From Bacteroidota bacterium (lineage in GTDB: Bacteria; Bacteroidota; Bacteroidia; Bacteroidales; UBA4417), in NCBI GenBank assembly GCA_013376995.1, contig JACAAZ010000002.1, positions 287,694 to 351,693 of the forward strand: DNA of 64,000 nt, in the 5' to 3' direction. The notes beneath the pieces were generated by a model that did no database searches, was not told the DNA's origin, and saw only the letters and a list, made by a program, of their open reading frames with translations. Position 1 is the stretch's first letter. Each line of letters starts with the position of its first letter. Of this stretch, positions 1 through 64,000 are shown piece by piece. The translations under genes and the position numbers were made by a program.

Positions 1-426
1 GGCATTGCTTCTATTGGCCCATTTAATATGAATTCCGGGGAAAGTATCCCGTTGGATTTTTGCTATACTTTCGCCCGTGATTATTCAGGAACCAATAATT
101 CATCGCTGGCATTGCTCAGGGAAAGAGTCCCCGCAATGAATCCCAACCTGAGCAACCTGATCAGGATTCCTTCAAGCTATACCGGGATACCGGAGAATGT
201 TAGCAAGTATGGATTCAGGGTGTTCCCAAATCCGGTTAATGATAAAGTTTACATAAATCTTGATGGCCCGGAAAAAAGAGAATGCAATCTTTTTAGTATA
301 AGAGGTGAATTTCTTTCGAAATCAATGCTCTATCCCGGACCAAACACCATGGATGTTTCAGCATTGACTCACGGGGTTTATATTCTGCAATGCGGACAGC
401 ACTATGTAAAGGTCATCAAAAAATAA
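1..426 (+). CDS. C-terminal part of a T9SS-exported protein
   Basis: The reading frame is open from the first base, so only the last ~141 residues of a larger secreted protein are present. The final ~75 residues form a T9SS type A sorting domain: a GFRVFPNPVNDKVYINL start, a short beta-rich core (LFSIRGEFL) and the terminal GVYILQCGQHYVKVIKK. Such a domain routes a Sec-exported protein through the outer membrane by the Por/Gld machinery and is usually cleaved off. The preceding stretch (about residues 1-60, with FCYTFARDY) resembles the pre-CTD region of other Bacteroidota surface proteins, but the catalytic or binding part lies outside the window, so no function can be given. The next gene starts 5 bases after the stop. 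Confidence 0.85.
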   Translation, partial: GIASIGPFNMNSGESIPLDFCYTFARDYSGTNNSSLALLRERVPAMNPNLSNLIRIPSSYTGIPENVSKYGFRVFPNPVNDKVYINLDGPEKRECNLFSIRGEFLSKSMLYPGPNTMDVSALTHGVYILQCGQHYVKVIKK

Positions 427-431
427 GAATA

Positions 432-1262
432 ATGACACTGAAACGAATCCTGATCTCCCTTGGCGGCCTGATCCTCATCCTGGCGCTTGCTTTTATCCTT
501 TACATGTACCCTTTCTACCACTTTTTCTTCACGGTTGAAAATACCGTGATCGATAAGGACCTAACTGTTCTTAGCGGTGCCGGCAACTCAGGCCTGCTGG
601 TTACCGACAGCGCTGTTGTTGTGATCGATACCAAGATGTCATCCATGGCTGAAAAGCTTTATATGCTCGCCAGGGAAAAAGCTGGGAACAAAAAGATCAT
701 TGTGATCAATACTCATTTTCACGGGGACCATGTGAACGGGAATAAGCTATACAAGGGCTGCCCGATCTACATTGGCGGGTATGACAATGCTTTTCTTGCC
801 AAACAAATTGATGCTAAGAACAGGCCAACCATGCTGGTAAAAGACAGCCTGACGCTGCTGTTGGGGAATGAAACACTAACTATGTATAACCTGGGACAGG
901 GGCATACTTTCGACGACATGGTAGTGTATCTTCAGAACCGGAAAGTCCTTTTTACCGGTGACCTGGTATTCAACCACATTAATCCCGCATTATTTAAGGA
1001 TGGTGGCACCAATATAGAAAAGTGGGAGGCAATACTAAAAATGATCCCCAATCGCTGGGAGATTAAGACCGTTGTTCCTGGTCATGGATTACCCGGAGGG
1101 CCAAACATGATCACAGAACAGGAAAAGTATTTCGAAGACATGCAAACAGCTGCCTCTCAGCCTGACAAAGCCAGTGAAGTAAAAGCCCGGTACAAGGAAT
1201 GGAGGGATATGCCAACCATGGCTTCTACAAGCAGGACTATCGATTTTATTAGAGAAAAATGA
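432..1262 (+). CDS. Membrane-anchored metallo-beta-lactamase-fold hydrolase
   Basis: A 276-residue MBL-fold protein. Residues 1-25 form one strongly hydrophobic helix, so the domain is probably anchored in or exported across the inner membrane. The zinc-binding motif THFHGDH is at residues 94-100 (His95, His97, Asp99, His100). Further ligand regions are GQGHTFDD, FTGDLVF and VPGHG. A longer upstream start exists, but the ATG at 432 gives a clean signal-anchor start just after the preceding stop codon. The family includes beta-lactamases, quorum-lactonases, glyoxalase II and SoxH-like hydrolases, and nothing here singles out a substrate. An imperfect inverted repeat follows the stop codon. Confidence 0.85.
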   Translation: MTLKRILISLGGLILILALAFILYMYPFYHFFFTVENTVIDKDLTVLSGAGNSGLLVTDSAVVVIDTKMSSMAEKLYMLAREKAGNKKIIVINTHFHGDHVNGNKLYKGCPIYIGGYDNAFLAKQIDAKNRPTMLVKDSLTLLLGNETLTMYNLGQGHTFDDMVVYLQNRKVLFTGDLVFNHINPALFKDGGTNIEKWEAILKMIPNRWEIKTVVPGHGLPGGPNMITEQEKYFEDMQTAASQPDKASEVKARYKEWRDMPTMASTSRTIDFIREK

Positions 1263-1265
1263 AAT

Positions 1266-1313
1266 TGCTACGAATACACGAATGAAAAGAAATTGATTTG
1301 TGCATTCGTGGCA
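1266..1313. repeat. Imperfect inverted repeat with TGCTAC/GTGGCA ends
   Basis: The 48-base segment starts TGCTACGAATACACGAATG and ends TGCATTCGTGGCA, so the two arms can pair around an A/T-rich centre. It begins just after the MBL gene stop. The same TGCCAC...GTGGCA logic recurs in longer elements near 33.3, 33.4, 33.6, 45.9 and 60.3 kb. Confidence 0.55.
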
Positions 1314-1374
1314 TTAAGCCATTTTCATGGCTCATCTGCTTGTCCATCCATCACCAACTTCAAGGGATAGAAAT

Positions 1375-1382
1375 TACCTTTG
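1375..1382 (+). promoter_or_regulatory. Bacteroidota-type -7 promoter box (TACCTTTG)
   Basis: TACCTTTG matches the TAnnTTTG -7 consensus of the Bacteroidota primary sigma factor and lies 36 bases upstream of the GH13 start codon. A convincing -33 TTTG is not obvious, so this rests on the -7 box and its position. Confidence 0.45.
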
Positions 1383-1418
1383 CAATCTTTTTGAAACTCA
1401 AAATACCTGCAAAGGAAT

Positions 1419-3110
1419 ATGGATATTGCCTCTTCGTCACAAAAAGATAAATCCCAAACATGGTGGAAAGAAGCCATCGTTTACCAAATTTATCCCAGGA
1501 GTTTCCAGGACAGTAACAATGACGGCATCGGTGACCTGAAAGGGATCACTTCCCGGCTCGATTACATAAAAAGCCTCGGTGTTGATGTGGTCTGGCTGAA
1601 CCCGATCTTTTCATCTCCCAATGATGATAATGGATATGACATCTCCGATTACCGGAATATCATGGCAGATTTCGGCACAATGGATGATTTTGACGAACTC
1701 CTTGCCGGTATGCATGCACGGGGAATCAGGATGGTACTGGACCTGGTCGTAAACCATAGCAGCGATGAACATGAATGGTTCCGCCAGAGCAGGAGCAGCA
1801 GGACAAATCCCTACCGCAATTACTACCATTGGTGGCCCTCTGAAAATGGACTGCCTCCAAAGCGTTACAGCATATTTGATGTTAACAACGATGCCTGGAA
1901 ATACGATGAACTGACTGATTCCTGTTATCTTCATTATTTTTCCGTCAAACAGCCCGACCTGAACTGGGAAAATCCGGAGTTGAGGAAAGAAGTATATGGC
2001 ATGATGCGTTTCTGGCTGGATAAAGGCATCGACGGCTTCCGTATGGATGTGATTTCATTTATCTCAAAGGATATAGATTTTCCAGATTTGGGATTCGAAT
2101 CAGAACAGCAATACCTGCAATATTATGCCAACGGCCCTCACCTGCACTTTTACCTACAGGAAATGAACAAGGAAGTACTTAGCCAATATAATATCCTAAC
2201 CGTTGCTGAGGGAGCCGGGGTTAAGAGGGAGGATGCCCTGAATTTTGTTGATCCCGGCAGGCATGAATTGAACATGCTTTACCATTTTGAGGGAACGGAC
2301 CTAAGGAATTCAACGGTTGAGAATGAAATCCCTGATCCCCGCTTTGACCTGCCGGCATTCAAAAAGATCTATTCCGGATGGGATAACCTCTATTCTGAAA
2401 AGGGCTGGGGTACGATTTACCTGGGCAACCACGACCAGCCCCGCATGGTAAGCCGCTGGGGGAATGACAGCCCGGGATTCAGGGAGTTGTCATCCAAAAT
2501 GCTTAGCACGTTCTTACTAACAATGAGGGCTACTCCTTACTACTATGCAGGGGATGAGTTGGGTATGGCCAATGTCCGGTTCAATAACATTGAAGATTAT
2601 AAAGACATTGCAACCATCAACAAATACAGGAAGCTTGAAATGACTGGAGGTGACTTGTCAGCATTCCTGGAAGAAATGAAGGAAATGTCACGTGACAACA
2701 GCCGGACTCCAATGCAATGGGATGCCTCCGATAATGCTGGTTTTAGTAATGTTAACCCATGGTTGAAGGTTAATCCGGATTACCAGAGTGTCAATGCAGC
2801 TTCTCAGGATAAAGATCCAAAATCGGTTTTGAATTACTTCAGGCAGCTTGTTCTTCTAAGAAAGAAACACAAGGCCCTGATCTACGGCAAATATGAGCTT
2901 CTTGATAAGGATAATCCTAAAGTATATGCTTATTCCCGTGAATGGGGAAATGAAAAACTCCTGGTATTGCTCAATTTCAGCAGATCGGAATCTCCCATTC
3001 AACTCAACCCGAAATGGAAGAATTCAAGCCTCCTTATCTCGAATTATTATAATGATCCTTCACCTGATGCCTTAAGGCCGTTTGAGGCGGTAATCTATCA
3101 GATGAAATAG
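1419..3110 (+). CDS. GH13 family alpha-glucosidase (oligo-1,6-glucosidase-like)
   Basis: A 563-residue glycoside hydrolase family 13 enzyme, probably cytoplasmic because no signal peptide is seen. The N terminus (WWKEAIVYQIYPRSFQDSNN) is the classic (beta/alpha)8 entry of oligo-1,6-glucosidases, trehalose-6-phosphate hydrolases and trehalose synthases. DLVVNH occupies residues 108-113. The catalytic nucleophile is Asp210 in DGFRMD, the acid/base is probably Glu264 in TVAEGAG, and the transition-state Asp339 is in LGNHDQPR. NGYDISDY and QWDASDNAGF match the alpha-glucosidase subgroup. It likely removes glucose from the non-reducing ends of small alpha-glucosides. The length is normal for the family. 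Exact specificity (isomaltose, maltose or trehalose-6-P) cannot be read from the sequence. Confidence 0.92.
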   Translation: MDIASSSQKDKSQTWWKEAIVYQIYPRSFQDSNNDGIGDLKGITSRLDYIKSLGVDVVWLNPIFSSPNDDNGYDISDYRNIMADFGTMDDFDELLAGMHARGIRMVLDLVVNHSSDEHEWFRQSRSSRTNPYRNYYHWWPSENGLPPKRYSIFDVNNDAWKYDELTDSCYLHYFSVKQPDLNWENPELRKEVYGMMRFWLDKGIDGFRMDVISFISKDIDFPDLGFESEQQYLQYYANGPHLHFYLQEMNKEVLSQYNILTVAEGAGVKREDALNFVDPGRHELNMLYHFEGTDLRNSTVENEIPDPRFDLPAFKKIYSGWDNLYSEKGWGTIYLGNHDQPRMVSRWGNDSPGFRELSSKMLSTFLLTMRATPYYYAGDELGMANVRFNNIEDYKDIATINKYRKLEMTGGDLSAFLEEMKEMSRDNSRTPMQWDASDNAGFSNVNPWLKVNPDYQSVNAASQDKDPKSVLNYFRQLVLLRKKHKALIYGKYELLDKDNPKVYAYSREWGNEKLLVLLNFSRSESPIQLNPKWKNSSLLISNYYNDPSPDALRPFEAVIYQMK

Positions 3111-3307
3111 AACACTGCCGGCTCAGGTCTCTTTTCTTGGGCCTGTCGATCCGGTGAAAATTAATTCCTGGTGCCGGGTAATAAGCCTTGAAATTTCTTT
3201 ATTCTTTGTTTTCACGCTTATGGTGGGTCGATTGTCGTATCTTACCGGAAATTGTGCCTGAAGGTAATATCCTGGTATGATTTATCATTAACAGGAAGGA
3301 AACGAAT

Positions 3308-3979
3308 ATGTGTTTTTCACCCGAAGCCAGTTTCGCAGGCGGTATGATAATTTCTACTATAGGAATTCTTACAGTAAGAAAAGTCCACAAACCATCACAG
3401 CTTGTTTTTGCCTGTATTCCCTTGTTTTTTGGAATTCAGCAGTTCGCTGAAGGTTTGCTCTGGCTGGCCATCCCTGACCCTGATTTCAGGGGTCTCCTCA
3501 ATCCCTCTAAGTATATCTTCTTGATCATGGCGGATGTGCTTTGGCCTTTAATAATCCCGGTTTCTGTCCTTCTTATGGAAGAGAACAGGAAAAGAAAATC
3601 AGCGCTATGGATAATAGCAGGACTGGGTTTAATACTAGCCGGGTATTACATCTATTGCATGCTTAATTTCCCGGTTACACCACAGATTAAGGGATATCAT
3701 ATCCAGTATACAAATGGATTTCCAAAATCGCTGGCTATGATTGCATTTGCGTTGTATCTCCTGGTCACGATCACGCCCCTGTTCATTTCCAGTATAAAGC
3801 GAACTCACCTGCTGGGCATACTGATGTTTATTTCCTGCCTGTTGACAGCTATATTTTACAGGCAGTATCTAACCTCTGTATGGTGCTTCTTTGCAGCCCT
3901 GATCAGCGCAGTTATATTTTGGATTTTGAAGGATTCAAAAAAAGCATTCTTCAGCAAAGTGAATGACTTGAAAATCTAG
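3308..3979 (+). CDS. DUF6629-like seven-helix membrane protein
   Basis: A 223-residue integral membrane protein with about seven hydrophobic segments spread over its length. It opens with MCFSPEASF, which I associate from memory with the uncharacterised DUF6629 family; that name needs an HMM check. Other conserved-looking residues are IQQFAEGLLW and the WP pair in helix 3. GGAAGGAA lies about 12 bases before the ATG and supports this start. No catalytic motif is visible and the function is unknown. A separate CPBP-family membrane protease gene follows after about 100 bases. Confidence 0.7.
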   Translation: MCFSPEASFAGGMIISTIGILTVRKVHKPSQLVFACIPLFFGIQQFAEGLLWLAIPDPDFRGLLNPSKYIFLIMADVLWPLIIPVSVLLMEENRKRKSALWIIAGLGLILAGYYIYCMLNFPVTPQIKGYHIQYTNGFPKSLAMIAFALYLLVTITPLFISSIKRTHLLGILMFISCLLTAIFYRQYLTSVWCFFAALISAVIFWILKDSKKAFFSKVNDLKI

Positions 3980-4076
3980 AATTTGTTTCACGATTGAAAA
4001 CAGATGAACAGCTACTTTTACAGCTTGTTATTAACTTTGTATTTTCAATTCTTATTGTTGAATGCTGTATTAGAAT

Positions 4077-4913
4077 ATGAACAGGTTTCTATCTGTATTC
4101 GCTGATGTGCTGATAGGCGGCATTGTTTTCGCTGAGTTTTTCATTTTTTCAATTTTTAGCGGCCTTCTAAATAATGGACATCCTGCTTTAAAAATAGTAT
4201 TATTGCTGGCTTATATCTTAGCAGTAGTCCTAACGGTCAGGTATCTGCTTCAAAGAATTGGCAACATATCGTTCAGGCAGATCGGGTTCAACTTCAAAGG
4301 GTTTTTCAAAAATACACTTCACGGATTTTCTTTAGCTGTGATTTTCATTGCAGCCATCTTCCTGCTAAGTGAAATGATCTATGGCAACAAATTCCAGTTC
4401 GAACATCAGCTTAACAAAAATGAACTGCTTAGCGCTGCAGTATCCTGCCTTTTCATAGGCTTATGGGAAGAATTGCTCTTCCGAGGTTATATCATGGTGA
4501 TCCTGCTCAAAAACAAGGTTAACGTATTCCTTTCCATTGTGATTAGCTCGGCTCTGTTCGGGTCTATTCACAGCTTTGGAATGGATGCCTATGATTCTCC
4601 TTTATTTCCCCTTTCTGTTATGGGTATAGGATGCATTATTGGAATAATCTACCTCAGCTCCGGCTCCCTTGTTATACCAATTGTGTTTCACTGGGTTTGG
4701 GACATCCTGGCCACTATCCTGTTCAGAAAAGAAATTGGGATAATTGTTATACCAGACATACTGGTTTTCAACCATGTTTTTCAGAACCTTATTTTAGTGT
4801 TTATTCTCCTGATGATCCCAGTTATGTTGCTCTTTTACAGGAAAAAGAATTTGGTGATTCAACTGGAAAATGAGGGATCAAAAACAGAACAAGCTGAAAC
4901 TGCAACTGTTTAA
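4077..4913 (+). CDS. CPBP family intramembrane metalloprotease
   Basis: A 278-residue polytopic membrane protein with the CPBP (CAAX-prenyl-protease/bacteriocin-processing, Abi) signature: Glu131-Glu132-x3-Arg136 in LWEELLFRGY, then His165 in FGSIHSFG and His205 in FHWVWD. These residues form the glutamate-activated active site of Rce1-type proteases. Hydrophobic helices span residues 10-55, 85-100, 120-160 and 175-260, and the C terminus is charged. In bacteria such proteins are often linked to bacteriocin maturation or self-immunity, but no peptide toxin gene is adjacent. The SDR gene begins 32 bases downstream. Confidence 0.85.
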   Translation: MNRFLSVFADVLIGGIVFAEFFIFSIFSGLLNNGHPALKIVLLLAYILAVVLTVRYLLQRIGNISFRQIGFNFKGFFKNTLHGFSLAVIFIAAIFLLSEMIYGNKFQFEHQLNKNELLSAAVSCLFIGLWEELLFRGYIMVILLKNKVNVFLSIVISSALFGSIHSFGMDAYDSPLFPLSVMGIGCIIGIIYLSSGSLVIPIVFHWVWDILATILFRKEIGIIVIPDILVFNHVFQNLILVFILLMIPVMLLFYRKKNLVIQLENEGSKTEQAETATV

Positions 4914-4945
4914 TATGCGTTGCCTTACTAAAACCTATACTGAAA

Positions 4946-5674
4946 ATGAAACTGTCAAATAATAAAATCCTTATCACCGGGGGCGCTACAGGAATTGGCT
5001 TTGGCCTTGCCGAAAGGTTTATCCGGGAAAACAACCAGGTGATCATATGTGGAAGAAGAGAATCTGCCTTGCAGGAGGCAGCGAAAAAACTTCCTTCCCT
5101 GCATGTAAAAACATGTGATCTAACGGTTGCTGCTTATCGCGAAGAACTTTATAACTGGATATCAGTGCATCATCCTGACCTCAATGTACTAATTAACAAT
5201 GCCGGTGTCCAGCAGCATATGTCAATCTCTGATCCTGATTTCCTGGCGAGGACGTTGGAAGAAATCGCCATCAACAACGAGGCTCCGGTACATCTTTCTT
5301 CCCTGTTCATCAACCTGCCATCTCTCAAAACAATCATCAATGTCACTTCCGGGCTTGCATTTGTTCCAATTGCCAGGATACCCGTTTATTGCGCATCAAA
5401 AGCCTTCCTGCATTCTTATACTTTATCCCTTAGGCATCTGCTAAAGCCTAAAAATATTGAAGTGATTGAACTTATTCCACCTGCATTAAATACAGATCTG
5501 GGAGGTAAAGGCTTACATAATTATGCCCCTCCGGTCAGCGAATTCATTGATGCCGCCTTTATCGGTCTCCGGCAAGGGGAATCGGAGATATCATCCGGAT
5601 TCAGTGATACAATGAAAAATGCAGGCCCGGAAGAACTGAAGAAGGTTTTCAACAGGATGAACCCAGTAAGCTGA
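4946..5674 (+). CDS. Short-chain dehydrogenase/reductase (DltE-like)
   Basis: A 242-residue Rossmann-fold oxidoreductase. The cofactor motif TGGATGIG is at residues 11-18, NNAG at 84-87, the catalytic serine near Ser135 (NVTSG) and the YxxxK pair at Tyr148/Lys152 (VYCASK). GRR at residues 36-38 after the second strand suggests NADP(H). The sequence resembles the DltE branch of classical SDRs; the substrate is unknown. It follows the CPBP gene on the same strand and may be co-transcribed with it. Confidence 0.88.
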   Translation: MKLSNNKILITGGATGIGFGLAERFIRENNQVIICGRRESALQEAAKKLPSLHVKTCDLTVAAYREELYNWISVHHPDLNVLINNAGVQQHMSISDPDFLARTLEEIAINNEAPVHLSSLFINLPSLKTIINVTSGLAFVPIARIPVYCASKAFLHSYTLSLRHLLKPKNIEVIELIPPALNTDLGGKGLHNYAPPVSEFIDAAFIGLRQGESEISSGFSDTMKNAGPEELKKVFNRMNPVS

Positions 5675-5888
5675 TCAGTTAATCTGTTCTAAGCCATCAT
5701 TCATCAACAACTCCCGTAGAATTTGAAAAACCAGGTTTTTGAATACAATTGGACGGGGCTTTTAATCCTGGACTAAAATATAAGTGTGTTAAGCACAAGA
5801 GTTTTATTGTCTGTAATTTTGTAACTTTGTGGTTACGAATATTTTGTATCCAATTTGATACTAAATATCTTTTCAGAATATAATTGAA

Positions 5889-6311
5889 ATGGAAACTGAA
5901 AATAAAAACCTTGTCGCCCGCTATATTGAAGAAATAGTAAATTCCGGGGAGGTAGAACGTATTACCAATTTCATTTCTCCGGATTATACGGAAGTGTTTA
6001 ACAATCAACGATATGTTTTAGGGATAGAAGGCGCAGTTGATCATATTAAGGGCGTTCGTAATACATATCCCGATCTTATTCTAACTGTTGATATGCAACT
6101 CGCTGAAGGTGATTGGGTTGTAACCTGTTATACCATGAGGGGCACTCATATGGGGGAATGGATGGGAATTAAGCCAACCGGCAAAAGGCTTGAAACTATT
6201 GGCGTTAACCTCGACAAGGTAATCAATGGAAAAATAGTTGAGCACGGAGGAGCAGTCAACCTTTTTACCTCATTGCTCAGTGTTGGGGCTATCCGTGTGG
6301 TTGATGAGTAA
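5889..6311 (+). CDS. SnoaL-like ester cyclase family protein
   Basis: A 140-residue protein of the NTF2-like/SnoaL fold. It shows an N-terminal helix with a VARYIEEI pattern, then DYTEV, a central TYPDLILTVDMQLAEGDWVV segment and TMRGTHMGEWMGIKPTGK, all typical of the small cytoplasmic ester cyclase/polyketide-cyclase-like family. Proteins of this fold bind small hydrophobic ligands or catalyse simple cyclisations and hydrolyses. No polyketide genes are nearby, so a housekeeping or detoxification role is more plausible than biosynthesis. The gene stands alone, with about 210 bases of AT-rich sequence upstream. Confidence 0.75.
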   Translation: METENKNLVARYIEEIVNSGEVERITNFISPDYTEVFNNQRYVLGIEGAVDHIKGVRNTYPDLILTVDMQLAEGDWVVTCYTMRGTHMGEWMGIKPTGKRLETIGVNLDKVINGKIVEHGGAVNLFTSLLSVGAIRVVDE

Positions 6312-6341
6312 ACCGGATAACCCTGTCGATTTGTTTAAAAA

Positions 6342-6833
6342 ATGTATGCAATGATCAGAAGAATGAATCTGGAAGATGCATCTGCTGTTCTTGAAATCTA
6401 TAAACTGGGGATACTCTCCGGCAATGCTACCTTCGAATCCATGGTTCCCTCCTGGCAGGATTGGGATTTAAATCACCTGCAACATTTCCGGTATGTATTT
6501 GTTGAAGGACGGGAAGTACTGGGTTGGATCGCTCTTTCCCCGGTTTCTGCGCGTAAAGTGTATCAAGGGGTAGCGGAGGTTAGCGTGTATGTTTTACCAG
6601 GGCAGCATGGCAGGGGAATAGGATTTGCATTGATGGAGAAAGTGATAGGGGCTTCAGAGGCGGATGGAATATGGACACTCTGTTCAAGCGTGTTCCCCGA
6701 AAATGTGGCAACACTCCGGCTTCATGAGAAAGCCGGATTCCGGATAATCGGATACAGGGAAAAGATTGCCAGGTTGAACAATACATGGAGGAATACCTTG
6801 TTGCTGGAAAGAAGAAGTAAACTTATAGAATAG
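6342..6833 (+). CDS. GNAT N-acetyltransferase (phosphinothricin acetyltransferase-like)
   Basis: A 163-residue single-domain GNAT protein. IRRMNLEDASAVLEIYKLGI and NATFES match the N terminus of the PAT/Bar and MnaT-like group that acetylates amino-acid analogues. The acetyl-CoA pyrophosphate loop is GQHGRGIGFALM (about residues 87-98), and ENVATLRLHEKAGFRIIGY is the usual C-terminal half. A second ATG lies 9 bases downstream, so the start is uncertain by three residues. Only 4 bases separate it from the next gene, so the two are probably co-transcribed. The substrate cannot be assigned. Confidence 0.85.
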   Translation: MYAMIRRMNLEDASAVLEIYKLGILSGNATFESMVPSWQDWDLNHLQHFRYVFVEGREVLGWIALSPVSARKVYQGVAEVSVYVLPGQHGRGIGFALMEKVIGASEADGIWTLCSSVFPENVATLRLHEKAGFRIIGYREKIARLNNTWRNTLLLERRSKLIE

Positions 6834-6837
6834 CTAA

Positions 6838-7929
6838 ATGGACTCACAAGAACTCATCAAACTCAGGCTAACTTCTCAGCAACTTTACCTGCCCGGGGTC
6901 TCCGATCCTACAGAACTTATCAGCTGGATGGGAGCACTGCAAGCCCAGGATTATGCCATGGCAAAATGGGCATTGGGTATCCGGATTCCCGGCTGTACCG
7001 ATCAGGAGGTTGCCGGAGCCATTAAAAGGGGGGATATTATCCGTACCCATGTGATGAGGCCTACCTGGCATTTAATTTCTTCGGATGACATTTATTGGAT
7101 GTTGGATCTAACAGCCCCGTCTATCAAAGCCTCTGTAAGATCGAGACATAGGGACCTTGAACTGACTGATAAGGTGCTTTCCAAATGCCTTTCGATAATT
7201 CAGAATGAACTGGAAGGAGGGAATCACTGTACTCGTGAGGAATTGATGCTTAAGCTCAGTGAAGCAAAGATTCAAACTGACCTCAACCGCTCCAGCCATA
7301 TTATGGTTTGGGCAGAAATGGAAGGACTTGTTTGCAGCGGTGCGGATAAAGAAGGAAAGTCAACCTATGCTCTTCTGGAAGAGCGGGTTCCTGGCAAGAA
7401 AACCCTGCCAATGGATGAGGCAGCGGTGAGGTTGGCAGAGAAGTATTTTCAAAGTCATGGACCGGCAACACTGAAAGATTTTGTCTGGTGGTCGGGATTA
7501 ACCGTAAAAGTCGCCGGCAGGGCATTGGAAACCATAAAACCCTGGCTTGAATCCATTGAAATGGATTCCGAAACTTACTGGATGTCGTCCGGCCTGATGT
7601 CGGATCTCTCAAAGCCCCTATGCCATTTGCTTCCGGCATATGATGAGTTCATTATCAGTTACAAGGACCGAAATGCAATTATTCCCCCCCATGTTCAAAG
7701 GATAGCTATTTCCGAAAATGGCCTCTTCCGCCCGGTAATCCTTCTGAATGGCAAGGCAATTGGCCTTTGGAGGCGGACAGTAAAAAAAGATAGAGTATCT
7801 GTCGAGATGGAATTCTTTTCGCCACCCCTTAAAAAGACTTTGAACTTACTTCAAATCCATGCAGCATCTTTTGCCAGGTTCCTTGGTAAAAAGTTGGATT
7901 CTGTTTCTTTGCCTTTTGCTGATCTGTAG
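6838..7929 (+). CDS. Winged-helix DNA-binding protein of the AlkZ/YcaQ (HTH_42) family
   Basis: A 363-residue member of the HTH_42 superfamily of tandem winged-helix DNA glycosylases. GALQAQDYAMAKWAL near the N terminus contains Gln35-x-Gln37, matching the QxQ catalytic motif of Streptomyces AlkZ, which unhooks azinomycin interstrand crosslinks; the E. coli YcaQ/AlkX branch has QxD. HVMRPTWHLI (about residues 80-90) and the C-terminal LLPAYDEFIISYKDR are further family blocks. By family it would excise alkylated or crosslinked bases. Its GNAT neighbour lies 4 bases upstream, and an acetyltransferase plus repair glycosylase pair would suit self-protection, but no biosynthetic genes are present. 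Confidence 0.78.
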   Translation: MDSQELIKLRLTSQQLYLPGVSDPTELISWMGALQAQDYAMAKWALGIRIPGCTDQEVAGAIKRGDIIRTHVMRPTWHLISSDDIYWMLDLTAPSIKASVRSRHRDLELTDKVLSKCLSIIQNELEGGNHCTREELMLKLSEAKIQTDLNRSSHIMVWAEMEGLVCSGADKEGKSTYALLEERVPGKKTLPMDEAAVRLAEKYFQSHGPATLKDFVWWSGLTVKVAGRALETIKPWLESIEMDSETYWMSSGLMSDLSKPLCHLLPAYDEFIISYKDRNAIIPPHVQRIAISENGLFRPVILLNGKAIGLWRRTVKKDRVSVEMEFFSPPLKKTLNLLQIHAASFARFLGKKLDSVSLPFADL

Positions 7930-7978
7930 TTTTCGTCAAATCATTATTCCAACCTGGCAATAGTACCGAATTGTCAAA

Positions 7979-8020
7979 AACAAAGAGAAAGAAGCTGCAT
8001 CATGCAACTTCTTTCTCTAA
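7979..8020 (-). terminator. Rho-independent terminator of the zinc-peptidase gene
   Basis: AGAGAAAGAAG (7984-7994) pairs perfectly with CTTCTTTCTCT (8008-8018), with inner TGCA pairing in the loop. On the minus strand the stem is followed by TTGTTTTTG. It lies just past the minus-strand peptidase stop, between two convergent genes. Confidence 0.75.
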
Positions 8021-8037
8021 TAAACCGTTGGGATTTC

Positions 8038-10083
8038 CTACTTGATCACTTTCAATGCCTCATCCACTGCCTTTAACATCGGGTCAACCGAAAGCGTGCT
8101 TCCAACGGCACCTTTCATCCAGAGTTGAGGAACCATTTTGCCTTGTTTGTAGATGCGGTCAACTTCATTTGCAAAACTCTTTCCCTTCAGGGAAGCATCG
8201 ATGGCAAAATCAGTGAGATGGCCGATCGGGTAATTTGAGAGGTAGAGCGGGTTGTCAATCATATGCGAATAGATGGCCAGGATCGGCTCATCCTTCATTC
8301 CGAATACGGGTGCATAGTATTTATTCCATGTGTCTTTGGCGATGGTAATAACAGCCTCTTTTAGTTTAGCAGGAGTTGCATCGGGATTATCGTACATCCA
8401 CTTCCATACCTGCATATCCACCAGCGATACACCCATAATCTCATAACATGACCAGACAGCATCCAGAGCAGCAAGGTTTTCCTTGTTTGGATCATTATCA
8501 TTGATGCCAAGGAGGTAAAGGTCCCTTTTCTGGAAAAGGAAGGCAAGCGCTTCTGTAAATGCAGTATTCGGAACGCCTGACATCATGTAATTGTCAATAT
8601 CATAGAGGTCGATAGTTTGTTCAACATTGTGCCCGAATTCATGGGTTGCAATGTTGTAGCCCTTGTAATTCATGCCTTGCGGAGTAAGGCGTGTGCGCAG
8701 GCGGGCCTTGTCACCCTTCATATAGGCACCTGCAGCATGGCCTGAACCACGGGCCGGGTCAACCTGTACCTTGGAAGCGATATAATCAGCTCTTTCCGGG
8801 GCCCAACCCAGTTTGCGGAGAATATTCGGCATGTCCTTTTCAAAGGCTCCTGCATTCGGGTAAAGTTTTGTAGTCTTTGCTGTGAGATCATCCTCATTCA
8901 TGCTGCTACGGGCTTTGAAACCGTCATACCAGATATCAAAAGGCTGCAATGGGCGGCCAAGCCTCTTACTTATCAGTTCTCCGACCTGTTTGATCTCAGG
9001 GGCAGTCATGAGCGTGGTGAACAATTTTTCAACATCTGCCTGGGGGATCTCCATATTTAATTCGAAAGAACGCTGGATATATGTTGGATAGGCAGGATAA
9101 TAAGCATCGACAGCGCTCATAGCCTTGTAGTTGTTAAGCAGCATCTCATAACGTTTGTCAGGTTCAGGAGTAAACGGAACATCCTTGCCATCTTTCAGCA
9201 TTTTGTTGTCAATAGGATTCCATTGGAATTCCTTGTTGTTGATCACTTTTTCAGGAATGCTCTGGTCAATGATGCGTTTCATAACTGCATAGATCATTTT
9301 CTGTTTTTCCAAACCATCAGCTCCAACATAATGCGACTTCAATTCATCCCGAAGACCCCAGTGGGTAATGAGTTTCATGTCGGCCGGGAAATAGGTTTTT
9401 CCTTTGGCATCCACCAGGTTACCCATCATAATGTTGTATTCCGAAATGTACATATCAGCTTTTGAAAGGGCATCTGAAGCTTTCTGATTGAGTTCAGCCG
9501 GCACACGTGAAGTGAAGGCGTCACCCATACGTGCATAGGCCCATTGTGTGCGGGTCCAGTTCACACCTTGTTCAGTTTTTTCCTGTAAGGTATAGAACGG
9601 GAAATTCAGGGCTGTGATGAATGCTATCTTGTTCTGGAAAAGGTCATCCGTAAGGTGGGCAGAAGGGGAGAAGGCAGCAAAGAGTTCATCAACCGGGGTT
9701 AATGCCGGGCCATCAAGATCAACCGGAATCCTGAGATCCATACTTATCTTGTTGAAATTGCCATAAAGAACTTCAAAGGCTGTCTGTAACTTGCTGAAAA
9801 GTGTAAACAACTGGGCGGAATCCGAGATAAAATTCTCAGAGCAGAACTTTGAAAAATCTGCAGCAGTTCCGTCTTCTTTTTTCCATAGAAAAGCTGCTTG
9901 TTTTACGCCACGTTCGATACGGAATTTGGATTGTTCCCCGCATGAGTCGGTCAGTTGTTTGATCACCTTTTCCATGGTTGACTGCTTAATAAAGGTTTCC
10001 AATGAGCCGGATTTCCCGAAGGGCTGTTTGCACCCTGCAAATACCATCAGGAGGATTGCAGGCAATAGAAGGAGTTTCTTCAT
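8038..10083 (-). CDS. Zinc metallopeptidase lipoprotein (M3/gluzincin-like)
   Basis: A 681-residue exported lipoprotein. The signal peptide ends in the lipobox FAGC (Cys18). The zinc site is His481-Glu-Phe-Gly-His485, with a probable third ligand Glu511 in NTAFTEALAF. Large helical regions before and after fit the closed, mostly helical oligopeptidase architecture. HEFGH plus a downstream TEA motif resembles the M3 and M2 families, but the rest is diverged, so the family is called loosely. The likely role is periplasmic or surface peptide degradation. The gene is monocistronic and ends in a strong hairpin. A second, distantly similar lipoprotein peptidase lies at 25.6-27.3 kb. Confidence 0.82.
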   Translation of the reverse strand: MKKLLLLPAILLMVFAGCKQPFGKSGSLETFIKQSTMEKVIKQLTDSCGEQSKFRIERGVKQAAFLWKKEDGTAADFSKFCSENFISDSAQLFTLFSKLQTAFEVLYGNFNKISMDLRIPVDLDGPALTPVDELFAAFSPSAHLTDDLFQNKIAFITALNFPFYTLQEKTEQGVNWTRTQWAYARMGDAFTSRVPAELNQKASDALSKADMYISEYNIMMGNLVDAKGKTYFPADMKLITHWGLRDELKSHYVGADGLEKQKMIYAVMKRIIDQSIPEKVINNKEFQWNPIDNKMLKDGKDVPFTPEPDKRYEMLLNNYKAMSAVDAYYPAYPTYIQRSFELNMEIPQADVEKLFTTLMTAPEIKQVGELISKRLGRPLQPFDIWYDGFKARSSMNEDDLTAKTTKLYPNAGAFEKDMPNILRKLGWAPERADYIASKVQVDPARGSGHAAGAYMKGDKARLRTRLTPQGMNYKGYNIATHEFGHNVEQTIDLYDIDNYMMSGVPNTAFTEALAFLFQKRDLYLLGINDNDPNKENLAALDAVWSCYEIMGVSLVDMQVWKWMYDNPDATPAKLKEAVITIAKDTWNKYYAPVFGMKDEPILAIYSHMIDNPLYLSNYPIGHLTDFAIDASLKGKSFANEVDRIYKQGKMVPQLWMKGAVGSTLSVDPMLKAVDEALKVIK

Positions 10084-10170
10084 AATTCAACGGTTGTTGC
10101 TGTTTGTTAGATTTGAAGTAAAAGTATATAGATTTTTGTCATGAAAACAATAAGCTGAATTCCAGCCAGC

Positions 10171-13100
10171 TTAGCTCCAACTGTTGCTTACCCTGCTGCC
10201 ATGTTCTTCATCGCGGGTCACCCGCAACCAGGCTGTTATTTCCTGCTGCATATCTTCAACGTGGGAGATCACGCCAACAACCCTGTTCTCTTTCCGGAGG
10301 CTCTTTAGCGTATCGAACACCAATTCCAGGGATTCTTTGTCTAGGGTCCCGAAACCCTCATCCAGGAAAAAGAAATTCTGACCACTACGGTTGAGTTGCT
10401 GAATATTGTCCGCCAGCGAAAGTGCAAGGCAAAGGGATGCCTGGAAGGTTTGTCCGCCTGATAACGTCTTGACATTCCGCCATTGCCCTTCATTGAGGTA
10501 ATCGCGAATGCGGAAATTATTCTCCGCATCCAGTTCCAGTTTCAATTGCTGCCGGGTAAGGCGGTAAAACCGCTCATTGGCTGAATTGACAAGGTTTTGA
10601 AGGTAGATGGTTGAAACAAAATTGACAAAGCCCTGCGCCCGGAACAGGTCTGATAACGTTTTCAGGTTATCCCGCCTGGTTTTCAGGTTTTCCAGTTCCA
10701 CTTTCAGTTTCAGGCTTTCAGACAGTTTAAGGTTCAACTGCGCCAGTTGGTTTTCAGCAGCACCCTTTTGTTCATTCAGATGGTCGCAGGTAAGTTTTAT
10801 TTCTGCAATAAGTTGTTTCATTTCTTCATGAGCAACAACATCATAAGTCTTTCCCTGTATTATCTTTTCCAACTCCTTAAGGGCAGTATTCACCGAAGCC
10901 TGTTTCTCCCTGAAAGCCTGGATCTTTTGCTGTTCCTGCTGCCTGTCAAGTTTGAGCTCCAGGATCTCACGAATGGCTGATTCATTGGTGAAGCGGGAGG
11001 AAAGTATCCTGGCTTCCATTTGCCTGGCCAGGTTTTCTGTTTCTTCAGTTAAGTTCTTAAGGTTTTCCCCAGTTTTGCTGATTTCACCTGTGAGTAAAAG
11101 CTGTCTTTTTTGATGCTCCTGGAATCCTATTTCAGCCAGTTGGAACGTCTCTCCAATCCTGAGGTATTCCTGGTGAAGCCCGAGGGCTTGCTCTGTTAAC
11201 GCTTCAGCTGTAATGGATTCATATTCCTCATGCCGGAGAATTGTTAATTGTGCCAGCAGGCTTGATATGTCGCTCCTGAATCCTACCTGTTCCTGGATCA
11301 GTTTATTCAGAAGGCTGGTGAAGCGGGTTTCGTTAGCCGTCTCGGTTTCAACCTTAGCGGTAACATCCTTCAACTGTTCATCAAGGCTTTCCAATTCCTG
11401 GCGGAGTTTATTGTAATTCTCCTGTTCTTCAGCAAGCTTGCTTACCGAAAGCTCTTTCCAGGCAAAGGTTTTTTCATGTTCTTTCTGATTGAATTCTGCC
11501 AATTGAACAGCTTTCTCAAATGACAGGTGCTCTTCCTGTTTTATTTTCCATTGGTTGATGAGGAGCTGAGACTTAGTAAGAGCAGGATCAAGCTGCTTTA
11601 TCGTATTTTCATGGATCTCCTTTTGTTTTGCCAGGGACAGGATCTCCTCATCAACGGATTCAACCTGCAGTATATGAGGATGTTCGGTTGATCCGCACAA
11701 GGGACAGGCTTCCCCTTCATGAAGTTCAGAAACATAAGATTGTAATTTATGCTGTAGTTCAAGATGGAGCAATTGGGATTGAATGGAATTCAGCTTCTCG
11801 TCTGCCTGAAGCTTTAAGATTGATACGTTTCCTGGGATGGACAGGAGTTCTGAGGTGTTCCCTGAATAGTTGATCGACAGGCTCAAAAGAATCTCTTCAA
11901 GCTCTTTTTGGATAATCGAAATGCCCTCACCTGACCTGGCAAGAGCCTGGGTTTGATTGTCCGTCCTTTCTTTAAGCAATTCAGCTGTTTTGAACCATTC
12001 ACTGGCTTTTTGAAGCACTTTCAGGTCGGGAAGTTGTCCCTTGAGCGTTTCCTGGGTTTCTTTGAGCAATTTGACCTGGACTTTCAGGCTTTCAATATTC
12101 TTCCCGGTATCGAGGGTTTTTTTCTGTCCTTCGGCAATCCTGCCTTCCAGGGCTTCGAGCTCTTTCCTGCGATTATTCACCCGGGCACAGACTTCAAGTT
12201 CCCTTGCTTTTTTCTCTAAGGATTCCCTGTTTTCGTATTCCTTCCTTGCCGACTGGTACTTTGTTTCAGACCCTTTTAATAATTCGTTTACCTCAGCCAG
12301 TGCTATTTGCAGCTCCCGGAGGCCGGAAGATTCTTTTTGTTTCTGCCTGTTCCTGTCATCCAGCAGATCCAGGCCGGATTTGAAATTGCTGAAGCATTCA
12401 TCGTATTCTTCCAGTTGCTTCGTAGCAAGGTCAATTCCGGGTTTTTGCAATTCCAGTTCTTTGAGAGCCGCCTGGTTTTGAGCCAATGAAGTATGTGCCT
12501 CCTTTAGCCGTTGCCAATCCTTCTCAACGGCTTCTTTTTGCTCAAGGTTTTTGCGATGCTCTTCCAGTTGAACTGAAAGCAAGGCCAGGCTTTCCTGCTG
12601 AGACCTGACATCTTCAGGAGAAATCTCTCCCAGCTGTTGCAATTTGCCTTGGCAATTGCTGAAGGCATCGTCGTTTCTCCTTTGCAGTCTTGATGTTTTG
12701 AACGCCAGGTCGAACTTCTGGAGCCCGAACAACTCTTTTACCATTTCTGTGCGGTCCTTCGAGCCTAATTGAAGGAACTCCTGGAATTTACCCTGGGGGA
12801 TGATGATGGTCCTGCGGAAATTCTCATAACTGATCGCCAGGATATCCCGGATCTCATTAAACTCTACAGGGACCAGGTCATTCTTTTCAATCCTGTAAAG
12901 AAAACGTTCAAACTTTACATCTTCCGTGTTTTTACTGTTTCGCTTCCCTTTGGCAATAGCCCTATAAGTCCCTTTGTTTCCGGGGGCAAGAAAATCAAAC
13001 TGTATGAAGGCTTCCTTGCTTTTGAGGTTCATCATGTTGTATGAACGCAGTTCCCTGGCATTGAGCCTTTCGGTTTCTCCATACAATGCGAACATAATTG

Positions 13101-13239
13101 CTTCAAGCAAAGCACTTTTTCCACTTCCCACAGCCCCGAAAATGCCGAAAAGATGAGAAGAGGTAAGCGTTTGGAAATCGATTTCCTGGGGCTCGCGGTA
13201 GGAATAGATACCCGAAACTTTAAGATATAAGGGTATCAT
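10171..13239 (-). CDS. sbcC: Exonuclease subunit SbcC (Rad50-like ATPase)
   Basis: A 1022-residue SMC-like ATPase. Walker A is GAVGSGKS at residues 35-42. Two long Glu/Lys/Gln-rich coiled-coil arms flank the zinc hook CPLC (about residue 510). The ABC signature LSGGQTFQASL and Walker B FFFLDEGFGTLD (about residue 960) lie in the C-terminal lobe. With SbcD it forms the Mre11-Rad50-type nuclease that cleaves hairpins and protein-blocked DNA ends, which matters in a genome with many inverted repeats. The start codon overlaps the end of sbcD by 4 bases, indicating translational coupling. The length is normal. Confidence 0.97.
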   Translation of the reverse strand: MIPLYLKVSGIYSYREPQEIDFQTLTSSHLFGIFGAVGSGKSALLEAIMFALYGETERLNARELRSYNMMNLKSKEAFIQFDFLAPGNKGTYRAIAKGKRNSKNTEDVKFERFLYRIEKNDLVPVEFNEIRDILAISYENFRRTIIIPQGKFQEFLQLGSKDRTEMVKELFGLQKFDLAFKTSRLQRRNDDAFSNCQGKLQQLGEISPEDVRSQQESLALLSVQLEEHRKNLEQKEAVEKDWQRLKEAHTSLAQNQAALKELELQKPGIDLATKQLEEYDECFSNFKSGLDLLDDRNRQKQKESSGLRELQIALAEVNELLKGSETKYQSARKEYENRESLEKKARELEVCARVNNRRKELEALEGRIAEGQKKTLDTGKNIESLKVQVKLLKETQETLKGQLPDLKVLQKASEWFKTAELLKERTDNQTQALARSGEGISIIQKELEEILLSLSINYSGNTSELLSIPGNVSILKLQADEKLNSIQSQLLHLELQHKLQSYVSELHEGEACPLCGSTEHPHILQVESVDEEILSLAKQKEIHENTIKQLDPALTKSQLLINQWKIKQEEHLSFEKAVQLAEFNQKEHEKTFAWKELSVSKLAEEQENYNKLRQELESLDEQLKDVTAKVETETANETRFTSLLNKLIQEQVGFRSDISSLLAQLTILRHEEYESITAEALTEQALGLHQEYLRIGETFQLAEIGFQEHQKRQLLLTGEISKTGENLKNLTEETENLARQMEARILSSRFTNESAIREILELKLDRQQEQQKIQAFREKQASVNTALKELEKIIQGKTYDVVAHEEMKQLIAEIKLTCDHLNEQKGAAENQLAQLNLKLSESLKLKVELENLKTRRDNLKTLSDLFRAQGFVNFVSTIYLQNLVNSANERFYRLTRQQLKLELDAENNFRIRDYLNEGQWRNVKTLSGGQTFQASLCLALSLADNIQQLNRSGQNFFFLDEGFGTLDKESLELVFDTLKSLRKENRVVGVISHVEDMQQEITAWLRVTRDEEHGSRVSNSWS

Positions 13240-14462
13240 ACTTCTTCCTCCTCTGCGTTGATTTCCTGGAAAAGGCTTAAAATTGCAGGGTCGGGCTCCT
13301 GTCCTTTCTTAGATTTGAAGAAATCTGCAAATAATTCCTGCATGCTTTTTTGTTGGGGTGTACCGCTTGTATTTTCTTCTTCTTTTGTATCAGGTCCTGT
13401 TATTTCTGGAATAATGACAACGATTCCGTCGTGGATTTCCATAAGCCTTCTGCGATCCGCACCAGAGAGGAAGGTGCCGGAAACTATCGTCAGTTCGACA
13501 AGCGAATGCAGCGCAGCTAATAGCCAGGCTTCAGCATCTGCCATAGTCAGGAATCGTTTCCGTTCGAGTTTTCTTCCGCTCTTCAGTGGGACAGGACTGA
13601 TCTTTACATCCTTCCCGGGTTCCAGTTCAACAATCAGTACCTGCTTATCCTGCCCGGCTTCACTGAATGAATACGATAGCGGGCTTCCTGAATACATTAC
13701 GGGGCAAGGTGTTAAAGAAATTGCCTGTTTCCGGTGGAGGTGGCCCAAAGCGACATATTGAATAGCTGGGGGGATGGAGGAGGTGTAAATGGCCTGGGCC
13801 CCGCCAATATGATTGATTGGGCGCTCATCTTCCGGCTCTTCGGGAGCTATTCCACTTTCCGGCATGAAAAGCAGGTGAGCCATCAATGCATTGACACCCT
13901 GGTCATCACAATAGGTGTCTGCTAAATTTTTCCAATGCCCGGACAAAATTTCCCTTAGTTCTTCTTCGGGATTTTCGGGGTTGAGACCTTTTCGAAGCCT
14001 CATTTCATTAGCATAGGGAGTAAGAAGGAGCCTGAAAGCCGGTTTCCCCGGGAGTTGAAGTTCAAGAAAACCGGCTTCACTTTTAGTGATCGAAAAATTA
14101 TCCTCAATCGCGAAAGGGGTAACTACAGATTCAGGAAACCCGGCAAAAATGATCCCGCATTCCCGGGCCAGGGGATCCGGGGCTTCAATACGCTCAGGCA
14201 TATCATGGTTGCCCGCGATAGCTATCACCGGGCGCTTACCATTTTTAGCAAGCCGTTTCAGGGAGCGGTAGAAGAGGTCAAGAGATTCTGCCGGGGGATT
14301 GAAGGTGTCGAACAAGTCGCCAGCAATGAGTACCAGGTCAACCTGGTTTTCATCGGCTACCTGGATGATCTCTTCAATAACTGCCACCTGCTCCTCATGC
14401 CTGGAAAACCGCTCCAGTCGTTTCCCAAGGTGCCAGTCTGAAGTATGTAGGATTTTAAGCAT
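13236..14462 (-). CDS. sbcD: Exonuclease subunit SbcD (Mre11-like nuclease)
   Basis: A 408-residue calcineurin-like phosphoesterase. The metal-binding motifs occur in order: TSDWHLGKR (Asp9, His11), IAGDLFDT, AGNHDMPER, a central LMAHLLF histidine and GHLHRKQ. The C-terminal ~100 residues form the SbcC-interaction and capping region and end in an acidic tail. It is the Mn-dependent nuclease subunit of the SbcCD complex, acting on hairpin and blocked double-strand ends in the cytoplasm. It is the first gene of the sbcDC operon, overlapping sbcC by 4 bases. Confidence 0.97.
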   Translation of the reverse strand: MLKILHTSDWHLGKRLERFSRHEEQVAVIEEIIQVADENQVDLVLIAGDLFDTFNPPAESLDLFYRSLKRLAKNGKRPVIAIAGNHDMPERIEAPDPLARECGIIFAGFPESVVTPFAIEDNFSITKSEAGFLELQLPGKPAFRLLLTPYANEMRLRKGLNPENPEEELREILSGHWKNLADTYCDDQGVNALMAHLLFMPESGIAPEEPEDERPINHIGGAQAIYTSSIPPAIQYVALGHLHRKQAISLTPCPVMYSGSPLSYSFSEAGQDKQVLIVELEPGKDVKISPVPLKSGRKLERKRFLTMADAEAWLLAALHSLVELTIVSGTFLSGADRRRLMEIHDGIVVIIPEITGPDTKEEENTSGTPQQKSMQELFADFFKSKKGQEPDPAILSLFQEINAEEEEV

Positions 14463-14571
14463 ATGTTCAATAAGGATAACGGAATCTCAAATTTCTTAAG
14501 AATTAAGATGTGATGGAAGAATGTTTAAAAGTATTCTTAGTGGGTAATTTATTTGTTTGAATGATTTGTGC

Positions 14572-14635
14572 ATAATAAAATTCGTTTTAAAACGAGTAAT
14601 AGTATAATAAAACTCGTTTAGAAACGAGAAATATA
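14572..14635 (+). repeat. Two tandem 32-bp palindromic repeats upstream of the DUF4143 ATPase
   Basis: Two consecutive 32-base units start at 14572 and 14604. Each begins ATAATAAAA and contains the palindrome (A)CTCGTTT-NN-AAACGAG; the first copy has TTCG for CTCG. Two further units in the same orientation and spacing lie just after the ATPase gene at 15790-15853. There is no spacer between units, so this is not a CRISPR array. Position suggests an operator or recognition element for the enclosed gene. Confidence 0.85.
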
Positions 14636-14665
14636 CTATTTTTGTATGTTATAATCCTGGTAAGC

Positions 14666-15793
14666 ATGGTAAACAGAATTATTAAGGAGGACATTCTTTC
14701 ACATCTCTTTAAAGGCAAGGCTATTATCCTGATGGGTCCCCGGCAGACAGGGAAGACTACTCTCATAAGGAATATTTGCCAGGAGAGGAGTGAGTCGTTT
14801 TTATGGCTGAATGGTGATGATATGTCAGTCAGGGAGTTGCTTCAAAACATATCCATTGCCCGGCTTGCTACTATACTAGGGAATAACAGGATAATTGTGA
14901 TTGATGAAGCTCAGCGTATTGAAAACATTGGACTGGCGATAAAGATGATGGTTGATAATTACCCGGGTATCCAGGTAATTGCGTCAGGTTCTTCTTCGTT
15001 TGAGATTGCGGAAAAGATAAATGAACCACTTACCGGAAGGAAATGGGAATATCGCCTTTTTCCCTTTAGTCACAAAGAATTGGTTAATGAGCATGGCTGG
15101 GTTTCCGAGAATCAGCAGTTGGAAACCCGTCTGATTTATGGCTCCTATCCGGATGTGATCAATCATCCCGGTGAAGAAGCGAATGTATTGAACCTGCTCA
15201 CAGACAGCTTTCTATACAAGGATTTATTTGCATACGAAAAGATAAAAAAGCCCGGAATCCTGGTTAATTTACTGAAGGCCCTGGCTTTGCAGCTTGGTAA
15301 TGAATTGTCATACAATGAATTGGCACAAATTATCGGAATAGACAAAGAAACTGTCGACCGTTACATTGATGCATTGGAAAAATCCTTTGTTGTATTCCGC
15401 TTAAACTCTTTCAGCCGCAATGTCAGAAATGAATTGCGGCGTAGCAGGAAGATTTATTTCTACGACAACGGGATTCGGAATACAATACTTTCAAATTACA
15501 ATTCATTGAACCTGCGACAGGATACTGGTGCTTTATGGGAAAATTACTTCATTAGTGAAAGAATGAAATTTCTGAATTATAATAAGATATACGGGAATTC
15601 CTATTTTTGGCGCACTACCCAGCAACAGGAAATCGACTATATCGAGGAACGTTCAGGGAAATTAGAAGCATATGAACTGAAATGGAACATGAAGAAGAAA
15701 GCATCTGTTCCGGCTACTTTCATGAACGCATATCCCAACTCGGTCTTCTCGCTGGTTACTCCGGGAAATTATAACTCTTTCCTGGGAGCATAA
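14666..15793 (+). CDS. AAA ATPase with DUF4143 C-terminal domain
   Basis: A 375-residue P-loop ATPase of the AAA_14/DUF4143 family. Walker A is GPRQTGKT (residues 24-31) and Walker B is RIIVIDEAQRI. ASGSSSFEI follows as the sensor-like strand and GSYPDVI closes the ATPase part. The C-terminal DUF4143 portion has a winged-helix-like segment (ELSYNELAQIIGIDKETVDRYI) and a restriction-endonuclease-like end with IDYIEE and YELKW, as in many of these proteins. The biological function of the family is unknown. The ATG at 14666 is preferred over an upstream TTG. The stop codon lies inside a 32-bp palindromic repeat, and two repeats precede the start, so gene and repeats form one cassette. Confidence 0.85.
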   Translation: MVNRIIKEDILSHLFKGKAIILMGPRQTGKTTLIRNICQERSESFLWLNGDDMSVRELLQNISIARLATILGNNRIIVIDEAQRIENIGLAIKMMVDNYPGIQVIASGSSSFEIAEKINEPLTGRKWEYRLFPFSHKELVNEHGWVSENQQLETRLIYGSYPDVINHPGEEANVLNLLTDSFLYKDLFAYEKIKKPGILVNLLKALALQLGNELSYNELAQIIGIDKETVDRYIDALEKSFVVFRLNSFSRNVRNELRRSRKIYFYDNGIRNTILSNYNSLNLRQDTGALWENYFISERMKFLNYNKIYGNSYFWRTTQQQEIDYIEERSGKLEAYELKWNMKKKASVPATFMNAYPNSVFSLVTPGNYNSFLGA

Positions 15794-15853
15794 TAAAACT
15801 CGTTTGTAAACGAGAAATATTATAATAAAACTCGTTTGTAAACGAGAAATGTT
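15790..15853 (+). repeat. Two tandem 32-bp palindromic repeats at the 3' end of the DUF4143 ATPase
   Basis: Units start at 15790 and 15822. Both carry the core CTCGTTTGTAAACGAG and match each other over nearly the whole 32 bases. The first unit overlaps the TAA stop of the ATPase gene. They are in the same orientation as the upstream pair, with about 1.2 kb between the pairs. Confidence 0.88.
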
Positions 15854-15956
15854 ATTTTCCTTGTTTGTGTAGCATTTGAAGCAAATATTACGCTCGTCAG
15901 CTTACTTTTTAATACAAATTAGCATCTTAGTGATTCTATAATTCAAGTTTGCTTTC

Positions 15957-17765
15957 ATGAAACAGGTTCTTGCATTCATACTAATGTTGACTCTTCTGTC
16001 CCCGACAGAAGCACAGGATAAAATATATAAACCTGATTGGAGTGATCTCCGGGAAAGGCCTTATCCCCAGTGGTTTCGTGATGCCAAGCTGGGGATCTTC
16101 ATTCATTGGAGCCTGAGTTCCGTGCCAGCCTGGAGTGGGAAGGAACAATATGCTGAATGGTTCCTTAGGGGATTAATGACCGGTGACACAGCCAGGATCA
16201 ACTTTCAGAAGAAGGTTTTCGGGAATGATTTTACTTATGAGCAGTATGCCCCGCTCTTTAAGGGTGAGATGTTCGACGCTGCGGAATGGGCTGAGCTTTT
16301 CTCAAAGGCAGGGGCAAAATATGTGGTCTTTGTCTCAAAACATCATGATGGATTTTGTCTCTGGCCCAGCAAATACTCGCCGGGTTGGAATTCTATGGAA
16401 ACAGGGCCACACAGAGATATCGTTGGAGAACTGACGGAAGCCATTAAGCAAAAAGGCTTGAAAATGGGGTTGTATTATTCGCTCCCTGAATGGAACAATA
16501 GCATATATCGTTGGGGTACTGATTCTCCTGACAAGGTCACTCGTTATGTGGATGAACACATGATCCCCCAGTTCAAAGAATTGATTTCAACCTACCGGCC
16601 GTCCCTGGTCTTTGCAGATGGTGAGTGGGACCACCCGGCATCAACCTGGCATTCTTCAGAACTCATTAGCTGGTATTATAATCTCATAAGTGATGAAGCT
16701 ATTGTAAATGACCGCTGGGGAGGAGGAAGCGATGGCATTGGTTTCCGGACGCCGGAATATAGTTCTGGTATGGCATCCTCCGAGCGCCCCTGGGCAGAAG
16801 TTCGCGGACTTGGCCGTTCTTTTGGCCTTAACCGCAATGAATCCATCGATGCATACATGTCGCCGGCTGACCTCGTGCATTTCTTTGTCAAGGCAGTTGC
16901 AGGCGGAGGTGGAATGATCCTGAATGTTGGGCCCTATTGTGATGGCCAGATCCCTTTGCTTCAGCAGGAACGACTTCTTCAGTTGGGCGATTGGCTCCGT
17001 GTAAACGGGGAAGCCATTTATGGTTCGCATTCTTACACGTGTCCTTCGGAGGAAAAAGATGTGGAATTAAAGAGAACAGACTCTATGATTAACTTCGACT
17101 GGGTGCGGAATTCACCAGGGAAGCCCATCCTGGAAGATGATTTCAGGGCTACCTGGACAGGCTTTATTCAACCCCTTTATACCGAAGAATACATCTTTGA
17201 TGGCAAGGCCGATGATGGAATTAGGGCCTGGGTCGATGGTCAGCTGGTAGTTGACAAGTGGCCTGTGGCAGCAGATGAGAACCTTAATGGTGTAGTTGAA
17301 GGAACAGCAAGAAATTTGGAGGTAAAGAATATTCAAATGGTTGCCAACAAGTTGTATTCCTTAAAGGTTGAATATTACGAGGCAAAGCAAAATGCAAGTG
17401 TAAGCCTTGCCTGGGCAAGCAAGAGCCAGGTTTGGGAGATCATTCCCCCAGGCCGTTATTTCGTTTCCACCGATGCAGGTGCTGCTCACGGATTGAATAC
17501 GGTCTATTTTTCAAAGGCTACCCGTCTCTGCTATACCGTAAATCACGACAATCTTTATGCTATTTCACTGGAATGGCCTTCTGACAATAAACTTATACTG
17601 TCAGTTGACCCGTTATCCACTAATTACAAAGTCACACTCCTGGGAAGGGAAGGAGAACTTCCCTGGAAAATGGAAAATGGTAAAATGGTGGTAGATCTGG
17701 GCCGTATAAAGATTTCCGAATTGCCCTGCCAGTATGCATGGGTGTTCCGGGTAAGTACCGACTGA
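15957..17765 (+). CDS. Secreted alpha-L-fucosidase (GH29) with PA14 domain
   Basis: A 602-residue exported glycoside hydrolase. The signal peptide is residues 1-19 (cut near TEA/Q). The GH29 (beta/alpha)8 domain covers about 25-350: WFRDAKLGIFIHWSLSSVPAW at its start, SKHHDGFCLWPSKYS (128-141), and the catalytic nucleophile Asp221 in LVFADGEWD. A PA14 carbohydrate-binding domain follows at about 380-480, with YTEEYIFDGKADDGIRAWVDG. The C-terminal ~90 residues resemble the beta-sandwich of other GH29 enzymes. It releases fucose from host or algal glycans in the periplasm. There is no SusCD pair nearby, so this is not a full polysaccharide utilisation locus. Confidence 0.93.
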   Translation: MKQVLAFILMLTLLSPTEAQDKIYKPDWSDLRERPYPQWFRDAKLGIFIHWSLSSVPAWSGKEQYAEWFLRGLMTGDTARINFQKKVFGNDFTYEQYAPLFKGEMFDAAEWAELFSKAGAKYVVFVSKHHDGFCLWPSKYSPGWNSMETGPHRDIVGELTEAIKQKGLKMGLYYSLPEWNNSIYRWGTDSPDKVTRYVDEHMIPQFKELISTYRPSLVFADGEWDHPASTWHSSELISWYYNLISDEAIVNDRWGGGSDGIGFRTPEYSSGMASSERPWAEVRGLGRSFGLNRNESIDAYMSPADLVHFFVKAVAGGGGMILNVGPYCDGQIPLLQQERLLQLGDWLRVNGEAIYGSHSYTCPSEEKDVELKRTDSMINFDWVRNSPGKPILEDDFRATWTGFIQPLYTEEYIFDGKADDGIRAWVDGQLVVDKWPVAADENLNGVVEGTARNLEVKNIQMVANKLYSLKVEYYEAKQNASVSLAWASKSQVWEIIPPGRYFVSTDAGAAHGLNTVYFSKATRLCYTVNHDNLYAISLEWPSDNKLILSVDPLSTNYKVTLLGREGELPWKMENGKMVVDLGRIKISELPCQYAWVFRVSTD

Positions 17766-17940
17766 TCAATACGTATGGAGCTCAGGGCAAAGCGCAAAGT
17801 CCGAAAATGAATATTTTTAACAGCTGCCCTTAATGGTAATTAAATCGTACCATCTGCTTTTAGGGAACACGCAGTGCCGAAAAGGACAAATTCTCTAATT
17901 TTATATAATTCGTCTTTATAGATATCATAGCCCGGGGATA

Positions 17941-19842
17941 ATGCTGCTCAGCAAGACAATGAAACTAATTCAACGGGAAGAATATTACCTGCGGTTATCC
18001 TTGCTGATCCGCCAGGTAGCTGTTCTTGTTGTTTTGTTCCAGGTATGCAGGCTGATCTTTTTCATCATTAACTTCAACTTTTTCAATCCATTCAAATTCG
18101 AATATGAGGTCAACTCATTTTTTTATGGAACGCAATACGATTTATCAGCAATCATAAAGTACAACTGCCTTTATATTCTGTGTGTCCTTTTACCGGGTAC
18201 TACGTTGTTCAGAAAAACAAATTACCGTAAGTCAATAAATATCCTGTTTATTGGACTTAACACAGCTGCCCTGATTATTTCACTATCAGACTGTGAATAT
18301 TTCAAGTATGCCAATAAAAGGACGACTTATGAATTCATCTACTTTCTCAGGACAATGAACATGGAGCTGTTCAAGCTGATCCCGGTTTATTTGATCCAAT
18401 ATTGGTATTTGCTTATTCTTCTTCTTGCAATGCTTATTATCCTGGTTCGTTTCCGGTTTACCAAAAACCACTCCCAATCAGGAGAACTAAAGCAATCGAG
18501 TCCTTTTACAAGGATATTTTTCACTGTTTCGATGCTGATCCTGATGTTTTTCCTTTCCCGGGGATTCAGCAAATCGCCATTGCGATCTTCAGATTGTGAG
18601 CGAATTACACCTGTTGAATACAACGTATTGATTACAAATACACCCTTTGTGTTGATTGAATATCAATTATTGAATACTGGTGAATATAAAGGATTAGTGA
18701 ATTTGAAAATGATTGACCCGGAACGAAGCTATGCATCTTCCTCCCCTTTCAGGCCCCTGAATGTGGTGATTATCATCCTTGAAAGCTTTTCGAAAGAATA
18801 TATAGGAAGCCTGAATGGCAACCAGGGGGCTACGCCTTTTCTTGACTCACTGATACAACAAGGGTATCTATGCAGTTCTGCTTATGCTAATGGAAGAACT
18901 TCTTTACAGGCTTTGCCTGCAATACTTTGCGGTGAGCCTTCACTAGGAGAGGCCCCGTTAGTTTTAAAAACAGGCAGGATAAGGGACATGAATTCCATTG
19001 CCGAAATTCTGTCATCTAAAGGGTATGGAACCTCCTTTTTTTATGGAGCCAGGAATGGAAACCTGGGGATCAATAATTTTGCCAGGGACGCAGGTTTTCA
19101 ACACTATTACGGGATGGATGAATACAATTCTGGTGGAAAGGAAAGTGCCTGGGGCGTTTTTGATGATGAATTCCTCGGATTTGCTGCAAACACAATGAAA
19201 ACCTATCATAAGCCATTTTTAAGTTGTATTTTAACCCTTTCATCGCACAGCCCGTTTGAAATTCCCGGTAAGTACAAGGATAAATTCAAAGAACAACCGA
19301 ATCCCCAACTCAGAAGCATTGCTTATGCTGATTATTCCCTGGCTCAGTTTTTTCGGCAGGTGTCGCATTACTGCTGGTACTCAAATACGCTTTTTGTAAT
19401 ATCAGCTGACCATGCATCTTGTTCTTATTCATCAAGTTACAATACAAGAAATGGTGCTTATGCTATTCCAATCCTCTATTTTTGCCCTGGAGATTCCTTG
19501 TTAAAGGGTAAAAATCACCAGGTTACCCAACAATGTGATATTTTGCCATCAGTTTTAGACTATCTTCATTACCCCAAAACTTTTGAATCTGTCGGAAGCA
19601 GCATTTTCAGTCCAAAGGGCCAACATTTTGCTATCATGAAATTTCAGGATCAATTTCAGTATATTGATGATGAATTCATCCTTAACATGAGCGAGAATGG
19701 AAGCCTGACAAGCGCTTACAAAATGAAAGGTGGGAATATTTTCCCAGTTGATCTGACGGCTACAAATAACAAAAAGCAGGAGGCAGAAATCAGCAATGCG
19801 GAGGACAACCTGAAATCCGTAGTTAACTATTCATTAAGATAA
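17941..19842 (+). CDS. LTA synthase-family membrane sulfatase/phosphotransferase
   Basis: A 633-residue protein with about five N-terminal membrane helices (residues 15-230) and a periplasmic alkaline-phosphatase-superfamily domain. VVIIILESFSKEYIG provides the metal-binding Glu, and the catalytic Thr is probably the one in NGRTSLQALPAIL. FDDEF, LSSHSPFEIP and VISADHAS are the remaining conserved blocks. Gram-negative relatives of LtaS transfer phosphoglycerol or phosphoethanolamine from lipids to glycans, so a cell-envelope modification role is likely, with the donor and acceptor unknown. A small lipoprotein gene starts 20 bases after its stop. Confidence 0.88.
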   Translation: MLLSKTMKLIQREEYYLRLSLLIRQVAVLVVLFQVCRLIFFIINFNFFNPFKFEYEVNSFFYGTQYDLSAIIKYNCLYILCVLLPGTTLFRKTNYRKSINILFIGLNTAALIISLSDCEYFKYANKRTTYEFIYFLRTMNMELFKLIPVYLIQYWYLLILLLAMLIILVRFRFTKNHSQSGELKQSSPFTRIFFTVSMLILMFFLSRGFSKSPLRSSDCERITPVEYNVLITNTPFVLIEYQLLNTGEYKGLVNLKMIDPERSYASSSPFRPLNVVIIILESFSKEYIGSLNGNQGATPFLDSLIQQGYLCSSAYANGRTSLQALPAILCGEPSLGEAPLVLKTGRIRDMNSIAEILSSKGYGTSFFYGARNGNLGINNFARDAGFQHYYGMDEYNSGGKESAWGVFDDEFLGFAANTMKTYHKPFLSCILTLSSHSPFEIPGKYKDKFKEQPNPQLRSIAYADYSLAQFFRQVSHYCWYSNTLFVISADHASCSYSSSYNTRNGAYAIPILYFCPGDSLLKGKNHQVTQQCDILPSVLDYLHYPKTFESVGSSIFSPKGQHFAIMKFQDQFQYIDDEFILNMSENGSLTSAYKMKGGNIFPVDLTATNNKKQEAEISNAEDNLKSVVNYSLR

Positions 19843-19862
19843 ATATTAATAATTCTGTTTTT

Positions 19863-20462
19863 ATGAAAACCTGTGCTCTTATCCTGTTTGTTGCAACAGT
19901 TTTTACCGTTTTGTTTTCCGGTTGCAGAAACTGTTATCCATGCCTGGCCAGTGGTGAAAACTTTGATGTTCCCTATTATTTAGGCCAATCTGTCAAATTT
20001 AAAAATGATGTAGATTCGGCTCTGAGCCTGACCGGGTTTAATAGCGGGTATTTACCGCCGGATGAATATTGTGGAAGGATCGGTTCCGGTTCCTATGGTG
20101 CATGTAGAGGAGACAGGTTTAATGGTTTAACAAAGGGCCAGGATAGCCTGATCGTTAAAATTTATTGTGCAAGCGGCAGTGGGGATGATGTTGAGCAACC
20201 TGTCAGCCGGCAGGTGAGCGTACTTGAAGGATCAATAAGGATCATCAAAGGAGTTGCCTCAGCCTCCACATTGAACAGCGCAGTTTATAAAGTTGAAAGC
20301 TTGACAGTTAATGGCATTCAATATTCGAATGTCTATGAATACAGCAACGCCACGGCCGGTTTAAATCAATGCACAAATTTTGTTTTCAGCATGAACTACG
20401 GAGTACTGAAGTTTTCAGTCAAAAGAGATAATTCTATTGAAAATTGGGTGCTGGTACATTAG
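19863..20462 (+). CDS. Uncharacterised lipoprotein
   Basis: A 199-residue exported protein of unknown family. The signal peptide ends in a lipobox LFSGC near residue 20, followed by RNCYPC. The mature part holds several further cysteines (in YCGRIG, YGACRG, IYCAS and LNQC) that could form disulphides in the periplasm. It ends in a beta-rich region (VVEYSN-like strands, NYGVLKFSVKRDN). It lies 20 bases after the LTA-synthase-like gene on the same strand, so the two are probably co-transcribed. No function can be assigned. Confidence 0.7.
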   Translation: MKTCALILFVATVFTVLFSGCRNCYPCLASGENFDVPYYLGQSVKFKNDVDSALSLTGFNSGYLPPDEYCGRIGSGSYGACRGDRFNGLTKGQDSLIVKIYCASGSGDDVEQPVSRQVSVLEGSIRIIKGVASASTLNSAVYKVESLTVNGIQYSNVYEYSNATAGLNQCTNFVFSMNYGVLKFSVKRDNSIENWVLVH

Positions 20463-20595
20463 TGCTCCCTCTCTTCTCTTCCCGCCCACCAGTCACACTC
20501 CTCGCTATGCTTTTCGTGAAATGTCCTTCACGTTATGCCCATTGCTCTAAGCTCTCTGAAAGTGAATGATCAGCCTGAGATGGAAATGAATATCA

Positions 20596-20682
20596 AATGA
20601 CCATTTAATGACGATTTAATGACGATTTAATGACCATCGAATGATCCGTCAGTTGACGGAAATGACTATTGAATGACTCCCA
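20596..20682 (+). repeat. 11-bp-period direct repeat array upstream of tyrS
   Basis: Consecutive units AATGACCATTT, AATGACGATTT, AATGACGATTT, AATGACCATCG and AATGATCCGTC occupy 20596-20650. After one degenerate unit, AATGACTATTG and AATGACTCC follow. The period is 11 bases, close to one helical turn. It lies between the lipoprotein gene and the tyrS promoter. Confidence 0.8.
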
Positions 20683-20746
20683 CATCCCCCTCCGCCCCCA
20701 GCACTCCGCCCTCGCGCACCATACACATCTTTCCTCCCTTTTTCCT

Positions 20747-20754
20747 ACCTTTGC
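20747..20754 (+). promoter_or_regulatory. Bacteroidota-type -7 box for tyrS (TACCTTTG)
   Basis: TACCTTTG fits TAnnTTTG and lies 18 bases before the tyrS ATG, implying a short leader. The pyrimidine-rich stretch upstream has no perfect TTTG -33 element. Confidence 0.5.
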
Positions 20755-20772
20755 TTTCCTAATCCGATTGTT

Positions 20773-22050
20773 ATGAATTTTGTTGATGAGCTTCGATGGC
20801 GCGGCATGATACACGATTGTATGCCCGGAACTTCTGAAATGCTGGCCGAAGGTATGGCTACCGCTTATGTTGGTATCGATCCGACTGCTGACTCCCTTCA
20901 TATTGGTCACCTTGTTGGCATCATGATGCTGAAACATTTCCAGATGGCAGGTCACAGGCCACTGGCACTGGTTGGTGGAGCCACCGGTATGATAGGTGAC
21001 CCATCGGGTAAAAGCGAGGAGCGGAATCTATTATCTGAAGAAATTTTACGTCATAACCAGGACTGTATTCGTACCCAGCTCCTTCGTTTCCTCGATTTTG
21101 ACACAACCCTTCCCAATGCAGCCGGGATTGTGAACAATTACGACTGGATGAAAGGCTTTTCATTCCTGGGATTCCTGAGGGAAGTAGGCAAGCATTTGTC
21201 TGTTAACTACATGATGGCCAAAGATTCTGTCCAGAAAAGACTGGAAACAGGTATTTCCTTTACAGAATTCACCTACCAGCTTGTCCAGGGTTATGATTTC
21301 CTCTACCTCTACGAGCATGAGAATTGCCGTTTACAAATGGGTGGCAGCGATCAATGGGGAAATATTACCACAGGTACGGAATTAATTCGCAGGAAAACCG
21401 GTGGTGAAGCCTTTGCCCTTACCTGCCCGCTGATTACAAAAGCCGATGGCGGCAAATTCGGGAAAACTGAAAAGGGAAATATCTGGCTGGATCCTGAAAA
21501 GACTTCACCTTACGCCTTCTACCAGTTCTGGTTGAATTGCTCTGATGAGGATACCAAGAAATACATCCGGATCTTTACCCTTTTCAGCAAGGAAGAAATT
21601 GAAGCCATGGAGGCAGAACAGGATGCAGCGCCGCATCTCCGCATCCTCCAGAAGGCCCTTGCAAAAGATCTGACGATCCGGGTTCATGGTGAAATGGAAT
21701 ACAACCAGGCTGTTGAGGCTTCAGAAATATTGTTTGGAAAAGGTACAACGGAAACCCTGCATCACCTGGATGAAAAGACCCTGTTGAATGTATTTGAAGG
21801 TGTTCCCCAGTTTGATATCAGTCGTGCTGATCTTGGAGCCGGGATTGGCCTGGTGGATTTCCTGGCAGATAAGACTGCTGTTTTTCCTTCGAAGGGAGAA
21901 GCCCGTCGTATGCTTAAGGATGGAGGTGTTATGATCAATAAGGAGAAAGTGGCAGAAGAATTCATAGTTACACCTGCGGCCCTGCTCAATAACCGGTATA
22001 TTCTTGTTCAGAAAGGGAAGAAAAATTACTACCTTGTAATTGCCCAATAA
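20773..22050 (+). CDS. tyrS: Tyrosyl-tRNA synthetase
   Basis: A 425-residue class I aminoacyl-tRNA synthetase that charges tRNA-Tyr. The N terminus has [14 protein letters not shown] with the HIGH motif at residues 43-46. Tyrosine-pocket blocks are [21 protein letters not shown] in pieces and [16 protein letters not shown], where KFGKT replaces KMSKS (about residue 235), as in bacterial TyrRS. The C-terminal ~70 residues (about 355-425) form an S4 RNA-binding domain ([18 protein letters not shown]). The start is supported by the -7 box 18 bases upstream. The length is normal for the family. Confidence 0.97.
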
Positions 22051-22279
22051 ATTAGGAAAACAAGGATGATTGATGGGGTTCTTACTTCCAGGAACTCCGG
22101 CAGTTTGCTTTATTTCGAATTTTAGCAAAATAATTCTGATCAGTGCCCCCCTTTTCCCTACCAGGGAACAATTCAGGCATTCCCTATGAATAATTGAGAA
22201 TTTTCTTACATCCTACCTGAGATGTCTATAACTTTGTTATCAATTACCAGTTCCCTTTCACTCATATATAATATTCCTC

Positions 22280-25200
22280 ATGATGAAAATCTACCAAGCA
22301 TTTATTCCTTTCATGCTGGCTTTAGTTATGTATTCGATGCCGACAAGGTCATTCGCACAATGGAACACCAACACATCTGTTAACCTGGAAATATCAGGCC
22401 TGGAAGTTGCAGATATGCAATCTGCACCAACCTCTGACGGTAAAATCTGGATTGCTTTCTATACCCCCAATGCCAGCAACTATGACATGAGGGCGCAATT
22501 GATTGATGCTGACGGGAATAAATTACTGGGCCCTAACGGAATGCTTGTCAGCAGCCAGCCTACGGGGACAGCAACATTTGTTTTCAATGTTTGTACCGAC
22601 CTTAATAATAATCTTGTTATTGGTTGCCAGGATGAAAGATCCGGTGATATGCAGGCTGTTATGTACAAGATTTCACAGGCCGGGACCCAGATGTGGGGTG
22701 CAAATGGTATTGTCCTTGGTGGTGGCCTTGCTCCTTACCCGGCAGCCCTTACCAACGGCGAGGTTGTTGTTTGCTGGAATGAAACAGTAAGTAACACCCT
22801 CAAACTTCAGAAAATTACCAATGGCGGCACTCTGGCCTGGGGAAGTGCAATATCAATTTTGGTTGGTGCCAGTACTACTACCCGCGGACAGATTATCGGT
22901 AACCTGAATGATAAATTCACGGTTGTTTATCAGAAGAATTCCGGTGGAATGTCAACCACCCTCTATTCGCAGATGTTCAGCAGCTCAGGTACGGCTCTTT
23001 ACGCACCGCTGAATATTGCTACCCAGACTACGGCTGCTTACCGGTACTATTCCCTTCTTGCCGATGGTGACACCACCTATTACGGATACTATGCATCACC
23101 AGGTTTACGTTTCAATTCCTTCCTTCAGCGTATAAATCCGGGCGGGACCATACCTTGGGGAATTAATGGTTCCAATTTCAATACCAGTACTTCCGGTACA
23201 GATAGTTACCAGATGGAAACCCGTATCGGGTTCCAACCGGGCTCTAATTACGTATGGTCTGTTTGTACGTTCAGCGATCCCAACCAGGTGGTTTACGGAG
23301 TATATATCCAGAAGTTTAATAAAGTAAGCGGTGCCAGGATGTTTACTGACCTGGGTAAAATAGTATATCCGATAAGCAGCAGTATGGATACACAGGCTGG
23401 AAACATGGTTGTGGTTGATGATAATCCTATGTTCATGTCGTATGATCAGAATTATAAAATCTATGCAACCCGTCTTGATGCTAACGGGAACTTTGCATGG
23501 CCAGGTAACCGCGTTGAAATCAGTTCTACAACGGTATCAATGGCTAATGCTAAGGGACGGTACGGCTTCACGGCTGCCGGGCCTAACAAATGTGCAGGTG
23601 CATGGACCGAAAATCGCGGATCAGGTGAAATGGGTTATGCACAGGGCGTTTCCATAGGTGGGCTGATTGGGCTAGATGTTGCCACACAGGGCGGTGTTCC
23701 TGCTACAATTACCACCAGTGCCGGTACCCTCCAGATGGTTGCAACAGTCTATCCTTCCTCCGCTAATCAAAACGTTACCTGGAGTATTGTCCCGGGTACC
23801 GGAGCCGCAACTATAAACACCTCTGGCCTGGTTTCAGCTCTTTTTAACGGAACAGTCTATGCAAAAGCAGTCTCCGTTCAGGACCCAACCATGATGGACT
23901 CCCTTCTTATCACCATTTCAAATCAGGTGCCGGTATTGGCTACCGTGATTACGCAACCGGCAACGGCAATTTCATTGACGGGAGCTACACTTCATGGTAC
24001 TGTCAATGCAAACAACTGGAACAGCACTATAACTTTTGAATGGGGACTGACCAATACTTATGGCAATGTTGCAACCGGAACACCTTCACAGGCAACCGGA
24101 AATACCAGCACACTTACCCTTGCCAGCCTTGGCTCTCTTGCTTCAGGTACAACATACCATTACAGGTGCGTAGCCAACAATGCAGCAGGTATCTCCTATG
24201 GACAGGATCTTACATTTACCACCCTGTGCCTTCTTGCAGGCACAATTGGCTCTATTTCCGGCCCTGCAACAGTTTGTGCAACTTCAACAGGTAATGTATA
24301 TACAATCCCTGCATACCCGGCTGCTACATCCTATGTCTGGACAGTTCCGACCGGCGCTACTATAACTGCCGGTAACAATACCAATTCCATTACGGTTTCC
24401 TATGCTATCAATGCTCAATCGGGTAATTTTACCGTATATGCAACCGATGGTACCTGTATAAGCTTAACTTCACAGCCTTTTGCTGTTACGGTAAATCCTG
24501 TACCTGTTCAGGCTGGACCTATTTCCGGAATACAAGGATTGTGTGAAGGAACCATGGGTGTTCAATATTCTATCCCTCCAATGCCCGGGGTTTCAAACTT
24601 TTTGTGGACTGTTCCAACCGGGGCCGTTATCGCTTCGGGCCAGGGTACAACAAGCATTGTAGTTGACTTCCCGGCAGGCGCTGTATCGGGGAATATTACG
24701 GTTTACGGGACCAATGATTGCGGAACCGGAGCCGGTTCAGTTCCATTGCCCATTGATATCTACCCCCTGCCTCTTACCCCGGGTGCCATCAGCGGCCCGG
24801 ATCATATTTGTGCTGAAGCAGGCAACGTTCAGTATTCCGTGCCTGCAGTAACAAATGCTTTCGGTTATGTTTGGGCGTTACCCTCCGGAGCTACCATCAC
24901 TGCCGGGAGCAATACCAACCAAATAACGGTTCATTATGCAGCTAATGCTATATCCGGGAATATTACCGTATATGGAACAAACGGTAACTGTTTGGGTGCT
25001 ACTTCTGCTCCGCTTGCTGTCACAGTAAATCCAACACCGGCTACACCCGTAATTACACAGAATGGAGATACCCTCACCAGCAGTGCCAATACCGGTAACC
25101 AGTGGTATGTTGATGGAACCCTTATCCCGGGTGCAACCGGCAGACAACACGTAGCTGTAATTGCCGGGAATTATACTGTAGTCGTTACTCTGAGCGGATG

Positions 25201-25516
25201 CAGTTCAGCCCCTTCAGCAGGGCTCTATGTTTTACCCGTTGGGCTTTCGGAAATGAATGCAACCAGTCAGTGGAAAATTTATCCGAATCCTTCTAATGGC
25301 CGGTTTACGCTAGAATTGAGCAGCAAGAAAGTCTTTTCAGGCTCCATCAGAATTTATAACAAGCTCGGGTTGCTGGTTTATGAGAATACAGGCATTCGCT
25401 CTGAAGGCACCCCGACAATCCCGATTGACCTGAAATCTGCTCCTGCAGGAGTTTACCTGGTGGTGATCAATAATGGAGAAGGCATAATGTCGGGGAAAAT
25501 AAACATCGTTCATTAA
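22280..25516 (+). CDS. Large T9SS-secreted protein with Ig/Fn3/PKD-like domains
   Basis: A 1078-residue surface or secreted protein. Signal peptide residues 1-27 end SFAQ. Residues 30-460 form a repetitive beta-propeller-like region with recurring W-G-NG-x-V patterns. Next come a Big_2-like bacterial Ig domain (about 475-545) and an Fn3-like domain (about 550-645, SGTTYHYRCVANNAAG). Three PKD-like domains (about 655-735, 740-822, 825-915) repeat the scheme GPxxxC...VWTVPTGAxI..G..T..I.V.Y. The C terminus (about 990-1078) is a T9SS type A sorting domain with WKIYPNPSNGRFTLEL. It is probably an adhesin or scaffold; no enzyme motif is seen. A second in-frame ATG lies 3 bases downstream of the chosen one. 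Confidence 0.85.
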   Translation: MMKIYQAFIPFMLALVMYSMPTRSFAQWNTNTSVNLEISGLEVADMQSAPTSDGKIWIAFYTPNASNYDMRAQLIDADGNKLLGPNGMLVSSQPTGTATFVFNVCTDLNNNLVIGCQDERSGDMQAVMYKISQAGTQMWGANGIVLGGGLAPYPAALTNGEVVVCWNETVSNTLKLQKITNGGTLAWGSAISILVGASTTTRGQIIGNLNDKFTVVYQKNSGGMSTTLYSQMFSSSGTALYAPLNIATQTTAAYRYYSLLADGDTTYYGYYASPGLRFNSFLQRINPGGTIPWGINGSNFNTSTSGTDSYQMETRIGFQPGSNYVWSVCTFSDPNQVVYGVYIQKFNKVSGARMFTDLGKIVYPISSSMDTQAGNMVVVDDNPMFMSYDQNYKIYATRLDANGNFAWPGNRVEISSTTVSMANAKGRYGFTAAGPNKCAGAWTENRGSGEMGYAQGVSIGGLIGLDVATQGGVPATITTSAGTLQMVATVYPSSANQNVTWSIVPGTGAATINTSGLVSALFNGTVYAKAVSVQDPTMMDSLLITISNQVPVLATVITQPATAISLTGATLHGTVNANNWNSTITFEWGLTNTYGNVATGTPSQATGNTSTLTLASLGSLASGTTYHYRCVANNAAGISYGQDLTFTTLCLLAGTIGSISGPATVCATSTGNVYTIPAYPAATSYVWTVPTGATITAGNNTNSITVSYAINAQSGNFTVYATDGTCISLTSQPFAVTVNPVPVQAGPISGIQGLCEGTMGVQYSIPPMPGVSNFLWTVPTGAVIASGQGTTSIVVDFPAGAVSGNITVYGTNDCGTGAGSVPLPIDIYPLPLTPGAISGPDHICAEAGNVQYSVPAVTNAFGYVWALPSGATITAGSNTNQITVHYAANAISGNITVYGTNGNCLGATSAPLAVTVNPTPATPVITQNGDTLTSSANTGNQWYVDGTLIPGATGRQHVAVIAGNYTVVVTLSGCSSAPSAGLYVLPVGLSEMNATSQWKIYPNPSNGRFTLELSSKKVFSGSIRIYNKLGLLVYENTGIRSEGTPTIPIDLKSAPAGVYLVVINNGEGIMSGKINIVH

Positions 25517-25570
25517 CGAGGTGAGGTTGAGGGTGATTTCATGCCCTTTTTCATCGTTAACTTAAAATAA

Positions 25571-25603
25571 AAAAACACCGGTGATCTGCCGGTGCTTTTT
25601 TTA
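25571..25603. terminator. Bidirectional terminator between convergent genes
   Basis: CACCGG (25576-25581) and CCGGTG (25589-25594) form a stem with a 7-base loop. An A-run lies upstream and a T-run downstream, so the hairpin works on both strands for the large T9SS gene and the converging M2 peptidase gene. Confidence 0.88.
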
Positions 25604-25621
25604 TATACTAAATGCTTCTTA

Positions 25622-27304
25622 TTATTTCACAAACTGCTCAGCATAGTATTTAGCTGTCAGTTTTTCACCAGTTGCTTTTTCGATCATTTGATTCCAGCTC
25701 CATTTAGCACCAGGCATAAATACATTTTCTTTCAGGTATTTGCCTACTTCCGGTTTGCCAAAATAGCTTTGTTTGAAGTTGTCAGATTTCAGAACCGTTG
25801 CAGAAATGTAATGATTCAGCTGGGAAGCAAGCAATTCACCAAGCAGGTAATTGTGATAATAGCATGGAGAAGTTGCTATGTGGATCTTGGATGCCCAGTC
25901 AGGCTGGTTACGTCCTTCAGGCCGTTTGATCATCTGGTACTTTTCTACCAGGTCCCACCAGAGTTTATTCAGATCCTGGTCAGGATTTTCATAAAGTCCT
26001 TTTTCAAACCTGTACATTACCTGTGCCCAGCGGCTGAAAGTAAGCTGTTCGAGGCGCAGCACCTTGAAGCTTTCATCGGCAATTGCTTTGGCATCAGCAT
26101 CAGTTGTGAGCTTCATGTCGAGAAGGTATTGAGGGTTCTTGGCCATTCTTCCAAAGAACATGGCGATAGCTTCAGTGGTGAAAGTATGTGCAGGATTGCG
26201 TAAAGAAAATGGGAGGGTGGAATCGATGTACTTATCGTAGTTAGCATGGCCGAATTCGTGGAGCATGGTACTCATCCAGCTTTCATTGGACTTGATATTG
26301 CAGAGCACCCTTACATCTCCCTTATTATCTATGTCGATGCAATAGGCATGCTGGTTCTTTCCAGGTTTTTCATACAAATCACTCTTCTTGATCATTTCGG
26401 AAATATCCAGCCCGATGCTCTTGTAATAATCTGTTACAAGCTGTTCAATGTTTTTGTCCTTGTAGTATTTATCAAGTTCCACATTATAAATGGCAGGAGC
26501 TTCCTGGAAGAAGCGGTTCTGGTAATGCCAGGGCATCAACTCTTCCTTCTTGATATTGTCGCGTTTAGCAAGGTAAGTGTCAATCTCATCCTTTAAACCT
26601 TTGAAAGCATCACGGGTGAGGTTGTCCAGTTCGTCAAACAGGTCACTGATCTCTTTGGGATCCTGTTCGCTCAGCTTCAGACTCATCTCATGGTAATTAT
26701 TGAAGCCAAGCTGCTTTGCGATCTCATTGCGCTTTTTAACAAGGTTGCGGATATCTTCTGCAACTACCGGCCCAATGGCTTTGTGGCCTTCCCAGGCTTT
26801 CTTCAGCTCATCTGAATTGGTAGATTTCTTCAGAACATCTTCCACATCATTGTCGGTAAGTTTTTTGCCGTCAACCTCAGCCCTGAAATTCGAATATTTC
26901 TGCTCGATGGCTGTCTGCATTTTGATTACCTCATTCAGCAAGCTGGTATCCACCTGGTTACTGAGGTAGCTATTGTACAGCACTTCCATCTGGCGCTTCA
27001 TCAGATCATCGGTGATGACACCCGATTCTTTGATCTTCTTGAGAACTGCAAAATCTTCCTTGTTTGCATAGACTTTTGTCAGCTCAATGTTCAGGTCTTC
27101 CGACTTTTTCCAGTCTTCAGCTTTGCCGCTGATAGATGCGTTCCAATAAGCGAGGTTCGATTCCTTCTGCAGGGGTTGTACTACAGAATCATACTTGGCA
27201 ATAAATGCCTTCAGGTCTTTCTCCATTTGTTCCTTGTTGTTTTTGCAGCTGCTCACCACTACTAAGAGGGCCAGCATTGCCATGAGCACTTTTAACGGTT
27301 TCAT
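25622..27304 (-). CDS. M2-family-like zinc metallopeptidase lipoprotein
   Basis: A 560-residue exported lipoprotein with a lipobox VSSC at residues 17-20. The active site is His349-Glu-Phe-Gly-His353, with Glu378 in FTTEAIAMFFGRM as the third zinc ligand. YHNYLLGELLASQL near the C terminus matches the substrate-cleft helix of angiotensin-converting-enzyme-like M2 and related M3/M32 peptidases. The N-terminal half is helical and highly charged. It probably acts as a periplasmic dipeptidyl carboxypeptidase or oligopeptidase. It shares overall design with the peptidase at 8.0-10.1 kb, though the sequences differ greatly outside HEFGH. Confidence 0.85.
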   Translation of the reverse strand: MKPLKVLMAMLALLVVVSSCKNNKEQMEKDLKAFIAKYDSVVQPLQKESNLAYWNASISGKAEDWKKSEDLNIELTKVYANKEDFAVLKKIKESGVITDDLMKRQMEVLYNSYLSNQVDTSLLNEVIKMQTAIEQKYSNFRAEVDGKKLTDNDVEDVLKKSTNSDELKKAWEGHKAIGPVVAEDIRNLVKKRNEIAKQLGFNNYHEMSLKLSEQDPKEISDLFDELDNLTRDAFKGLKDEIDTYLAKRDNIKKEELMPWHYQNRFFQEAPAIYNVELDKYYKDKNIEQLVTDYYKSIGLDISEMIKKSDLYEKPGKNQHAYCIDIDNKGDVRVLCNIKSNESWMSTMLHEFGHANYDKYIDSTLPFSLRNPAHTFTTEAIAMFFGRMAKNPQYLLDMKLTTDADAKAIADESFKVLRLEQLTFSRWAQVMYRFEKGLYENPDQDLNKLWWDLVEKYQMIKRPEGRNQPDWASKIHIATSPCYYHNYLLGELLASQLNHYISATVLKSDNFKQSYFGKPEVGKYLKENVFMPGAKWSWNQMIEKATGEKLTAKYYAEQFVK

Positions 27305-27366
27305 AGGTTGTTTGTTTGAGATGATATCTTAAAGAGGTTTAGGAAATCTGCAAATTTTGTCTGGAA

Positions 27367-27686
27367 TTACAAATTTTTATTTCTCCTGGCATCAATTATC
27401 TTATTTTCAGGATCTTGTCTGCAATCCCAGATCATTATGATTAAGATCAATTTTTCAAAGGACTCATAGATTATTTGATAATCACCAGTAATCAAAGCCC
27501 TGATATCCGGATCATCTGTTTTGATGCCAAGAAAGGGGTTTTTGGAAAGTAGCCTGATGCTGCTGTTAATTTTGGGAAAAAGTTTCTTGCTGTATGCCGG
27601 ACTACTATTCCTGGTGAGATAGAATTGCAGAATGTCGAATAATCTTGTTTTGCCTCAAAAGACCATTCTACTTTGATCCGAGCCAT
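27367..27686 (-). pseudogene. Frameshifted RelE/ParE-family toxin gene
   Basis: The start (MARIKVEWSFEAKQDYS) is a typical RelE/ParE toxin N terminus. After about 17 codons the frame must shift by one base, near 27634-27637, to continue as DILQFYLTRNSSPAYSKKLF and then PFLGIKTDDPDIRALITGDY and IIYESFEKLILIIMIWDCRQ, reaching a TAA at 27367-27369. The shifted frame restores the full family pattern, including the C-terminal WDCRQDP-type strand. One base is missing relative to an intact gene, so the toxin is inactivated or there is a sequence error. Its start overlaps the end of the antitoxin gene by 19 bases. Confidence 0.85.
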
Positions 27687-27904
27687 AGATTTATTTCTTT
27701 TTGTAAGTCATCGTGCGAGAAAGTCTGTCCGTTGATCAGTTGTTTTCTGCCCAACTGGACTCTTTCTTTCTGATAATCAGACAGCTTATAAACTTCCTTT
27801 TCTGCTATAGAATCCACAAGCGTTTTAATAGCCTGCAGGAAAGCAGCGTCATTGATATTTGCCAGCTGATGGATTATCTTTTCCCTGAGTTCAACAGTAC
27901 TCAT
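27668..27904 (-). CDS. Antitoxin of a RelE/ParE-type module
   Basis: A 78-residue small protein with a helical N terminus (MSTVELREKIIHQLANI) and a C-terminal toxin-wrapping segment (GRKQLINGQTFSHDDLQKEI) typical of Bacteroidota addiction-module antitoxins. It would neutralise the RelE/ParE-like toxin encoded just downstream. The toxin gene begins inside its last codons, the usual antitoxin-first order. Because the toxin frame is broken, this antitoxin may be a relic or may still counter related toxins. Confidence 0.75.
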   Translation of the reverse strand: MSTVELREKIIHQLANINDAAFLQAIKTLVDSIAEKEVYKLSDYQKERVQLGRKQLINGQTFSHDDLQKEINLWLGSK

Positions 27905-27988
27905 GTTGGATAGTTTTATGTAAAATTAAGACTTTCTTCAGTCATTCTGACAGAAAAAATTTCGCTGAAAAGGCTTGATACATATGGC

Positions 27989-29458
27989 CTAATCAATACT
28001 CCAGCTTGCACCCTCTTTCGTGTCCTTAACTGTGATCTTAACCTTTGCAAGGTCATCCCTGATCTTGTCGGAAGTAGCCCAGTCCTTACTGGCCCTGGCG
28101 CTGGCGCGGATGTCAAGGATCAGCTGCATGAGCCCTTCAATGGTTTCATTTCCGGCAGATGAAGCAGCCTCCGGTAATAATCCAAGGATATCGAAAATGA
28201 AAGTGTGAAGTATGTTCTTCAGCATCTCAATATCCTGGGCGGTAAGGCTCTCTTTTTTATCAAAAACGGAATTGATGATCCGGACAGCCTCGAAGAGGTT
28301 TGCAATAACGATAGGGCTGTTGAGGTCATCATCCATTGCCAGGTAGCAATTGGTTTCTACCTCCTGCACATTCACGGTTGAGGTATCACCTGGAACCAAT
28401 TTCTCAAGAGTTTCAAGGGCTTTGAAAAGGCGTGTCATCCCTTTTTCTGCTGCCTGCAGGGCATCATTGCTGAAATCAAGCGGGCTGCGGTAATGGGCCA
28501 TCAGGATAAAAAACCGGATGGTCATTGGGCTGTATGCTTTTTCGAGGGCTTTATGATTTCCTGAAAAGAATTCATCAAGAGTAATGAAATTCCCCAGGGA
28601 TTTGCCCATCTTCTGTCCATTGATGGTGATCATATTGTTATGCATCCAGTAACGGGCAGGCGCCTTATGGTTGCATACCGTGCTCTGTGCGATCTCCGAT
28701 TCGTGGTGAGGGAACATCAGGTCCATACCTCCGCCATGAATGTCGAATTGTTCCCCCAGGTACCTTTCACTCATCGCTGAGCATTCAAGGTGCCAGCCAG
28801 GGAAACCGTCACTCCATGGGGATGGCCAGCGCATGATATGTTCAGGCTGAGCCTTCTTCCATAGAGCAAAATCAAATGAATTCCGCTTCTCATCCTGGCC
28901 TTCCAGGTCCCGGGTATTGGACAGGAGATCTTCCAGCACTCTTCCGCTCAGGATCCCGTAATGGTTGGATTTATTGTATTTCTCTACATCAAAATATACA
29001 GATCCATTGCTTTCATAGGCAAAACCGGCATCCAGGATTTCTTTAACCATATTGATCTGTTCGATCATGTGGCCGGATGCCCGGGGTTCAATACTGGGTT
29101 TTTTGACGTTTAGCAGGTCCATGCTTGCATGATAACGGTCGCTGAAGTACTGGACTACTTCCATGGGCTCCAACTCTTCCAGGCGGGCTTTTTTAGCAAT
29201 CTTATCCTCTCCTTCATCCGCATCATTTTCCAGGTGGCCGACATCCGTAATATTCCGTACATAGCGGACTTTATATCCCAGGTGCTGAAGGTACCGGAAC
29301 AGAAGATCAAATGTTATAGCAGGGCGGGAGTGGCCCAGGTGAGCATCTCCATATACGGTCGGGCCGCAGACATACATCCCTACATGATTGGGATGGATGG
29401 GTACAAATAGCTCTTTTGTCCGGGATAAGGTGTTATATAAGAAGAGTTTGTGTTCCAT
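27989..29458 (-). CDS. cysS: Cysteinyl-tRNA synthetase
   Basis: A 489-residue class I synthetase. [18 protein letters not shown] contains the zinc-ligand Cys and the HIGH-type motif [17 protein letters not shown] supplies the second zinc Cys and [13 protein letters not shown] the histidines. KMGKSLGNF is the KMSKS loop. The C-terminal DALR-like helical domain ends with [16 protein letters not shown] and a short tail. The ATG at 29458 ([10 protein letters not shown]) is chosen because family members start there and a -7 promoter box lies only 19 bases upstream, which would be inside the longer frame. Confidence 0.96.
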
Positions 29459-29476
29459 AAATCGTGAAATAACATG

Positions 29477-29484
29477 CAAAGGTA
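29477..29484 (-). promoter_or_regulatory. Bacteroidota-type -7 box for cysS (TACCTTTG)
   Basis: On the minus strand TACCTTTG reads toward cysS and predicts a start of transcription about 10 bases before the ATG at 29458. A TTG-containing element about 20 bases further upstream could serve as a weak -33 box. Confidence 0.5.
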
Positions 29485-29687
29485 TTAAAATGCGGGTTGC
29501 AATTTATTGCGGAGGTATTGAATCTCTAAGCAGCACAGGTAGAAGCAACACTTGCTTTTGGCAAAGGAGGTTGTATCCCTCTGTTAAAACCAAAGGAAAA
29601 AGCCTCCAGGGGGAAATATGTGGGTTTTATAAGTATATTTATTGTTTATTCAGTTGATCTGTAAATCCGGTATTAAGCATTCAAATT

Positions 29688-31457
29688 ATGAAGAACAAAA
29701 TTCTGTGTCGTATCCTGTATTTTATTTTCCTGTTTTCCATCCTGCCACTCATTCAGGGCTATTCGCACGTGTTTACAAATAACAGTGCCCGGTCCGCATG
29801 CACAGTGGCTCCAAATGCATGTAGCTTCAGGGCCGGGGAGTTATCCAGGATGGATCAGCAGCAAGCGGGTCTGCCGGGGAAACGATATATGAGTAAAGCC
29901 CTTCCGACAGGCTCTGGCAATAGAGCAGGTTATGCTGAAACCAGGCAGCTGACGGCACTGCCCGGTGAACTTCTTTTCCTCACAGATTCAGCTATTTCGC
30001 TGCATTTAACAATGGCTGATGAAAAAGTTATAAGAACCTATAATGATATGGGTTTGCCCCTGGCCGAGAACTACTTTCAAAAAGCAGGTTCAGACTGGGA
30101 AAATACGTTCAGGTATGGCTATACCTATGATGAACGGGGCAACAGGCTTAGCTATCTTTTCCAGATCTGGGACAATGGGGCCTGGTTAAATCAGAGCATT
30201 ACCTATAATACATTTGATGATAACAACAACTTGATGACCACCCTGAACAAGAACTGGAATGGAATAGGATGGCTCAACTATAGTTTAAGGACCTGTACCT
30301 ATAATCCGGGAAATAAAATTCTGACAGATCAATACCAGAAATGGGAATATGGGCAATGGGAGAACCGTATATTGAATACCTATTCTTACGATCCAGGAAA
30401 CAGGGTTGTCTGGACACTGGAGCAATACTCAAATGGCAACAGCTGGCTCAATATGAATCTCTATATTTATAACTATTACACGGACAGTACCGAAAAGTTG
30501 TACCAGAAGTGGAATGGAAGCACCTGGCAGGATATGGGCCTTGAAATCTTTAAGAAGGATTCCCTTTCCGGGTGGGAGGTATATATATCCCGTTATTGGA
30601 ATTATGTATCCTGGTTGAATGAAACCATTGATTCAACCTTGCATGATGCCAACGGGAATATGCTAAGTTACCAGCGGCAGGAATGGGACCAGGGTTTCTC
30701 TATCTGGTCAAATAAGACTAAATACATATACACCTATGATGATCAAAATAACCTGTTGACTACCTTACAGCAAAACGGGCTTTATTTTGACTGGACCAAC
30801 TACTATTTTACCAGCTGTACCTATGATGGTTCTGGTTTATTACTTACAAAGAGGAATCAGGAATGGATCAACCAGGGAGGCGTTTCTAGCTGGGTGAGCG
30901 TTGACAGTTTATCAGACGAATATGATGCAAATCATAACCTGATCCATAGTACATCGTTTGGTTATAACGGTTCAGGGCTGGATCCTGTAAGTAAGGTTGA
31001 TTATGAGTACCTGGACGGGCATGTGCTTGGTGATGGTTTTAAATGGTCCGGGGGAGCCTGGATCCCAGCTGAGGAGTCAATACCCGTATCGGTTTATGTA
31101 AACGGAAAGCAATTAAAGCTTGAAGAAGGTGCAGGATACCACGAAGATGTTTACTATTCAACATTGATAACATCTGCAGATCCGGGGTACAAGGACCCTG
31201 GCATGGAGATTTCTGCTTATCCTGATCCTGTTGATGATATTCTCGGGCTCCGGATGTATTTTGATAAGGATGATCAAATCAGGATTTCGCTGCTGGACAT
31301 TTCAGGAAAACTGGAATCTGCTGTTTATGAAGGTTCTGTAATGCAAGGAGATAATGCTCTTTCGCTGAACATGAAAAACGAAAAAGCGGGCCTTCACCTT
31401 TTAAGAGTTTCGTCAAATAGTGGGAATGTCCAACTGAAAATTTGTGTTGTTCATTAG
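29688..31457 (+). CDS. T9SS-secreted protein with W-rich YD-like repeats
   Basis: A 589-residue exported protein; signal peptide about residues 1-24. Residues 110-430 hold roughly seven to eight repeats of ~38-45 residues with the scheme W..G.WLN.S...Y.YD..NN......Q.W, for example TYDERGNRLSYLFQIWDNGA and TYNTFDDNNNLMTT. These resemble YD/RHS-type beta-hairpin repeats in which Trp-containing strands stack. The C terminus (about 500-589, ISAYPDPVDDILGLRM) is a T9SS type A sorting domain in which the usual YPNP is YPDP. No catalytic site is visible. Function is unknown; a surface scaffold or adhesin is the best guess. Confidence 0.78.
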   Translation: MKNKILCRILYFIFLFSILPLIQGYSHVFTNNSARSACTVAPNACSFRAGELSRMDQQQAGLPGKRYMSKALPTGSGNRAGYAETRQLTALPGELLFLTDSAISLHLTMADEKVIRTYNDMGLPLAENYFQKAGSDWENTFRYGYTYDERGNRLSYLFQIWDNGAWLNQSITYNTFDDNNNLMTTLNKNWNGIGWLNYSLRTCTYNPGNKILTDQYQKWEYGQWENRILNTYSYDPGNRVVWTLEQYSNGNSWLNMNLYIYNYYTDSTEKLYQKWNGSTWQDMGLEIFKKDSLSGWEVYISRYWNYVSWLNETIDSTLHDANGNMLSYQRQEWDQGFSIWSNKTKYIYTYDDQNNLLTTLQQNGLYFDWTNYYFTSCTYDGSGLLLTKRNQEWINQGGVSSWVSVDSLSDEYDANHNLIHSTSFGYNGSGLDPVSKVDYEYLDGHVLGDGFKWSGGAWIPAEESIPVSVYVNGKQLKLEEGAGYHEDVYYSTLITSADPGYKDPGMEISAYPDPVDDILGLRMYFDKDDQIRISLLDISGKLESAVYEGSVMQGDNALSLNMKNEKAGLHLLRVSSNSGNVQLKICVVH

Positions 31458-31480
31458 AAGAACTCAAGGACGATTTCGCA

Positions 31481-32002
31481 TTAAAACACCCCTGCAACCA
31501 TTTCTCCATCCCTGCTTATCATTACGGCGAGGTACCAGCCAAGGAGAGCGAGCATAGGGGCTTCTACAAGGTTTGAGGAGGATTTGAATATTTCAAGTTG
31601 TGCATGAAGTTTGAACCCGCCGATGTTGGTAAAACGCATTAGGGGCACATTTCGTTCGTTCTTGAACTCGAAAAGGGCATGCCAGTAATTGGAATTGGCC
31701 TGGTATTGCCTGCCATCAGCAAGCTCCAGAGTGCCACCACCACTCCAGGTGTTGTTCCTGAAGATAGCATAGTTCTTTTCTTCTCCTGATTTACGAATGG
31801 TAACGTAAGTGTGGACAAAGCCCTGCCGTTTAAAACTCCATTCACCTTCGGCTGTCGTTCCAAAAGCACGCGAGCCAAAACCATTCTTGAACCGGAGGAT
31901 GCCAAAAACTTCTTCTCTTTCCTTGAGTTCAAAAAGAGATTCCATCAGGTGTGGTTGCTTCCAGAAAAGGGGTTTCCCGATACAATCCATTAATGGTTTC
32001 AT
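31481..32002 (-). CDS. Conserved hypothetical protein, possible LURP-one/tubby-like fold
   Basis: A 173-residue protein without a signal peptide when started at the ATG 32002 (MKPLMDCIGKPLFW); a longer frame to 32071 adds a poor N terminus. The sequence is almost all alternating beta-strand pattern (GILRFKNGFGSRAFGT, EWSFKRQGFVHTYVTIR, GGTLELADGRQYQ) followed by a hydrophobic C-terminal helix (APMLALLGWYLAVMIS). That combination of twelve-ish strands around a C-terminal hydrophobic helix is the layout of tubby/LURP-one-related scramblase-like proteins. I infer the fold from pattern only; function is unknown. The gene converges with the T9SS gene at 29.7-31.5 kb. Confidence 0.6.
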   Translation of the reverse strand: MKPLMDCIGKPLFWKQPHLMESLFELKEREEVFGILRFKNGFGSRAFGTTAEGEWSFKRQGFVHTYVTIRKSGEEKNYAIFRNNTWSGGGTLELADGRQYQANSNYWHALFEFKNERNVPLMRFTNIGGFKLHAQLEIFKSSSNLVEAPMLALLGWYLAVMISRDGEMVAGVF

Positions 32003-32591
32003 AATGCTTGTGTTACTACCCTGAAAGATACGAAAATTTGAATTCGTGCGCAAGTAGTTGTTAAGATGCATGCCTGGTTAATAGTCAAGGGGTGTTTGTG
32101 GGCAGCAAGATCAGACAGCATAACCCAGCCGGGTTCGGGCCCTGGTTTCTCAATATTAACAACTGAATCAATAAAACCATCATACCTGTTAGGCCTTATT
32201 CCAGGATTTGAAACAGACGAAACTGTTCAAAAAAAATGCAGTTATTTAACTGATTTCATAACATATAAGCAATCAAATTATTAACTTAGGAGAAATTACA
32301 GGATATCACCTGGCAAACTCATCATGATTCTGTTAAGGCAGGCCGGTATGATCTGCAGGCGTGCGCAGGAGAGTTGAAAAATCTCACTCTGAGCAAAAAG
32401 TAGTTTTGACAAATGAACTATGAGTCAACCCGGAAATTGCAGAAATGGATTTTTAGCAACTTTTGGCCCCTAACCCCAGAGGGGAAAGTTGCTAAAAAAA
32501 AAGACTCCCTTTAGGGTTGAGGCAAAACGGATTTTCAGTTTTGCCTGATTTACAGAGCAGACTCAACAATGAATTAATCAATTATAAGCCT
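32003..32591. other. Gene-free interval with one palindromic element
   Basis: No convincing coding sequence is seen. A short open frame at 32066-32284 lacks codon bias or recognisable sequence. The interval contains the hairpin element at 32450-32498 and otherwise AT-rich DNA. Confidence 0.6.
32450..32498. repeat. Large hairpin: TTTTTAGCAACTTT ... AAAGTTGCTAAAAA
   Basis: TTTTTAGCAACTTT (32450-32463) is perfectly complementary to AAAGTTGCTAAAAA (32485-32498). Inside, CCCCT and AGGGG can pair further. The arms end in T and A runs, so it could act as a terminator on either strand, but no gene ends directly at it. Confidence 0.75.
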
Positions 32592-33137
32592 ATGAAACGT
32601 ATAAATTTTCTTTTGTTTGCCCTGTGTATGCTGCTAGTGGCAGATTGGGGCTGTGAAGATCTCAATTCGGAATGTGGCGACCAGGTAAAGGATGAACATG
32701 ACGCCTATGGTTCCTTCTTTAAAAACCCTTCTGACATATACTGGGGTGTTACCGGTGGTGTCAGGTCGTACACCTATAACTACCAATTTGAGAATATTTG
32801 CACGAAACAAAATCCCAAGGTTTCCTTCACACTGGGACTGGCTTCCTCAAATGCGGGATCATCAAATCCTATCTCGGTGAGTGCCGGGGTTTATACTTGT
32901 CTGGGGGTGCAGGCTCAGCATGTAACCATGTTACCGGATAACCAGCAAATATTTTACCGGGGCGGGCCTGCCGAAATAGGGATGCAGCAGTGCTTTGGCA
33001 GCCAGGCTTCCGCCACTATTTACCCTTACATGACCATCAGCTTTAACACCCTTGGTTCCGACAGGGATGATTCACTGTACATGGTAGATAAAGTTGTGAT
33101 GATGATAGCTTACATTGAAAAACGGGAACCAAAATAG
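32592..33137 (+). CDS. Uncharacterised exported protein, possible lipoprotein
   Basis: A 181-residue protein started at the ATG 32592 (MKRINFLLFALCMLL). The hydrophobic signal ends ADWGC, a non-ideal lipobox because Trp precedes Gly, so lipidation is uncertain. The mature region includes GVTGGVRSYTYNYQFENIC, VSFTLGLASSN and MTISFNTLGSDRDDSLY. These are beta-rich blocks, with five cysteines overall. I recognise no family. No partner gene is adjacent, and several repeat elements follow it. Confidence 0.65.
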   Translation: MKRINFLLFALCMLLVADWGCEDLNSECGDQVKDEHDAYGSFFKNPSDIYWGVTGGVRSYTYNYQFENICTKQNPKVSFTLGLASSNAGSSNPISVSAGVYTCLGVQAQHVTMLPDNQQIFYRGGPAEIGMQQCFGSQASATIYPYMTISFNTLGSDRDDSLYMVDKVVMMIAYIEKREPK

Positions 33138-33282
33138 CCCGGCTGGGAACAAGCAGCGGCATAAAAGCGAACGTTCAATTCTTAATGCCCGATCCATCTC
33201 AGACGGATTGTGACAAGAAAAAAAGCCATTGCTCTGGTTAACAGGTTCCACTGGAAGAAGAGCAAAAAAATCATATTCCCTT

Positions 33283-33362
33283 ATGCCACTAAGTCACAAA
33301 GGCACGAAGTTGCACGAACTATTATTTTTTGTGATTCTTTATGCCTTAGTGTCTTTGTGGCA
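33283..33362. repeat. Interspersed inverted repeat (TGCCAC...GTGGCA), copy A
   Basis: ATGCCACTAAGTCACAAAGG at the left pairs with GCCTTAGTGTCTTTGTGGCA at the right around an A/T-rich loop. Similar elements occur at 33431-33555, 33624-33748, 45914-46012 and 60267-60370. No open reading frame is inside. It looks like a non-autonomous REP/MITE-like family. Confidence 0.7.
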
Positions 33363-33743
33363 GCAATAAATGCCAAAGCATTAGTTGACCTATTCTAAGG
33401 GAAGAGGAGAAAAACTCTCTTATTTCTCTATGCCACTAAGGCACTAAAGCACAAAGGTGCACAAAGAGTTTCATCTCTCAATAATTGTTAGACCTCCTTA
33501 GGAAGTCTATTTATATAAAGCTATTTTCTTTGCGATTCTTCGTGTCTTCATGGCAGCAATAAATGCCAAAGCATTAGTTGACCTATTCTAAGGGAAGAGG
33601 AGAAAAACTCTCTTATTTCTCTATGCCACTAAGGCACTAAAGCACAAAGGTGCACAAAGAGTTTCATCTCTCAATAATTGTTAGACCTCCTTAGGAAGTC
33701 TATTTATATAAAGCTATTTTCTTTGTGATTCATCATGTCTTTG
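33358..33743. repeat. Tandem duplication, 193-bp period
   Basis: The blocks 33358-33550 and 33551-33743 are almost identical over their length and each begins TGGCAGCAATAAATGCC. A third unit starts with TGGCA at 33744 and then diverges. Each block contains the TGCCAC-type left arm of the interspersed repeat family, so the duplication junction falls within the repeat's right end. Confidence 0.9.
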
Positions 33744-33778
33744 TGGCAAAAAGCGAAGGCTTGAAACAAAACCAGGAT

Positions 33779-34780
33779 TTAGTACCACTTATAGATGGTT
33801 CCCGTGTTCGAATCATGTTCCCAGCCTACAGCGTAGCCGGTATCATATTCTACCCAGCAAAGCGACATCAGGCTGCTCTTGGTAGTTAAGCCCACATCCG
33901 ACCAGGTTTCGCCTCCATCAATGGTTTTCACGATATTCCCGCAGGAGTTTAGCATGAATCCGTAAGGAGAGCCGGGGAGAAAGGATATTGGGCCTAATGA
34001 GCACATGGGGAAGGGATAGGAGGCAGTCCAGTTTGTGCCGCCATCCGTGGTTTTCAATACAGAGTTCATGCCTGAAATGTATCCCACATCCGGGCTGGTA
34101 AATACAACTGAACTTGGCATGGCTTCCCCGACATACGGAATGGAATCCCAGGTTGCACCCGCATTGGTGGTTTTTAAAATAAGCCCGTGAAAGTTGTCCG
34201 TCTGGTTAAAGTAGCCCACTGCAAATCCTGTCTGGTTATTTGTGAAATAAACAGAGGTCAGCTGGCAGTTGGTATGGCTCTGCTGGAATTCCCAGCTTTG
34301 CCCGCCATTGACTGTGCGCACGATCGCCCCTGAAATGCCCACAGCATACCCGGTATCTTTCCCCGGGAAATAGATGGATTCCGGGTTAAAACTATGGTTC
34401 CTGAATACTGTTGACCAGGTATTTCCCCCGTCCGTGGTCTTGATAATGCAGGTGGTTCCTGCAGCATATGCGGTGAGTGTATCGATAAGGAAAACTGAAG
34501 ACAGGTCAGGCAGGGTATCATGGGTTATGAGATCCCAGGAATTGCCCCCGTTGGCAGTTTTTAAGATGATCCCATGCACGAAGGAGCCATCGTCCTTTAT
34601 CACAGAGCCCACTACCAGCCCTTTCTCTGAATTAACGAAATTCACAGCACGCAGGATCATGCCCGCCTTACTCGCAACCAGGTGCCAGCTGGCAGGTGGG
34701 GTGACGATATGGGTTGTGTCGGATTTCTTGCAGGAGAGGAGCAAGAGAAGGAGGATTGTTGATAGGAGTATGGGTTTCAT
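33779..34780 (-). CDS. YCF48-like beta-propeller lipoprotein
   Basis: A 333-residue exported lipoprotein. The signal peptide ends LLLLSC (Cys17). About six repeats of the YCF48/BNR type follow, each with a strand-turn pattern like GYAVG..G.I..T.DGG.TW: examples are SGAIVRTVNGGQSWEFQ, NSVLKTTDGGTNWTASY and NIVKTIDGGETWSDVG. This predicts a beta-propeller of the photosystem-assembly-factor-like group common in Bacteroidota envelopes, where the ligand is unknown. A degenerate copy of its first ~70 codons lies at 37023-37231, on the far side of the deaminase-ATPase gene. Confidence 0.85.
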   Translation of the reverse strand: MKPILLSTILLLLLLSCKKSDTTHIVTPPASWHLVASKAGMILRAVNFVNSEKGLVVGSVIKDDGSFVHGIILKTANGGNSWDLITHDTLPDLSSVFLIDTLTAYAAGTTCIIKTTDGGNTWSTVFRNHSFNPESIYFPGKDTGYAVGISGAIVRTVNGGQSWEFQQSHTNCQLTSVYFTNNQTGFAVGYFNQTDNFHGLILKTTNAGATWDSIPYVGEAMPSSVVFTSPDVGYISGMNSVLKTTDGGTNWTASYPFPMCSLGPISFLPGSPYGFMLNSCGNIVKTIDGGETWSDVGLTTKSSLMSLCWVEYDTGYAVGWEHDSNTGTIYKWY

Positions 34781-35211
34781 GGGGGGGGATATTAGAAATT
34801 AGACTCATTCAATGTTGTCAAAAAAGAGGAAGAGATTTATTCCATAATTTGCCAGTATTATAAGAGGCATTAAATTAGTTATTATTGGAGCCTGTTTATC
34901 AATTAATTTGATGATGACAGGAGTTTTTCAAGATTGCCACCCACACTAATATGTCCGACAGTAATGCTGCCTGCATGCTCAATCATTAATTTGTTCCTGT
35001 ATCCTTGTATATGTTGTGTGTTATCAACAGTTCAATTATCGCCAACACAAACAGCTTGTCTATGCCCTTGTCTATTTTTTGCATTATTCCTTGTTTAGCT
35101 TTAAAGTGAATTCTATTACTCTCTACGAATCATCCTTATACTTTCCAATCAGGATGATTGAAAATAGTTTCATTACAAATGACAATTAAATTAATAGTAC
35201 TCATATCTGTT

Positions 35212-35310
35212 TTATCGCGACACTGTGTCGGGATAATTGTCGCGATAAGCAAACGAACTCCATATTTTCGACTTTATCGCGACAAGATGACACGATTTAT
35301 GTCGTGATAA
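35212..35310. repeat. Cluster of TTATCGCGACA / TGTCGCGATAA half-sites
   Basis: Five 11-base sites lie within 99 bases: TTATCGCGACA at 35212 and 35274, TGTCGCGATAA at 35238, and one-mismatch versions TGTCGGGATAA at 35226 and TGTCGTGATAA at 35300. They can form alternative hairpins. The right-hand site overlaps the ancestral stop codon of the deaminase-ATPase gene (35297-35299). Confidence 0.85.
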
Positions 35311-35358
35311 ATTCATAATAAGTTCCCGGACCAGCGCCTTTACGTTCAACAAGTCCAT

Positions 35359-35482
35359 ATTCAACCATCTTTTTTAGGTGTCTTTCTGCTTTCTTTATGT
35401 CAAATGCAAAATGCTCCTCATTCAACCATCTTTTTTAGGTGTCTTTCTGCTTTCTTTATGTCAAATGCAAAATGCTCCTCAT
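35359..35482. repeat. 61-bp tandem duplication in the 3' end of the deaminase-ATPase gene
   Basis: Bases 35359-35421 are identical to 35420-35482, giving a 61-base period. As 61 is not divisible by three, the reading frame shifts and meets TGA at 35418-35420. Removing one copy restores an open frame continuing YGLVERKGAGPGTYYEFITT to a stop at 35297. Confidence 0.93.
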
Positions 35483-36857
35483 ATTCTTTTCTAGTTATTT
35501 TACCTTTACCTTTAACAAAATCATATCCTTTCAATTCTTCATCATTGAAATTTTCCAGTGTACCAGTAGGGAAAATCTTTTTCAGACTATCTCCACTTCT
35601 GGGAAATGTAAATACCATATATGGAGCATCATAGGTCACCACTGGTAATGGAAGATTATATTTTTCCGGTAAGTCCTTAATAGTTTGAAATCCTAACCCA
35701 CGCTGCTCCACTAATTCCATCTGGTCAAACACATACATTATTTTGGGATTTCGGCTTAATGAAGGAGCATTAAAACGCTTCATTTGTTCTAATGTAATGG
35801 GTTTAACGGGTTCTCCAGGGCTTTTGATGATTATGGCATCATCATTTATCTCAAAATAGATGGGAGCACCCTCAATATCGTAATCCCTATGAACAATGGC
35901 ATTAATAATTGCTTCACGGAAAACTACCTGCGGATAATCATACGTAATTTTTCTTTCAGCAGAAGAACGGTCTATCTGCTTGCCAATGTGCATTTCATAC
36001 CATTTCTGAATTTTATCTGACTGAGCAATCAACGAGCCTTCAATAGTGTCAATATCTTCTCCTTTGCCCTTAGTTTTATAAGTAGCTCTTATCAATGCAT
36101 TCTGGTAAATGAATTGCGGACGTTCGCCAAACAACAATAAGCCTAATCCTGTTGGCAAATATTTCTTATCTTCTAGCACTAAAAACCCCATCTGGGAGAG
36201 TATCCTATAGAACTTGGGAGTGTTCCAATCTACAGTTAAATTAGATTTTTTAATGAATGCTTCCAGATACTGTTTTGACAAATCATCCAAATCGGCCCGT
36301 ATCTCTGATTTTTCCTTTTCCGATAATATTACCTGCGGTTTTTCATCATAAAATGTTTTGGCTCTTTCTTCTGCTTCTTCAATGAATTGTTTATTAGCTT
36401 CACGAATTTGTTGCTGCAGGTCAGCATCAAACATTTCTACTTCTACTCCATTATCAAGCAAATATTTAATACCCTTTCTGTCAACTGAAGGGTCGTGGTC
36501 TTCAATTCCGATCCATACTTTTGTAATTCTTGCATTTACAATTCTTTCAGCACAGCCCAGTTTGGGATGTTGCCTTGCTCCTGGAGCACAAGGTTCCAGT
36601 GTGGCAAATAGAATCGAACCATCCAAAGGATTGCTGTGGTTCTTTCTTTCAAGCAAGGTAAACTCTGCATGGTCACCATGGCGAAGCTCTCCCCTAAAAG
36701 CAGTTTCTTCTGTACCATCGGGCTTTATTAATACGGCACCAACTTTTGGGCTCGCCTTATCTTTACGTGGTTCCTGAACTGACTGATTCATCTTCTGAAT
36801 CGCCAATTCCATGTAAGTTCTGGGATTAAATGCCAGAGGATTATCAGCTATTGCCAT
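35418..36857 (-). CDS. RibD-like deaminase fused to an HATPase_c_4-type ATP-binding protein, C-terminally truncated
   Basis: A 479-residue fusion. Residues ~10-165 are a zinc-dependent cytidine-deaminase-fold domain: KVGAVLIKPDG, His63-Ala-Glu65 and Pro89-Cys90 with Cys102. RKGIKYLLDNGVEVEMF makes it closest to the RibD deaminase half. The rest resembles the AlbA_2-linked ATP-binding family: LFGERPQFIYQNALIRATYK, then a GHKL-type block EAIINAIVHRDYDIEGAPIYF and IIKSPGEP, then QRGLGFQTI. The C terminus begins a winged helix (ITRKEYEEHFAFDIKKAERH) that is cut short by a 61-bp tandem duplication. No reductase domain or riboflavin genes are adjacent. I know of no assigned function; a nucleotide-targeting or regulatory role in a conflict setting is inference. 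Confidence 0.78.
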   Translation of the reverse strand: MAIADNPLAFNPRTYMELAIQKMNQSVQEPRKDKASPKVGAVLIKPDGTEETAFRGELRHGDHAEFTLLERKNHSNPLDGSILFATLEPCAPGARQHPKLGCAERIVNARITKVWIGIEDHDPSVDRKGIKYLLDNGVEVEMFDADLQQQIREANKQFIEEAEERAKTFYDEKPQVILSEKEKSEIRADLDDLSKQYLEAFIKKSNLTVDWNTPKFYRILSQMGFLVLEDKKYLPTGLGLLLFGERPQFIYQNALIRATYKTKGKGEDIDTIEGSLIAQSDKIQKWYEMHIGKQIDRSSAERKITYDYPQVVFREAIINAIVHRDYDIEGAPIYFEINDDAIIIKSPGEPVKPITLEQMKRFNAPSLSRNPKIMYVFDQMELVEQRGLGFQTIKDLPEKYNLPLPVVTYDAPYMVFTFPRSGDSLKKIFPTGTLENFNDEELKGYDFVKGKGKITRKEYEEHFAFDIKKAERHLKKMVE

Positions 36858-36916
36858 GATCTGTAATACTATCTAATGCTGCTTATTCTTTGCTTGATTA
36901 TATAAATATTATAAAT

Positions 36917-36924
36917 TAAAGGTA
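36917..36924 (-). promoter_or_regulatory. Possible -7 box for the deaminase-ATPase gene (TACCTTTA)
   Basis: TACCTTTA on the minus strand is one base from TAnnTTTG and sits 59 bases upstream of the start codon, in AT-rich DNA. Weak without a -33 match. Confidence 0.3.
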
Positions 36925-37022
36925 GCGAAATATTCTTGTTTAGCCTTTTCCATATCAATTACCTACTATGGTTGTATCATTTTCATTGTTGTCAACCAGC
37001 CTTCAATTCCAAAAGTTTAATC

Positions 37023-37231
37023 ATGCACGAAGGAGCCATCATCACTTATTACAGAGCCCACGACCATCCCTTTCTCTGGATTCACGAAATGCACATTAAG
37101 CAGGATCATGCCCGCCTTGCTCGCAACCAGGTGTCAGCTGGCAGGTGGGGTGACGATGTGGGTGGTGTCGGATTTCTTGCAGCCAATGAGGAGCAAAAGG
37201 AAGAAGGGGATGAGGAGGAGGTGGGGTTTCA
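37023..37231 (-). pseudogene. Degenerate 5' fragment of a YCF48-like lipoprotein gene
   Basis: On the minus strand this encodes MKPHLLLIPFFLLLIGCKKS, then DTTHIVTPPA, an in-frame TGA where the intact gene has Trp, and LVASKAGMILLNVHFVNPEK to GSVISDDGSFVHD and a stop. It parallels the first ~70 residues of the lipoprotein at 33779-34780, whose corresponding DNA is 34573-34780. The signal peptide differs more than the mature part, so it may be a truncated tandem paralogue or an old target duplication. It ends abruptly at the edge of the deaminase-ATPase cassette. Confidence 0.88.
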
Positions 37232-37441
37232 TGGGGGGAGTGTGAGGATAAGTTTGAAGTTATTTGGATTAAAAAGGGTCCTTTATAACATTGATTACAA
37301 ATGCATTTATATTGTATGTATTAGATTCGATTTGCTTTCAATTTAATCAAAGATTCATAGAAACGAAAACATTCAATATTCTAATAAATTATAAGTCATA
37401 CTAATAAAAATTAATAAAAACAATCTCAAGTTAAGCTAAAG

Positions 37442-39337
37442 TTAACTATTCGTAAAATCGTGTTCAAAAGCATTTCGAGACATATACAACATAAGTTTTT
37501 GAAGTAAATCATCAGAATATGGAGATTTGTAATGCTTTATTCTCTGAATATTCATATCTAAGATCCTTGCTTTTTCATTATAAATTTGGGCGCAATTAAT
37601 TTTAAATTTAATTAAATCATTAATCTCAACAACATTCTTTTCTGTATTACTTAAATGATCTTGTAAAATTTTTATTTCTTCTTTTAGCATCGCTTTCTCA
37701 CCATCAATTGCGGTTTTCAGAGCAACTTTTTTCTGATTAATGGATTTATTTATACTTTCCTTTATTGTTTTGAATTCTAAAATCTTTATCTCATAGTTTA
37801 ATAGAGTTTTATAAATATATTCATACCTTTTTAGCCAAGGAGAATGAATAACACTACTTACAAATTTGGGAATATTAAAATCAATTGAAGCTTTCCCGTC
37901 AGTATTGAAAACAGATAAATCTAAAATATTTAAAGATATAATTTGAAATCCAGGGAAATACGCAACATAAAATTGATCACTTGCCTCAGCAACTTTCACG
38001 ACTTCACTTGTGATACTCAGTTTATCTTTATTAATATATTTTAAAGGGATAAGCATTCCTATGTCATATTGATAATCTCTTTTTCCGCAATCTTCATTTT
38101 GAGCTCGTAATGCTAAATTACATGGTTGAACTAGTAAAATATATTCTTTTTCTTTAATTTTAAAAACGTCACCATTTCTCAATGGTAAATGTAACTTATT
38201 TATTATTTCACCAGGTATATAAAGCTCACTATTTCTCAAGTCCATCAATTGTTTATTCGGCACTTTTGAATTGTATCCCGTTTGAGTTTTATCAATTTCC
38301 CTAATCTTATTAATTGCATCATTAAACGACTGTCTTTTGGCAGGGTCAGCAATAATTTTAAAATTCTCTTCTTTAGATAGTATTTCATAAAGTCTAAAAA
38401 GAGTATTAATTTCCCATACGCCTTCCTTAAAAGATGATTTTTGAATTATTTGATTAAAGGTCTTTGGTGTCAAATCTATTATTCTTTTTCCAGCTTTCTT
38501 ATTAGAATCTTCCACAACATTCAATGACTCTAACTTCAGTTGTTCAACGTAAGGAAGTAATAATAGATTTTTAATCCCCTCTGCAAAACCTGTTATTTGT
38601 GGATCGAAAGCATATCTGAACTTAGATAGAGTATAAAATTTACTTATTTCAATATTATAATCATTCGAATATTTTGTCCGAACTTCATCTTCTTCTTCTT
38701 CAGTAAACTTATGAGAGAATATGCCACAGAGAATACGGTTTGAATATTCTTTAATATCAATAAGCATTTTGGCGAGATGTGCTCCATTTCGACCTTCAAT
38801 TAATCTATTACCATTTTGAAATTCAAAATCAAATAAGCATAAGGCTTTTTTCCCCTCTTGTAAATCTTTTATTGGTTGATATTTGGCCGTTACCCATTCA
38901 TCTGGAGTCATTAATTTAACTCTATTGCCATAACTATTTTTAATTTCTAAAGCAGGAATCACATTAGCAATATCAATATCCCTAAAATGATTACAAATTT
39001 CGTATAAGAGTTCAGATTTATTTTCAGTAGCTTCCCATAAATTACTAATTAATCTATCAAATCTTGGACCAGGCCCAGTCCAGTCTAAGCTATTGAATCT
39101 GCCACTTGTTATGTAATTCTGATCATTTTTGAGTTTTATAAGGCGAGCTTTATACTCTTCTTTTTGACTTTCAATGTCAAATTTATCATCTATATAAATT
39201 ATTTGGTCGATGTTCTCAATATCAAGTAAATGAATTGTAGCTGCTATCGATTTCTTCCTAATATCTGTGATGGGATCTTCTTTAGGTTCTATTTCCAATG
39301 AAACGCCATCGCTATTTATTATGATTCTTTCATCCAT
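37442..39337 (-). CDS. Receiver-like protein, third gene of the MTase/MORC-kinase operon
   Basis: A 631-residue protein. The first ~250 residues carry a divergent response-regulator receiver core: IIYIDD (Asp50, Asp51) as the acidic pair, ALCLFDFEF (Asp170) as candidate phosphoacceptor, GIFSHK (Ser208) and ISKF (Lys233). The order fits beta1, beta3, beta4 and beta5, with a ~100-residue insertion after beta1. Residues ~260-520 form an unrecognised domain (LVQPCNLALRAQ, YIPGEIINKLHLPLRNGD). Residues ~530-600 are a predicted coiled coil. From memory this resembles Pfam Response_reg_2, which an HMM search should test. The start overlaps the kinase stop as TAATG. No nuclease motif is seen, so it may be a sensor-responsive effector or adaptor. 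Confidence 0.72.
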   Translation of the reverse strand: MDERIIINSDGVSLEIEPKEDPITDIRKKSIAATIHLLDIENIDQIIYIDDKFDIESQKEEYKARLIKLKNDQNYITSGRFNSLDWTGPGPRFDRLISNLWEATENKSELLYEICNHFRDIDIANVIPALEIKNSYGNRVKLMTPDEWVTAKYQPIKDLQEGKKALCLFDFEFQNGNRLIEGRNGAHLAKMLIDIKEYSNRILCGIFSHKFTEEEEDEVRTKYSNDYNIEISKFYTLSKFRYAFDPQITGFAEGIKNLLLLPYVEQLKLESLNVVEDSNKKAGKRIIDLTPKTFNQIIQKSSFKEGVWEINTLFRLYEILSKEENFKIIADPAKRQSFNDAINKIREIDKTQTGYNSKVPNKQLMDLRNSELYIPGEIINKLHLPLRNGDVFKIKEKEYILLVQPCNLALRAQNEDCGKRDYQYDIGMLIPLKYINKDKLSITSEVVKVAEASDQFYVAYFPGFQIISLNILDLSVFNTDGKASIDFNIPKFVSSVIHSPWLKRYEYIYKTLLNYEIKILEFKTIKESINKSINQKKVALKTAIDGEKAMLKEEIKILQDHLSNTEKNVVEINDLIKFKINCAQIYNEKARILDMNIQRIKHYKSPYSDDLLQKLMLYMSRNAFEHDFTNS

Positions 39338-41808
39338 TATCTTACTATGATATTTGAAAGGTTAATTGCAAAAATATATTTTCTTTTGTGTTCATTCCGA
39401 ATTGGTTCTAATGCTAATGTACAGCCAGAGGCGTCAAGCAATTGTTGTATTATAAATAATCCAAGTCCTCTACCTTCTCCTTTCGGTTTAGTCGTAACAA
39501 ATGGCTCAAATAATTGATTTTCTATCGCTGGAGATATACCATATCCATTATCAGATATATAAATCCACGGTGAAGCAATTTTAATATTTATTGTTGGTTT
39601 AAAATCTTTTTCATTCTTCGTTCTCTCTAAGAGCCAATATTCTGAATTATTCAAAAGGTTATCAATAATTTGAACTAATTTTCCTCTATTTATTGTAATG
39701 GAAAATGTATCCTCGAATATTATTTTTAATTCGATGTGTTGTTTCTTAAATCTGTTTATGTAATAATCGTTCTCTTCTTCGAAGAAGCTAGTTAAATTGA
39801 GGAGTGATTTTTTTTCTCTGTTATATTTTAAAGCCGGGTCTAAATGCCTTAGTTGTATTTTTAATCCAGTAACCGTAGTATTAATATATTCAATGAATAC
39901 ATAAATATCAGCATCGTTTAATTTATTTTGTTGAAGTTTTGAGACATAAAATGTTGCTCTTTCGGCTAACCTATCAGCGATTGATGTAAACTCATGGCTG
40001 ACAGATTCAGCAGTTAATCCTAAACTGGCTAATTCAGAAAAATTAATCAACTGATCCTCTAATATTTGAATTTTTGGTTCAAGTATATCAATGACTTCAT
40101 TTAATTTTTCTGTTTTTGATATTACCTGTTCCAGTTTCTGTAATGTGAATTGAATGACTTTTAGTTTGTTTAATAATGTATTTACTTTTTCAACTGTTTC
40201 TTTTTCCAAATCTGTAGAATACATTGGATTGTTTTTAACGGATTTGACAATCATCCCTGACTCTATAATTGCTTTTTCTACATTGGATACAGCATCATTA
40301 AACTCTTGCTTAACTTCATCACTTTTTGACTTAGTAACTTTTAGCTCATTAAGAGCCTGATTTACAGTTTTTATTCCATTATTTTCTGTTTTATACTCAT
40401 TCAAAAAATTATTGTAGTTTCTTCTAATGGATCTCTGATATAAATTAATCTGGTCTTTAACAAAATGTAAAAGTGTGAAAAAATTTCGCGAGTATGGGTT
40501 GGAGATTAATCCAGATCTATCTGTTTTATCTTTCAATTCAAAGTTTTTTCCCTCATCAATTGCTACATATCCTATTACATTATCAGGTCTTAAATCATAA
40601 AATGAAGTTTTAGTTTGAGAGCTAGAAAGCCCTAGCCAATCTTTGTTGCTTTCATCAATTCCATAAGGTAATACTGCGAATCCATTCCTGTAAATTTTTA
40701 TGCCAATCTGTGCTTGAGCAAAATCTTTATAATTTTCGTATTTGCCAAATATATTATTGATAGAATTTTCATTCCTTAGCTGTTCTTCTTTATATGAAAA
40801 TTCATTAATAATACCATTAAACTCACCAGGTTTAGCTCTTTCTCCATTATATATTTCTAATTTGACATCTTTATCTATTTCGAACGTTCTTTCAAAAGAC
40901 ATGAAATATGGATCATCAGATCTCTTAATGTCTGATATTTTACTTTTTAGGTATTTAAAAAGTTTTCTTCCATTATCGAATTCAACGAAATTGTGAAATG
41001 CTTCACTTGCTAATGGATCATTGCCTTGAAATTTTGTTAATCGAGTATTTCCTTTTAAGGTAAGAATGTTGTCTTTTATACTAAATGTAAACTTTGAAAT
41101 GGCTAAGTCTGATAAACCTTCATTAAATTTATCTAATTCTATTGGTTGGCTGTTAACTTTTAGATAAACTTCAAAAGGCCTATTCTCTTTATATGGAGAT
41201 ATTACTTGAAGAATTTGCCCTTTAAATCGTTCTAAATTTTTACCTTGCCAAACTTCAATATTGTTCAAATTTGTTAGTAATAATGTTGTTCCGTTGGCTT
41301 TTTTGCTCGAGTAAGTTTCATACTTGACTTTCACAGCACTTAATGATTCCTCCTTTTCAAAATCTTTCCAATTAAAAGCAATATGAGTCCCCTTTTTACC
41401 TACTTTGTTTGAAAATATTTCACATATTTCTGCTAATCTTTGAGTGCTTAATCTACCTAAACCTTTTTCTCCTAAAGGAGTGCGACCTTGAGGTGTTTTT
41501 TCTTTTGGGCCATTCAAGCTTCTTTTGTTAGAATATGATATTAATAGCCAAGACTTTATAATAGTCTTTTGATCCATACCAAAACCATCATCTTCAATAA
41601 GAATATAGCCATTCTGATTCGGATAAAAAAGTCTTTCGTTAGTGTATTCTCCTATTGTATTAATTTCAATAGAAACATAAGATGCATCAGCATCATAAGA
41701 GTTTTTAATTAACTCTAATAGTGCCGTCACATCATCTGGTACGAGTTGCTCTCCCAGTTGTTTTATAATATGAGGTGTAATGTCAAAATGGTATTTCGGT
41801 TTGGCCAT
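39337..41808 (-). CDS. Dual-GHKL protein: MORC-like ATPase plus histidine-kinase module
   Basis: An 823-residue protein with two ATP sites. The N-terminal Hsp90/MutL/MORC-like GHKL has ELIKNSYDAD (Glu32, Asn36), EDDGFGM (72-78) and GEKGLGRL (113-120), followed by an S5-like region to ~450. A coiled coil spans ~455-595. A DHp-like helix with SHEF (His605) precedes a second HATPase: DNLLNNSEYW (716-725), SDNGYG (752-757), LFEPF (766-770) and GEGRGLGLF (777-785). So it has the parts for autophosphorylation and transfer to the receiver-like protein encoded next. Prokaryotic MORC/paraMORC proteins were linked to restriction-modification loci by Iyer, Abhiman and Aravind (2008). The SHEF block recalls Pfam HEF_HK (from memory). 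TAATG overlaps join it to both neighbours. Confidence 0.82.
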   Translation of the reverse strand: MAKPKYHFDITPHIIKQLGEQLVPDDVTALLELIKNSYDADASYVSIEINTIGEYTNERLFYPNQNGYILIEDDGFGMDQKTIIKSWLLISYSNKRSLNGPKEKTPQGRTPLGEKGLGRLSTQRLAEICEIFSNKVGKKGTHIAFNWKDFEKEESLSAVKVKYETYSSKKANGTTLLLTNLNNIEVWQGKNLERFKGQILQVISPYKENRPFEVYLKVNSQPIELDKFNEGLSDLAISKFTFSIKDNILTLKGNTRLTKFQGNDPLASEAFHNFVEFDNGRKLFKYLKSKISDIKRSDDPYFMSFERTFEIDKDVKLEIYNGERAKPGEFNGIINEFSYKEEQLRNENSINNIFGKYENYKDFAQAQIGIKIYRNGFAVLPYGIDESNKDWLGLSSSQTKTSFYDLRPDNVIGYVAIDEGKNFELKDKTDRSGLISNPYSRNFFTLLHFVKDQINLYQRSIRRNYNNFLNEYKTENNGIKTVNQALNELKVTKSKSDEVKQEFNDAVSNVEKAIIESGMIVKSVKNNPMYSTDLEKETVEKVNTLLNKLKVIQFTLQKLEQVISKTEKLNEVIDILEPKIQILEDQLINFSELASLGLTAESVSHEFTSIADRLAERATFYVSKLQQNKLNDADIYVFIEYINTTVTGLKIQLRHLDPALKYNREKKSLLNLTSFFEEENDYYINRFKKQHIELKIIFEDTFSITINRGKLVQIIDNLLNNSEYWLLERTKNEKDFKPTINIKIASPWIYISDNGYGISPAIENQLFEPFVTTKPKGEGRGLGLFIIQQLLDASGCTLALEPIRNEHKRKYIFAINLSNIIVR

Positions 41809-43133
41809 TACTTTGTCTTTTTGAATATTATTATTTTCTCTCTACTCATCATATTTGAGAAGTTGTTTCTGCCAGGCATACGTTTACTTAATATTTCTCT
41901 TTCGAGGTCTGTAAATACTTCAACTCCTTTTGATGCGAATAATTCTTTTACAATTAGATCATTTCGTACCAACTTTTTATTCACATTTCGATTTCCAACT
42001 GTCCATACCAAGAAAGAGTCCTTTTTCATTTTAGGTAACATTTTATCAATGCTATTATCCAAATCAACTATAAATCTTGTAACTTTTCCAGCCTTTTTTT
42101 TAAGATCATTATCTTTGAATTGAGTTACAAACCTTTTCAAAGTTCTTGATCTCTCAAATATTCTTTCTGTAATATTATTATCACTGTCATTTATTTGCCC
42201 GCCTAAGCTTTTATTATCAATGTATTGAGTAGTCTTTAAATAATCAAATATAATAGTATCATCTATATCTTCAATTGGTATCCATTGTAAAGGTAGATAT
42301 GAAAACTGTCCATAAGTTACTGTGGTTTGATTATCACCGTAAGGTGGTGAAGTTACTAGTAGATTAAATTTTTTGTTTGTTCTGATCTCAATATTTGTGT
42401 CACCCCATAGTACAGTAGCATTTTTGATGTACTTTCCTTTTTTAATACAACCATTTTGTGATAGAATGTTAATATAATTACTGATATTTAATATATTCTT
42501 TCTAGAAATTGAAATAAAGGTCTTTATTGCTGAAACTTGTCTGGCGTTTATTTCCTCAACTGGTCGCATGTGAAGTTTAAAGGTAGATGTCCTGTCATTA
42601 CTCGTCAATCGAATAGTTTCAGCTAAAGCAACCCAAAAGAATTTTCTTGTTTTCAATATAGGTTCTCTGCGAACAGCTCGATAAATTTTCGACAATTCAA
42701 TTTGAATTTCTTTAGTGAACCATTTATCAATGTTATCGAATGTAACTTCTACAGACTCAGACTTGTCAGAAACAATAAGGTTATTCAATCTTTCTTCGGC
42801 ATCAATTAGTTCAGAATTTTCATAAAAGCAAATCTTAACTTGACTCAATAAGACAGAAAGTGGATTAATATCTTGACCAAATACATTCATACCGTATTTC
42901 ATGCCTGTAACCAAAGTATTTGAAGCACCCATGAAAGGATCTAATAACGAAACTTCGTTGTTTAATGCCTCTGAAAGTTTCTCAAAAATTGGCTCTTGAA
43001 CGGATGGGACCATCATCGCAGGATAGTTCAGAATACTTCTGGCAAAATCACTTCTAGAATAATTTTCGCCATTTAATGTTTCTGAACTAATAGATTTTAT
43101 CTTTTTTTTGGTATATCTATCTGTGTTTGACAT
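41808..43133 (-). CDS. DNA methyltransferase (N6-adenine or N4-cytosine), first gene of the operon
   Basis: A 441-residue amino-methyltransferase. Motif I is LLDPFMGASNT (Asp65 to Thr73; Ala-Ser replaces the usual second Gly), continuing to FGQDINPLSV as the SAM-ribose strand. The catalytic motif IV is TSPPYGDN (261-268). Motif I lies ~195 residues before motif IV, so the order is that of the alpha or gamma classes, with a target-recognition region possibly between. The SPPY form does not separate N4-cytosine from N6-adenine. It lacks an adjacent recognisable restriction enzyme; instead it is coupled by TAATG to the dual-GHKL gene. It may mark self DNA or a regulatory site. Base composition is visibly AT-richer than the flanking housekeeping genes. 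Confidence 0.83.
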   Translation of the reverse strand: MSNTDRYTKKKIKSISSETLNGENYSRSDFARSILNYPAMMVPSVQEPIFEKLSEALNNEVSLLDPFMGASNTLVTGMKYGMNVFGQDINPLSVLLSQVKICFYENSELIDAEERLNNLIVSDKSESVEVTFDNIDKWFTKEIQIELSKIYRAVRREPILKTRKFFWVALAETIRLTSNDRTSTFKLHMRPVEEINARQVSAIKTFISISRKNILNISNYINILSQNGCIKKGKYIKNATVLWGDTNIEIRTNKKFNLLVTSPPYGDNQTTVTYGQFSYLPLQWIPIEDIDDTIIFDYLKTTQYIDNKSLGGQINDSDNNITERIFERSRTLKRFVTQFKDNDLKKKAGKVTRFIVDLDNSIDKMLPKMKKDSFLVWTVGNRNVNKKLVRNDLIVKELFASKGVEVFTDLEREILSKRMPGRNNFSNMMSREKIIIFKKTK

Positions 43134-43140
43134 ATTAGCT

Positions 43141-43148
43141 CAAAGTTA
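43141..43148 (-). promoter_or_regulatory. -7 box for the three-gene operon (TAACTTTG)
   Basis: TAACTTTG on the minus strand fits TAnnTTTG and ends only 7 bases before the methyltransferase ATG at 43133. Transcription from it would start at or within two or three bases of the start codon, giving a nearly leaderless mRNA. The -33 region is not convincing. Confidence 0.4.
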
Positions 43149-43315
43149 ATACTATAATCTCTGCAATTTGATTATATATTTTTCAATTAATTGAATAATG
43201 GTAGTTGATTCATCATTTAGCTGTATATCAAGGCTCTAATTTAATTTGCCACAATTCAAGAAAAGAACAACTATTTGCGTGTTACGTTAGATTTAAAGAA
43301 AATTGATTTCTCATC

Positions 43316-43500
43316 ACCCAATCACCACCTCTTCCCCCCTCTCCGGTATCAAAATCCTCCCAAAACCCGCATCTTTCAACTTCCCTGCATAAAAGGACTG
43401 GGCCTCATATTCGCCATGAACCAGGAAGATGTTTTTGATCTGGTTTGGATCCTGGCATTTCAGGCAGAAGAGCATTTCCCGGTAATCATCATGGCAGGAT
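43316..43500 (-). pseudogene. Degenerate 3' fragment of an MBL RNA-processing hydrolase gene
   Basis: The minus strand encodes SCHDDYREMLFCLKCQDPNQ, IKNIFLVHGEYEAQSFYAGK and LKDAGFGRILIPERGEE then a stop. This matches the last ~60 residues of the intact MBL protein at 44299-45702 with scattered substitutions; the catalytic GHGDY is changed to CHDDY. It has no upstream part and is separated from the intact gene by a toxin-antitoxin module. Confidence 0.9.
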
Positions 43501-43800
43501 GTCAACACTGAGTTTCAGATGTCCGCCGAGCCCTTCATTTATTATCCTCATTAATGTTGATAACCGAATGTCACTTGCATCATTTTCAATCCGTGAAATA
43601 TAAGTTTTCGTTGTTCCGCACTTCACAGCTAACTGCTCCTGGGTCAAGCCCTGCTCTTTGCGAAGTTCCTGAAGCATAACCCCAAGTTTGAAGGCTTCAA
43701 ATTCCTGTTCGTATTTTTCCCTGGCTTCTGATCCACGATTTCCGTATTGTTCATCAAGATGGTCGGCAAAGGATGTGAGATTGTTATTTTTCTTTTTCAT
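43489..43800 (-). CDS. HTH-type antitoxin (HigA-like, XRE family)
   Basis: A 103-residue protein. Residues ~38-95 form a Cro/C1-type helix-turn-helix: LGVMLQELRKEQGLTQEQLA, then KCGTTKTYISRIENDASDIR, where the recognition helix is TKTYISRIEN. The N terminus is charged and helical. It should neutralise the toxin encoded just upstream and repress the operon. The toxin gene overlaps its start by 17 bases, the toxin-first order of HigBA systems. Its last codons run into the duplicated MBL fragment, so its C terminus may have been set by the insertion. Confidence 0.85.
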   Translation of the reverse strand: MKKKNNNLTSFADHLDEQYGNRGSEAREKYEQEFEAFKLGVMLQELRKEQGLTQEQLAVKCGTTKTYISRIENDASDIRLSTLMRIINEGLGGHLKLSVDILP

Positions 43801-44119
43801 CGAAGTATTGCTTTTTTAGTTTTTCAGCCAAATATATTTCTTCCTTTGGCGTTTTCTGGGTTTTCTTTTGGAAGCCATTAATCAGGATAATGAGATTTCC
43901 TTCATCAAAGAAGCTGAAAACTCTATAAATACTAGATCCAACTTCAACTCTGATCTCGAAAAGACCAGAAGAATTCCTGATGTGTCTGAAATATTTCTCC
44001 GGAACATGTTCAATAACAGAAATAAGTTGTAAGGTCCAGTTGAACTTTTTCCTGACTTCTGGTTTCAGACTTTTGAAGAAATCAAGATAATGATTCTTGT
44101 AGTAAAAGATGTTCCTCAT
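43784..44119 (-). CDS. RelE/HigB-like toxin
   Basis: A 111-residue toxin of the phage-derived Gp49/HigB type. The blocks YKNHYLDFFKSLKPEVRKKF, KYFRHIRNSSGLFEIRVEVG and YRVFSFFDEGNLIILINGFQ are characteristic, and KKTQKTPKEEIYLAEKLKK forms the C-terminal helix. It would cleave mRNA on the ribosome. The ATG at 44119 (MRNIFYYKNH) is preferred over a longer frame because a -7 promoter box at 44138-44145 lies within the longer version. Both genes of this module appear intact, unlike the one at 27.4-27.9 kb. Confidence 0.85.
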   Translation of the reverse strand: MRNIFYYKNHYLDFFKSLKPEVRKKFNWTLQLISVIEHVPEKYFRHIRNSSGLFEIRVEVGSSIYRVFSFFDEGNLIILINGFQKKTQKTPKEEIYLAEKLKKQYFDEKEK

Positions 44120-44137
44120 AAATCCTTTATCACTATA

Positions 44138-44145
44138 CAAAGTTA
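44138..44145 (-). promoter_or_regulatory. -7 box of the HigBA-like module (TAACTTTG)
   Basis: TAACTTTG on the minus strand matches TAnnTTTG and lies 18 bases upstream of the toxin ATG. The expected -33 region falls on the adjacent palindrome at 44155-44169. Confidence 0.5.
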
Positions 44146-44154
44146 GCTAATTAG

Positions 44155-44169
44155 TGAACATTGTGTTCA
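44155..44169. promoter_or_regulatory. Candidate autorepression operator TGAACA-TTG-TGTTCA
   Basis: A perfect 6-3-6 inverted repeat immediately upstream of the -7 box of the toxin-antitoxin module, about where a -33 element would be. A HigA-like HTH dimer binding here would block transcription, the usual autoregulation of such modules. Confidence 0.55.
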
Positions 44170-44298
44170 AAATTGTCAATATTTTTAATGATTGCTTATC
44201 ATATAAAGCACTGATGAAAATTAATATAAAGGCTAAGATTGGCTTTATTATTCAGAGTATTAATACATTACAAAAAAATCACATCATTTTCAAATTAA

Positions 44299-45702
44299 TT
44301 AATTTAGTCCCAGCTCTTCCCCCCTCTCCGGTATCACAATCCTCCCAAACCCTGCTTCCTTCAGCTTGCCAGCATAAAAGACCTGGGCCTCATATTCCCC
44401 GTGCACCAGGAAGATGTTTTTAATTTGGTTGGGATCCTGGCATTTCAGGAAAGCGATCATTTCCTGGTAATCGCCATGGCCGGAGAAGGCTTCGATGGTT
44501 TCAACCCTGGCACGGACAGGGTGCTTTACACCAAAAATGGAAACCTCTTTTTCTCCGCGTATGATCCTGGCACCCAGGGTTACGGGGGAACAGTACCCGA
44601 CAGCCAATATGGTATTATTGGGATTTTCGATATTGTTGGCCAGGTGATGCTTGATGCGCCCGGCTTCCATCATGCCTGAAGCAGAAATGATCACACATGG
44701 CTTTTTGTTGGTGTTTAGCCGCTTGGATTCTTCGGCCGTCTTAAGATAGAAAAGCTGTCCGAAGCCAAAGGGATCAGGGTCGTGGGTCATTACATCGTGC
44801 ACATCCTCATTCAGGTTGTCGGTATGCATACGGAAGATGTCCGTGGCATTCACGGCAAGGGGACTGTCCACATAGATGTTCACCTTGGGCAGGAGGCCCT
44901 CATTGAAGAAATTATTCAGGGCATAGACAATTTCCTGGGTCCGGCCGATGGCAAAGGAGGGGATGATCACCTTGCCGCCTTTTTCAACGCAGGTTTGGCG
45001 GATTACTCGTAAGAGTTCTGCTTCAGCTTCCTGCAAATGGGGGTGCAGGCGGTTCCCATAGGTGGATTCGGCAATCAGGTAATCACATTGGGGGAAGGGT
45101 TGTGGAGATTTGAGGATGCGGCTTACAGGGCGTCCGATATCTCCGGTATAGGCAATTCGGGTGGTTTTGCCGTTTTCTGTGATTTCCAGGAAGGCCACCC
45201 CGCTTCCAAGCATATGGCCGGTATTGAAGAATTTAACCCTGATGTTTTCATCGATACGGAACTTCCGGTCATAAGCTATCCCAATGAACAACTCCATGCA
45301 TTTCTTTGCATCTTCTTCCGTATAAATGGGTTCGACCGGTGGCAGGCCTTTTGCTATCCTTCTTTTATTGAACCACTTAACATCACCCTCTTGTATGTGC
45401 CCGCTGTCAACGAGCATGATGGAGCAGAGGTCGCGTGTGGCGCTGGTACATATGACGGAGCCGCGGAAACCCAGGTGGTAGATATAGGGTATCAGCCCGG
45501 AATGGTCGATATGGGCATGGGTAAGGATGATATGGTCGATGGTGGCTGGGTCGAAACCAAGATCGCGGTTCATGGCATCGGTTGCCATTCCCTTGCCCTG
45601 GAACATCCCGCAATCCAGCAGGATCTTTTTGCCGCTATCCGTGGTGATAAGGTGTTTGCTGCCGGTTACTTCGCGTGCTGCACCGATAAATTTGATTTTC
45701 AT
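44299..45702 (-). CDS. MBL-fold RNA-processing exonuclease (CPSF73/RNase J-like)
   Basis: A 467-residue beta-CASP metallohydrolase. MKIKFIGAAREVTGSKHLIT starts the domain. The zinc motif THAHIDHSG gives His62, His64, Asp66 and His67. AYTGDIGRP and FNTGHMLGSG complete the MBL half. The beta-CASP insertion includes FAIGRTQEIVYALN and VDSPLAVNATDIF, then ISASGMMEAGRIKHHL, and IEAFSGHGDYQEM plus NIFLVHGEYEAQ finish the site. It probably degrades or processes RNA. The ATG at 45702 is chosen because the family begins there; an upstream frame adds 34 unlikely residues. A fragment of its 3' end occurs at 43316-43500. Confidence 0.93.
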   Translation of the reverse strand: MKIKFIGAAREVTGSKHLITTDSGKKILLDCGMFQGKGMATDAMNRDLGFDPATIDHIILTHAHIDHSGLIPYIYHLGFRGSVICTSATRDLCSIMLVDSGHIQEGDVKWFNKRRIAKGLPPVEPIYTEEDAKKCMELFIGIAYDRKFRIDENIRVKFFNTGHMLGSGVAFLEITENGKTTRIAYTGDIGRPVSRILKSPQPFPQCDYLIAESTYGNRLHPHLQEAEAELLRVIRQTCVEKGGKVIIPSFAIGRTQEIVYALNNFFNEGLLPKVNIYVDSPLAVNATDIFRMHTDNLNEDVHDVMTHDPDPFGFGQLFYLKTAEESKRLNTNKKPCVIISASGMMEAGRIKHHLANNIENPNNTILAVGYCSPVTLGARIIRGEKEVSIFGVKHPVRARVETIEAFSGHGDYQEMIAFLKCQDPNQIKNIFLVHGEYEAQVFYAGKLKEAGFGRIVIPERGEELGLN

Positions 45703-46244
45703 TTCTGTACAATTAATAGCTGAAAACTGAAAAATGCTTTTCCATTCAAACTTACTAATATATCTGGTACATTCTCTATTGGAGGTTGATATAGTAACAT
45801 TCACTCAAAAGCACATTGGCAACTTGTTACCAATAATTCTCTCTATAATCTTTTTCAACCTAACCTAGATATAGACTTCCTGGCCCAAATCATTGCCATG
45901 AAGACGAAATTAATGCCACTAAGACACTAAGGCACGAAGATACACGAAGGATTCTCAGAAGGGTTTCCGGAAAGGATCTTTGTGATTCTTTGTGCCTTCG
46001 TGACTTTGTGGCGAAAATGTTAGCCCTGATTCTTACCACAAGGCTCTCTGTAGATGGTGTTATTGCCAGGATTGATATAAAGTGATACGATCTGCCTCAG
46101 GCGGAGGGGTTAGCGGGTTACCAGGTATCCCCCGGTCATGTATAAATTCCTGGCTCCTCAAAATCTTAACAATTCTTAAGCCGTCATGATGTGCCGATAA
46201 TTTTTGCAAATTTGCAATTGGAAACAATAAAAAAAGGAAAACTG
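45703..46244. other. Gene-free interval with an interspersed repeat
   Basis: No coding sequence is supported. It contains the inverted repeat at 45914-46012 and a small palindrome TCTGCCTCAGGCGGA near 46089. The last 50 bases would hold the promoter of the cyclophilin gene. Confidence 0.6.
45914..46012. repeat. Interspersed inverted repeat (TGCCAC...GTGGCG), copy D
   Basis: TGCCACTAAGACACTAAGGC at the left pairs with GTGCCTTCGTGACTTTGTGG at the right; the loop includes a CTTTGTGATTCTTTG block shared with the copies near 33.3-33.7 kb. No ORF is inside. Confidence 0.7.
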
Positions 46245-46862
46245 ATGAAAAGACTGATTCTGATACTGATTCTGCCAATTATGATGATTGCAGCAGGTAA
46301 TGCCCAGACCAAAACAGCCCCAGCCGTCAAGAAGGCCCCGGCAACAAAAGCCGCCCCGGCACGCGTGAAGTTCGTTATCCACACGGATTACGGTGACATG
46401 AAAGGTGTACTTTACAATGAAACCCCAAAACACAGGGATAACTTCGTTAAGCTGGCCAAGTCGGGATTCTATGATGGAACTTTATTTCACAGGGTTATCC
46501 TGGGATTCATGATCCAGGGTGGTGACCCGGATTCAAAAAATGCAAAACCCGGACAGGCACTGGGTATGGGTGGTCCTGGTTATACCATTCCTGCTGAGTT
46601 CAACCTGAAACTTCAGCATAAAAGGGGCGCTCTTGCTGCTGCACGTTTAGGTGGCCCATCCAATCCGCAGAAGGCTTCTTCGGGATCGCAGTTCTATATC
46701 GTGGAACCTGTTGCCGGAACCCACTTCCTGGATAACGATTATACAGTGTTTGGAGAGATTACCGAAGGTTTTGATGTGATCACCAAGATCGCATCGGTTC
46801 AGAAGGACGGATCTGATCGCCCGGTGAAGGATGTAAAGATGACCGTGAAGATCGTGAAATAG
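46245..46862 (+). CDS. Exported cyclophilin-type peptidyl-prolyl isomerase
   Basis: A 205-residue protein with signal peptide residues 1-20 (IMMIAAGNAQ), then a short Ala/Lys/Pro-rich linker (about 21-42). The cyclophilin domain follows: NFVKLAKSGFYDGTLFHRVI with the catalytic FHRV arginine, GFMIQGGDP, then SSGSQFYIVEP and LDNDYTVFGEI. It accelerates proline isomerisation during folding of exported proteins. The ATG at 46245 is preceded by AAAGGAAA, and the signal peptide starts exactly there. A clear terminator follows the gene. Confidence 0.94.
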   Translation: MKRLILILILPIMMIAAGNAQTKTAPAVKKAPATKAAPARVKFVIHTDYGDMKGVLYNETPKHRDNFVKLAKSGFYDGTLFHRVILGFMIQGGDPDSKNAKPGQALGMGGPGYTIPAEFNLKLQHKRGALAAARLGGPSNPQKASSGSQFYIVEPVAGTHFLDNDYTVFGEITEGFDVITKIASVQKDGSDRPVKDVKMTVKIVK

Positions 46863-46888
46863 TTTTACAGATTCTTTCCGTTATGCAG

Positions 46889-46920
46889 AAGGAGAACAGT
46901 TGATGTTCTCCTTTTGTGTT
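46889..46920 (+). terminator. Rho-independent terminator of the cyclophilin gene
   Basis: AAGGAGAAC (46889-46897) and GTTCTCCTT (46905-46913) form a 9-bp stem with a 7-base loop, followed by TTGTGTTTT. Confidence 0.85.
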
Positions 46921-46956
46921 TTATAAGCAGAATTAACTAGAAAAGAGTAAATAGAA

Positions 46957-47042
46957 CACGGATGACACTGAAAATACTGATGCTCACAGATCTGTGTAAA
47001 TCAGTATTTCCCGTGTCATCCCTGCCTGTCGGCAGACAGGCG
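46957..47042. repeat. Long imperfect palindrome with embedded GCCTGTC-GGCA-GACAGGC
   Basis: GGATGACAC pairs with GTGTCATCC and AAATACTGAT pairs with ATCAGTATTT around CACAGATCTGTG, making a long hairpin. A second perfect hairpin, GCCTGTC (47024-47030) with GACAGGC (47035-47041), follows. It lies between the convergent cyclophilin and kbl genes and could help terminate kbl, but the size suggests a repeat element. Confidence 0.7.
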
Positions 47043-47066
47043 CGTGCTAAAACGGGGATAAGGTAA

Positions 47067-48260
47067 TTAACCTTTCAGTACGCCTAACTCTTTCCCAACC
47101 TTGGTGAAGGCGGCAACACATTTATCCAGGTGCTCGCGGTCGTGGGCAGCGGAGATCTGTACACGGATACGGGCCTGTCCTTTAGGTACAACAGGGTAGT
47201 AGAAACCAATAACATAAATACCCTCACCCAATAGCTTGGCGGCCATTTCCTGGCTCAGCTTTGCATCATACAGCATAACTGCACAGATGGCAGACTGGGT
47301 TGGTTTTACATCGAAACCAGCCTCGATCATTTTCTTTGAGAAGTATGCAGTATTGGCGTGGAGCTTATCCTGCAGCTCATTGGTTTCGCTCATCATATCA
47401 AACATCTTGATACCGGCAGCAGCAACCATTGGAGGAATTGAATTCGAAAAAAGATAAGGACGTGAACGCTGGCGAAGCAGGTCGATGATTTCCTTTTTAC
47501 CGGTCGTGAAACCACCAATAGCGCCACCAAAGGCTTTTCCAAGCGTTCCGGTAATGATCTCGATCTTGCCGCGGAGGTTATGCAATTCAGTTACACCTCG
47601 GCCGGTCTGACCAACAACACCGGCTGAATGGCATTCGTCAACCATGATCATGGCGTCGTATTTCTGCGCCAGTTCATAGATCTTATCCATCTTGGCAACA
47701 TTGCCATCCATGGAGAATACACCGTCGGTAACAATGAGGCGGAAACGCTGTGCCTGGGCAATCTTGAGCTGTTCTTCAAGTTCAGCCATATCAGCGTTGG
47801 CATAACGGTAACGGACTGCCTTGCAAAGACGAACACCGTCGATGATGGAGGCGTGGTTCAGAGCATCGGAAATGATGGCATCTTCTTCGCCCAATAGAGG
47901 TTCAAAAACTCCGCCGTTTGCATCAAAACAGGCAGCATATAGGATAGTATCTTCAGTTCCGAAGAATTCGGCAATCTTGGCTTCCAGTTGCTTATGCAGA
48001 TCCTGTGTTCCACAAATAAAGCGGACAGATGAAAGGCCATATCCGTGTGAGTCAAGAGCTTCTTTGGCAGCAGCAATCAGTTTGGGGTTATTGGAAAGCC
48101 CCAGGTAGTTATTGGCACAGAAATTCAGAACTTCGGCTCCTGAGTTTACCTTGATCTCGGCACCCTGTGGAGAAGTGATGATCCTTTCATTTTTGAACAA
48201 ACCAGCTTCCCTGATATCAGTCAGTTCCTTCTGGAGATGGGCTTGCATGCGATCGTACAT
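47067..48260 (-). CDS. kbl: Glycine C-acetyltransferase (2-amino-3-ketobutyrate CoA ligase)
   Basis: A 397-residue PLP enzyme of the alpha-oxoamine synthase family. It converts 2-amino-3-oxobutyrate and CoA to glycine and acetyl-CoA, the second step of threonine breakdown. NFCANNYLGLSNNPKLI starts the domain, YGLSSVRFICGTQDLHKQLE follows, and the PLP lysine is in ITGTLGKAFGGAIGGF (about residue 243). VDECHSAGVVGQTGRG supplies the cofactor Asp. It is transcribed away from the threonine dehydrogenase gene, so the two pathway genes share a ~300-base divergent control region. The length is typical. Confidence 0.96.
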   Translation of the reverse strand: MYDRMQAHLQKELTDIREAGLFKNERIITSPQGAEIKVNSGAEVLNFCANNYLGLSNNPKLIAAAKEALDSHGYGLSSVRFICGTQDLHKQLEAKIAEFFGTEDTILYAACFDANGGVFEPLLGEEDAIISDALNHASIIDGVRLCKAVRYRYANADMAELEEQLKIAQAQRFRLIVTDGVFSMDGNVAKMDKIYELAQKYDAMIMVDECHSAGVVGQTGRGVTELHNLRGKIEIITGTLGKAFGGAIGGFTTGKKEIIDLLRQRSRPYLFSNSIPPMVAAAGIKMFDMMSETNELQDKLHANTAYFSKKMIEAGFDVKPTQSAICAVMLYDAKLSQEMAAKLLGEGIYVIGFYYPVVPKGQARIRVQISAAHDREHLDKCVAAFTKVGKELGVLKG

Positions 48261-48312
48261 AAGATGAAATTTTATGGGGTTAAACGCTATTGTTTATGGA
48301 TTAACAGTGGCG

Positions 48313-48320
48313 CAAAGATA
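48313..48320 (-). promoter_or_regulatory. Bacteroidota-type -7 box for kbl (TATCTTTG)
   Basis: TATCTTTG on the minus strand matches TAnnTTTG, about 52 bases upstream of the kbl ATG. Confidence 0.45.
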
Positions 48321-48478
48321 AATATTTGTTGTTTGCATGACCGGTTCAGAAAATAATTTGAAGAGAGTTTAATTAATCTTCACACTTCCCCGCTAAAGCC
48401 TTATCAGATCTCAAATAAATTAAATTAATATATTGAAAAACAGCGCAGTAGAAAATTTTCCAAGAAGCCGTTATAAAT

Positions 48479-48508
48479 TTTGTCAGATGCCAAATTTCAT
48501 TAATTTTG
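48479..48508 (+). promoter_or_regulatory. Promoter for tdh: TTTG and TAATTTTG boxes
   Basis: TTTG at 48479-48482 and TAATTTTG at 48501-48508 are 18 bases apart, close to the -33/-7 arrangement of Bacteroidota promoters. The ATG of the threonine dehydrogenase is 48 bases after the -7 box. Confidence 0.55.
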
Positions 48509-48556
48509 CCGCGCATTGTGAATCCTATAACAACAAAAACATAAAAAAATTCTAAG

Positions 48557-49519
48557 ATGAAAAACATTCTTGTCATCGGATCAGTAGGTCAGATAGGATC
48601 GGAACTGACTATGGAGCTTCGTAAGCGTTATGGAAATGGAAACGTAGTTGCCGGTTATCGTGCTACCAAGCCCACCGGGGACCTCCTCGAGTCAGGCCCG
48701 GCGGAAGTTGTTGATGCCACCAATATTGAACAGATCGCTGATGTGGTGAAGAAATACAAGATTGACACCATCTATAACCTCGCAGCCATCCTTTCAGCAG
48801 TTGGTGAAAGCAAACCACTGATTGCCTGGAATATCGGTATCGGCGGTTTGATGAATTGCCTGGAAGTAGCCCGGGAATATGGTTGTGCTGTTTCAACACC
48901 CAGTTCTATCGGGGCTTTTGGTTCCAGCACGCCGCTTGACAATACCCCACAGGATACCATCATGCGACCGGGAACCATGTACGGCGTTTCCAAAGTTGCC
49001 GGTGAACTGTTAGGAGATTACTACTACAAACGTTTTGGTGTTGATACGCGTTCTGTACGTTACCCGGGCATCATTTCCAACGTTACCCTGCCAGGTGGCG
49101 GGACTACGGATTATGCAGTAGAAATTTATTACGAAGCAATCAAGAACAAGAAATATACTTGCCCGCTTGGTGCCGGAACTTTCCTGGATATGATGTATAT
49201 GCCGGATGCTATTGATGCGGCCATCGACCTGATGGAAGCTGATCCTTCAAAGCTGGTTCACAGGAATTCTTTCAACATCACTGCTATGAGCTTTGACCCT
49301 GAGATCATTGCTAAAGAGATCAAGAAACATATTCCGGATTTTGTAATGGATTATGATGTAAACGCAATGAAACAGGGTATTGCCAATTCATGGCCAAACA
49401 GCATGGACGACAGCTGTGCCCGTAAGGAATGGGGCTGGGATCCAAAGTGGAACCTTGAAAAGATGACTTTAGATATGCTACAGGCTATCCGCAAAAAACA
49501 TGAAATGGGATTGTTCTAG
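48557..49519 (+). CDS. tdh: L-threonine 3-dehydrogenase, SDR (epimerase-like) type
   Basis: A 320-residue extended SDR. The NAD motif is VIGSVGQIGSEL at the N terminus; the catalytic Tyr/Lys are in MYGVSKVAGE; STPSSIGAFG and RYPGIIS are substrate-site blocks of the short-chain L-threonine dehydrogenases. It oxidises threonine to 2-amino-3-oxobutyrate, the substrate of the neighbouring Kbl. Its placement divergent from kbl supports this over a UDP-sugar epimerase assignment, which shares the fold. A hairpin with a T-rich tail follows the stop. Confidence 0.9.
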   Translation: MKNILVIGSVGQIGSELTMELRKRYGNGNVVAGYRATKPTGDLLESGPAEVVDATNIEQIADVVKKYKIDTIYNLAAILSAVGESKPLIAWNIGIGGLMNCLEVAREYGCAVSTPSSIGAFGSSTPLDNTPQDTIMRPGTMYGVSKVAGELLGDYYYKRFGVDTRSVRYPGIISNVTLPGGGTTDYAVEIYYEAIKNKKYTCPLGAGTFLDMMYMPDAIDAAIDLMEADPSKLVHRNSFNITAMSFDPEIIAKEIKKHIPDFVMDYDVNAMKQGIANSWPNSMDDSCARKEWGWDPKWNLEKMTLDMLQAIRKKHEMGLF

Positions 49520-49536
49520 TCCAACTTAGATGAAAT

Positions 49537-49575
49537 GAAAAAGGGTGCAGGTTTCTGTGCCCTTTTGTGTTTTAG
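49537..49575 (+). terminator. Probable terminator of tdh
   Basis: AAAAGGG and CCCTTTT form the stem around TGCAGGTTTCTGTG, with partial inner pairing, followed by GTGTTTTAG. Confidence 0.65.
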
Positions 49576-49790
49576 TGTTGGAAATTTTCTAGCTGGAAGA
49601 CGGGTTAAAAAGAAGCCTTCTGATAGCTTTATTACACAAAAACACGATCCGCCTGAGGCGGACTAAATCCCACTAAAACATTTTGTGGCCCTTTGTGTCT
49701 TCGTGCTTTAGTGTTGAAAAATGTTAATCTGGAAGCCGGTTTAAAAAGAAGCCTTCCAATAGCTTTATTACACAAAAACATGAAGGCACT
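49571..49790. repeat. Imperfect direct repeat (~136-bp offset) with GCCTGAGGCGG palindrome
   Basis: A segment containing TTAAAAAGAAGCCTTC, then ATAGCTTTATTACACAAAAA, occurs at about 49605-49645 and again about 49742-49781, with related flanks (TTTAGTGTTG, GGAAG). Between them lie the palindrome ATCCGCCTGAGGCGGA and a TTTGTGTCTTCGTGC block related to the interspersed repeat family. No coding sequence is seen. Confidence 0.7.
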
Positions 49791-49860
49791 AAGAATCCTC
49801 CATGAATATACCAGGATGCTTCTATTCAGGTATAAATGAATGAAAATTACCGGCTATTTG

Positions 49861-49890
49861 ACAAAAAAGGCTCTTAAACAAGAGCCTCTT
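49861..49890 (-). terminator. Rho-independent terminator of the cohesin-repeat operon
   Basis: On the minus strand AGGCTCTT, loop GTTT and AAGAGCCT are followed by TTTTTTG. Stem coordinates are 49868-49875 and 49880-49887, just past the stop at 49915. Confidence 0.85.
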
Positions 49891-49914
49891 ATGCATTTTA
49901 TAAAACCAGGAGAG

Positions 49915-52752
49915 TTATGGTTTTTGGGCCTGGATAATAGCTGTTGAATTGTTATCGATTATTGCCATATCTGATCCATCAACAATACCATCGCCATTGA
50001 TATCCTCTGAATTATAGCCTGAAAGCAGCATGGTACTGGCATTATCTATTGCAGCCATATCTGAACCATCTACTACCCCATCCTGATTTGCATCTCCTCC
50101 ATAGATTAAGTAAATAGAGCCAACCTGTTTCAGGTTATTTCCAAATGCCTGGGTAGCGGCATTGCTAAAGTTATAGTTCACAGTCCCCGGTGAAAAGGAA
50201 ACCGGCAGTCCGCTCCACGTTTCAATACTGTTCCGGTGCCTGATCACAATGTAATAGGAACCAGAATAGATTACAGGTACAGAGAGTGTTGAACTTCCGT
50301 TTGTCAGCAGGTTTATGTTTCCGAATGATTGCACGAGTGTGTATGGGGAACTGTTCTGCCGTATTTCAACAGTAATTTTATCTGCCACCAATCCGGGAAA
50401 CTGGTTCCCCGTTGAGTTTTGAGCTTGATTCATCAAACTAGTAGATGTATTATATAATCCCTCAAGCATTACAGATAGATTTAGGGTCTTGGTTCCCCCG
50501 GTTACCGTAACAGCTAGAAGGCTTGAATTGCCATTGCCACAACTGTTTAAAGGAGTTACCTGGATATTCCCATTATTATTTCCTGCACTAACCACTATGC
50601 TGGTGCTTCCCTGGCCGCTAGTAATTGTCCATCCCCCGGGGACTGTCCAAAAATAGGATGTAGCATTAGGAACCGCTGAAATCGAATAACCTATCCCTGC
50701 TTGTCCAAAAGGAACCGATGCTGGTCCGGAAACACTTCCTGCAGCTGATGGAAGAGGGTTCAATGCCATTGTGATCGCATTGGATGTCACTGGCGAGGAA
50801 GAGGCACAGGTCCCTGACGGGGTAAGTACGCAGGTAATGATATCTGCATTTGAGAGTGTGCTGCTGGTAAAGGTGGCATTCGTTTCCCCGGGAATGACAG
50901 AACCATTTTTCTTCCATTGATAGGTCGGGGATCCTCCGTTTACGGGTAATGCAGTGAAAACGACAACAGTCCCGGCACAGATAGTTCCTGGCGGATTTGC
51001 TGTGATGCTTACACTTGCAGTCCCGGAATTGACTCCAGTTATACTGCCGTTAACGTCCACCCATGGACTGGGAGAACCCTGGTTTAAAAGAACATTCAGC
51101 AATTGAAGAGATGCAGAAGATCCGTTAACAAAACCTGCATTCAATCCAAACTTGAGATAGAAAATGGTCCCGGTAGTATTGAATGGAGTTGTACCGGATC
51201 CTGCAACAATAACGGATCCGGTGGATGGATTGCTTACAAATGTCCAACCCTGCGACAGGGTACCTGTAGGTTCAACCTGCTGAAAGGTCAGGAGGGTTGA
51301 ATTGTAAGTAATCTTAGCTTGTATAGAATAAATGGATTCACCTGCCGGTAAGGCATTGATCAGGACGGGGTAGTAAAAAACTCCGGCTGCAGGGCAGGTG
51401 GAAGGTTCAGGCATGGTTATCTGGGTATCATATAAAGTCCAGGCCCCTGATGATGCAGTTGCGCCATGCGCATCTACAACAGATACAACGAGGGTCCCCC
51501 CTTTTATAGCATTCACAACACCTGCCGGGCTTATGGAAGCAATGGTAGGATCATTAACACTCCAGGTAAGAGGCGGTGTGGCTCCTCCATTAACGGTGAA
51601 TAATTGGGATTGCCCTGCTATCAAAGAACCCGTATAGGGAGTGATGGAAAGGACCGGGAGGTTAATGGTGGTGAAGTATCCATCCGTTATTGTTGGCACA
51701 AAGATCTCATTGAAGAGTGCAGAGGTAAAGTTGATTGCCGTGCCACCAGCATTTTGGGTTGAAACATGAAACCTAACATAAATAAGTGTTCCGCTTCCCG
51801 TTAAAGGTGTGTTACCTGCAAAAGCTACCGAAACTGTTCCGGGTATCCCTGTATTCATTACAGGTGCAGGATAGGTAGCAAGCATGGTTCCGGCCTGCAC
51901 AACAATGGATGGTGTCAGGATATTGGAATTGAAGTTAATGGTAAAGTTGCCCGAAAGAACATTCAATCCTGTCAGATCTGTAGTATTTATAGGTACGTCA
52001 ATGTCAGATCCCTGCCATTGGCTAAGGTTGGTGGGAATGCTGAGACGCATGGCCCGGATATCAATAAAACTATTGGTTGTATCCCGTAAACCATTATGAT
52101 CAACTACTACGACCTTGGTCAAACCATAGTTTGTCGCCGTGAGCAGTCCCGATGTGTTTATGGATGCAATCGATGAATTGGTTACATACCACTGGAAGGG
52201 CGCTGTCCCTCCCGACTGGTAAAATTGTAAGGTTTCTCCTTTGGAGATAAGGCCGTTGTTTGGGCTAATGTTGATAGAAGGAGGTGATGTAATGTTTAAA
52301 TAACCATTATGAAAGATCATTGCCGGTGTTCCTTCATTGAAATAGTTATTCTGAGCATTTGTAAAGCTAATATACATTCCACCTGGTTGCCGCGCTTTAA
52401 AGCGGATATAGATAAATTTCCCTATCCCGCTCAGAGGGGCTGTCCCGGCATTTGCGATGGTAACCACTCCCGGTACGGAGGTGTTAACTGCCGGGCTTCC
52501 AAAAGGGGCGCTAAGCGTTCCTGTGGTGATCACAGATACTACCTGCAAAAGATTTTGGTCAAATGTAAGTTGCAGGGTATAGGAGAGGATATTGTAGCCG
52601 GTAAGACTATTATCTGCATATACCGGGATATCAATATTATTTCCTGAAACAACGGTCGTATCCGGCACACGCATATTAATAGTCTGCGCCTCCAGGTTTC
52701 CTCCTGTCAACAGCAGTGACAGGAGGAAGAAGAAAATTATTAGTTGTCGCAT
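49915..52752 (-). CDS. Secreted multi-cohesin/Ig protein with C-terminal dockerin-like repeat
   Basis: A 945-residue exported protein (signal ~1-22). Three cohesin-like domains (about 24-153, 230-365, 450-590) share the scheme VSG..I.IPVY...L.G.N..SYTL.LTFD...L and a closing GTLIYVRF. They alternate with Big_2-like domains (about 155-230, 367-445). Then come an Ig-like domain (about 595-670) and a PKD-like domain (about 680-760). The end is a dockerin-type pair of calcium loops: GDANQDGVVDGSDMAAID and DINGDGIVDGSDMAIID. It lacks a T9SS domain. It starts 7 bases after the stop of the upstream giant gene, so both form an operon. It may be an adhesive scaffold; no enzyme is fused. Confidence 0.82.
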   Translation of the reverse strand: MRQLIIFFFLLSLLLTGGNLEAQTINMRVPDTTVVSGNNIDIPVYADNSLTGYNILSYTLQLTFDQNLLQVVSVITTGTLSAPFGSPAVNTSVPGVVTIANAGTAPLSGIGKFIYIRFKARQPGGMYISFTNAQNNYFNEGTPAMIFHNGYLNITSPPSINISPNNGLISKGETLQFYQSGGTAPFQWYVTNSSIASINTSGLLTATNYGLTKVVVVDHNGLRDTTNSFIDIRAMRLSIPTNLSQWQGSDIDVPINTTDLTGLNVLSGNFTINFNSNILTPSIVVQAGTMLATYPAPVMNTGIPGTVSVAFAGNTPLTGSGTLIYVRFHVSTQNAGGTAINFTSALFNEIFVPTITDGYFTTINLPVLSITPYTGSLIAGQSQLFTVNGGATPPLTWSVNDPTIASISPAGVVNAIKGGTLVVSVVDAHGATASSGAWTLYDTQITMPEPSTCPAAGVFYYPVLINALPAGESIYSIQAKITYNSTLLTFQQVEPTGTLSQGWTFVSNPSTGSVIVAGSGTTPFNTTGTIFYLKFGLNAGFVNGSSASLQLLNVLLNQGSPSPWVDVNGSITGVNSGTASVSITANPPGTICAGTVVVFTALPVNGGSPTYQWKKNGSVIPGETNATFTSSTLSNADIITCVLTPSGTCASSSPVTSNAITMALNPLPSAAGSVSGPASVPFGQAGIGYSISAVPNATSYFWTVPGGWTITSGQGSTSIVVSAGNNNGNIQVTPLNSCGNGNSSLLAVTVTGGTKTLNLSVMLEGLYNTSTSLMNQAQNSTGNQFPGLVADKITVEIRQNSSPYTLVQSFGNINLLTNGSSTLSVPVIYSGSYYIVIRHRNSIETWSGLPVSFSPGTVNYNFSNAATQAFGNNLKQVGSIYLIYGGDANQDGVVDGSDMAAIDNASTMLLSGYNSEDINGDGIVDGSDMAIIDNNSTAIIQAQKP

Positions 52753-52759
52753 TGTTCAG

Positions 52760-55700
52760 TTATTTAACAACCTGAAATACCTGGGTTTGTGAAGCACCAT
52801 TTACAGTCATCCTTAATAAGTAAGAACCCATGCTGAAAGGATTCCCCTGGTTGGTTACCGGCACAGAATATTTCCCTTTGTTCATTGTCTTGCTAAGGAG
52901 AGTTGTCACTTTCTGTCCCAGCATGTTGAACACTTCGATGGTTACCTGCTCATTATCAGCCGGCAGCTGGTAATTCAATTTAGCAAAACCTGAGGAGGGG
53001 TTTGGATATATGCTGGAGATTATACCTGTCAGTTTGGATGGCTCCGGAAGGCCTGTCATGTTATCCGATATGGTAACAATGCCGGGTTGCGCAGATGCCG
53101 TAAGATCACTTTCGTTAGCCAGGAAACTGGCAACAGACATGGGGGTGGTGATTGTTCCTCCTGAAGGCAAGACCGTATGGAAGGTTAACAATACAAGGGT
53201 CGTGTCATTCGAAAGAGGTTCAGTTCCTGCTAAAGCAATATTCAAACTGCCTTTTACCTCATCATTAAGAAAAGCCAGGGTCATTCCGGCAACCTGGTTT
53301 GACACTTGCGCAAGTTGGAGGTAAACCGGATCATATTTGAGCTGGATGTCAGTGGATAGTATGCCAGAACTATTGATAACCCTGACTGGAATTGTAATGT
53401 CCTCTCCTCCTAATACGCTTCCATTACCAACCTCCAGGATGGGGTCAGTAAGAGGAATGCTCCCAGGGGCCAGTAATTCAGCAGGGAAATATTGGATAAT
53501 TCCGACTACGTATTGCAGTATCAATGAAGCATCAAAAGAAGTAATTCCTCCTGCAGCGCTAACATCTGCTACCTGGGTTTGTGTGCTGTTTAAGGTAATG
53601 CTTCCAACCACTTTCTGTAGCACAAGGGAGGCGTCATATGCCTGGATAACACCATTAAGACTGACATCTCCTTCGGCAGGGTTTATAGCACCGGTCGTTT
53701 TAAATGGAGAGAAATTTACAGCAGTGGTGATCAATTCCTGGGTACTTGTGCCATTCCCCTGCGTATTTGTCTGTATAGGCCCCAGGGCACTACCCCACCA
53801 ACAATTGGTCGCGTCTATCACGAACGATTTATTCACATTATTCACTGCCCAGTAGTAATTGTCATCAAAGTCACAATAATGGAATACCGGGTTTGAGGCA
53901 GCAGTGGCATATACACCGTAATAATTTTTTGCTATGGTGCTATAGGTTACCAATGGACTTGCACTTGTTGTGGAAATGCCATAATAGCTGTATTTCACAA
54001 AGCAATGCCTCAAGCGGCAAATTGGATCAAGTGCCTGGTCGTTGAATGCAATTCCCTGCCAGCTACCCATGGTAGGTGATGTAAAGGTAGAATCAGCATT
54101 GGTGTCGCCGCCATAGAAATCATCCCTGTAGTCGGTAAACACAATATTGCTGTCGGCTTCAAATCCTCCTTCGGCAAGGAATCCCTTGTTTACCGTGATA
54201 CTACCTGAATTGACGAACTTACAGACCACTCCCGGGTTTATTGTCAGTGTGGCACCTGTTCCTACAGTATATGTGCCGAACATGTAAGCAATATTATTCA
54301 CGCCCCCAAATGAACGTTTTGCCAGGGTAACATCCTGTGTGAGGGTTTCATCTCTCACTTTGATTGCTTTGAATGTTGAACCTGAAATGGTGTTATTTGT
54401 GATGGAGGCCGGGAATGAAACCAGCGAGAGCTGGATCGGATAATAGAGCAAATTATTAAATGTGCAGTTATCGATCTTCGGTAACGAAACGCCATTAAGG
54501 TCAGCCCCATAATGATCCTTTTCAAATTTGACATGGTCAATGGTAGGCGAAGCACTGGTGAGGCCAATCCCAACTGCAGCATACCTTAGTGTAGCGTACT
54601 GAACGGTGCTTGAATCATTGGCGACGTCATTAAAAGTAATCCAGGTTCCTCCCCAATTTGTCTGGGAAGGAGCCGTTGCCGATCCGTCCTGGTTCATGTC
54701 CGGCGGGTTGCCCACGAGGTCGTCCCGGTAATCGGTAAAGTAAACATTGCTGAGCGAGCTGCCATTAACATTCAGACGGCCGTTTACAATAAAGCCGCCA
54801 CCAGAATTTGCTTTAAACACTATCCCGGCCGGCACTGTAATCGTGGTTCCGGAATTGATAGTGCTGGGGCCCTCGAGGAAGTAAGTGATATTGTTATAAC
54901 CCCCGAAGTTCCGGACAGGCACTGTAGCTGTTTGCGAATATGTTTCGGCTCGCACGGTTAATGCCATCCTTCCTACATTCAGCGATGAACAGTTTGAAAA
55001 TGTAGGGCTTGAGAACATGCTCAGCTTAATGGGTGAATTTGTGATATTGTTAAACTGGCAGTTTGTTATATTGGGATTGGATGACCCAAAGACATCAATA
55101 CCGCAGTCAGAGACCTGCTGTACCACGCAGTTGTCAATAAGTGCGTGGGCATTGCTGAAGTACATTCCCATTAAGGGATAGGATACTTCACAATAAGTCA
55201 GGGTGTCATTGGAGTGATTTACAAAATTAATCCCGCCGGTATAATATCCCCAGTCACCTTTGGTTGGGACTGTTGAATTACCATCATTGTTTGAATCTCC
55301 GCCTTTTGAATCGTCCGCGTAAGATGTGAAATAGATTTTGTTCCCGGCAGTACCTTTTGCAATGAGGTGCCCGTTTACAGTGATATTTGCATACCAGACA
55401 TTAAATTTGATAACCACCCCGGGCTGGATTGTAAGCTTTGCATTGGAAGATATGGTCAGAGTAGTGATGATGTAGGCAATATTTGTTATACCGGCCACAT
55501 TCCTGGTAGACAGCGTGGCATTGGACGAAAGGGTGCCTTCAATGATCTTGATAGCCTTGCTGTGATTTGCAGAGAAAGTGATATTGGTAAATGTCGGGTT
55601 CGATAAAAGCGACATGGCAAGTGGGTCCTGGCTGCAGTTCTGGATAGTAACCGTGTTGATGGAAGGCGTGGAGTTACCGTTAGAATAAACGCCGTAGTAG

Positions 55701-58105
55701 GAAGAATTTGATACAGTCGAGTTATTCATCTGGCCGCCAGCATTTTCGAATGTAATACCGCCTTCACCTGTATTGCCACCATATTGCAACATAGCGTAAT
55801 TCACATTACAATATGCATCATCGCTTGATGCCCTGAATTTGATAGTTCCCCAGTTTCCGGAAGCCGGTGCAGTTGCATTCCCGTCGCCGTTTGTATCCAA
55901 AGGATTCCCAACGTTGTCATCCTGTAAACTGGTGAATACAACTTTTTGAAGGGCTGTGCCATCGGTCTTGAATCCCCCGTCAACATAAATACTGCAATTA
56001 TTCACTTTGATGACGACTCCCGGCTGAACATTCACGTAAGTCCCGGAATTAATATACATATCGGCCAGCAATACATAGGTGATATTGGTAAAGCCTGCTA
56101 CATTGCGGGTTTTAATGGTTCCGTTCGAGCAAACATTCCCTCCAAGCAGACCGATTGCCTGCCATTTCACGTTGGTAAAGGTGTTACCGGTGAAAATCGG
56201 GTCGGAAGAACCGGAAATGCAGAAGGGTGTATATAGGATATTGATCAGGCTGTTATTCGAAATGGCCGGGTTTGAGACCCGGTAACAGGAGATTCCATAA
56301 TTCAGGTCCTTCAGTTCGCAGTTGGAGATGGTTGGACTTGCATCTATCATCCCGATTCCGGCTCCATTTATATATTCAACTGTGCTGCAGGTTGAAAAGC
56401 CATAATTCCATATCGATGCATATTTAACCCTGCAGTAATTCAGGATGCCGGTACTTCCGGGATCAAAAATGATCCCCCCCCAGTCACCGACTGCAGGCGA
56501 TGTGATAGTCCCGTCTTTATTGGTATCTCCCGGGTTCCCGTAGTTGTCGTCCTTGGAAGAGGTAAAGGTGATAAGGCTGTCGGCCGTTGCATTCGCTGTC
56601 AGGGTTCCATCAACAATAATCCTGTGGGCATAGGAATAGGATTTTATAACGATGCCCTTATTGATCGTAAGGGATTTGCCTGCCGGGATAACAATCTGGT
56701 CAAGCAAGAGGTAAGTAATATTCTGTATAGCAGTGACATTCCTTTTTTTAATAACTGCATTTGCCGTTAATGTCCCGCCTATGAGCCCGATTGCATCATA
56801 AGCATTATCAGAAAAGGACAATGTATTATTTGGCATATTGGGATTAGCCTCAAATGACATTGCAATAGGGGTAAACTGGCTGGAACCAATGGTATTGTTT
56901 GAAAGTGTGGGATTGGAGGCATATTGCATATATACACCATAATAGTTATTGGAAATGTCACATAAATCAATGGTTGGGCTGGCATTGAACATAGAAATAC
57001 CTCCGGTATTCCCTGCACCCGCATAACGGATTTTGCATCTTCGCATCAGGCAGTTTGCATCAATACTTGGGTCATTGAAATTGATCCCATACCAGTTGCT
57101 TTGAGCAGGTGCTGTTGTAATGCCATCGTTGTTTGTATCTCCACCCCAGTTGTCATCCCGATAAGAAGTAAAGAATATATTTTCACCTACATTGGCATTT
57201 GCAACGAGGGTGCCGTTAACATCCAGGGAATAACCCAACTGGAATTTCAGGATATCGGTTGACCCGATTACCATTCTGCCCCCAGCATTGATTGTCATTC
57301 CATAGGGGAAGAAATATGGGATATTGATAACCGGCAGCGTTAAAGTATCCGAGAAGCTAGAAAATGCCATTGCTGCGGCAGTATTGGTATTCCCGGTAAA
57401 GGTATTTGGGGCTGTCGTGGTAAGCACAGCTGATGCTGAATAATAGATTGGCCAGGTACAGTTGGAAATGCCAACATTGGTGATATTAACATTAGCTTTT
57501 GCCAGTAAGTTAATACCAGCCAGTGCATGCTGCATATTAACACCGGAAATAAAGGCACGGGCAGAAGCATCCGCCTGGATACAGCTTCCGTTTGATGCAG
57601 CCCAACTGGCTGTAGTGGTGATGGATCCGCCGCTCATATTTAAGATCCCCTGTGCCTCAACCTGTATGCCATAATATTGAAAATTCTGTATAACGGTATT
57701 GGTAAGCGCTGCACGGCCATTTCGCACATAGAGTTCCTGCGCGTACAGTACCTGGCAGTTATTCATAATCACCTGCCCGGAATCCGAAAGCGTTGTACTT
57801 CCCGCCTGTATATATGACCAAATCCCAGGGGTAGGGGAGGCATTATTGGAAGTAAAGATTGCAGAATTGGCATTAAGAATGCCATATGCAAACAGATACT
57901 GTCCATCGTTGAACTTTACGGTTACTCCTGACTGAACGGTTAGAGTTACACCATGGTTAATCGTGATGTTGGAAGTCACTACATACGGGCTGGCAGCAGC
58001 CGTCCATGTAGTATTTGAAGAAATAACACCAGATACATCTGTTGCTTTTACGAATTGAAGATTACAAATAAGTAAAGCAACCAAGAGGGTAAAAAGGTTT
58101 TTCAT
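52760..58105 (-). CDS. Giant T9SS-secreted beta-helix protein with calcium-loop modules, dockerin- and cohesin-like domains
   Basis: A 1781-residue exported protein (signal ~1-21). It contains six modules of ~220 residues, each with a beta-helix stretch (NCxVxxxxYGIxxxxxSxPxIxNN), a GVTLTVQSGVTVKF-type solenoid cap, and a conserved acidic loop such as DDNWGGDTNNDGITTAPAQ or DDNYGNPGDTNKDGTITSPA ending in W-G. After the last module come a dockerin-like pair (GDVSLNGVIQAYDASLVLQK; VADVSAAGGITSFDASLILQ) and one cohesin-like domain (VLGGEDITIPVRVINS). A T9SS type A sorting domain starts at SSIYPNPSSGFAKLNYQLPA. The modules resemble pectate-lyase-like parallel beta-helices, but no catalytic triad is visible. 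It is probably a surface-bound structural or glycan-binding protein. Confidence 0.82.
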   Translation of the reverse strand: MKNLFTLLVALLICNLQFVKATDVSGVISSNTTWTAAASPYVVTSNITINHGVTLTVQSGVTVKFNDGQYLFAYGILNANSAIFTSNNASPTPGIWSYIQAGSTTLSDSGQVIMNNCQVLYAQELYVRNGRAALTNTVIQNFQYYGIQVEAQGILNMSGGSITTTASWAASNGSCIQADASARAFISGVNMQHALAGINLLAKANVNITNVGISNCTWPIYYSASAVLTTTAPNTFTGNTNTAAAMAFSSFSDTLTLPVINIPYFFPYGMTINAGGRMVIGSTDILKFQLGYSLDVNGTLVANANVGENIFFTSYRDDNWGGDTNNDGITTAPAQSNWYGINFNDPSIDANCLMRRCKIRYAGAGNTGGISMFNASPTIDLCDISNNYYGVYMQYASNPTLSNNTIGSSQFTPIAMSFEANPNMPNNTLSFSDNAYDAIGLIGGTLTANAVIKKRNVTAIQNITYLLLDQIVIPAGKSLTINKGIVIKSYSYAHRIIVDGTLTANATADSLITFTSSKDDNYGNPGDTNKDGTITSPAVGDWGGIIFDPGSTGILNYCRVKYASIWNYGFSTCSTVEYINGAGIGMIDASPTISNCELKDLNYGISCYRVSNPAISNNSLINILYTPFCISGSSDPIFTGNTFTNVKWQAIGLLGGNVCSNGTIKTRNVAGFTNITYVLLADMYINSGTYVNVQPGVVIKVNNCSIYVDGGFKTDGTALQKVVFTSLQDDNVGNPLDTNGDGNATAPASGNWGTIKFRASSDDAYCNVNYAMLQYGGNTGEGGITFENAGGQMNNSTVSNSSYYGVYSNGNSTPSINTVTIQNCSQDPLAMSLLSNPTFTNITFSANHSKAIKIIEGTLSSNATLSTRNVAGITNIAYIITTLTISSNAKLTIQPGVVIKFNVWYANITVNGHLIAKGTAGNKIYFTSYADDSKGGDSNNDGNSTVPTKGDWGYYTGGINFVNHSNDTLTYCEVSYPLMGMYFSNAHALIDNCVVQQVSDCGIDVFGSSNPNITNCQFNNITNSPIKLSMFSSPTFSNCSSLNVGRMALTVRAETYSQTATVPVRNFGGYNNITYFLEGPSTINSGTTITVPAGIVFKANSGGGFIVNGRLNVNGSSLSNVYFTDYRDDLVGNPPDMNQDGSATAPSQTNWGGTWITFNDVANDSSTVQYATLRYAAVGIGLTSASPTIDHVKFEKDHYGADLNGVSLPKIDNCTFNNLLYYPIQLSLVSFPASITNNTISGSTFKAIKVRDETLTQDVTLAKRSFGGVNNIAYMFGTYTVGTGATLTINPGVVCKFVNSGSITVNKGFLAEGGFEADSNIVFTDYRDDFYGGDTNADSTFTSPTMGSWQGIAFNDQALDPICRLRHCFVKYSYYGISTTSASPLVTYSTIAKNYYGVYATAASNPVFHYCDFDDNYYWAVNNVNKSFVIDATNCWWGSALGPIQTNTQGNGTSTQELITTAVNFSPFKTTGAINPAEGDVSLNGVIQAYDASLVLQKVVGSITLNSTQTQVADVSAAGGITSFDASLILQYVVGIIQYFPAELLAPGSIPLTDPILEVGNGSVLGGEDITIPVRVINSSGILSTDIQLKYDPVYLQLAQVSNQVAGMTLAFLNDEVKGSLNIALAGTEPLSNDTTLVLLTFHTVLPSGGTITTPMSVASFLANESDLTASAQPGIVTISDNMTGLPEPSKLTGIISSIYPNPSSGFAKLNYQLPADNEQVTIEVFNMLGQKVTTLLSKTMNKGKYSVPVTNQGNPFSMGSYLLRMTVNGASQTQVFQVVK

Positions 58106-58632
58106 GGGTTAAAGGTTTTAAAACGGGCTATTAAAAAATGATTTTATGCCTTCTGCCTGGCGCGAAAAGAATTTATAGGAACTTAATACACTTGTATAGA
58201 AGTACGGGAAGACGAAAATATCCCCTAGGATGGCAAAATGGTGAAGACCAAAAGAATGTGCGCCATATACATATATACTAAGTTACTATATTTATTCTTA
58301 AAACGCAACAAGATTATGATAGGTGTTACAACAATTATTTGCTGAAATATATTGAAACATATATATGTTATATAATCATATTGAATGTGTTACGAGGTTT
58401 TTATTCTACAGTCTAAATAATATATCCAGCAATGACAAGTGTTGCAGCTTAATCTCCTCATTTAATTTAAATTGTACCTGGACAGAAAATTTTTTCCTGT
58501 GCTGGCAAAACATAAGCTCATCCAGGGTCTTTTCCCGGATCGATTAACGTACCTTTTTTACAAATGATCCCCGCAATAAGGAAAGAGGTGAAGTTTGTCC
58601 TCAAGGAAACATTCCGTCAACAGGATTTACTG
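58106..58632. other. Gene-free AT-rich divergent interval
   Basis: No coding sequence, RNA gene or repeat is recognisable. It separates the giant minus-strand gene from mnmA and should hold both promoters. Confidence 0.5.
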
Positions 58633-58640
58633 TAATTTTG
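58633..58640 (+). promoter_or_regulatory. Bacteroidota-type -7 box for mnmA (TAATTTTG)
   Basis: TAATTTTG matches TAnnTTTG and lies 18 bases before the mnmA ATG. Its presence also argues against using the upstream TTG at 58638 as a start. Confidence 0.5.
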
Positions 58641-58658
58641 TCCTGCAAATTTCTCCCT

Positions 58659-59723
58659 ATGAACATTGCCGCCTTAGTGTCCGGCGGAGTTGACAGCTCC
58701 GTGATGCTTCATCTGCTGAAAGAACAGGGGTTTGAGCCCACTATTTTCTACATCCGCATCGGGATGAAGGAAGAAGAGGGTTTCATGGACTGTTCCTCTG
58801 AGGAAGATATAGAGCTGACTACCTGGCTTGCAAGGCATTTTGGACTTAGGATGGAGATCGTCCCGCTTCACAAGGAATATTGGGATAACGTGATTGCGTA
58901 TACCCTGGATGCCGTTAAAAAAGGCCTTACCCCGAACCCGGATGTTATGTGCAATCGCCTGATCAAGTTCGGGGAGTTTGAAAACCAATGGGGAAAGGAC
59001 TTTGACAAAATATCAACCGGCCATTATGCCACTACCATAGAGAAAGATGGATTGACCTGGCTGGGTACTGCTAAAGATCCTGTAAAGGATCAAACCGATT
59101 TCCTTGCGCAAATAACATACAAACAGATTAGCAAGTTGATGTTCCCGGTTGGCAAATTGTTGAAACCGGAAGTCAGGACCATTGCTCATAAAGTTGGAAT
59201 GCCCAGTGCGCACCGCCGCGACAGCCAGGGGATTTGTTTCCTGGGTAAGGTGAATTATGTAGATTTCCTGCGAAAATATATAGGAGAGAAAGAAGGTAAA
59301 ATCATCGAACTTGAAACCGGCAAAACCCTTGGGAAACATAAAGGATTCTGGTTTCATACTATTGGCCAGCGTAAAGGGCTTGGGTTGGGACAGGGCCCCT
59401 GGTTCGTAGTTAAAAAGGACACTTCTGAAAACATCATCTATGTTTCAAATGGCTATGACCCACTTACCCAATACGGAGAAGAGATTCGCCTGGCCGATTT
59501 CAATTTTATCACCAAAAACCCCTGGGGCGAAATCAATACACCTAAAAGGGTGACTTTCAAAATCAGGCATACCCCTGATTTTACAGCTGGTACGCTCATA
59601 AGAGAAGAGAACCATCTCGTAATCAAATCGAATGTTCCCGTATCCGGAATAGCTGCCGGGCAGTTCGGGGTTCTGTATGATGAAAACAAGCAAATCTGCT
59701 TTGGAAGTGGAGTGATTGATTAA
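58659..59723 (+). CDS. mnmA: tRNA-specific 2-thiouridylase MnmA
   Basis: A 354-residue PP-loop ATP pyrophosphatase that thiolates U34 of tRNAs for Lys, Glu and Gln. The SGGVDSS PP-loop is at residues 8-14. The two catalytic cysteines are Cys98 in [12 protein letters not shown] and Cys193 in [21 protein letters not shown] and the C-terminal beta-barrel ([14 protein letters not shown]) complete the family. The ATG is preferred over an upstream TTG because the family begins with the hydrophobic strand before the PP-loop. A gldH-like gene starts 26 bases downstream. Confidence 0.96.
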
Positions 59724-59749
59724 GATAAATATTGTTTAAAGCATTAAAT

Positions 59750-60223
59750 ATGAGAAAATTAACTAATGTACTTATTCTGATTAGCCTGCTTGCATTAATG
59801 TCCTGTTCTAAACAAGGTCCCATTTTTGAGCACTACATGAAATTCGACAAGGGTAACTGGGACCGTTTCAACAAAGTGGTCTTCAACGTGCCGATTGATA
59901 AACCAGGAGAGAGTTACGACATCACTCTCGTCTTGAAACCGGATAGTTCATTTATGTATGATGCCATGCCGGTGTATGTTATCATGAATACCCCTGCAGG
60001 TGAAGAGCGAATGAAAGATGTGAGAATAAAGGTAAAGGACGGGGGAAGGATCGTCGGAGATAGCGAAGAGCCGTCGCTGACCATCAAAACTCCCTTATGG
60101 AAATCATTGCCTTTTTCTGATAAAGGGATGCTTATAATCAGCATTGAAAACATGATTCCCAAAATTCAGACCCCCGGTGTAAAAGAATTGGGAATTATTG
60201 TTGAGCATTCCGCTTCGAAATAA
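59750..60223 (+). CDS. gldH: GldH-like gliding motility/T9SS lipoprotein
   Basis: A 157-residue exported lipoprotein with lipobox LMSC (about residue 17). The mature part has FEHYMKFDKGNWDRFNKVVF and VPIDKPGESYDITLVLKPDS, then YVIMNTPAGEERMKDVRIKV and WKSLPFSDKGMLIISIENM. This beta-sandwich pattern fits GldH, a lipoprotein needed for gliding and T9SS function in Flavobacterium and kept in non-motile Bacteroidota. Many sorting-domain proteins in this window would use that pathway. A TTG 18 bases upstream is an inferior start. Identity as GldH is fairly likely, not certain. Confidence 0.72.
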   Translation: MRKLTNVLILISLLALMSCSKQGPIFEHYMKFDKGNWDRFNKVVFNVPIDKPGESYDITLVLKPDSSFMYDAMPVYVIMNTPAGEERMKDVRIKVKDGGRIVGDSEEPSLTIKTPLWKSLPFSDKGMLIISIENMIPKIQTPGVKELGIIVEHSASK

Positions 60224-60266
60224 ATCGATGATTGAGCCCATTTCGAATAATCAAGAATACAACAAA

Positions 60267-60370
60267 TGCCACAAAGTCACTAAGACTCTGAGTTGCACAA
60301 GGTGTTGAGAAAATGGGAAATATTCTTTGTGTCCGCCATAGGCGGATTGAGATTTCGTGCCTTCGTGGCA
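60267..60370. repeat. Interspersed inverted repeat (TGCCAC...GTGGCA), copy E
   Basis: TGCCACAAAGTCACTAAGAC at the left pairs with the right end TTTCGTGCCTTCGTGGCA. An inner palindrome TCCGCCATAGGCGGA lies in the loop. It separates the convergent gldH-like and ribF genes. Confidence 0.7.
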
Positions 60371-60394
60371 ATTAATACTTTACGGAGTAAACAT

Positions 60395-61417
60395 TTACTT
60401 TAGATTGCCATATTGATAATCCTTATCCAGCAGGTACTTAACTCTTTCCTTATCAAGGGAAAGCTGCTCTTTTAACTGTTCCAGCCCGCCAAATTTCTTT
60501 TCATCCCGGATCCGGTGCACGAATTTGAGCACCAGCGTTTCATTGTAGATATCATCATCGAAATCAAAAATATTCACTTCGATGGTCAACTTATTAGCGT
60601 CGATGGTAGGCCTGGTCCCAATATTGCTCATTCCCCGGTAAAGAACCCCGCCCTGCAGGACAAGAGATGCATAAACCCCGTTTGAAGGCAACAGCTTATA
60701 TTTATCGAGGAGTTCAATATTAGCGGTTGGAAAACCAATGAGTTTGCCAAGCTGGTTTCCTCTTACCACTTTTCCCGTTAAGGTATATTGATAACCCAGC
60801 ATGCAATTTGCCATTTCCAGGTTACCCTCTATGATTGCATTGCGAATAGCTGATGAACTCACCATCCTGCCACAATGTTCGATGGCTGTTACCTGCTCAA
60901 CCTCAAAATTATACGTCCGACCCATTTCTTCAAGCAAGGCAAAATCTCCCTGCCTTCCATGCCCGAACATATGGTCATGCCCAGTGATTACCTTACTTGC
61001 TCTGACTATGTCAACAAGGACTTTCCTGATAAAATCGGAAGAGTCAATATTAGCAAAGGACGCATCGAAAGGAATTACCAAAACAACATCAACCCCGGCT
61101 TCTGAAAAACGAGCAAGTTTTTCATCAAGCGATTGCAATAGCCGTACACCTTCAGCATTGCCCAGAACCAGCCTTGGATGTGGGTTGAATGTGATGACCA
61201 CGGATTCGCAATTCTTCTCCCTGGCCGAACATACCAAACGTTCAATTATTCCCCAATGGCCACGATGGACACCATCGAAAACACCTACAGTTACTGCCGG
61301 GCGGCAAGGGGATTCAAATTCTTCAATGGAGTGGTAGATCCGCACGGATAATTGGTTCAGATTGTTAGGTGCTGCTGAGGTGAAAAGAGCAGGAGAAACA
61401 GGTAATTCATCTGGCAA
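60395..61417 (-). CDS. ribF: Bifunctional riboflavin kinase/FAD synthetase
   Basis: A 340-residue RibF-type enzyme. The N-terminal nucleotidyltransferase domain has VGVFDGVHRGHWGI (about 44-57), VITFNPHPRLVL, and later GHDHMFGHGRQGDFALLEE and SSSAIRNAI, the usual FAD synthetase motifs. The C-terminal flavokinase domain has GKVVRGNQLGKLIGFPTANI (about 215-235) and SNIGTRPTI. It converts riboflavin to FMN and FMN to FAD. The first ~25 residues are longer than usual, and a downstream start cannot be excluded. It is followed by asd on the same strand, upstream by 26 bases. Confidence 0.95.
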   Translation of the reverse strand: MPDELPVSPALFTSAAPNNLNQLSVRIYHSIEEFESPCRPAVTVGVFDGVHRGHWGIIERLVCSAREKNCESVVITFNPHPRLVLGNAEGVRLLQSLDEKLARFSEAGVDVVLVIPFDASFANIDSSDFIRKVLVDIVRASKVITGHDHMFGHGRQGDFALLEEMGRTYNFEVEQVTAIEHCGRMVSSSAIRNAIIEGNLEMANCMLGYQYTLTGKVVRGNQLGKLIGFPTANIELLDKYKLLPSNGVYASLVLQGGVLYRGMSNIGTRPTIDANKLTIEVNIFDFDDDIYNETLVLKFVHRIRDEKKFGGLEQLKEQLSLDKERVKYLLDKDYQYGNLK

Positions 61418-61443
61418 TCATGCAAAACCATGATTCTGAAAGA

Positions 61444-62445
61444 TTAGATCAGTTCATTGTCCACAAGATATGCAGCGATCTGAATAGCATTGGTCGCAGC
61501 GCCTTTCCTCAGGTTATCGGAGACAACCCACAGGTTTATTGAATTCGGTTGGGACTCATCACGACGGATACGTCCAACAAACACCTCATCACGGCCTTCA
61601 GCATATTTTGGCATAGGATAGATGGATTTATCAGGCTCATCCTGAACAATAATCCCTTTGCTGGATGACAACAGTTTATAGATGGATTCCATCTCGAATT
61701 CTTTCTCGAATTCAACGTTAACCGATTCAGAATGTCCGCCGGTAACAGGCACCCGGACAACAGTTGCTGTAAGGCGGATGCTGTCATTTCCTAATATCTT
61801 GCGGGTTTCATTTACGAGTTTTGTCTCCTCGGTGGTATACCCATTGCTCTCGAATGTGCCGCCATGAGGGAATAGATTCAGGTCGATGGGGTGTGGATAG
61901 ACTCTCTCACCACTGGTTCCCGCACGTTCGTTCTTCATCTGCTGAACAGCTTTTTGGCCTGTACCTGTCACGGACTGGTAAGTAGAAACAACAACCCTCC
62001 TGATCCCGAATGCTCTGTGAAGAGGTGCCAGGGCAAGTACCATCTGTATGGTAGAACAGTTTGGATTGGCAATGATCTTATCCGTTGACTTGAGAATATG
62101 GGCATTGATTTCAGGAACGATGAGGGGAATATTTTTCTCCATTCTCCAGGCAGAGCTATTGTCGATAACTGTAGTGCCGACTTTAGCGAATTCAGGTGCG
62201 AATTCCTTGGAAGTGCTGCCTCCGGCCGAAAAGATGGCGATTTCAGGTTTGCGGGCAATGGCTTCCCGCATTCCAACCACCTTATATGGCATATTGTTGA
62301 AATGTATTTCTTTTCCGACTGATTTTTCCGACGCAACTGGAATAATTTCCGTAATTTTATCAAAGGAAAGATACCGGCCTTCTTCCAGAACTTTAAGCAT
62401 CACGCTTCCTACCAGTCCGGTAGCTCCTACAACAGCAATTTTCAT
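61444..62445 (-). CDS. asd: Aspartate-semialdehyde dehydrogenase
   Basis: A 333-residue enzyme that reduces aspartyl phosphate to aspartate semialdehyde for lysine, threonine and methionine synthesis. VVGATGLVG (residues 5-13) is the NADP loop. The catalytic Cys130 is in ANPNCSTIQM, and His238 is in PVTGGHSE. GTGQKAVQQ and RVYPHPIDLNLFPHGG are further conserved blocks. The gene precedes ribF by 26 bases on the same strand. A -7 box lies 30-37 bases upstream of its start. Confidence 0.96.
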   Translation of the reverse strand: MKIAVVGATGLVGSVMLKVLEEGRYLSFDKITEIIPVASEKSVGKEIHFNNMPYKVVGMREAIARKPEIAIFSAGGSTSKEFAPEFAKVGTTVIDNSSAWRMEKNIPLIVPEINAHILKSTDKIIANPNCSTIQMVLALAPLHRAFGIRRVVVSTYQSVTGTGQKAVQQMKNERAGTSGERVYPHPIDLNLFPHGGTFESNGYTTEETKLVNETRKILGNDSIRLTATVVRVPVTGGHSESVNVEFEKEFEMESIYKLLSSSKGIIVQDEPDKSIYPMPKYAEGRDEVFVGRIRRDESQPNSINLWVVSDNLRKGAATNAIQIAAYLVDNELI

Positions 62446-62474
62446 ATTAGTTTGGGATATTACTTTTCAGATTG

Positions 62475-62482
62475 CAAATTTA
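62475..62482 (-). promoter_or_regulatory. Bacteroidota-type -7 box for asd (TAAATTTG)
   Basis: TAAATTTG on the minus strand matches TAnnTTTG in the 71-base divergent space between asd and the lamin-tail gene. Confidence 0.4.
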
Positions 62483-62516
62483 GAATATTTAAACTTAATC
62501 GAAAGGAGCCTATCAA

Positions 62517-64000
62517 ATGAACAGACTATTCATTATTCTGCTCATCCTCATTTTCCCGGGGATGATGAAAGCCCAGTTGAACGACAGTTTCACTGACGGC
62601 AATTTTACCTCCAACCCTGAATGGATCGGGGACTTACAGCAATTCAAGATCAATTCTTCCTTACAGCTACAGCTGAATTCAACTGGAACCGGTAGTTCCG
62701 GACTTGTGACACAGATTTCATTGTCCGATAGCATGGAGTGGGATTTCTGGGTCAAACTCTCTTTCAGCCCTTCGGATAACAACCTGGCCAGGATCTACCT
62801 CTTTTCAGACCTGCCAGACCTGAAGAGTCCGCTGAATGGCTATTTTATTAAGCTGGGAGAGAGTGGTTCAAATGATGCCATTGAGCTTGTCCGGCAATCC
62901 GGCAGCACAGAAACTTCGCTGTGTCGCGGTACAGAGGGACTTCTGGCAAGTTCCTTCAATATACGGATCAGGGTGACGCATACTGGGAATAGTGGTTGGA
63001 ACGTGTTTGCGGATCCGCATGGAGGGACTGATTATCATCTTGAATGCACAGCTACAGATCAAACTTTTGTCGCAGGAGGTTGGTTTGGAGTTTCCTGCAA
63101 ATACACTAGCAGCAACAGCACGAAATTTTATTTTGATGATTTTTATGCAGGCAGTTTGATAGTGGATAAGACACCTCCGGAGCTGCTTTCTGCTTCTTTT
63201 ATGAATAATACCCAAATTAAGCTCAGGTTCAGTGAAATTCCGGATTCTGCCACTGCTTGTAATGTTTCTAATTATATTGTGGATCAGGGAGTTGGCAATC
63301 CTGTTTATATTAGCAGGGATAATACTGATCATTCATTCATTTCCCTTTCCTTCTTGCAGGAATTTCAGCCGGATGTGCCCTATATCCTTTCCGTTTCAAA
63401 CGTTTCCGACCTTGCTGGTAACCGGATGACAGACAGGCAGGATACAATAAAGTTTCATGTTGTAAGAGCCTTTGATATCCTGATTAATGAGATCATGGCC
63501 GACCCCAATCCACCGCCATCATTGCCTGGTATGGAATACCTTGAACTATACAACAAGGTTGGTTCGGATATCGAGATTACCGGATGGAGCCTTTATGTAG
63601 GTTCCGTGAAAAAGCCCATCCCGCCATTTATTATGAAGGCCAATTCTTATGTCCTCCTTTGTGATGAAGATTCGCGCCCCTATTATGAACCACTTGGGCC
63701 TGTAATTCCCTTTTCAAGCTTTTCCTTATCGAATACAGGGACTACTGTGACCCTGCGTAATGCAGATGGAGCAGTTATTCATTCTGTATCCTATTCAGAG
63801 GATTGGTATCATAGTGATTACAAAAAAGAAGGAGGCTGGTCGCTGGAAATGATTGATCCTTTAAATCCCTGCGGGGATGCTGGTAATTGGACAGCTTCGA
63901 ATGATGCAGGCGGAGGGACACCCGGAAGGGTGAATTCTGTTTATTCGGATAACCCTGATCATCTGGCACCCAGGGTTGCCAGGATTGGGATCATCGACCC
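62517..64000 (+). CDS. Secreted protein with lamin-tail domain (5' part, runs off the window)
   Basis: An open frame from the ATG at 62517, preceded by AAAGGAG, continues to the last base: at least 494 residues, no stop. The signal peptide (MNRLFIILLILIFPGMMKAQ) is followed by a concanavalin-like beta-sandwich (about 21-220: DSFTDGNFTSNPEWIGDLQQ; the WFGVSCKYTSSNSTKFYFDD strand). An Ig-like/SbsA-type domain (about 222-320, PPELLSASFMNNTQIKLRFS) comes next. The lamin-tail domain starts near 325 with ILINEIMADPNPPPSLPGME and ends about residue 465. In Bacteroidota such proteins usually carry a T9SS domain at the far C terminus, which is outside the window. The role is unknown. Confidence 0.85.
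   Translation, partial: MNRLFIILLILIFPGMMKAQLNDSFTDGNFTSNPEWIGDLQQFKINSSLQLQLNSTGTGSSGLVTQISLSDSMEWDFWVKLSFSPSDNNLARIYLFSDLPDLKSPLNGYFIKLGESGSNDAIELVRQSGSTETSLCRGTEGLLASSFNIRIRVTHTGNSGWNVFADPHGGTDYHLECTATDQTFVAGGWFGVSCKYTSSNSTKFYFDDFYAGSLIVDKTPPELLSASFMNNTQIKLRFSEIPDSATACNVSNYIVDQGVGNPVYISRDNTDHSFISLSFLQEFQPDVPYILSVSNVSDLAGNRMTDRQDTIKFHVVRAFDILINEIMADPNPPPSLPGMEYLELYNKVGSDIEITGWSLYVGSVKKPIPPFIMKANSYVLLCDEDSRPYYEPLGPVIPFSSFSLSNTGTTVTLRNADGAVIHSVSYSEDWYHSDYKKEGGWSLEMIDPLNPCGDAGNWTASNDAGGGTPGRVNSVYSDNPDHLAPRVARIGIID

Follow-up and report, generated by a model that had tools for sequence, protein, structure and literature searches.

Paired palindromes in the promoters of AAA_14/DUF4143 ATPase genes of Bacteroidota as a probable operator array read by the encoded protein

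The Locus and Its Repeat Units

The window, i.e., the whole stretch of 64,000 nucleotides that was analysed, carries on its forward strand (the strand of all its features given below) an AAA_14–winged-helix–DUF4143 (PD-(D/E)xK) ATPase gene at 14666–15793, recognised by profile matches, assigned to PDC-S01 by PADLOC and encoding 375 amino acids. Two 32-bp units precede this gene (14572–14635) and two follow it (15788–15853), all in a single orientation, as the initial annotation had stated and as the sequence confirms. Each unit is composed of a gene-specific 16-bp palindrome (A) and an AT-rich 16-bp linker (B). In the upstream pair, palindrome A1 (TTCGTTTTAAAACGAG, 14581–14596), recognised from the sequence, pattern match and array comparison, is separated by linker B1 (TAATAGTATAATAAAA, 14597–14612; relatives have similar linkers) from palindrome A2 (CTCGTTTAGAAACGAG, 14613–14628). 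The latter lies 32 bp from A1 and, judging from pattern match, array comparison and promoter register, is expected over the -33 promoter element. A Bacteroidota-type -7 box, TATTTTTG at 14637–14644, assigned by its match to the consensus TAnnTTTG, starts 16–17 bp from the A2 centre. Behind the gene, pattern matching identifies palindromes A3 (15799–15814) and A4 (15831–15846), both CTCGTTTGTAAACGAG. The palindrome CTCGTTT-NN-AAACGAG, initially ascribed to every unit, does not strictly apply to the first, which has a mismatch in one arm (TTCGTTT).

The two pairs belong to a block of about 73 bp that is duplicated as a direct repeat (14570–14642 and 15788–15858; 86% identity by alignment). The upstream copy comprises A1-B1-A2 and part of the -7 box, while the downstream copy starts at GCATAA and includes the stop codon (15791–15793), confirming the overlap with the end of the gene already pointed out in the initial annotation. 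In this copy the -7 box has decayed to TATTTTCC (15853–15860), as read from the sequence and the block alignment.

Counting both strands, the window has eight matches to the palindrome pattern where 0.07 would be expected. Within the genome of 5.05 Mb the pattern is confined to this locus, other matches having three mismatches and a frequency no higher than that of a reversed-pattern control. Repeats widespread in the genome without an ATPase, which had been named as evidence against a dedicated repeat, were therefore not found. The repeats might also be due to chance or belong to an interspersed repeat found throughout the genome, as one relative (L030) has an interspersed 30-bp repeat near its gene. 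Given the uniqueness of the window pattern in its genome, and a spacing and register that are kept in the family despite differing letters, we attach next to no probability to such an origin and have ruled it out. A CRISPR-like repeat-spacer array was likewise rejected, as the linkers are similar AT-rich stretches and there are just two units per side.

The ATPase Protein

Both Pfam domains score above their curated cut-offs (AAA_14, 102.4 bits, cut-off 27; DUF4143, 136.5 bits, cut-off 28.1), and the PADLOC PDC-S01 model PDLC04789 spans residues 1–373 (E 8.6e-167). Conservation among relatives locates Walker A (GPRQTGKT, residues 24–31, 14735–14758), where G24, G29 and K30 are kept in 147/147 ungapped rows, and Walker B (residues 80–81), where D80 and E81 are kept in 149/150. 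The PD-(D/E)xK core D324...E337-x-K339 (15635–15682) is equally well preserved (D324 in 150/150 relatives, E337 in 148/150, K339 in 146/150), as is E292 (149/150). The D...(D/E)xK catalytic motif of the window protein is thus intact, and nuclease activity is predicted. A putative recognition helix (residues 226–239, 15341–15382), with candidate specificity residues D226, K227 and E228 followed by an invariant T229, was delimited using co-variation and a weak model. The structure model, built from a shallow alignment, is poor (pLDDT 47); it places residues 226–229 at the start of a helix 227–239, and the Pfam HTH_11 match at residues 209–241 is weak and sub-threshold. The boundaries of this helix, which rest on that low-confidence model and sub-threshold match, should be taken as approximate. 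The Pfam domain search detected no transposase-type or recombinase domain in the window protein, and a sequence search found no solved full-length relative.

PDC-S01, an ATPase fused to a PD-(D/E)xK domain, is reported as the fourth most common prokaryotic defence candidate, and most such candidates still await experimental validation (PMC12988326). In a rumen survey it was the most frequent single locus (PMC13356809). The window protein belongs over its full length to this same family of AAA_14–DUF4143 (COG1373) single-gene defence candidates, with the same combination of ATPase and PD-(D/E)xK domain (PMC12988326). We found no validated function for the PDC-S01 family in the open-access literature, and its defence role is that of a candidate. 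A phage origin of the gene was considered and rejected: just two weak matches occur in 2.9 million viral contigs, and the ten records from the phage collection are mostly unannotated faecal scaffolds.

The Upstream Pair in Related Genes

About 150 relatives of the gene were collected from Bacteroidales genomes, metagenome-assembled ones among them. Paired 16-bp palindromes are present within 130 bp before the start codon in 61 of 147 relatives, and 50 of these 61 pairs are spaced by exactly 32 bp although 42 spacings were permitted. Such pairs are rare downstream of the gene (4/145), in background windows (22/2789) and before control genes from the same genomes (1/217, none at 32 bp; Fisher p 4e-27), these controls being mostly ordinary genes unmatched for accessory status. 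When an array score fitting palindromes and linker together was used, 95/148 genes exceeded the 99% quantile of shuffles, leaving about a third without a clear array above that cut. Between genes the letters of palindrome A vary, linker B stays AT-rich (e.g., AAATATTATAATATTT), and spacing and register remain constant among members whose palindromes differ. The identical 32-bp architecture is also found before a copy on a Treponema plasmid. At L170 (2140–2434), two divergent paralogues share one intergenic region in which each has its own array, one of a 32-bp GGAAT type and the other of a 33-bp GGGAATT type. No clear paired array was seen at the only other DUF4143 gene of the window genome (L047 1263–2462, contig C15; PDC-S01, with a TNET helix).

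The upstream palindrome pair is thus a trait of the ATPase family. The question raised in the initial annotation, whether each DUF4143 gene has its own cognate palindrome, can be answered in the affirmative for each relative with a clear array, and the adverse outcome foreseen there, repeats absent around orthologous genes, did not materialise.

Other repeat types were encountered near more distant or neighbouring genes. In a same-genus genome (G014, L085 2760–2900), a different ATPase gene (start at about 2889), which has no PADLOC match, lies in front of sbcD and is preceded by palindromic AT-rich sites, TACAACATTGTATTATAC...TACAATGTTGTATATTAC. Members of a distant DUF4143 subfamily (L177, L180, L181 and L185; 26–29% identity) have three to four head-to-tail units of 22-bp period in the upstream 130 bp, e.g., TGCAATTTCAAAAT, in place of 32-bp palindromes, and in another distant member (L174) the upstream 150 bp contain about four direct repeats of 33 bp, CCCGATAAAAACGTAACTCAAGTTCACATTTAA.

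Register With the Promoter

In 88 of 95 genes A1 is followed by a TAnnTTTG box, shuffling giving an expectation of seven. Measured from the A2 centre, the box starts cluster at -14/-15, +15 to +17 and +46 to +48. All of these correspond to a single phase of the 32-bp repeat, so that array and promoter are in fixed register. According to established promoter anatomy, a palindrome would thereby lie over the -33 element, i.e., in the position of a repressor; judged from this site position, repression is probably to be expected rather than activation.

Co-variation of Recognition-Helix Residues and Palindrome Letters

Among about 370 protein columns, residue 228 ranks first for half-site identity. 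It pairs with half-site position 3 (p3) with a mutual information of 0.64, whereas the best column outside the helix reaches 0.17; position 2 pairs with residue 227 and position 4 with residue 226. The rule for residue 228 is simple and chemically ordinary: E or Q goes with C at p3, K, R or H with G, and N with T. A tree computed with the helix left out requires at least 35 changes at residue 228 and at least 31 at p3. Pairs that are phylogenetically independent favour the association of K/R/H with G at p3 by 6.8 to 0.0 (median sign-test p 0.016); the weaker pairs (227, 226, and E/Q at 228) go in the right direction and are not significant singly in sign tests.

The rule was then fixed and applied to 28 further loci, taken from different orders and classes within the phylum and from plasmid and phage records. 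All 15 of the 15 half-site predictions that exceeded the cut were right (permutation p 5e-5), and 14 of 17 strong pairs in this held-out set have the 32-bp spacing. The window gene conforms to the rule, having a DKET helix and C at p3. The expectation that a dedicated repeat would be a clue to target recognition is thus borne out, in that the palindrome letters co-vary with residues of the gene's own winged helix and can be predicted from them. No avoidance of equal specificities inside one genome was seen (4/72 pairs, 2.1 expected).

Promoter-proximal palindrome pairs are generally typical of repressor sites, and the palindromes might accordingly be operators of another, unlinked transcription factor. 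We consider this very improbable, because the letters track the recognition helix of the adjoining gene throughout the phylum, including the held-out loci, and because the site is missing elsewhere in the genome. Instead, it is quite likely that the ATPase gene has in the repeats an operator array of its own, read by the winged helix of its product and likely serving autorepression, the pair behind the gene being a copy of the one in front.

The Downstream Pair

A cognate array also follows the gene in about 7 of about 180 members: the window gene, L034, L131, L134, L145, partly L054, and L271 of the held-out set. In L134 the downstream palindromes occupy the same positions, +5 and +37, as in the window. 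The proposal that the gene had been inserted into a four-unit array is not supported: nearly all relatives have the upstream pair alone, in the promoter, and the downstream pair is a duplicate. With so few downstream arrays, a four-unit array as insertion target is rejected as a general rule.

The downstream pair would accordingly represent a duplicated operator-promoter block, predicted to be still capable of being bound, and, having lost its -7 box, it is probably no promoter. In the four members whose copies have few gaps, conservation is higher in the palindrome arms (90/98) than in the rest of the block (143/176; p 0.02), a weak hint that the downstream sites may still be bound. The pair could also be a relic, without present function, of a tandem duplication of operator and gene after which the second gene was lost; this would fit the operator reading of the upstream pair, and we rate its chances slightly below even. 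Such an origin would agree with the decayed -7 box retained at its position in the downstream block, with similar decay in L131 and L134, and with the tandem and divergent paralogue pairs that occur in the family. Arguing against it are the excess conservation of the arms, the perfect downstream palindromes of the window, and the sequence up to 15957, which on inspection by eye showed no trace of a further coding sequence.

Independently, a 32-bp direct repeat, TTTTGGAATGTTTTGAAAATGAATTCAAATTA, occurs in two copies behind the L021 gene (2625–2760); it is mismatched to this gene's own palindrome and is possibly a relic of another family member.

Flanking Repeats and Insertion

Array and gene together behave as a cassette. 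Direct repeats (E<=1e-10) flank 24/146 genes and 1/217 of the controls, which are mostly ordinary rather than other accessory genes (Fisher p 1.5e-9); in the held-out set they flank 4/33 genes. They are 30 to 313 bp long, and most consist of 60–300 bp of neighbouring DNA outside array and gene, the remaining ones being the arrays themselves or short repeats. The copies are imperfect (71–97% identity; two short ones, 100% or 95%) and variable in length. For one relative, L130, about ten genomes of its genus have the empty site uninterrupted, and comparison with them reveals an insertion with target duplication: a 1228-bp unit directly follows the stop codon of a macB-like gene and the final 106 bp of that gene are duplicated, the two copies being 90% identical to each other and 76–88% to relatives. 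In addition, copies with 51–55% identity are carried by plasmids of Treponema (Spirochaetota) and Desulfosarcina (Thermodesulfobacteriota). Note also that the Bacteroides uniformis plasmid CP054202.1 has a copy (L195) with an apparently broken reading frame (tblastn in three pieces). An empty site for the window's own locus was not found, the sbcD–fucosidase synteny not being kept in the genus.

Thus, the mobility suspected in the initial annotation is supported for the family, but not in the form of a four-unit array as insertion site. These observations, together with the two-sided arrays of about seven members, could mean that a mobile element of a single gene has the arrays as its ends or targets, and that its ATPase-nuclease binds them and drives insertion of array and gene with duplication of target DNA. 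We regard this as rather unlikely. Most members carry the array on one side and in promoter register, differently from the terminal repeats on both sides and the recombinase of transposable elements; no transposase-type domain was detected; imperfect flanking repeats of variable length are also explicable by homologous or illegitimate recombination; the controls are of the kind described above; and the empty site was resolved for L130 alone. Even less probable, in our estimation, is a wider version in which these genes are widespread one-gene selfish elements whose ATPase-nuclease reads its own array, both repressing its promoter and directing insertion of array and gene, with target duplications of 50–300 bp and no known transposase or integrase.

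A Model for the Probable Operator Array

Starting from the computed architecture, -7 register, co-variation and held-out prediction, we infer how a dedicated operator array would work, from binding and dimerisation to repression, trigger and biological role. The winged helix would bind the 16-bp palindromes as a dimer, half-site position 4 being read by residue 226, position 2 by residue 227 and position 3 by residue 228. With palindromes 32 bp apart, or three helical turns, two bound dimers would be placed on the same face of the promoter. One of them would lie over the -33 element beside the TAnnTTTG box, a position from which the ATPase would most likely repress its own transcription. ATP and the PD-(D/E)xK domain might couple release or activity to a trigger, plausibly phage or DNA damage. 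As far as can be judged from sequence, each ATPase most likely binds its own promoter and probably represses it. For the window protein, or its winged helix, the predicted ligand is CTCGTTTNNAAACGAG, and TGCGATTNNAATCGCA is expected to stay unbound.

Relation to Known Systems

Toxin-antitoxin repressors and the C proteins of restriction-modification systems are helix-turn-helix autoregulators with co-evolving operators. The ATPase genes resemble them in having palindromes in their own promoter and a specificity that comes from few recognition-helix residues: the palindromic site appears to match the gene's own recognition helix, binding being predicted in the present case. Differently from these autoregulators, the regulator would here be an AAA ATPase whose nuclease motif is intact, in a one-gene unit that has an A-B-A-B array of fixed 32-bp period. 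Archaeal Orc1/Cdc6 proteins combine an AAA ATPase with a winged helix and have cognate ORB repeats beside their own gene. They thus share with the present family both domains and the cognate repeats adjoining the gene, whereas the arrays described here are locked to the promoter -7 box and the protein has an additional PD-(D/E)xK domain. Neither an operator array nor a recognition code or a target duplication was encountered for PDC-S01/DUF4143 genes in the open-access literature, which also yielded nothing on palindromes of DUF4143 genes.

A readable amino-acid-to-base code predicts part of a member's DNA ligand from its sequence. A self-matched operator would provide a molecular handle by which binding, derepression and the trigger become directly testable, and the family may offer a natural collection of one-gene repressors that differ in specificity.
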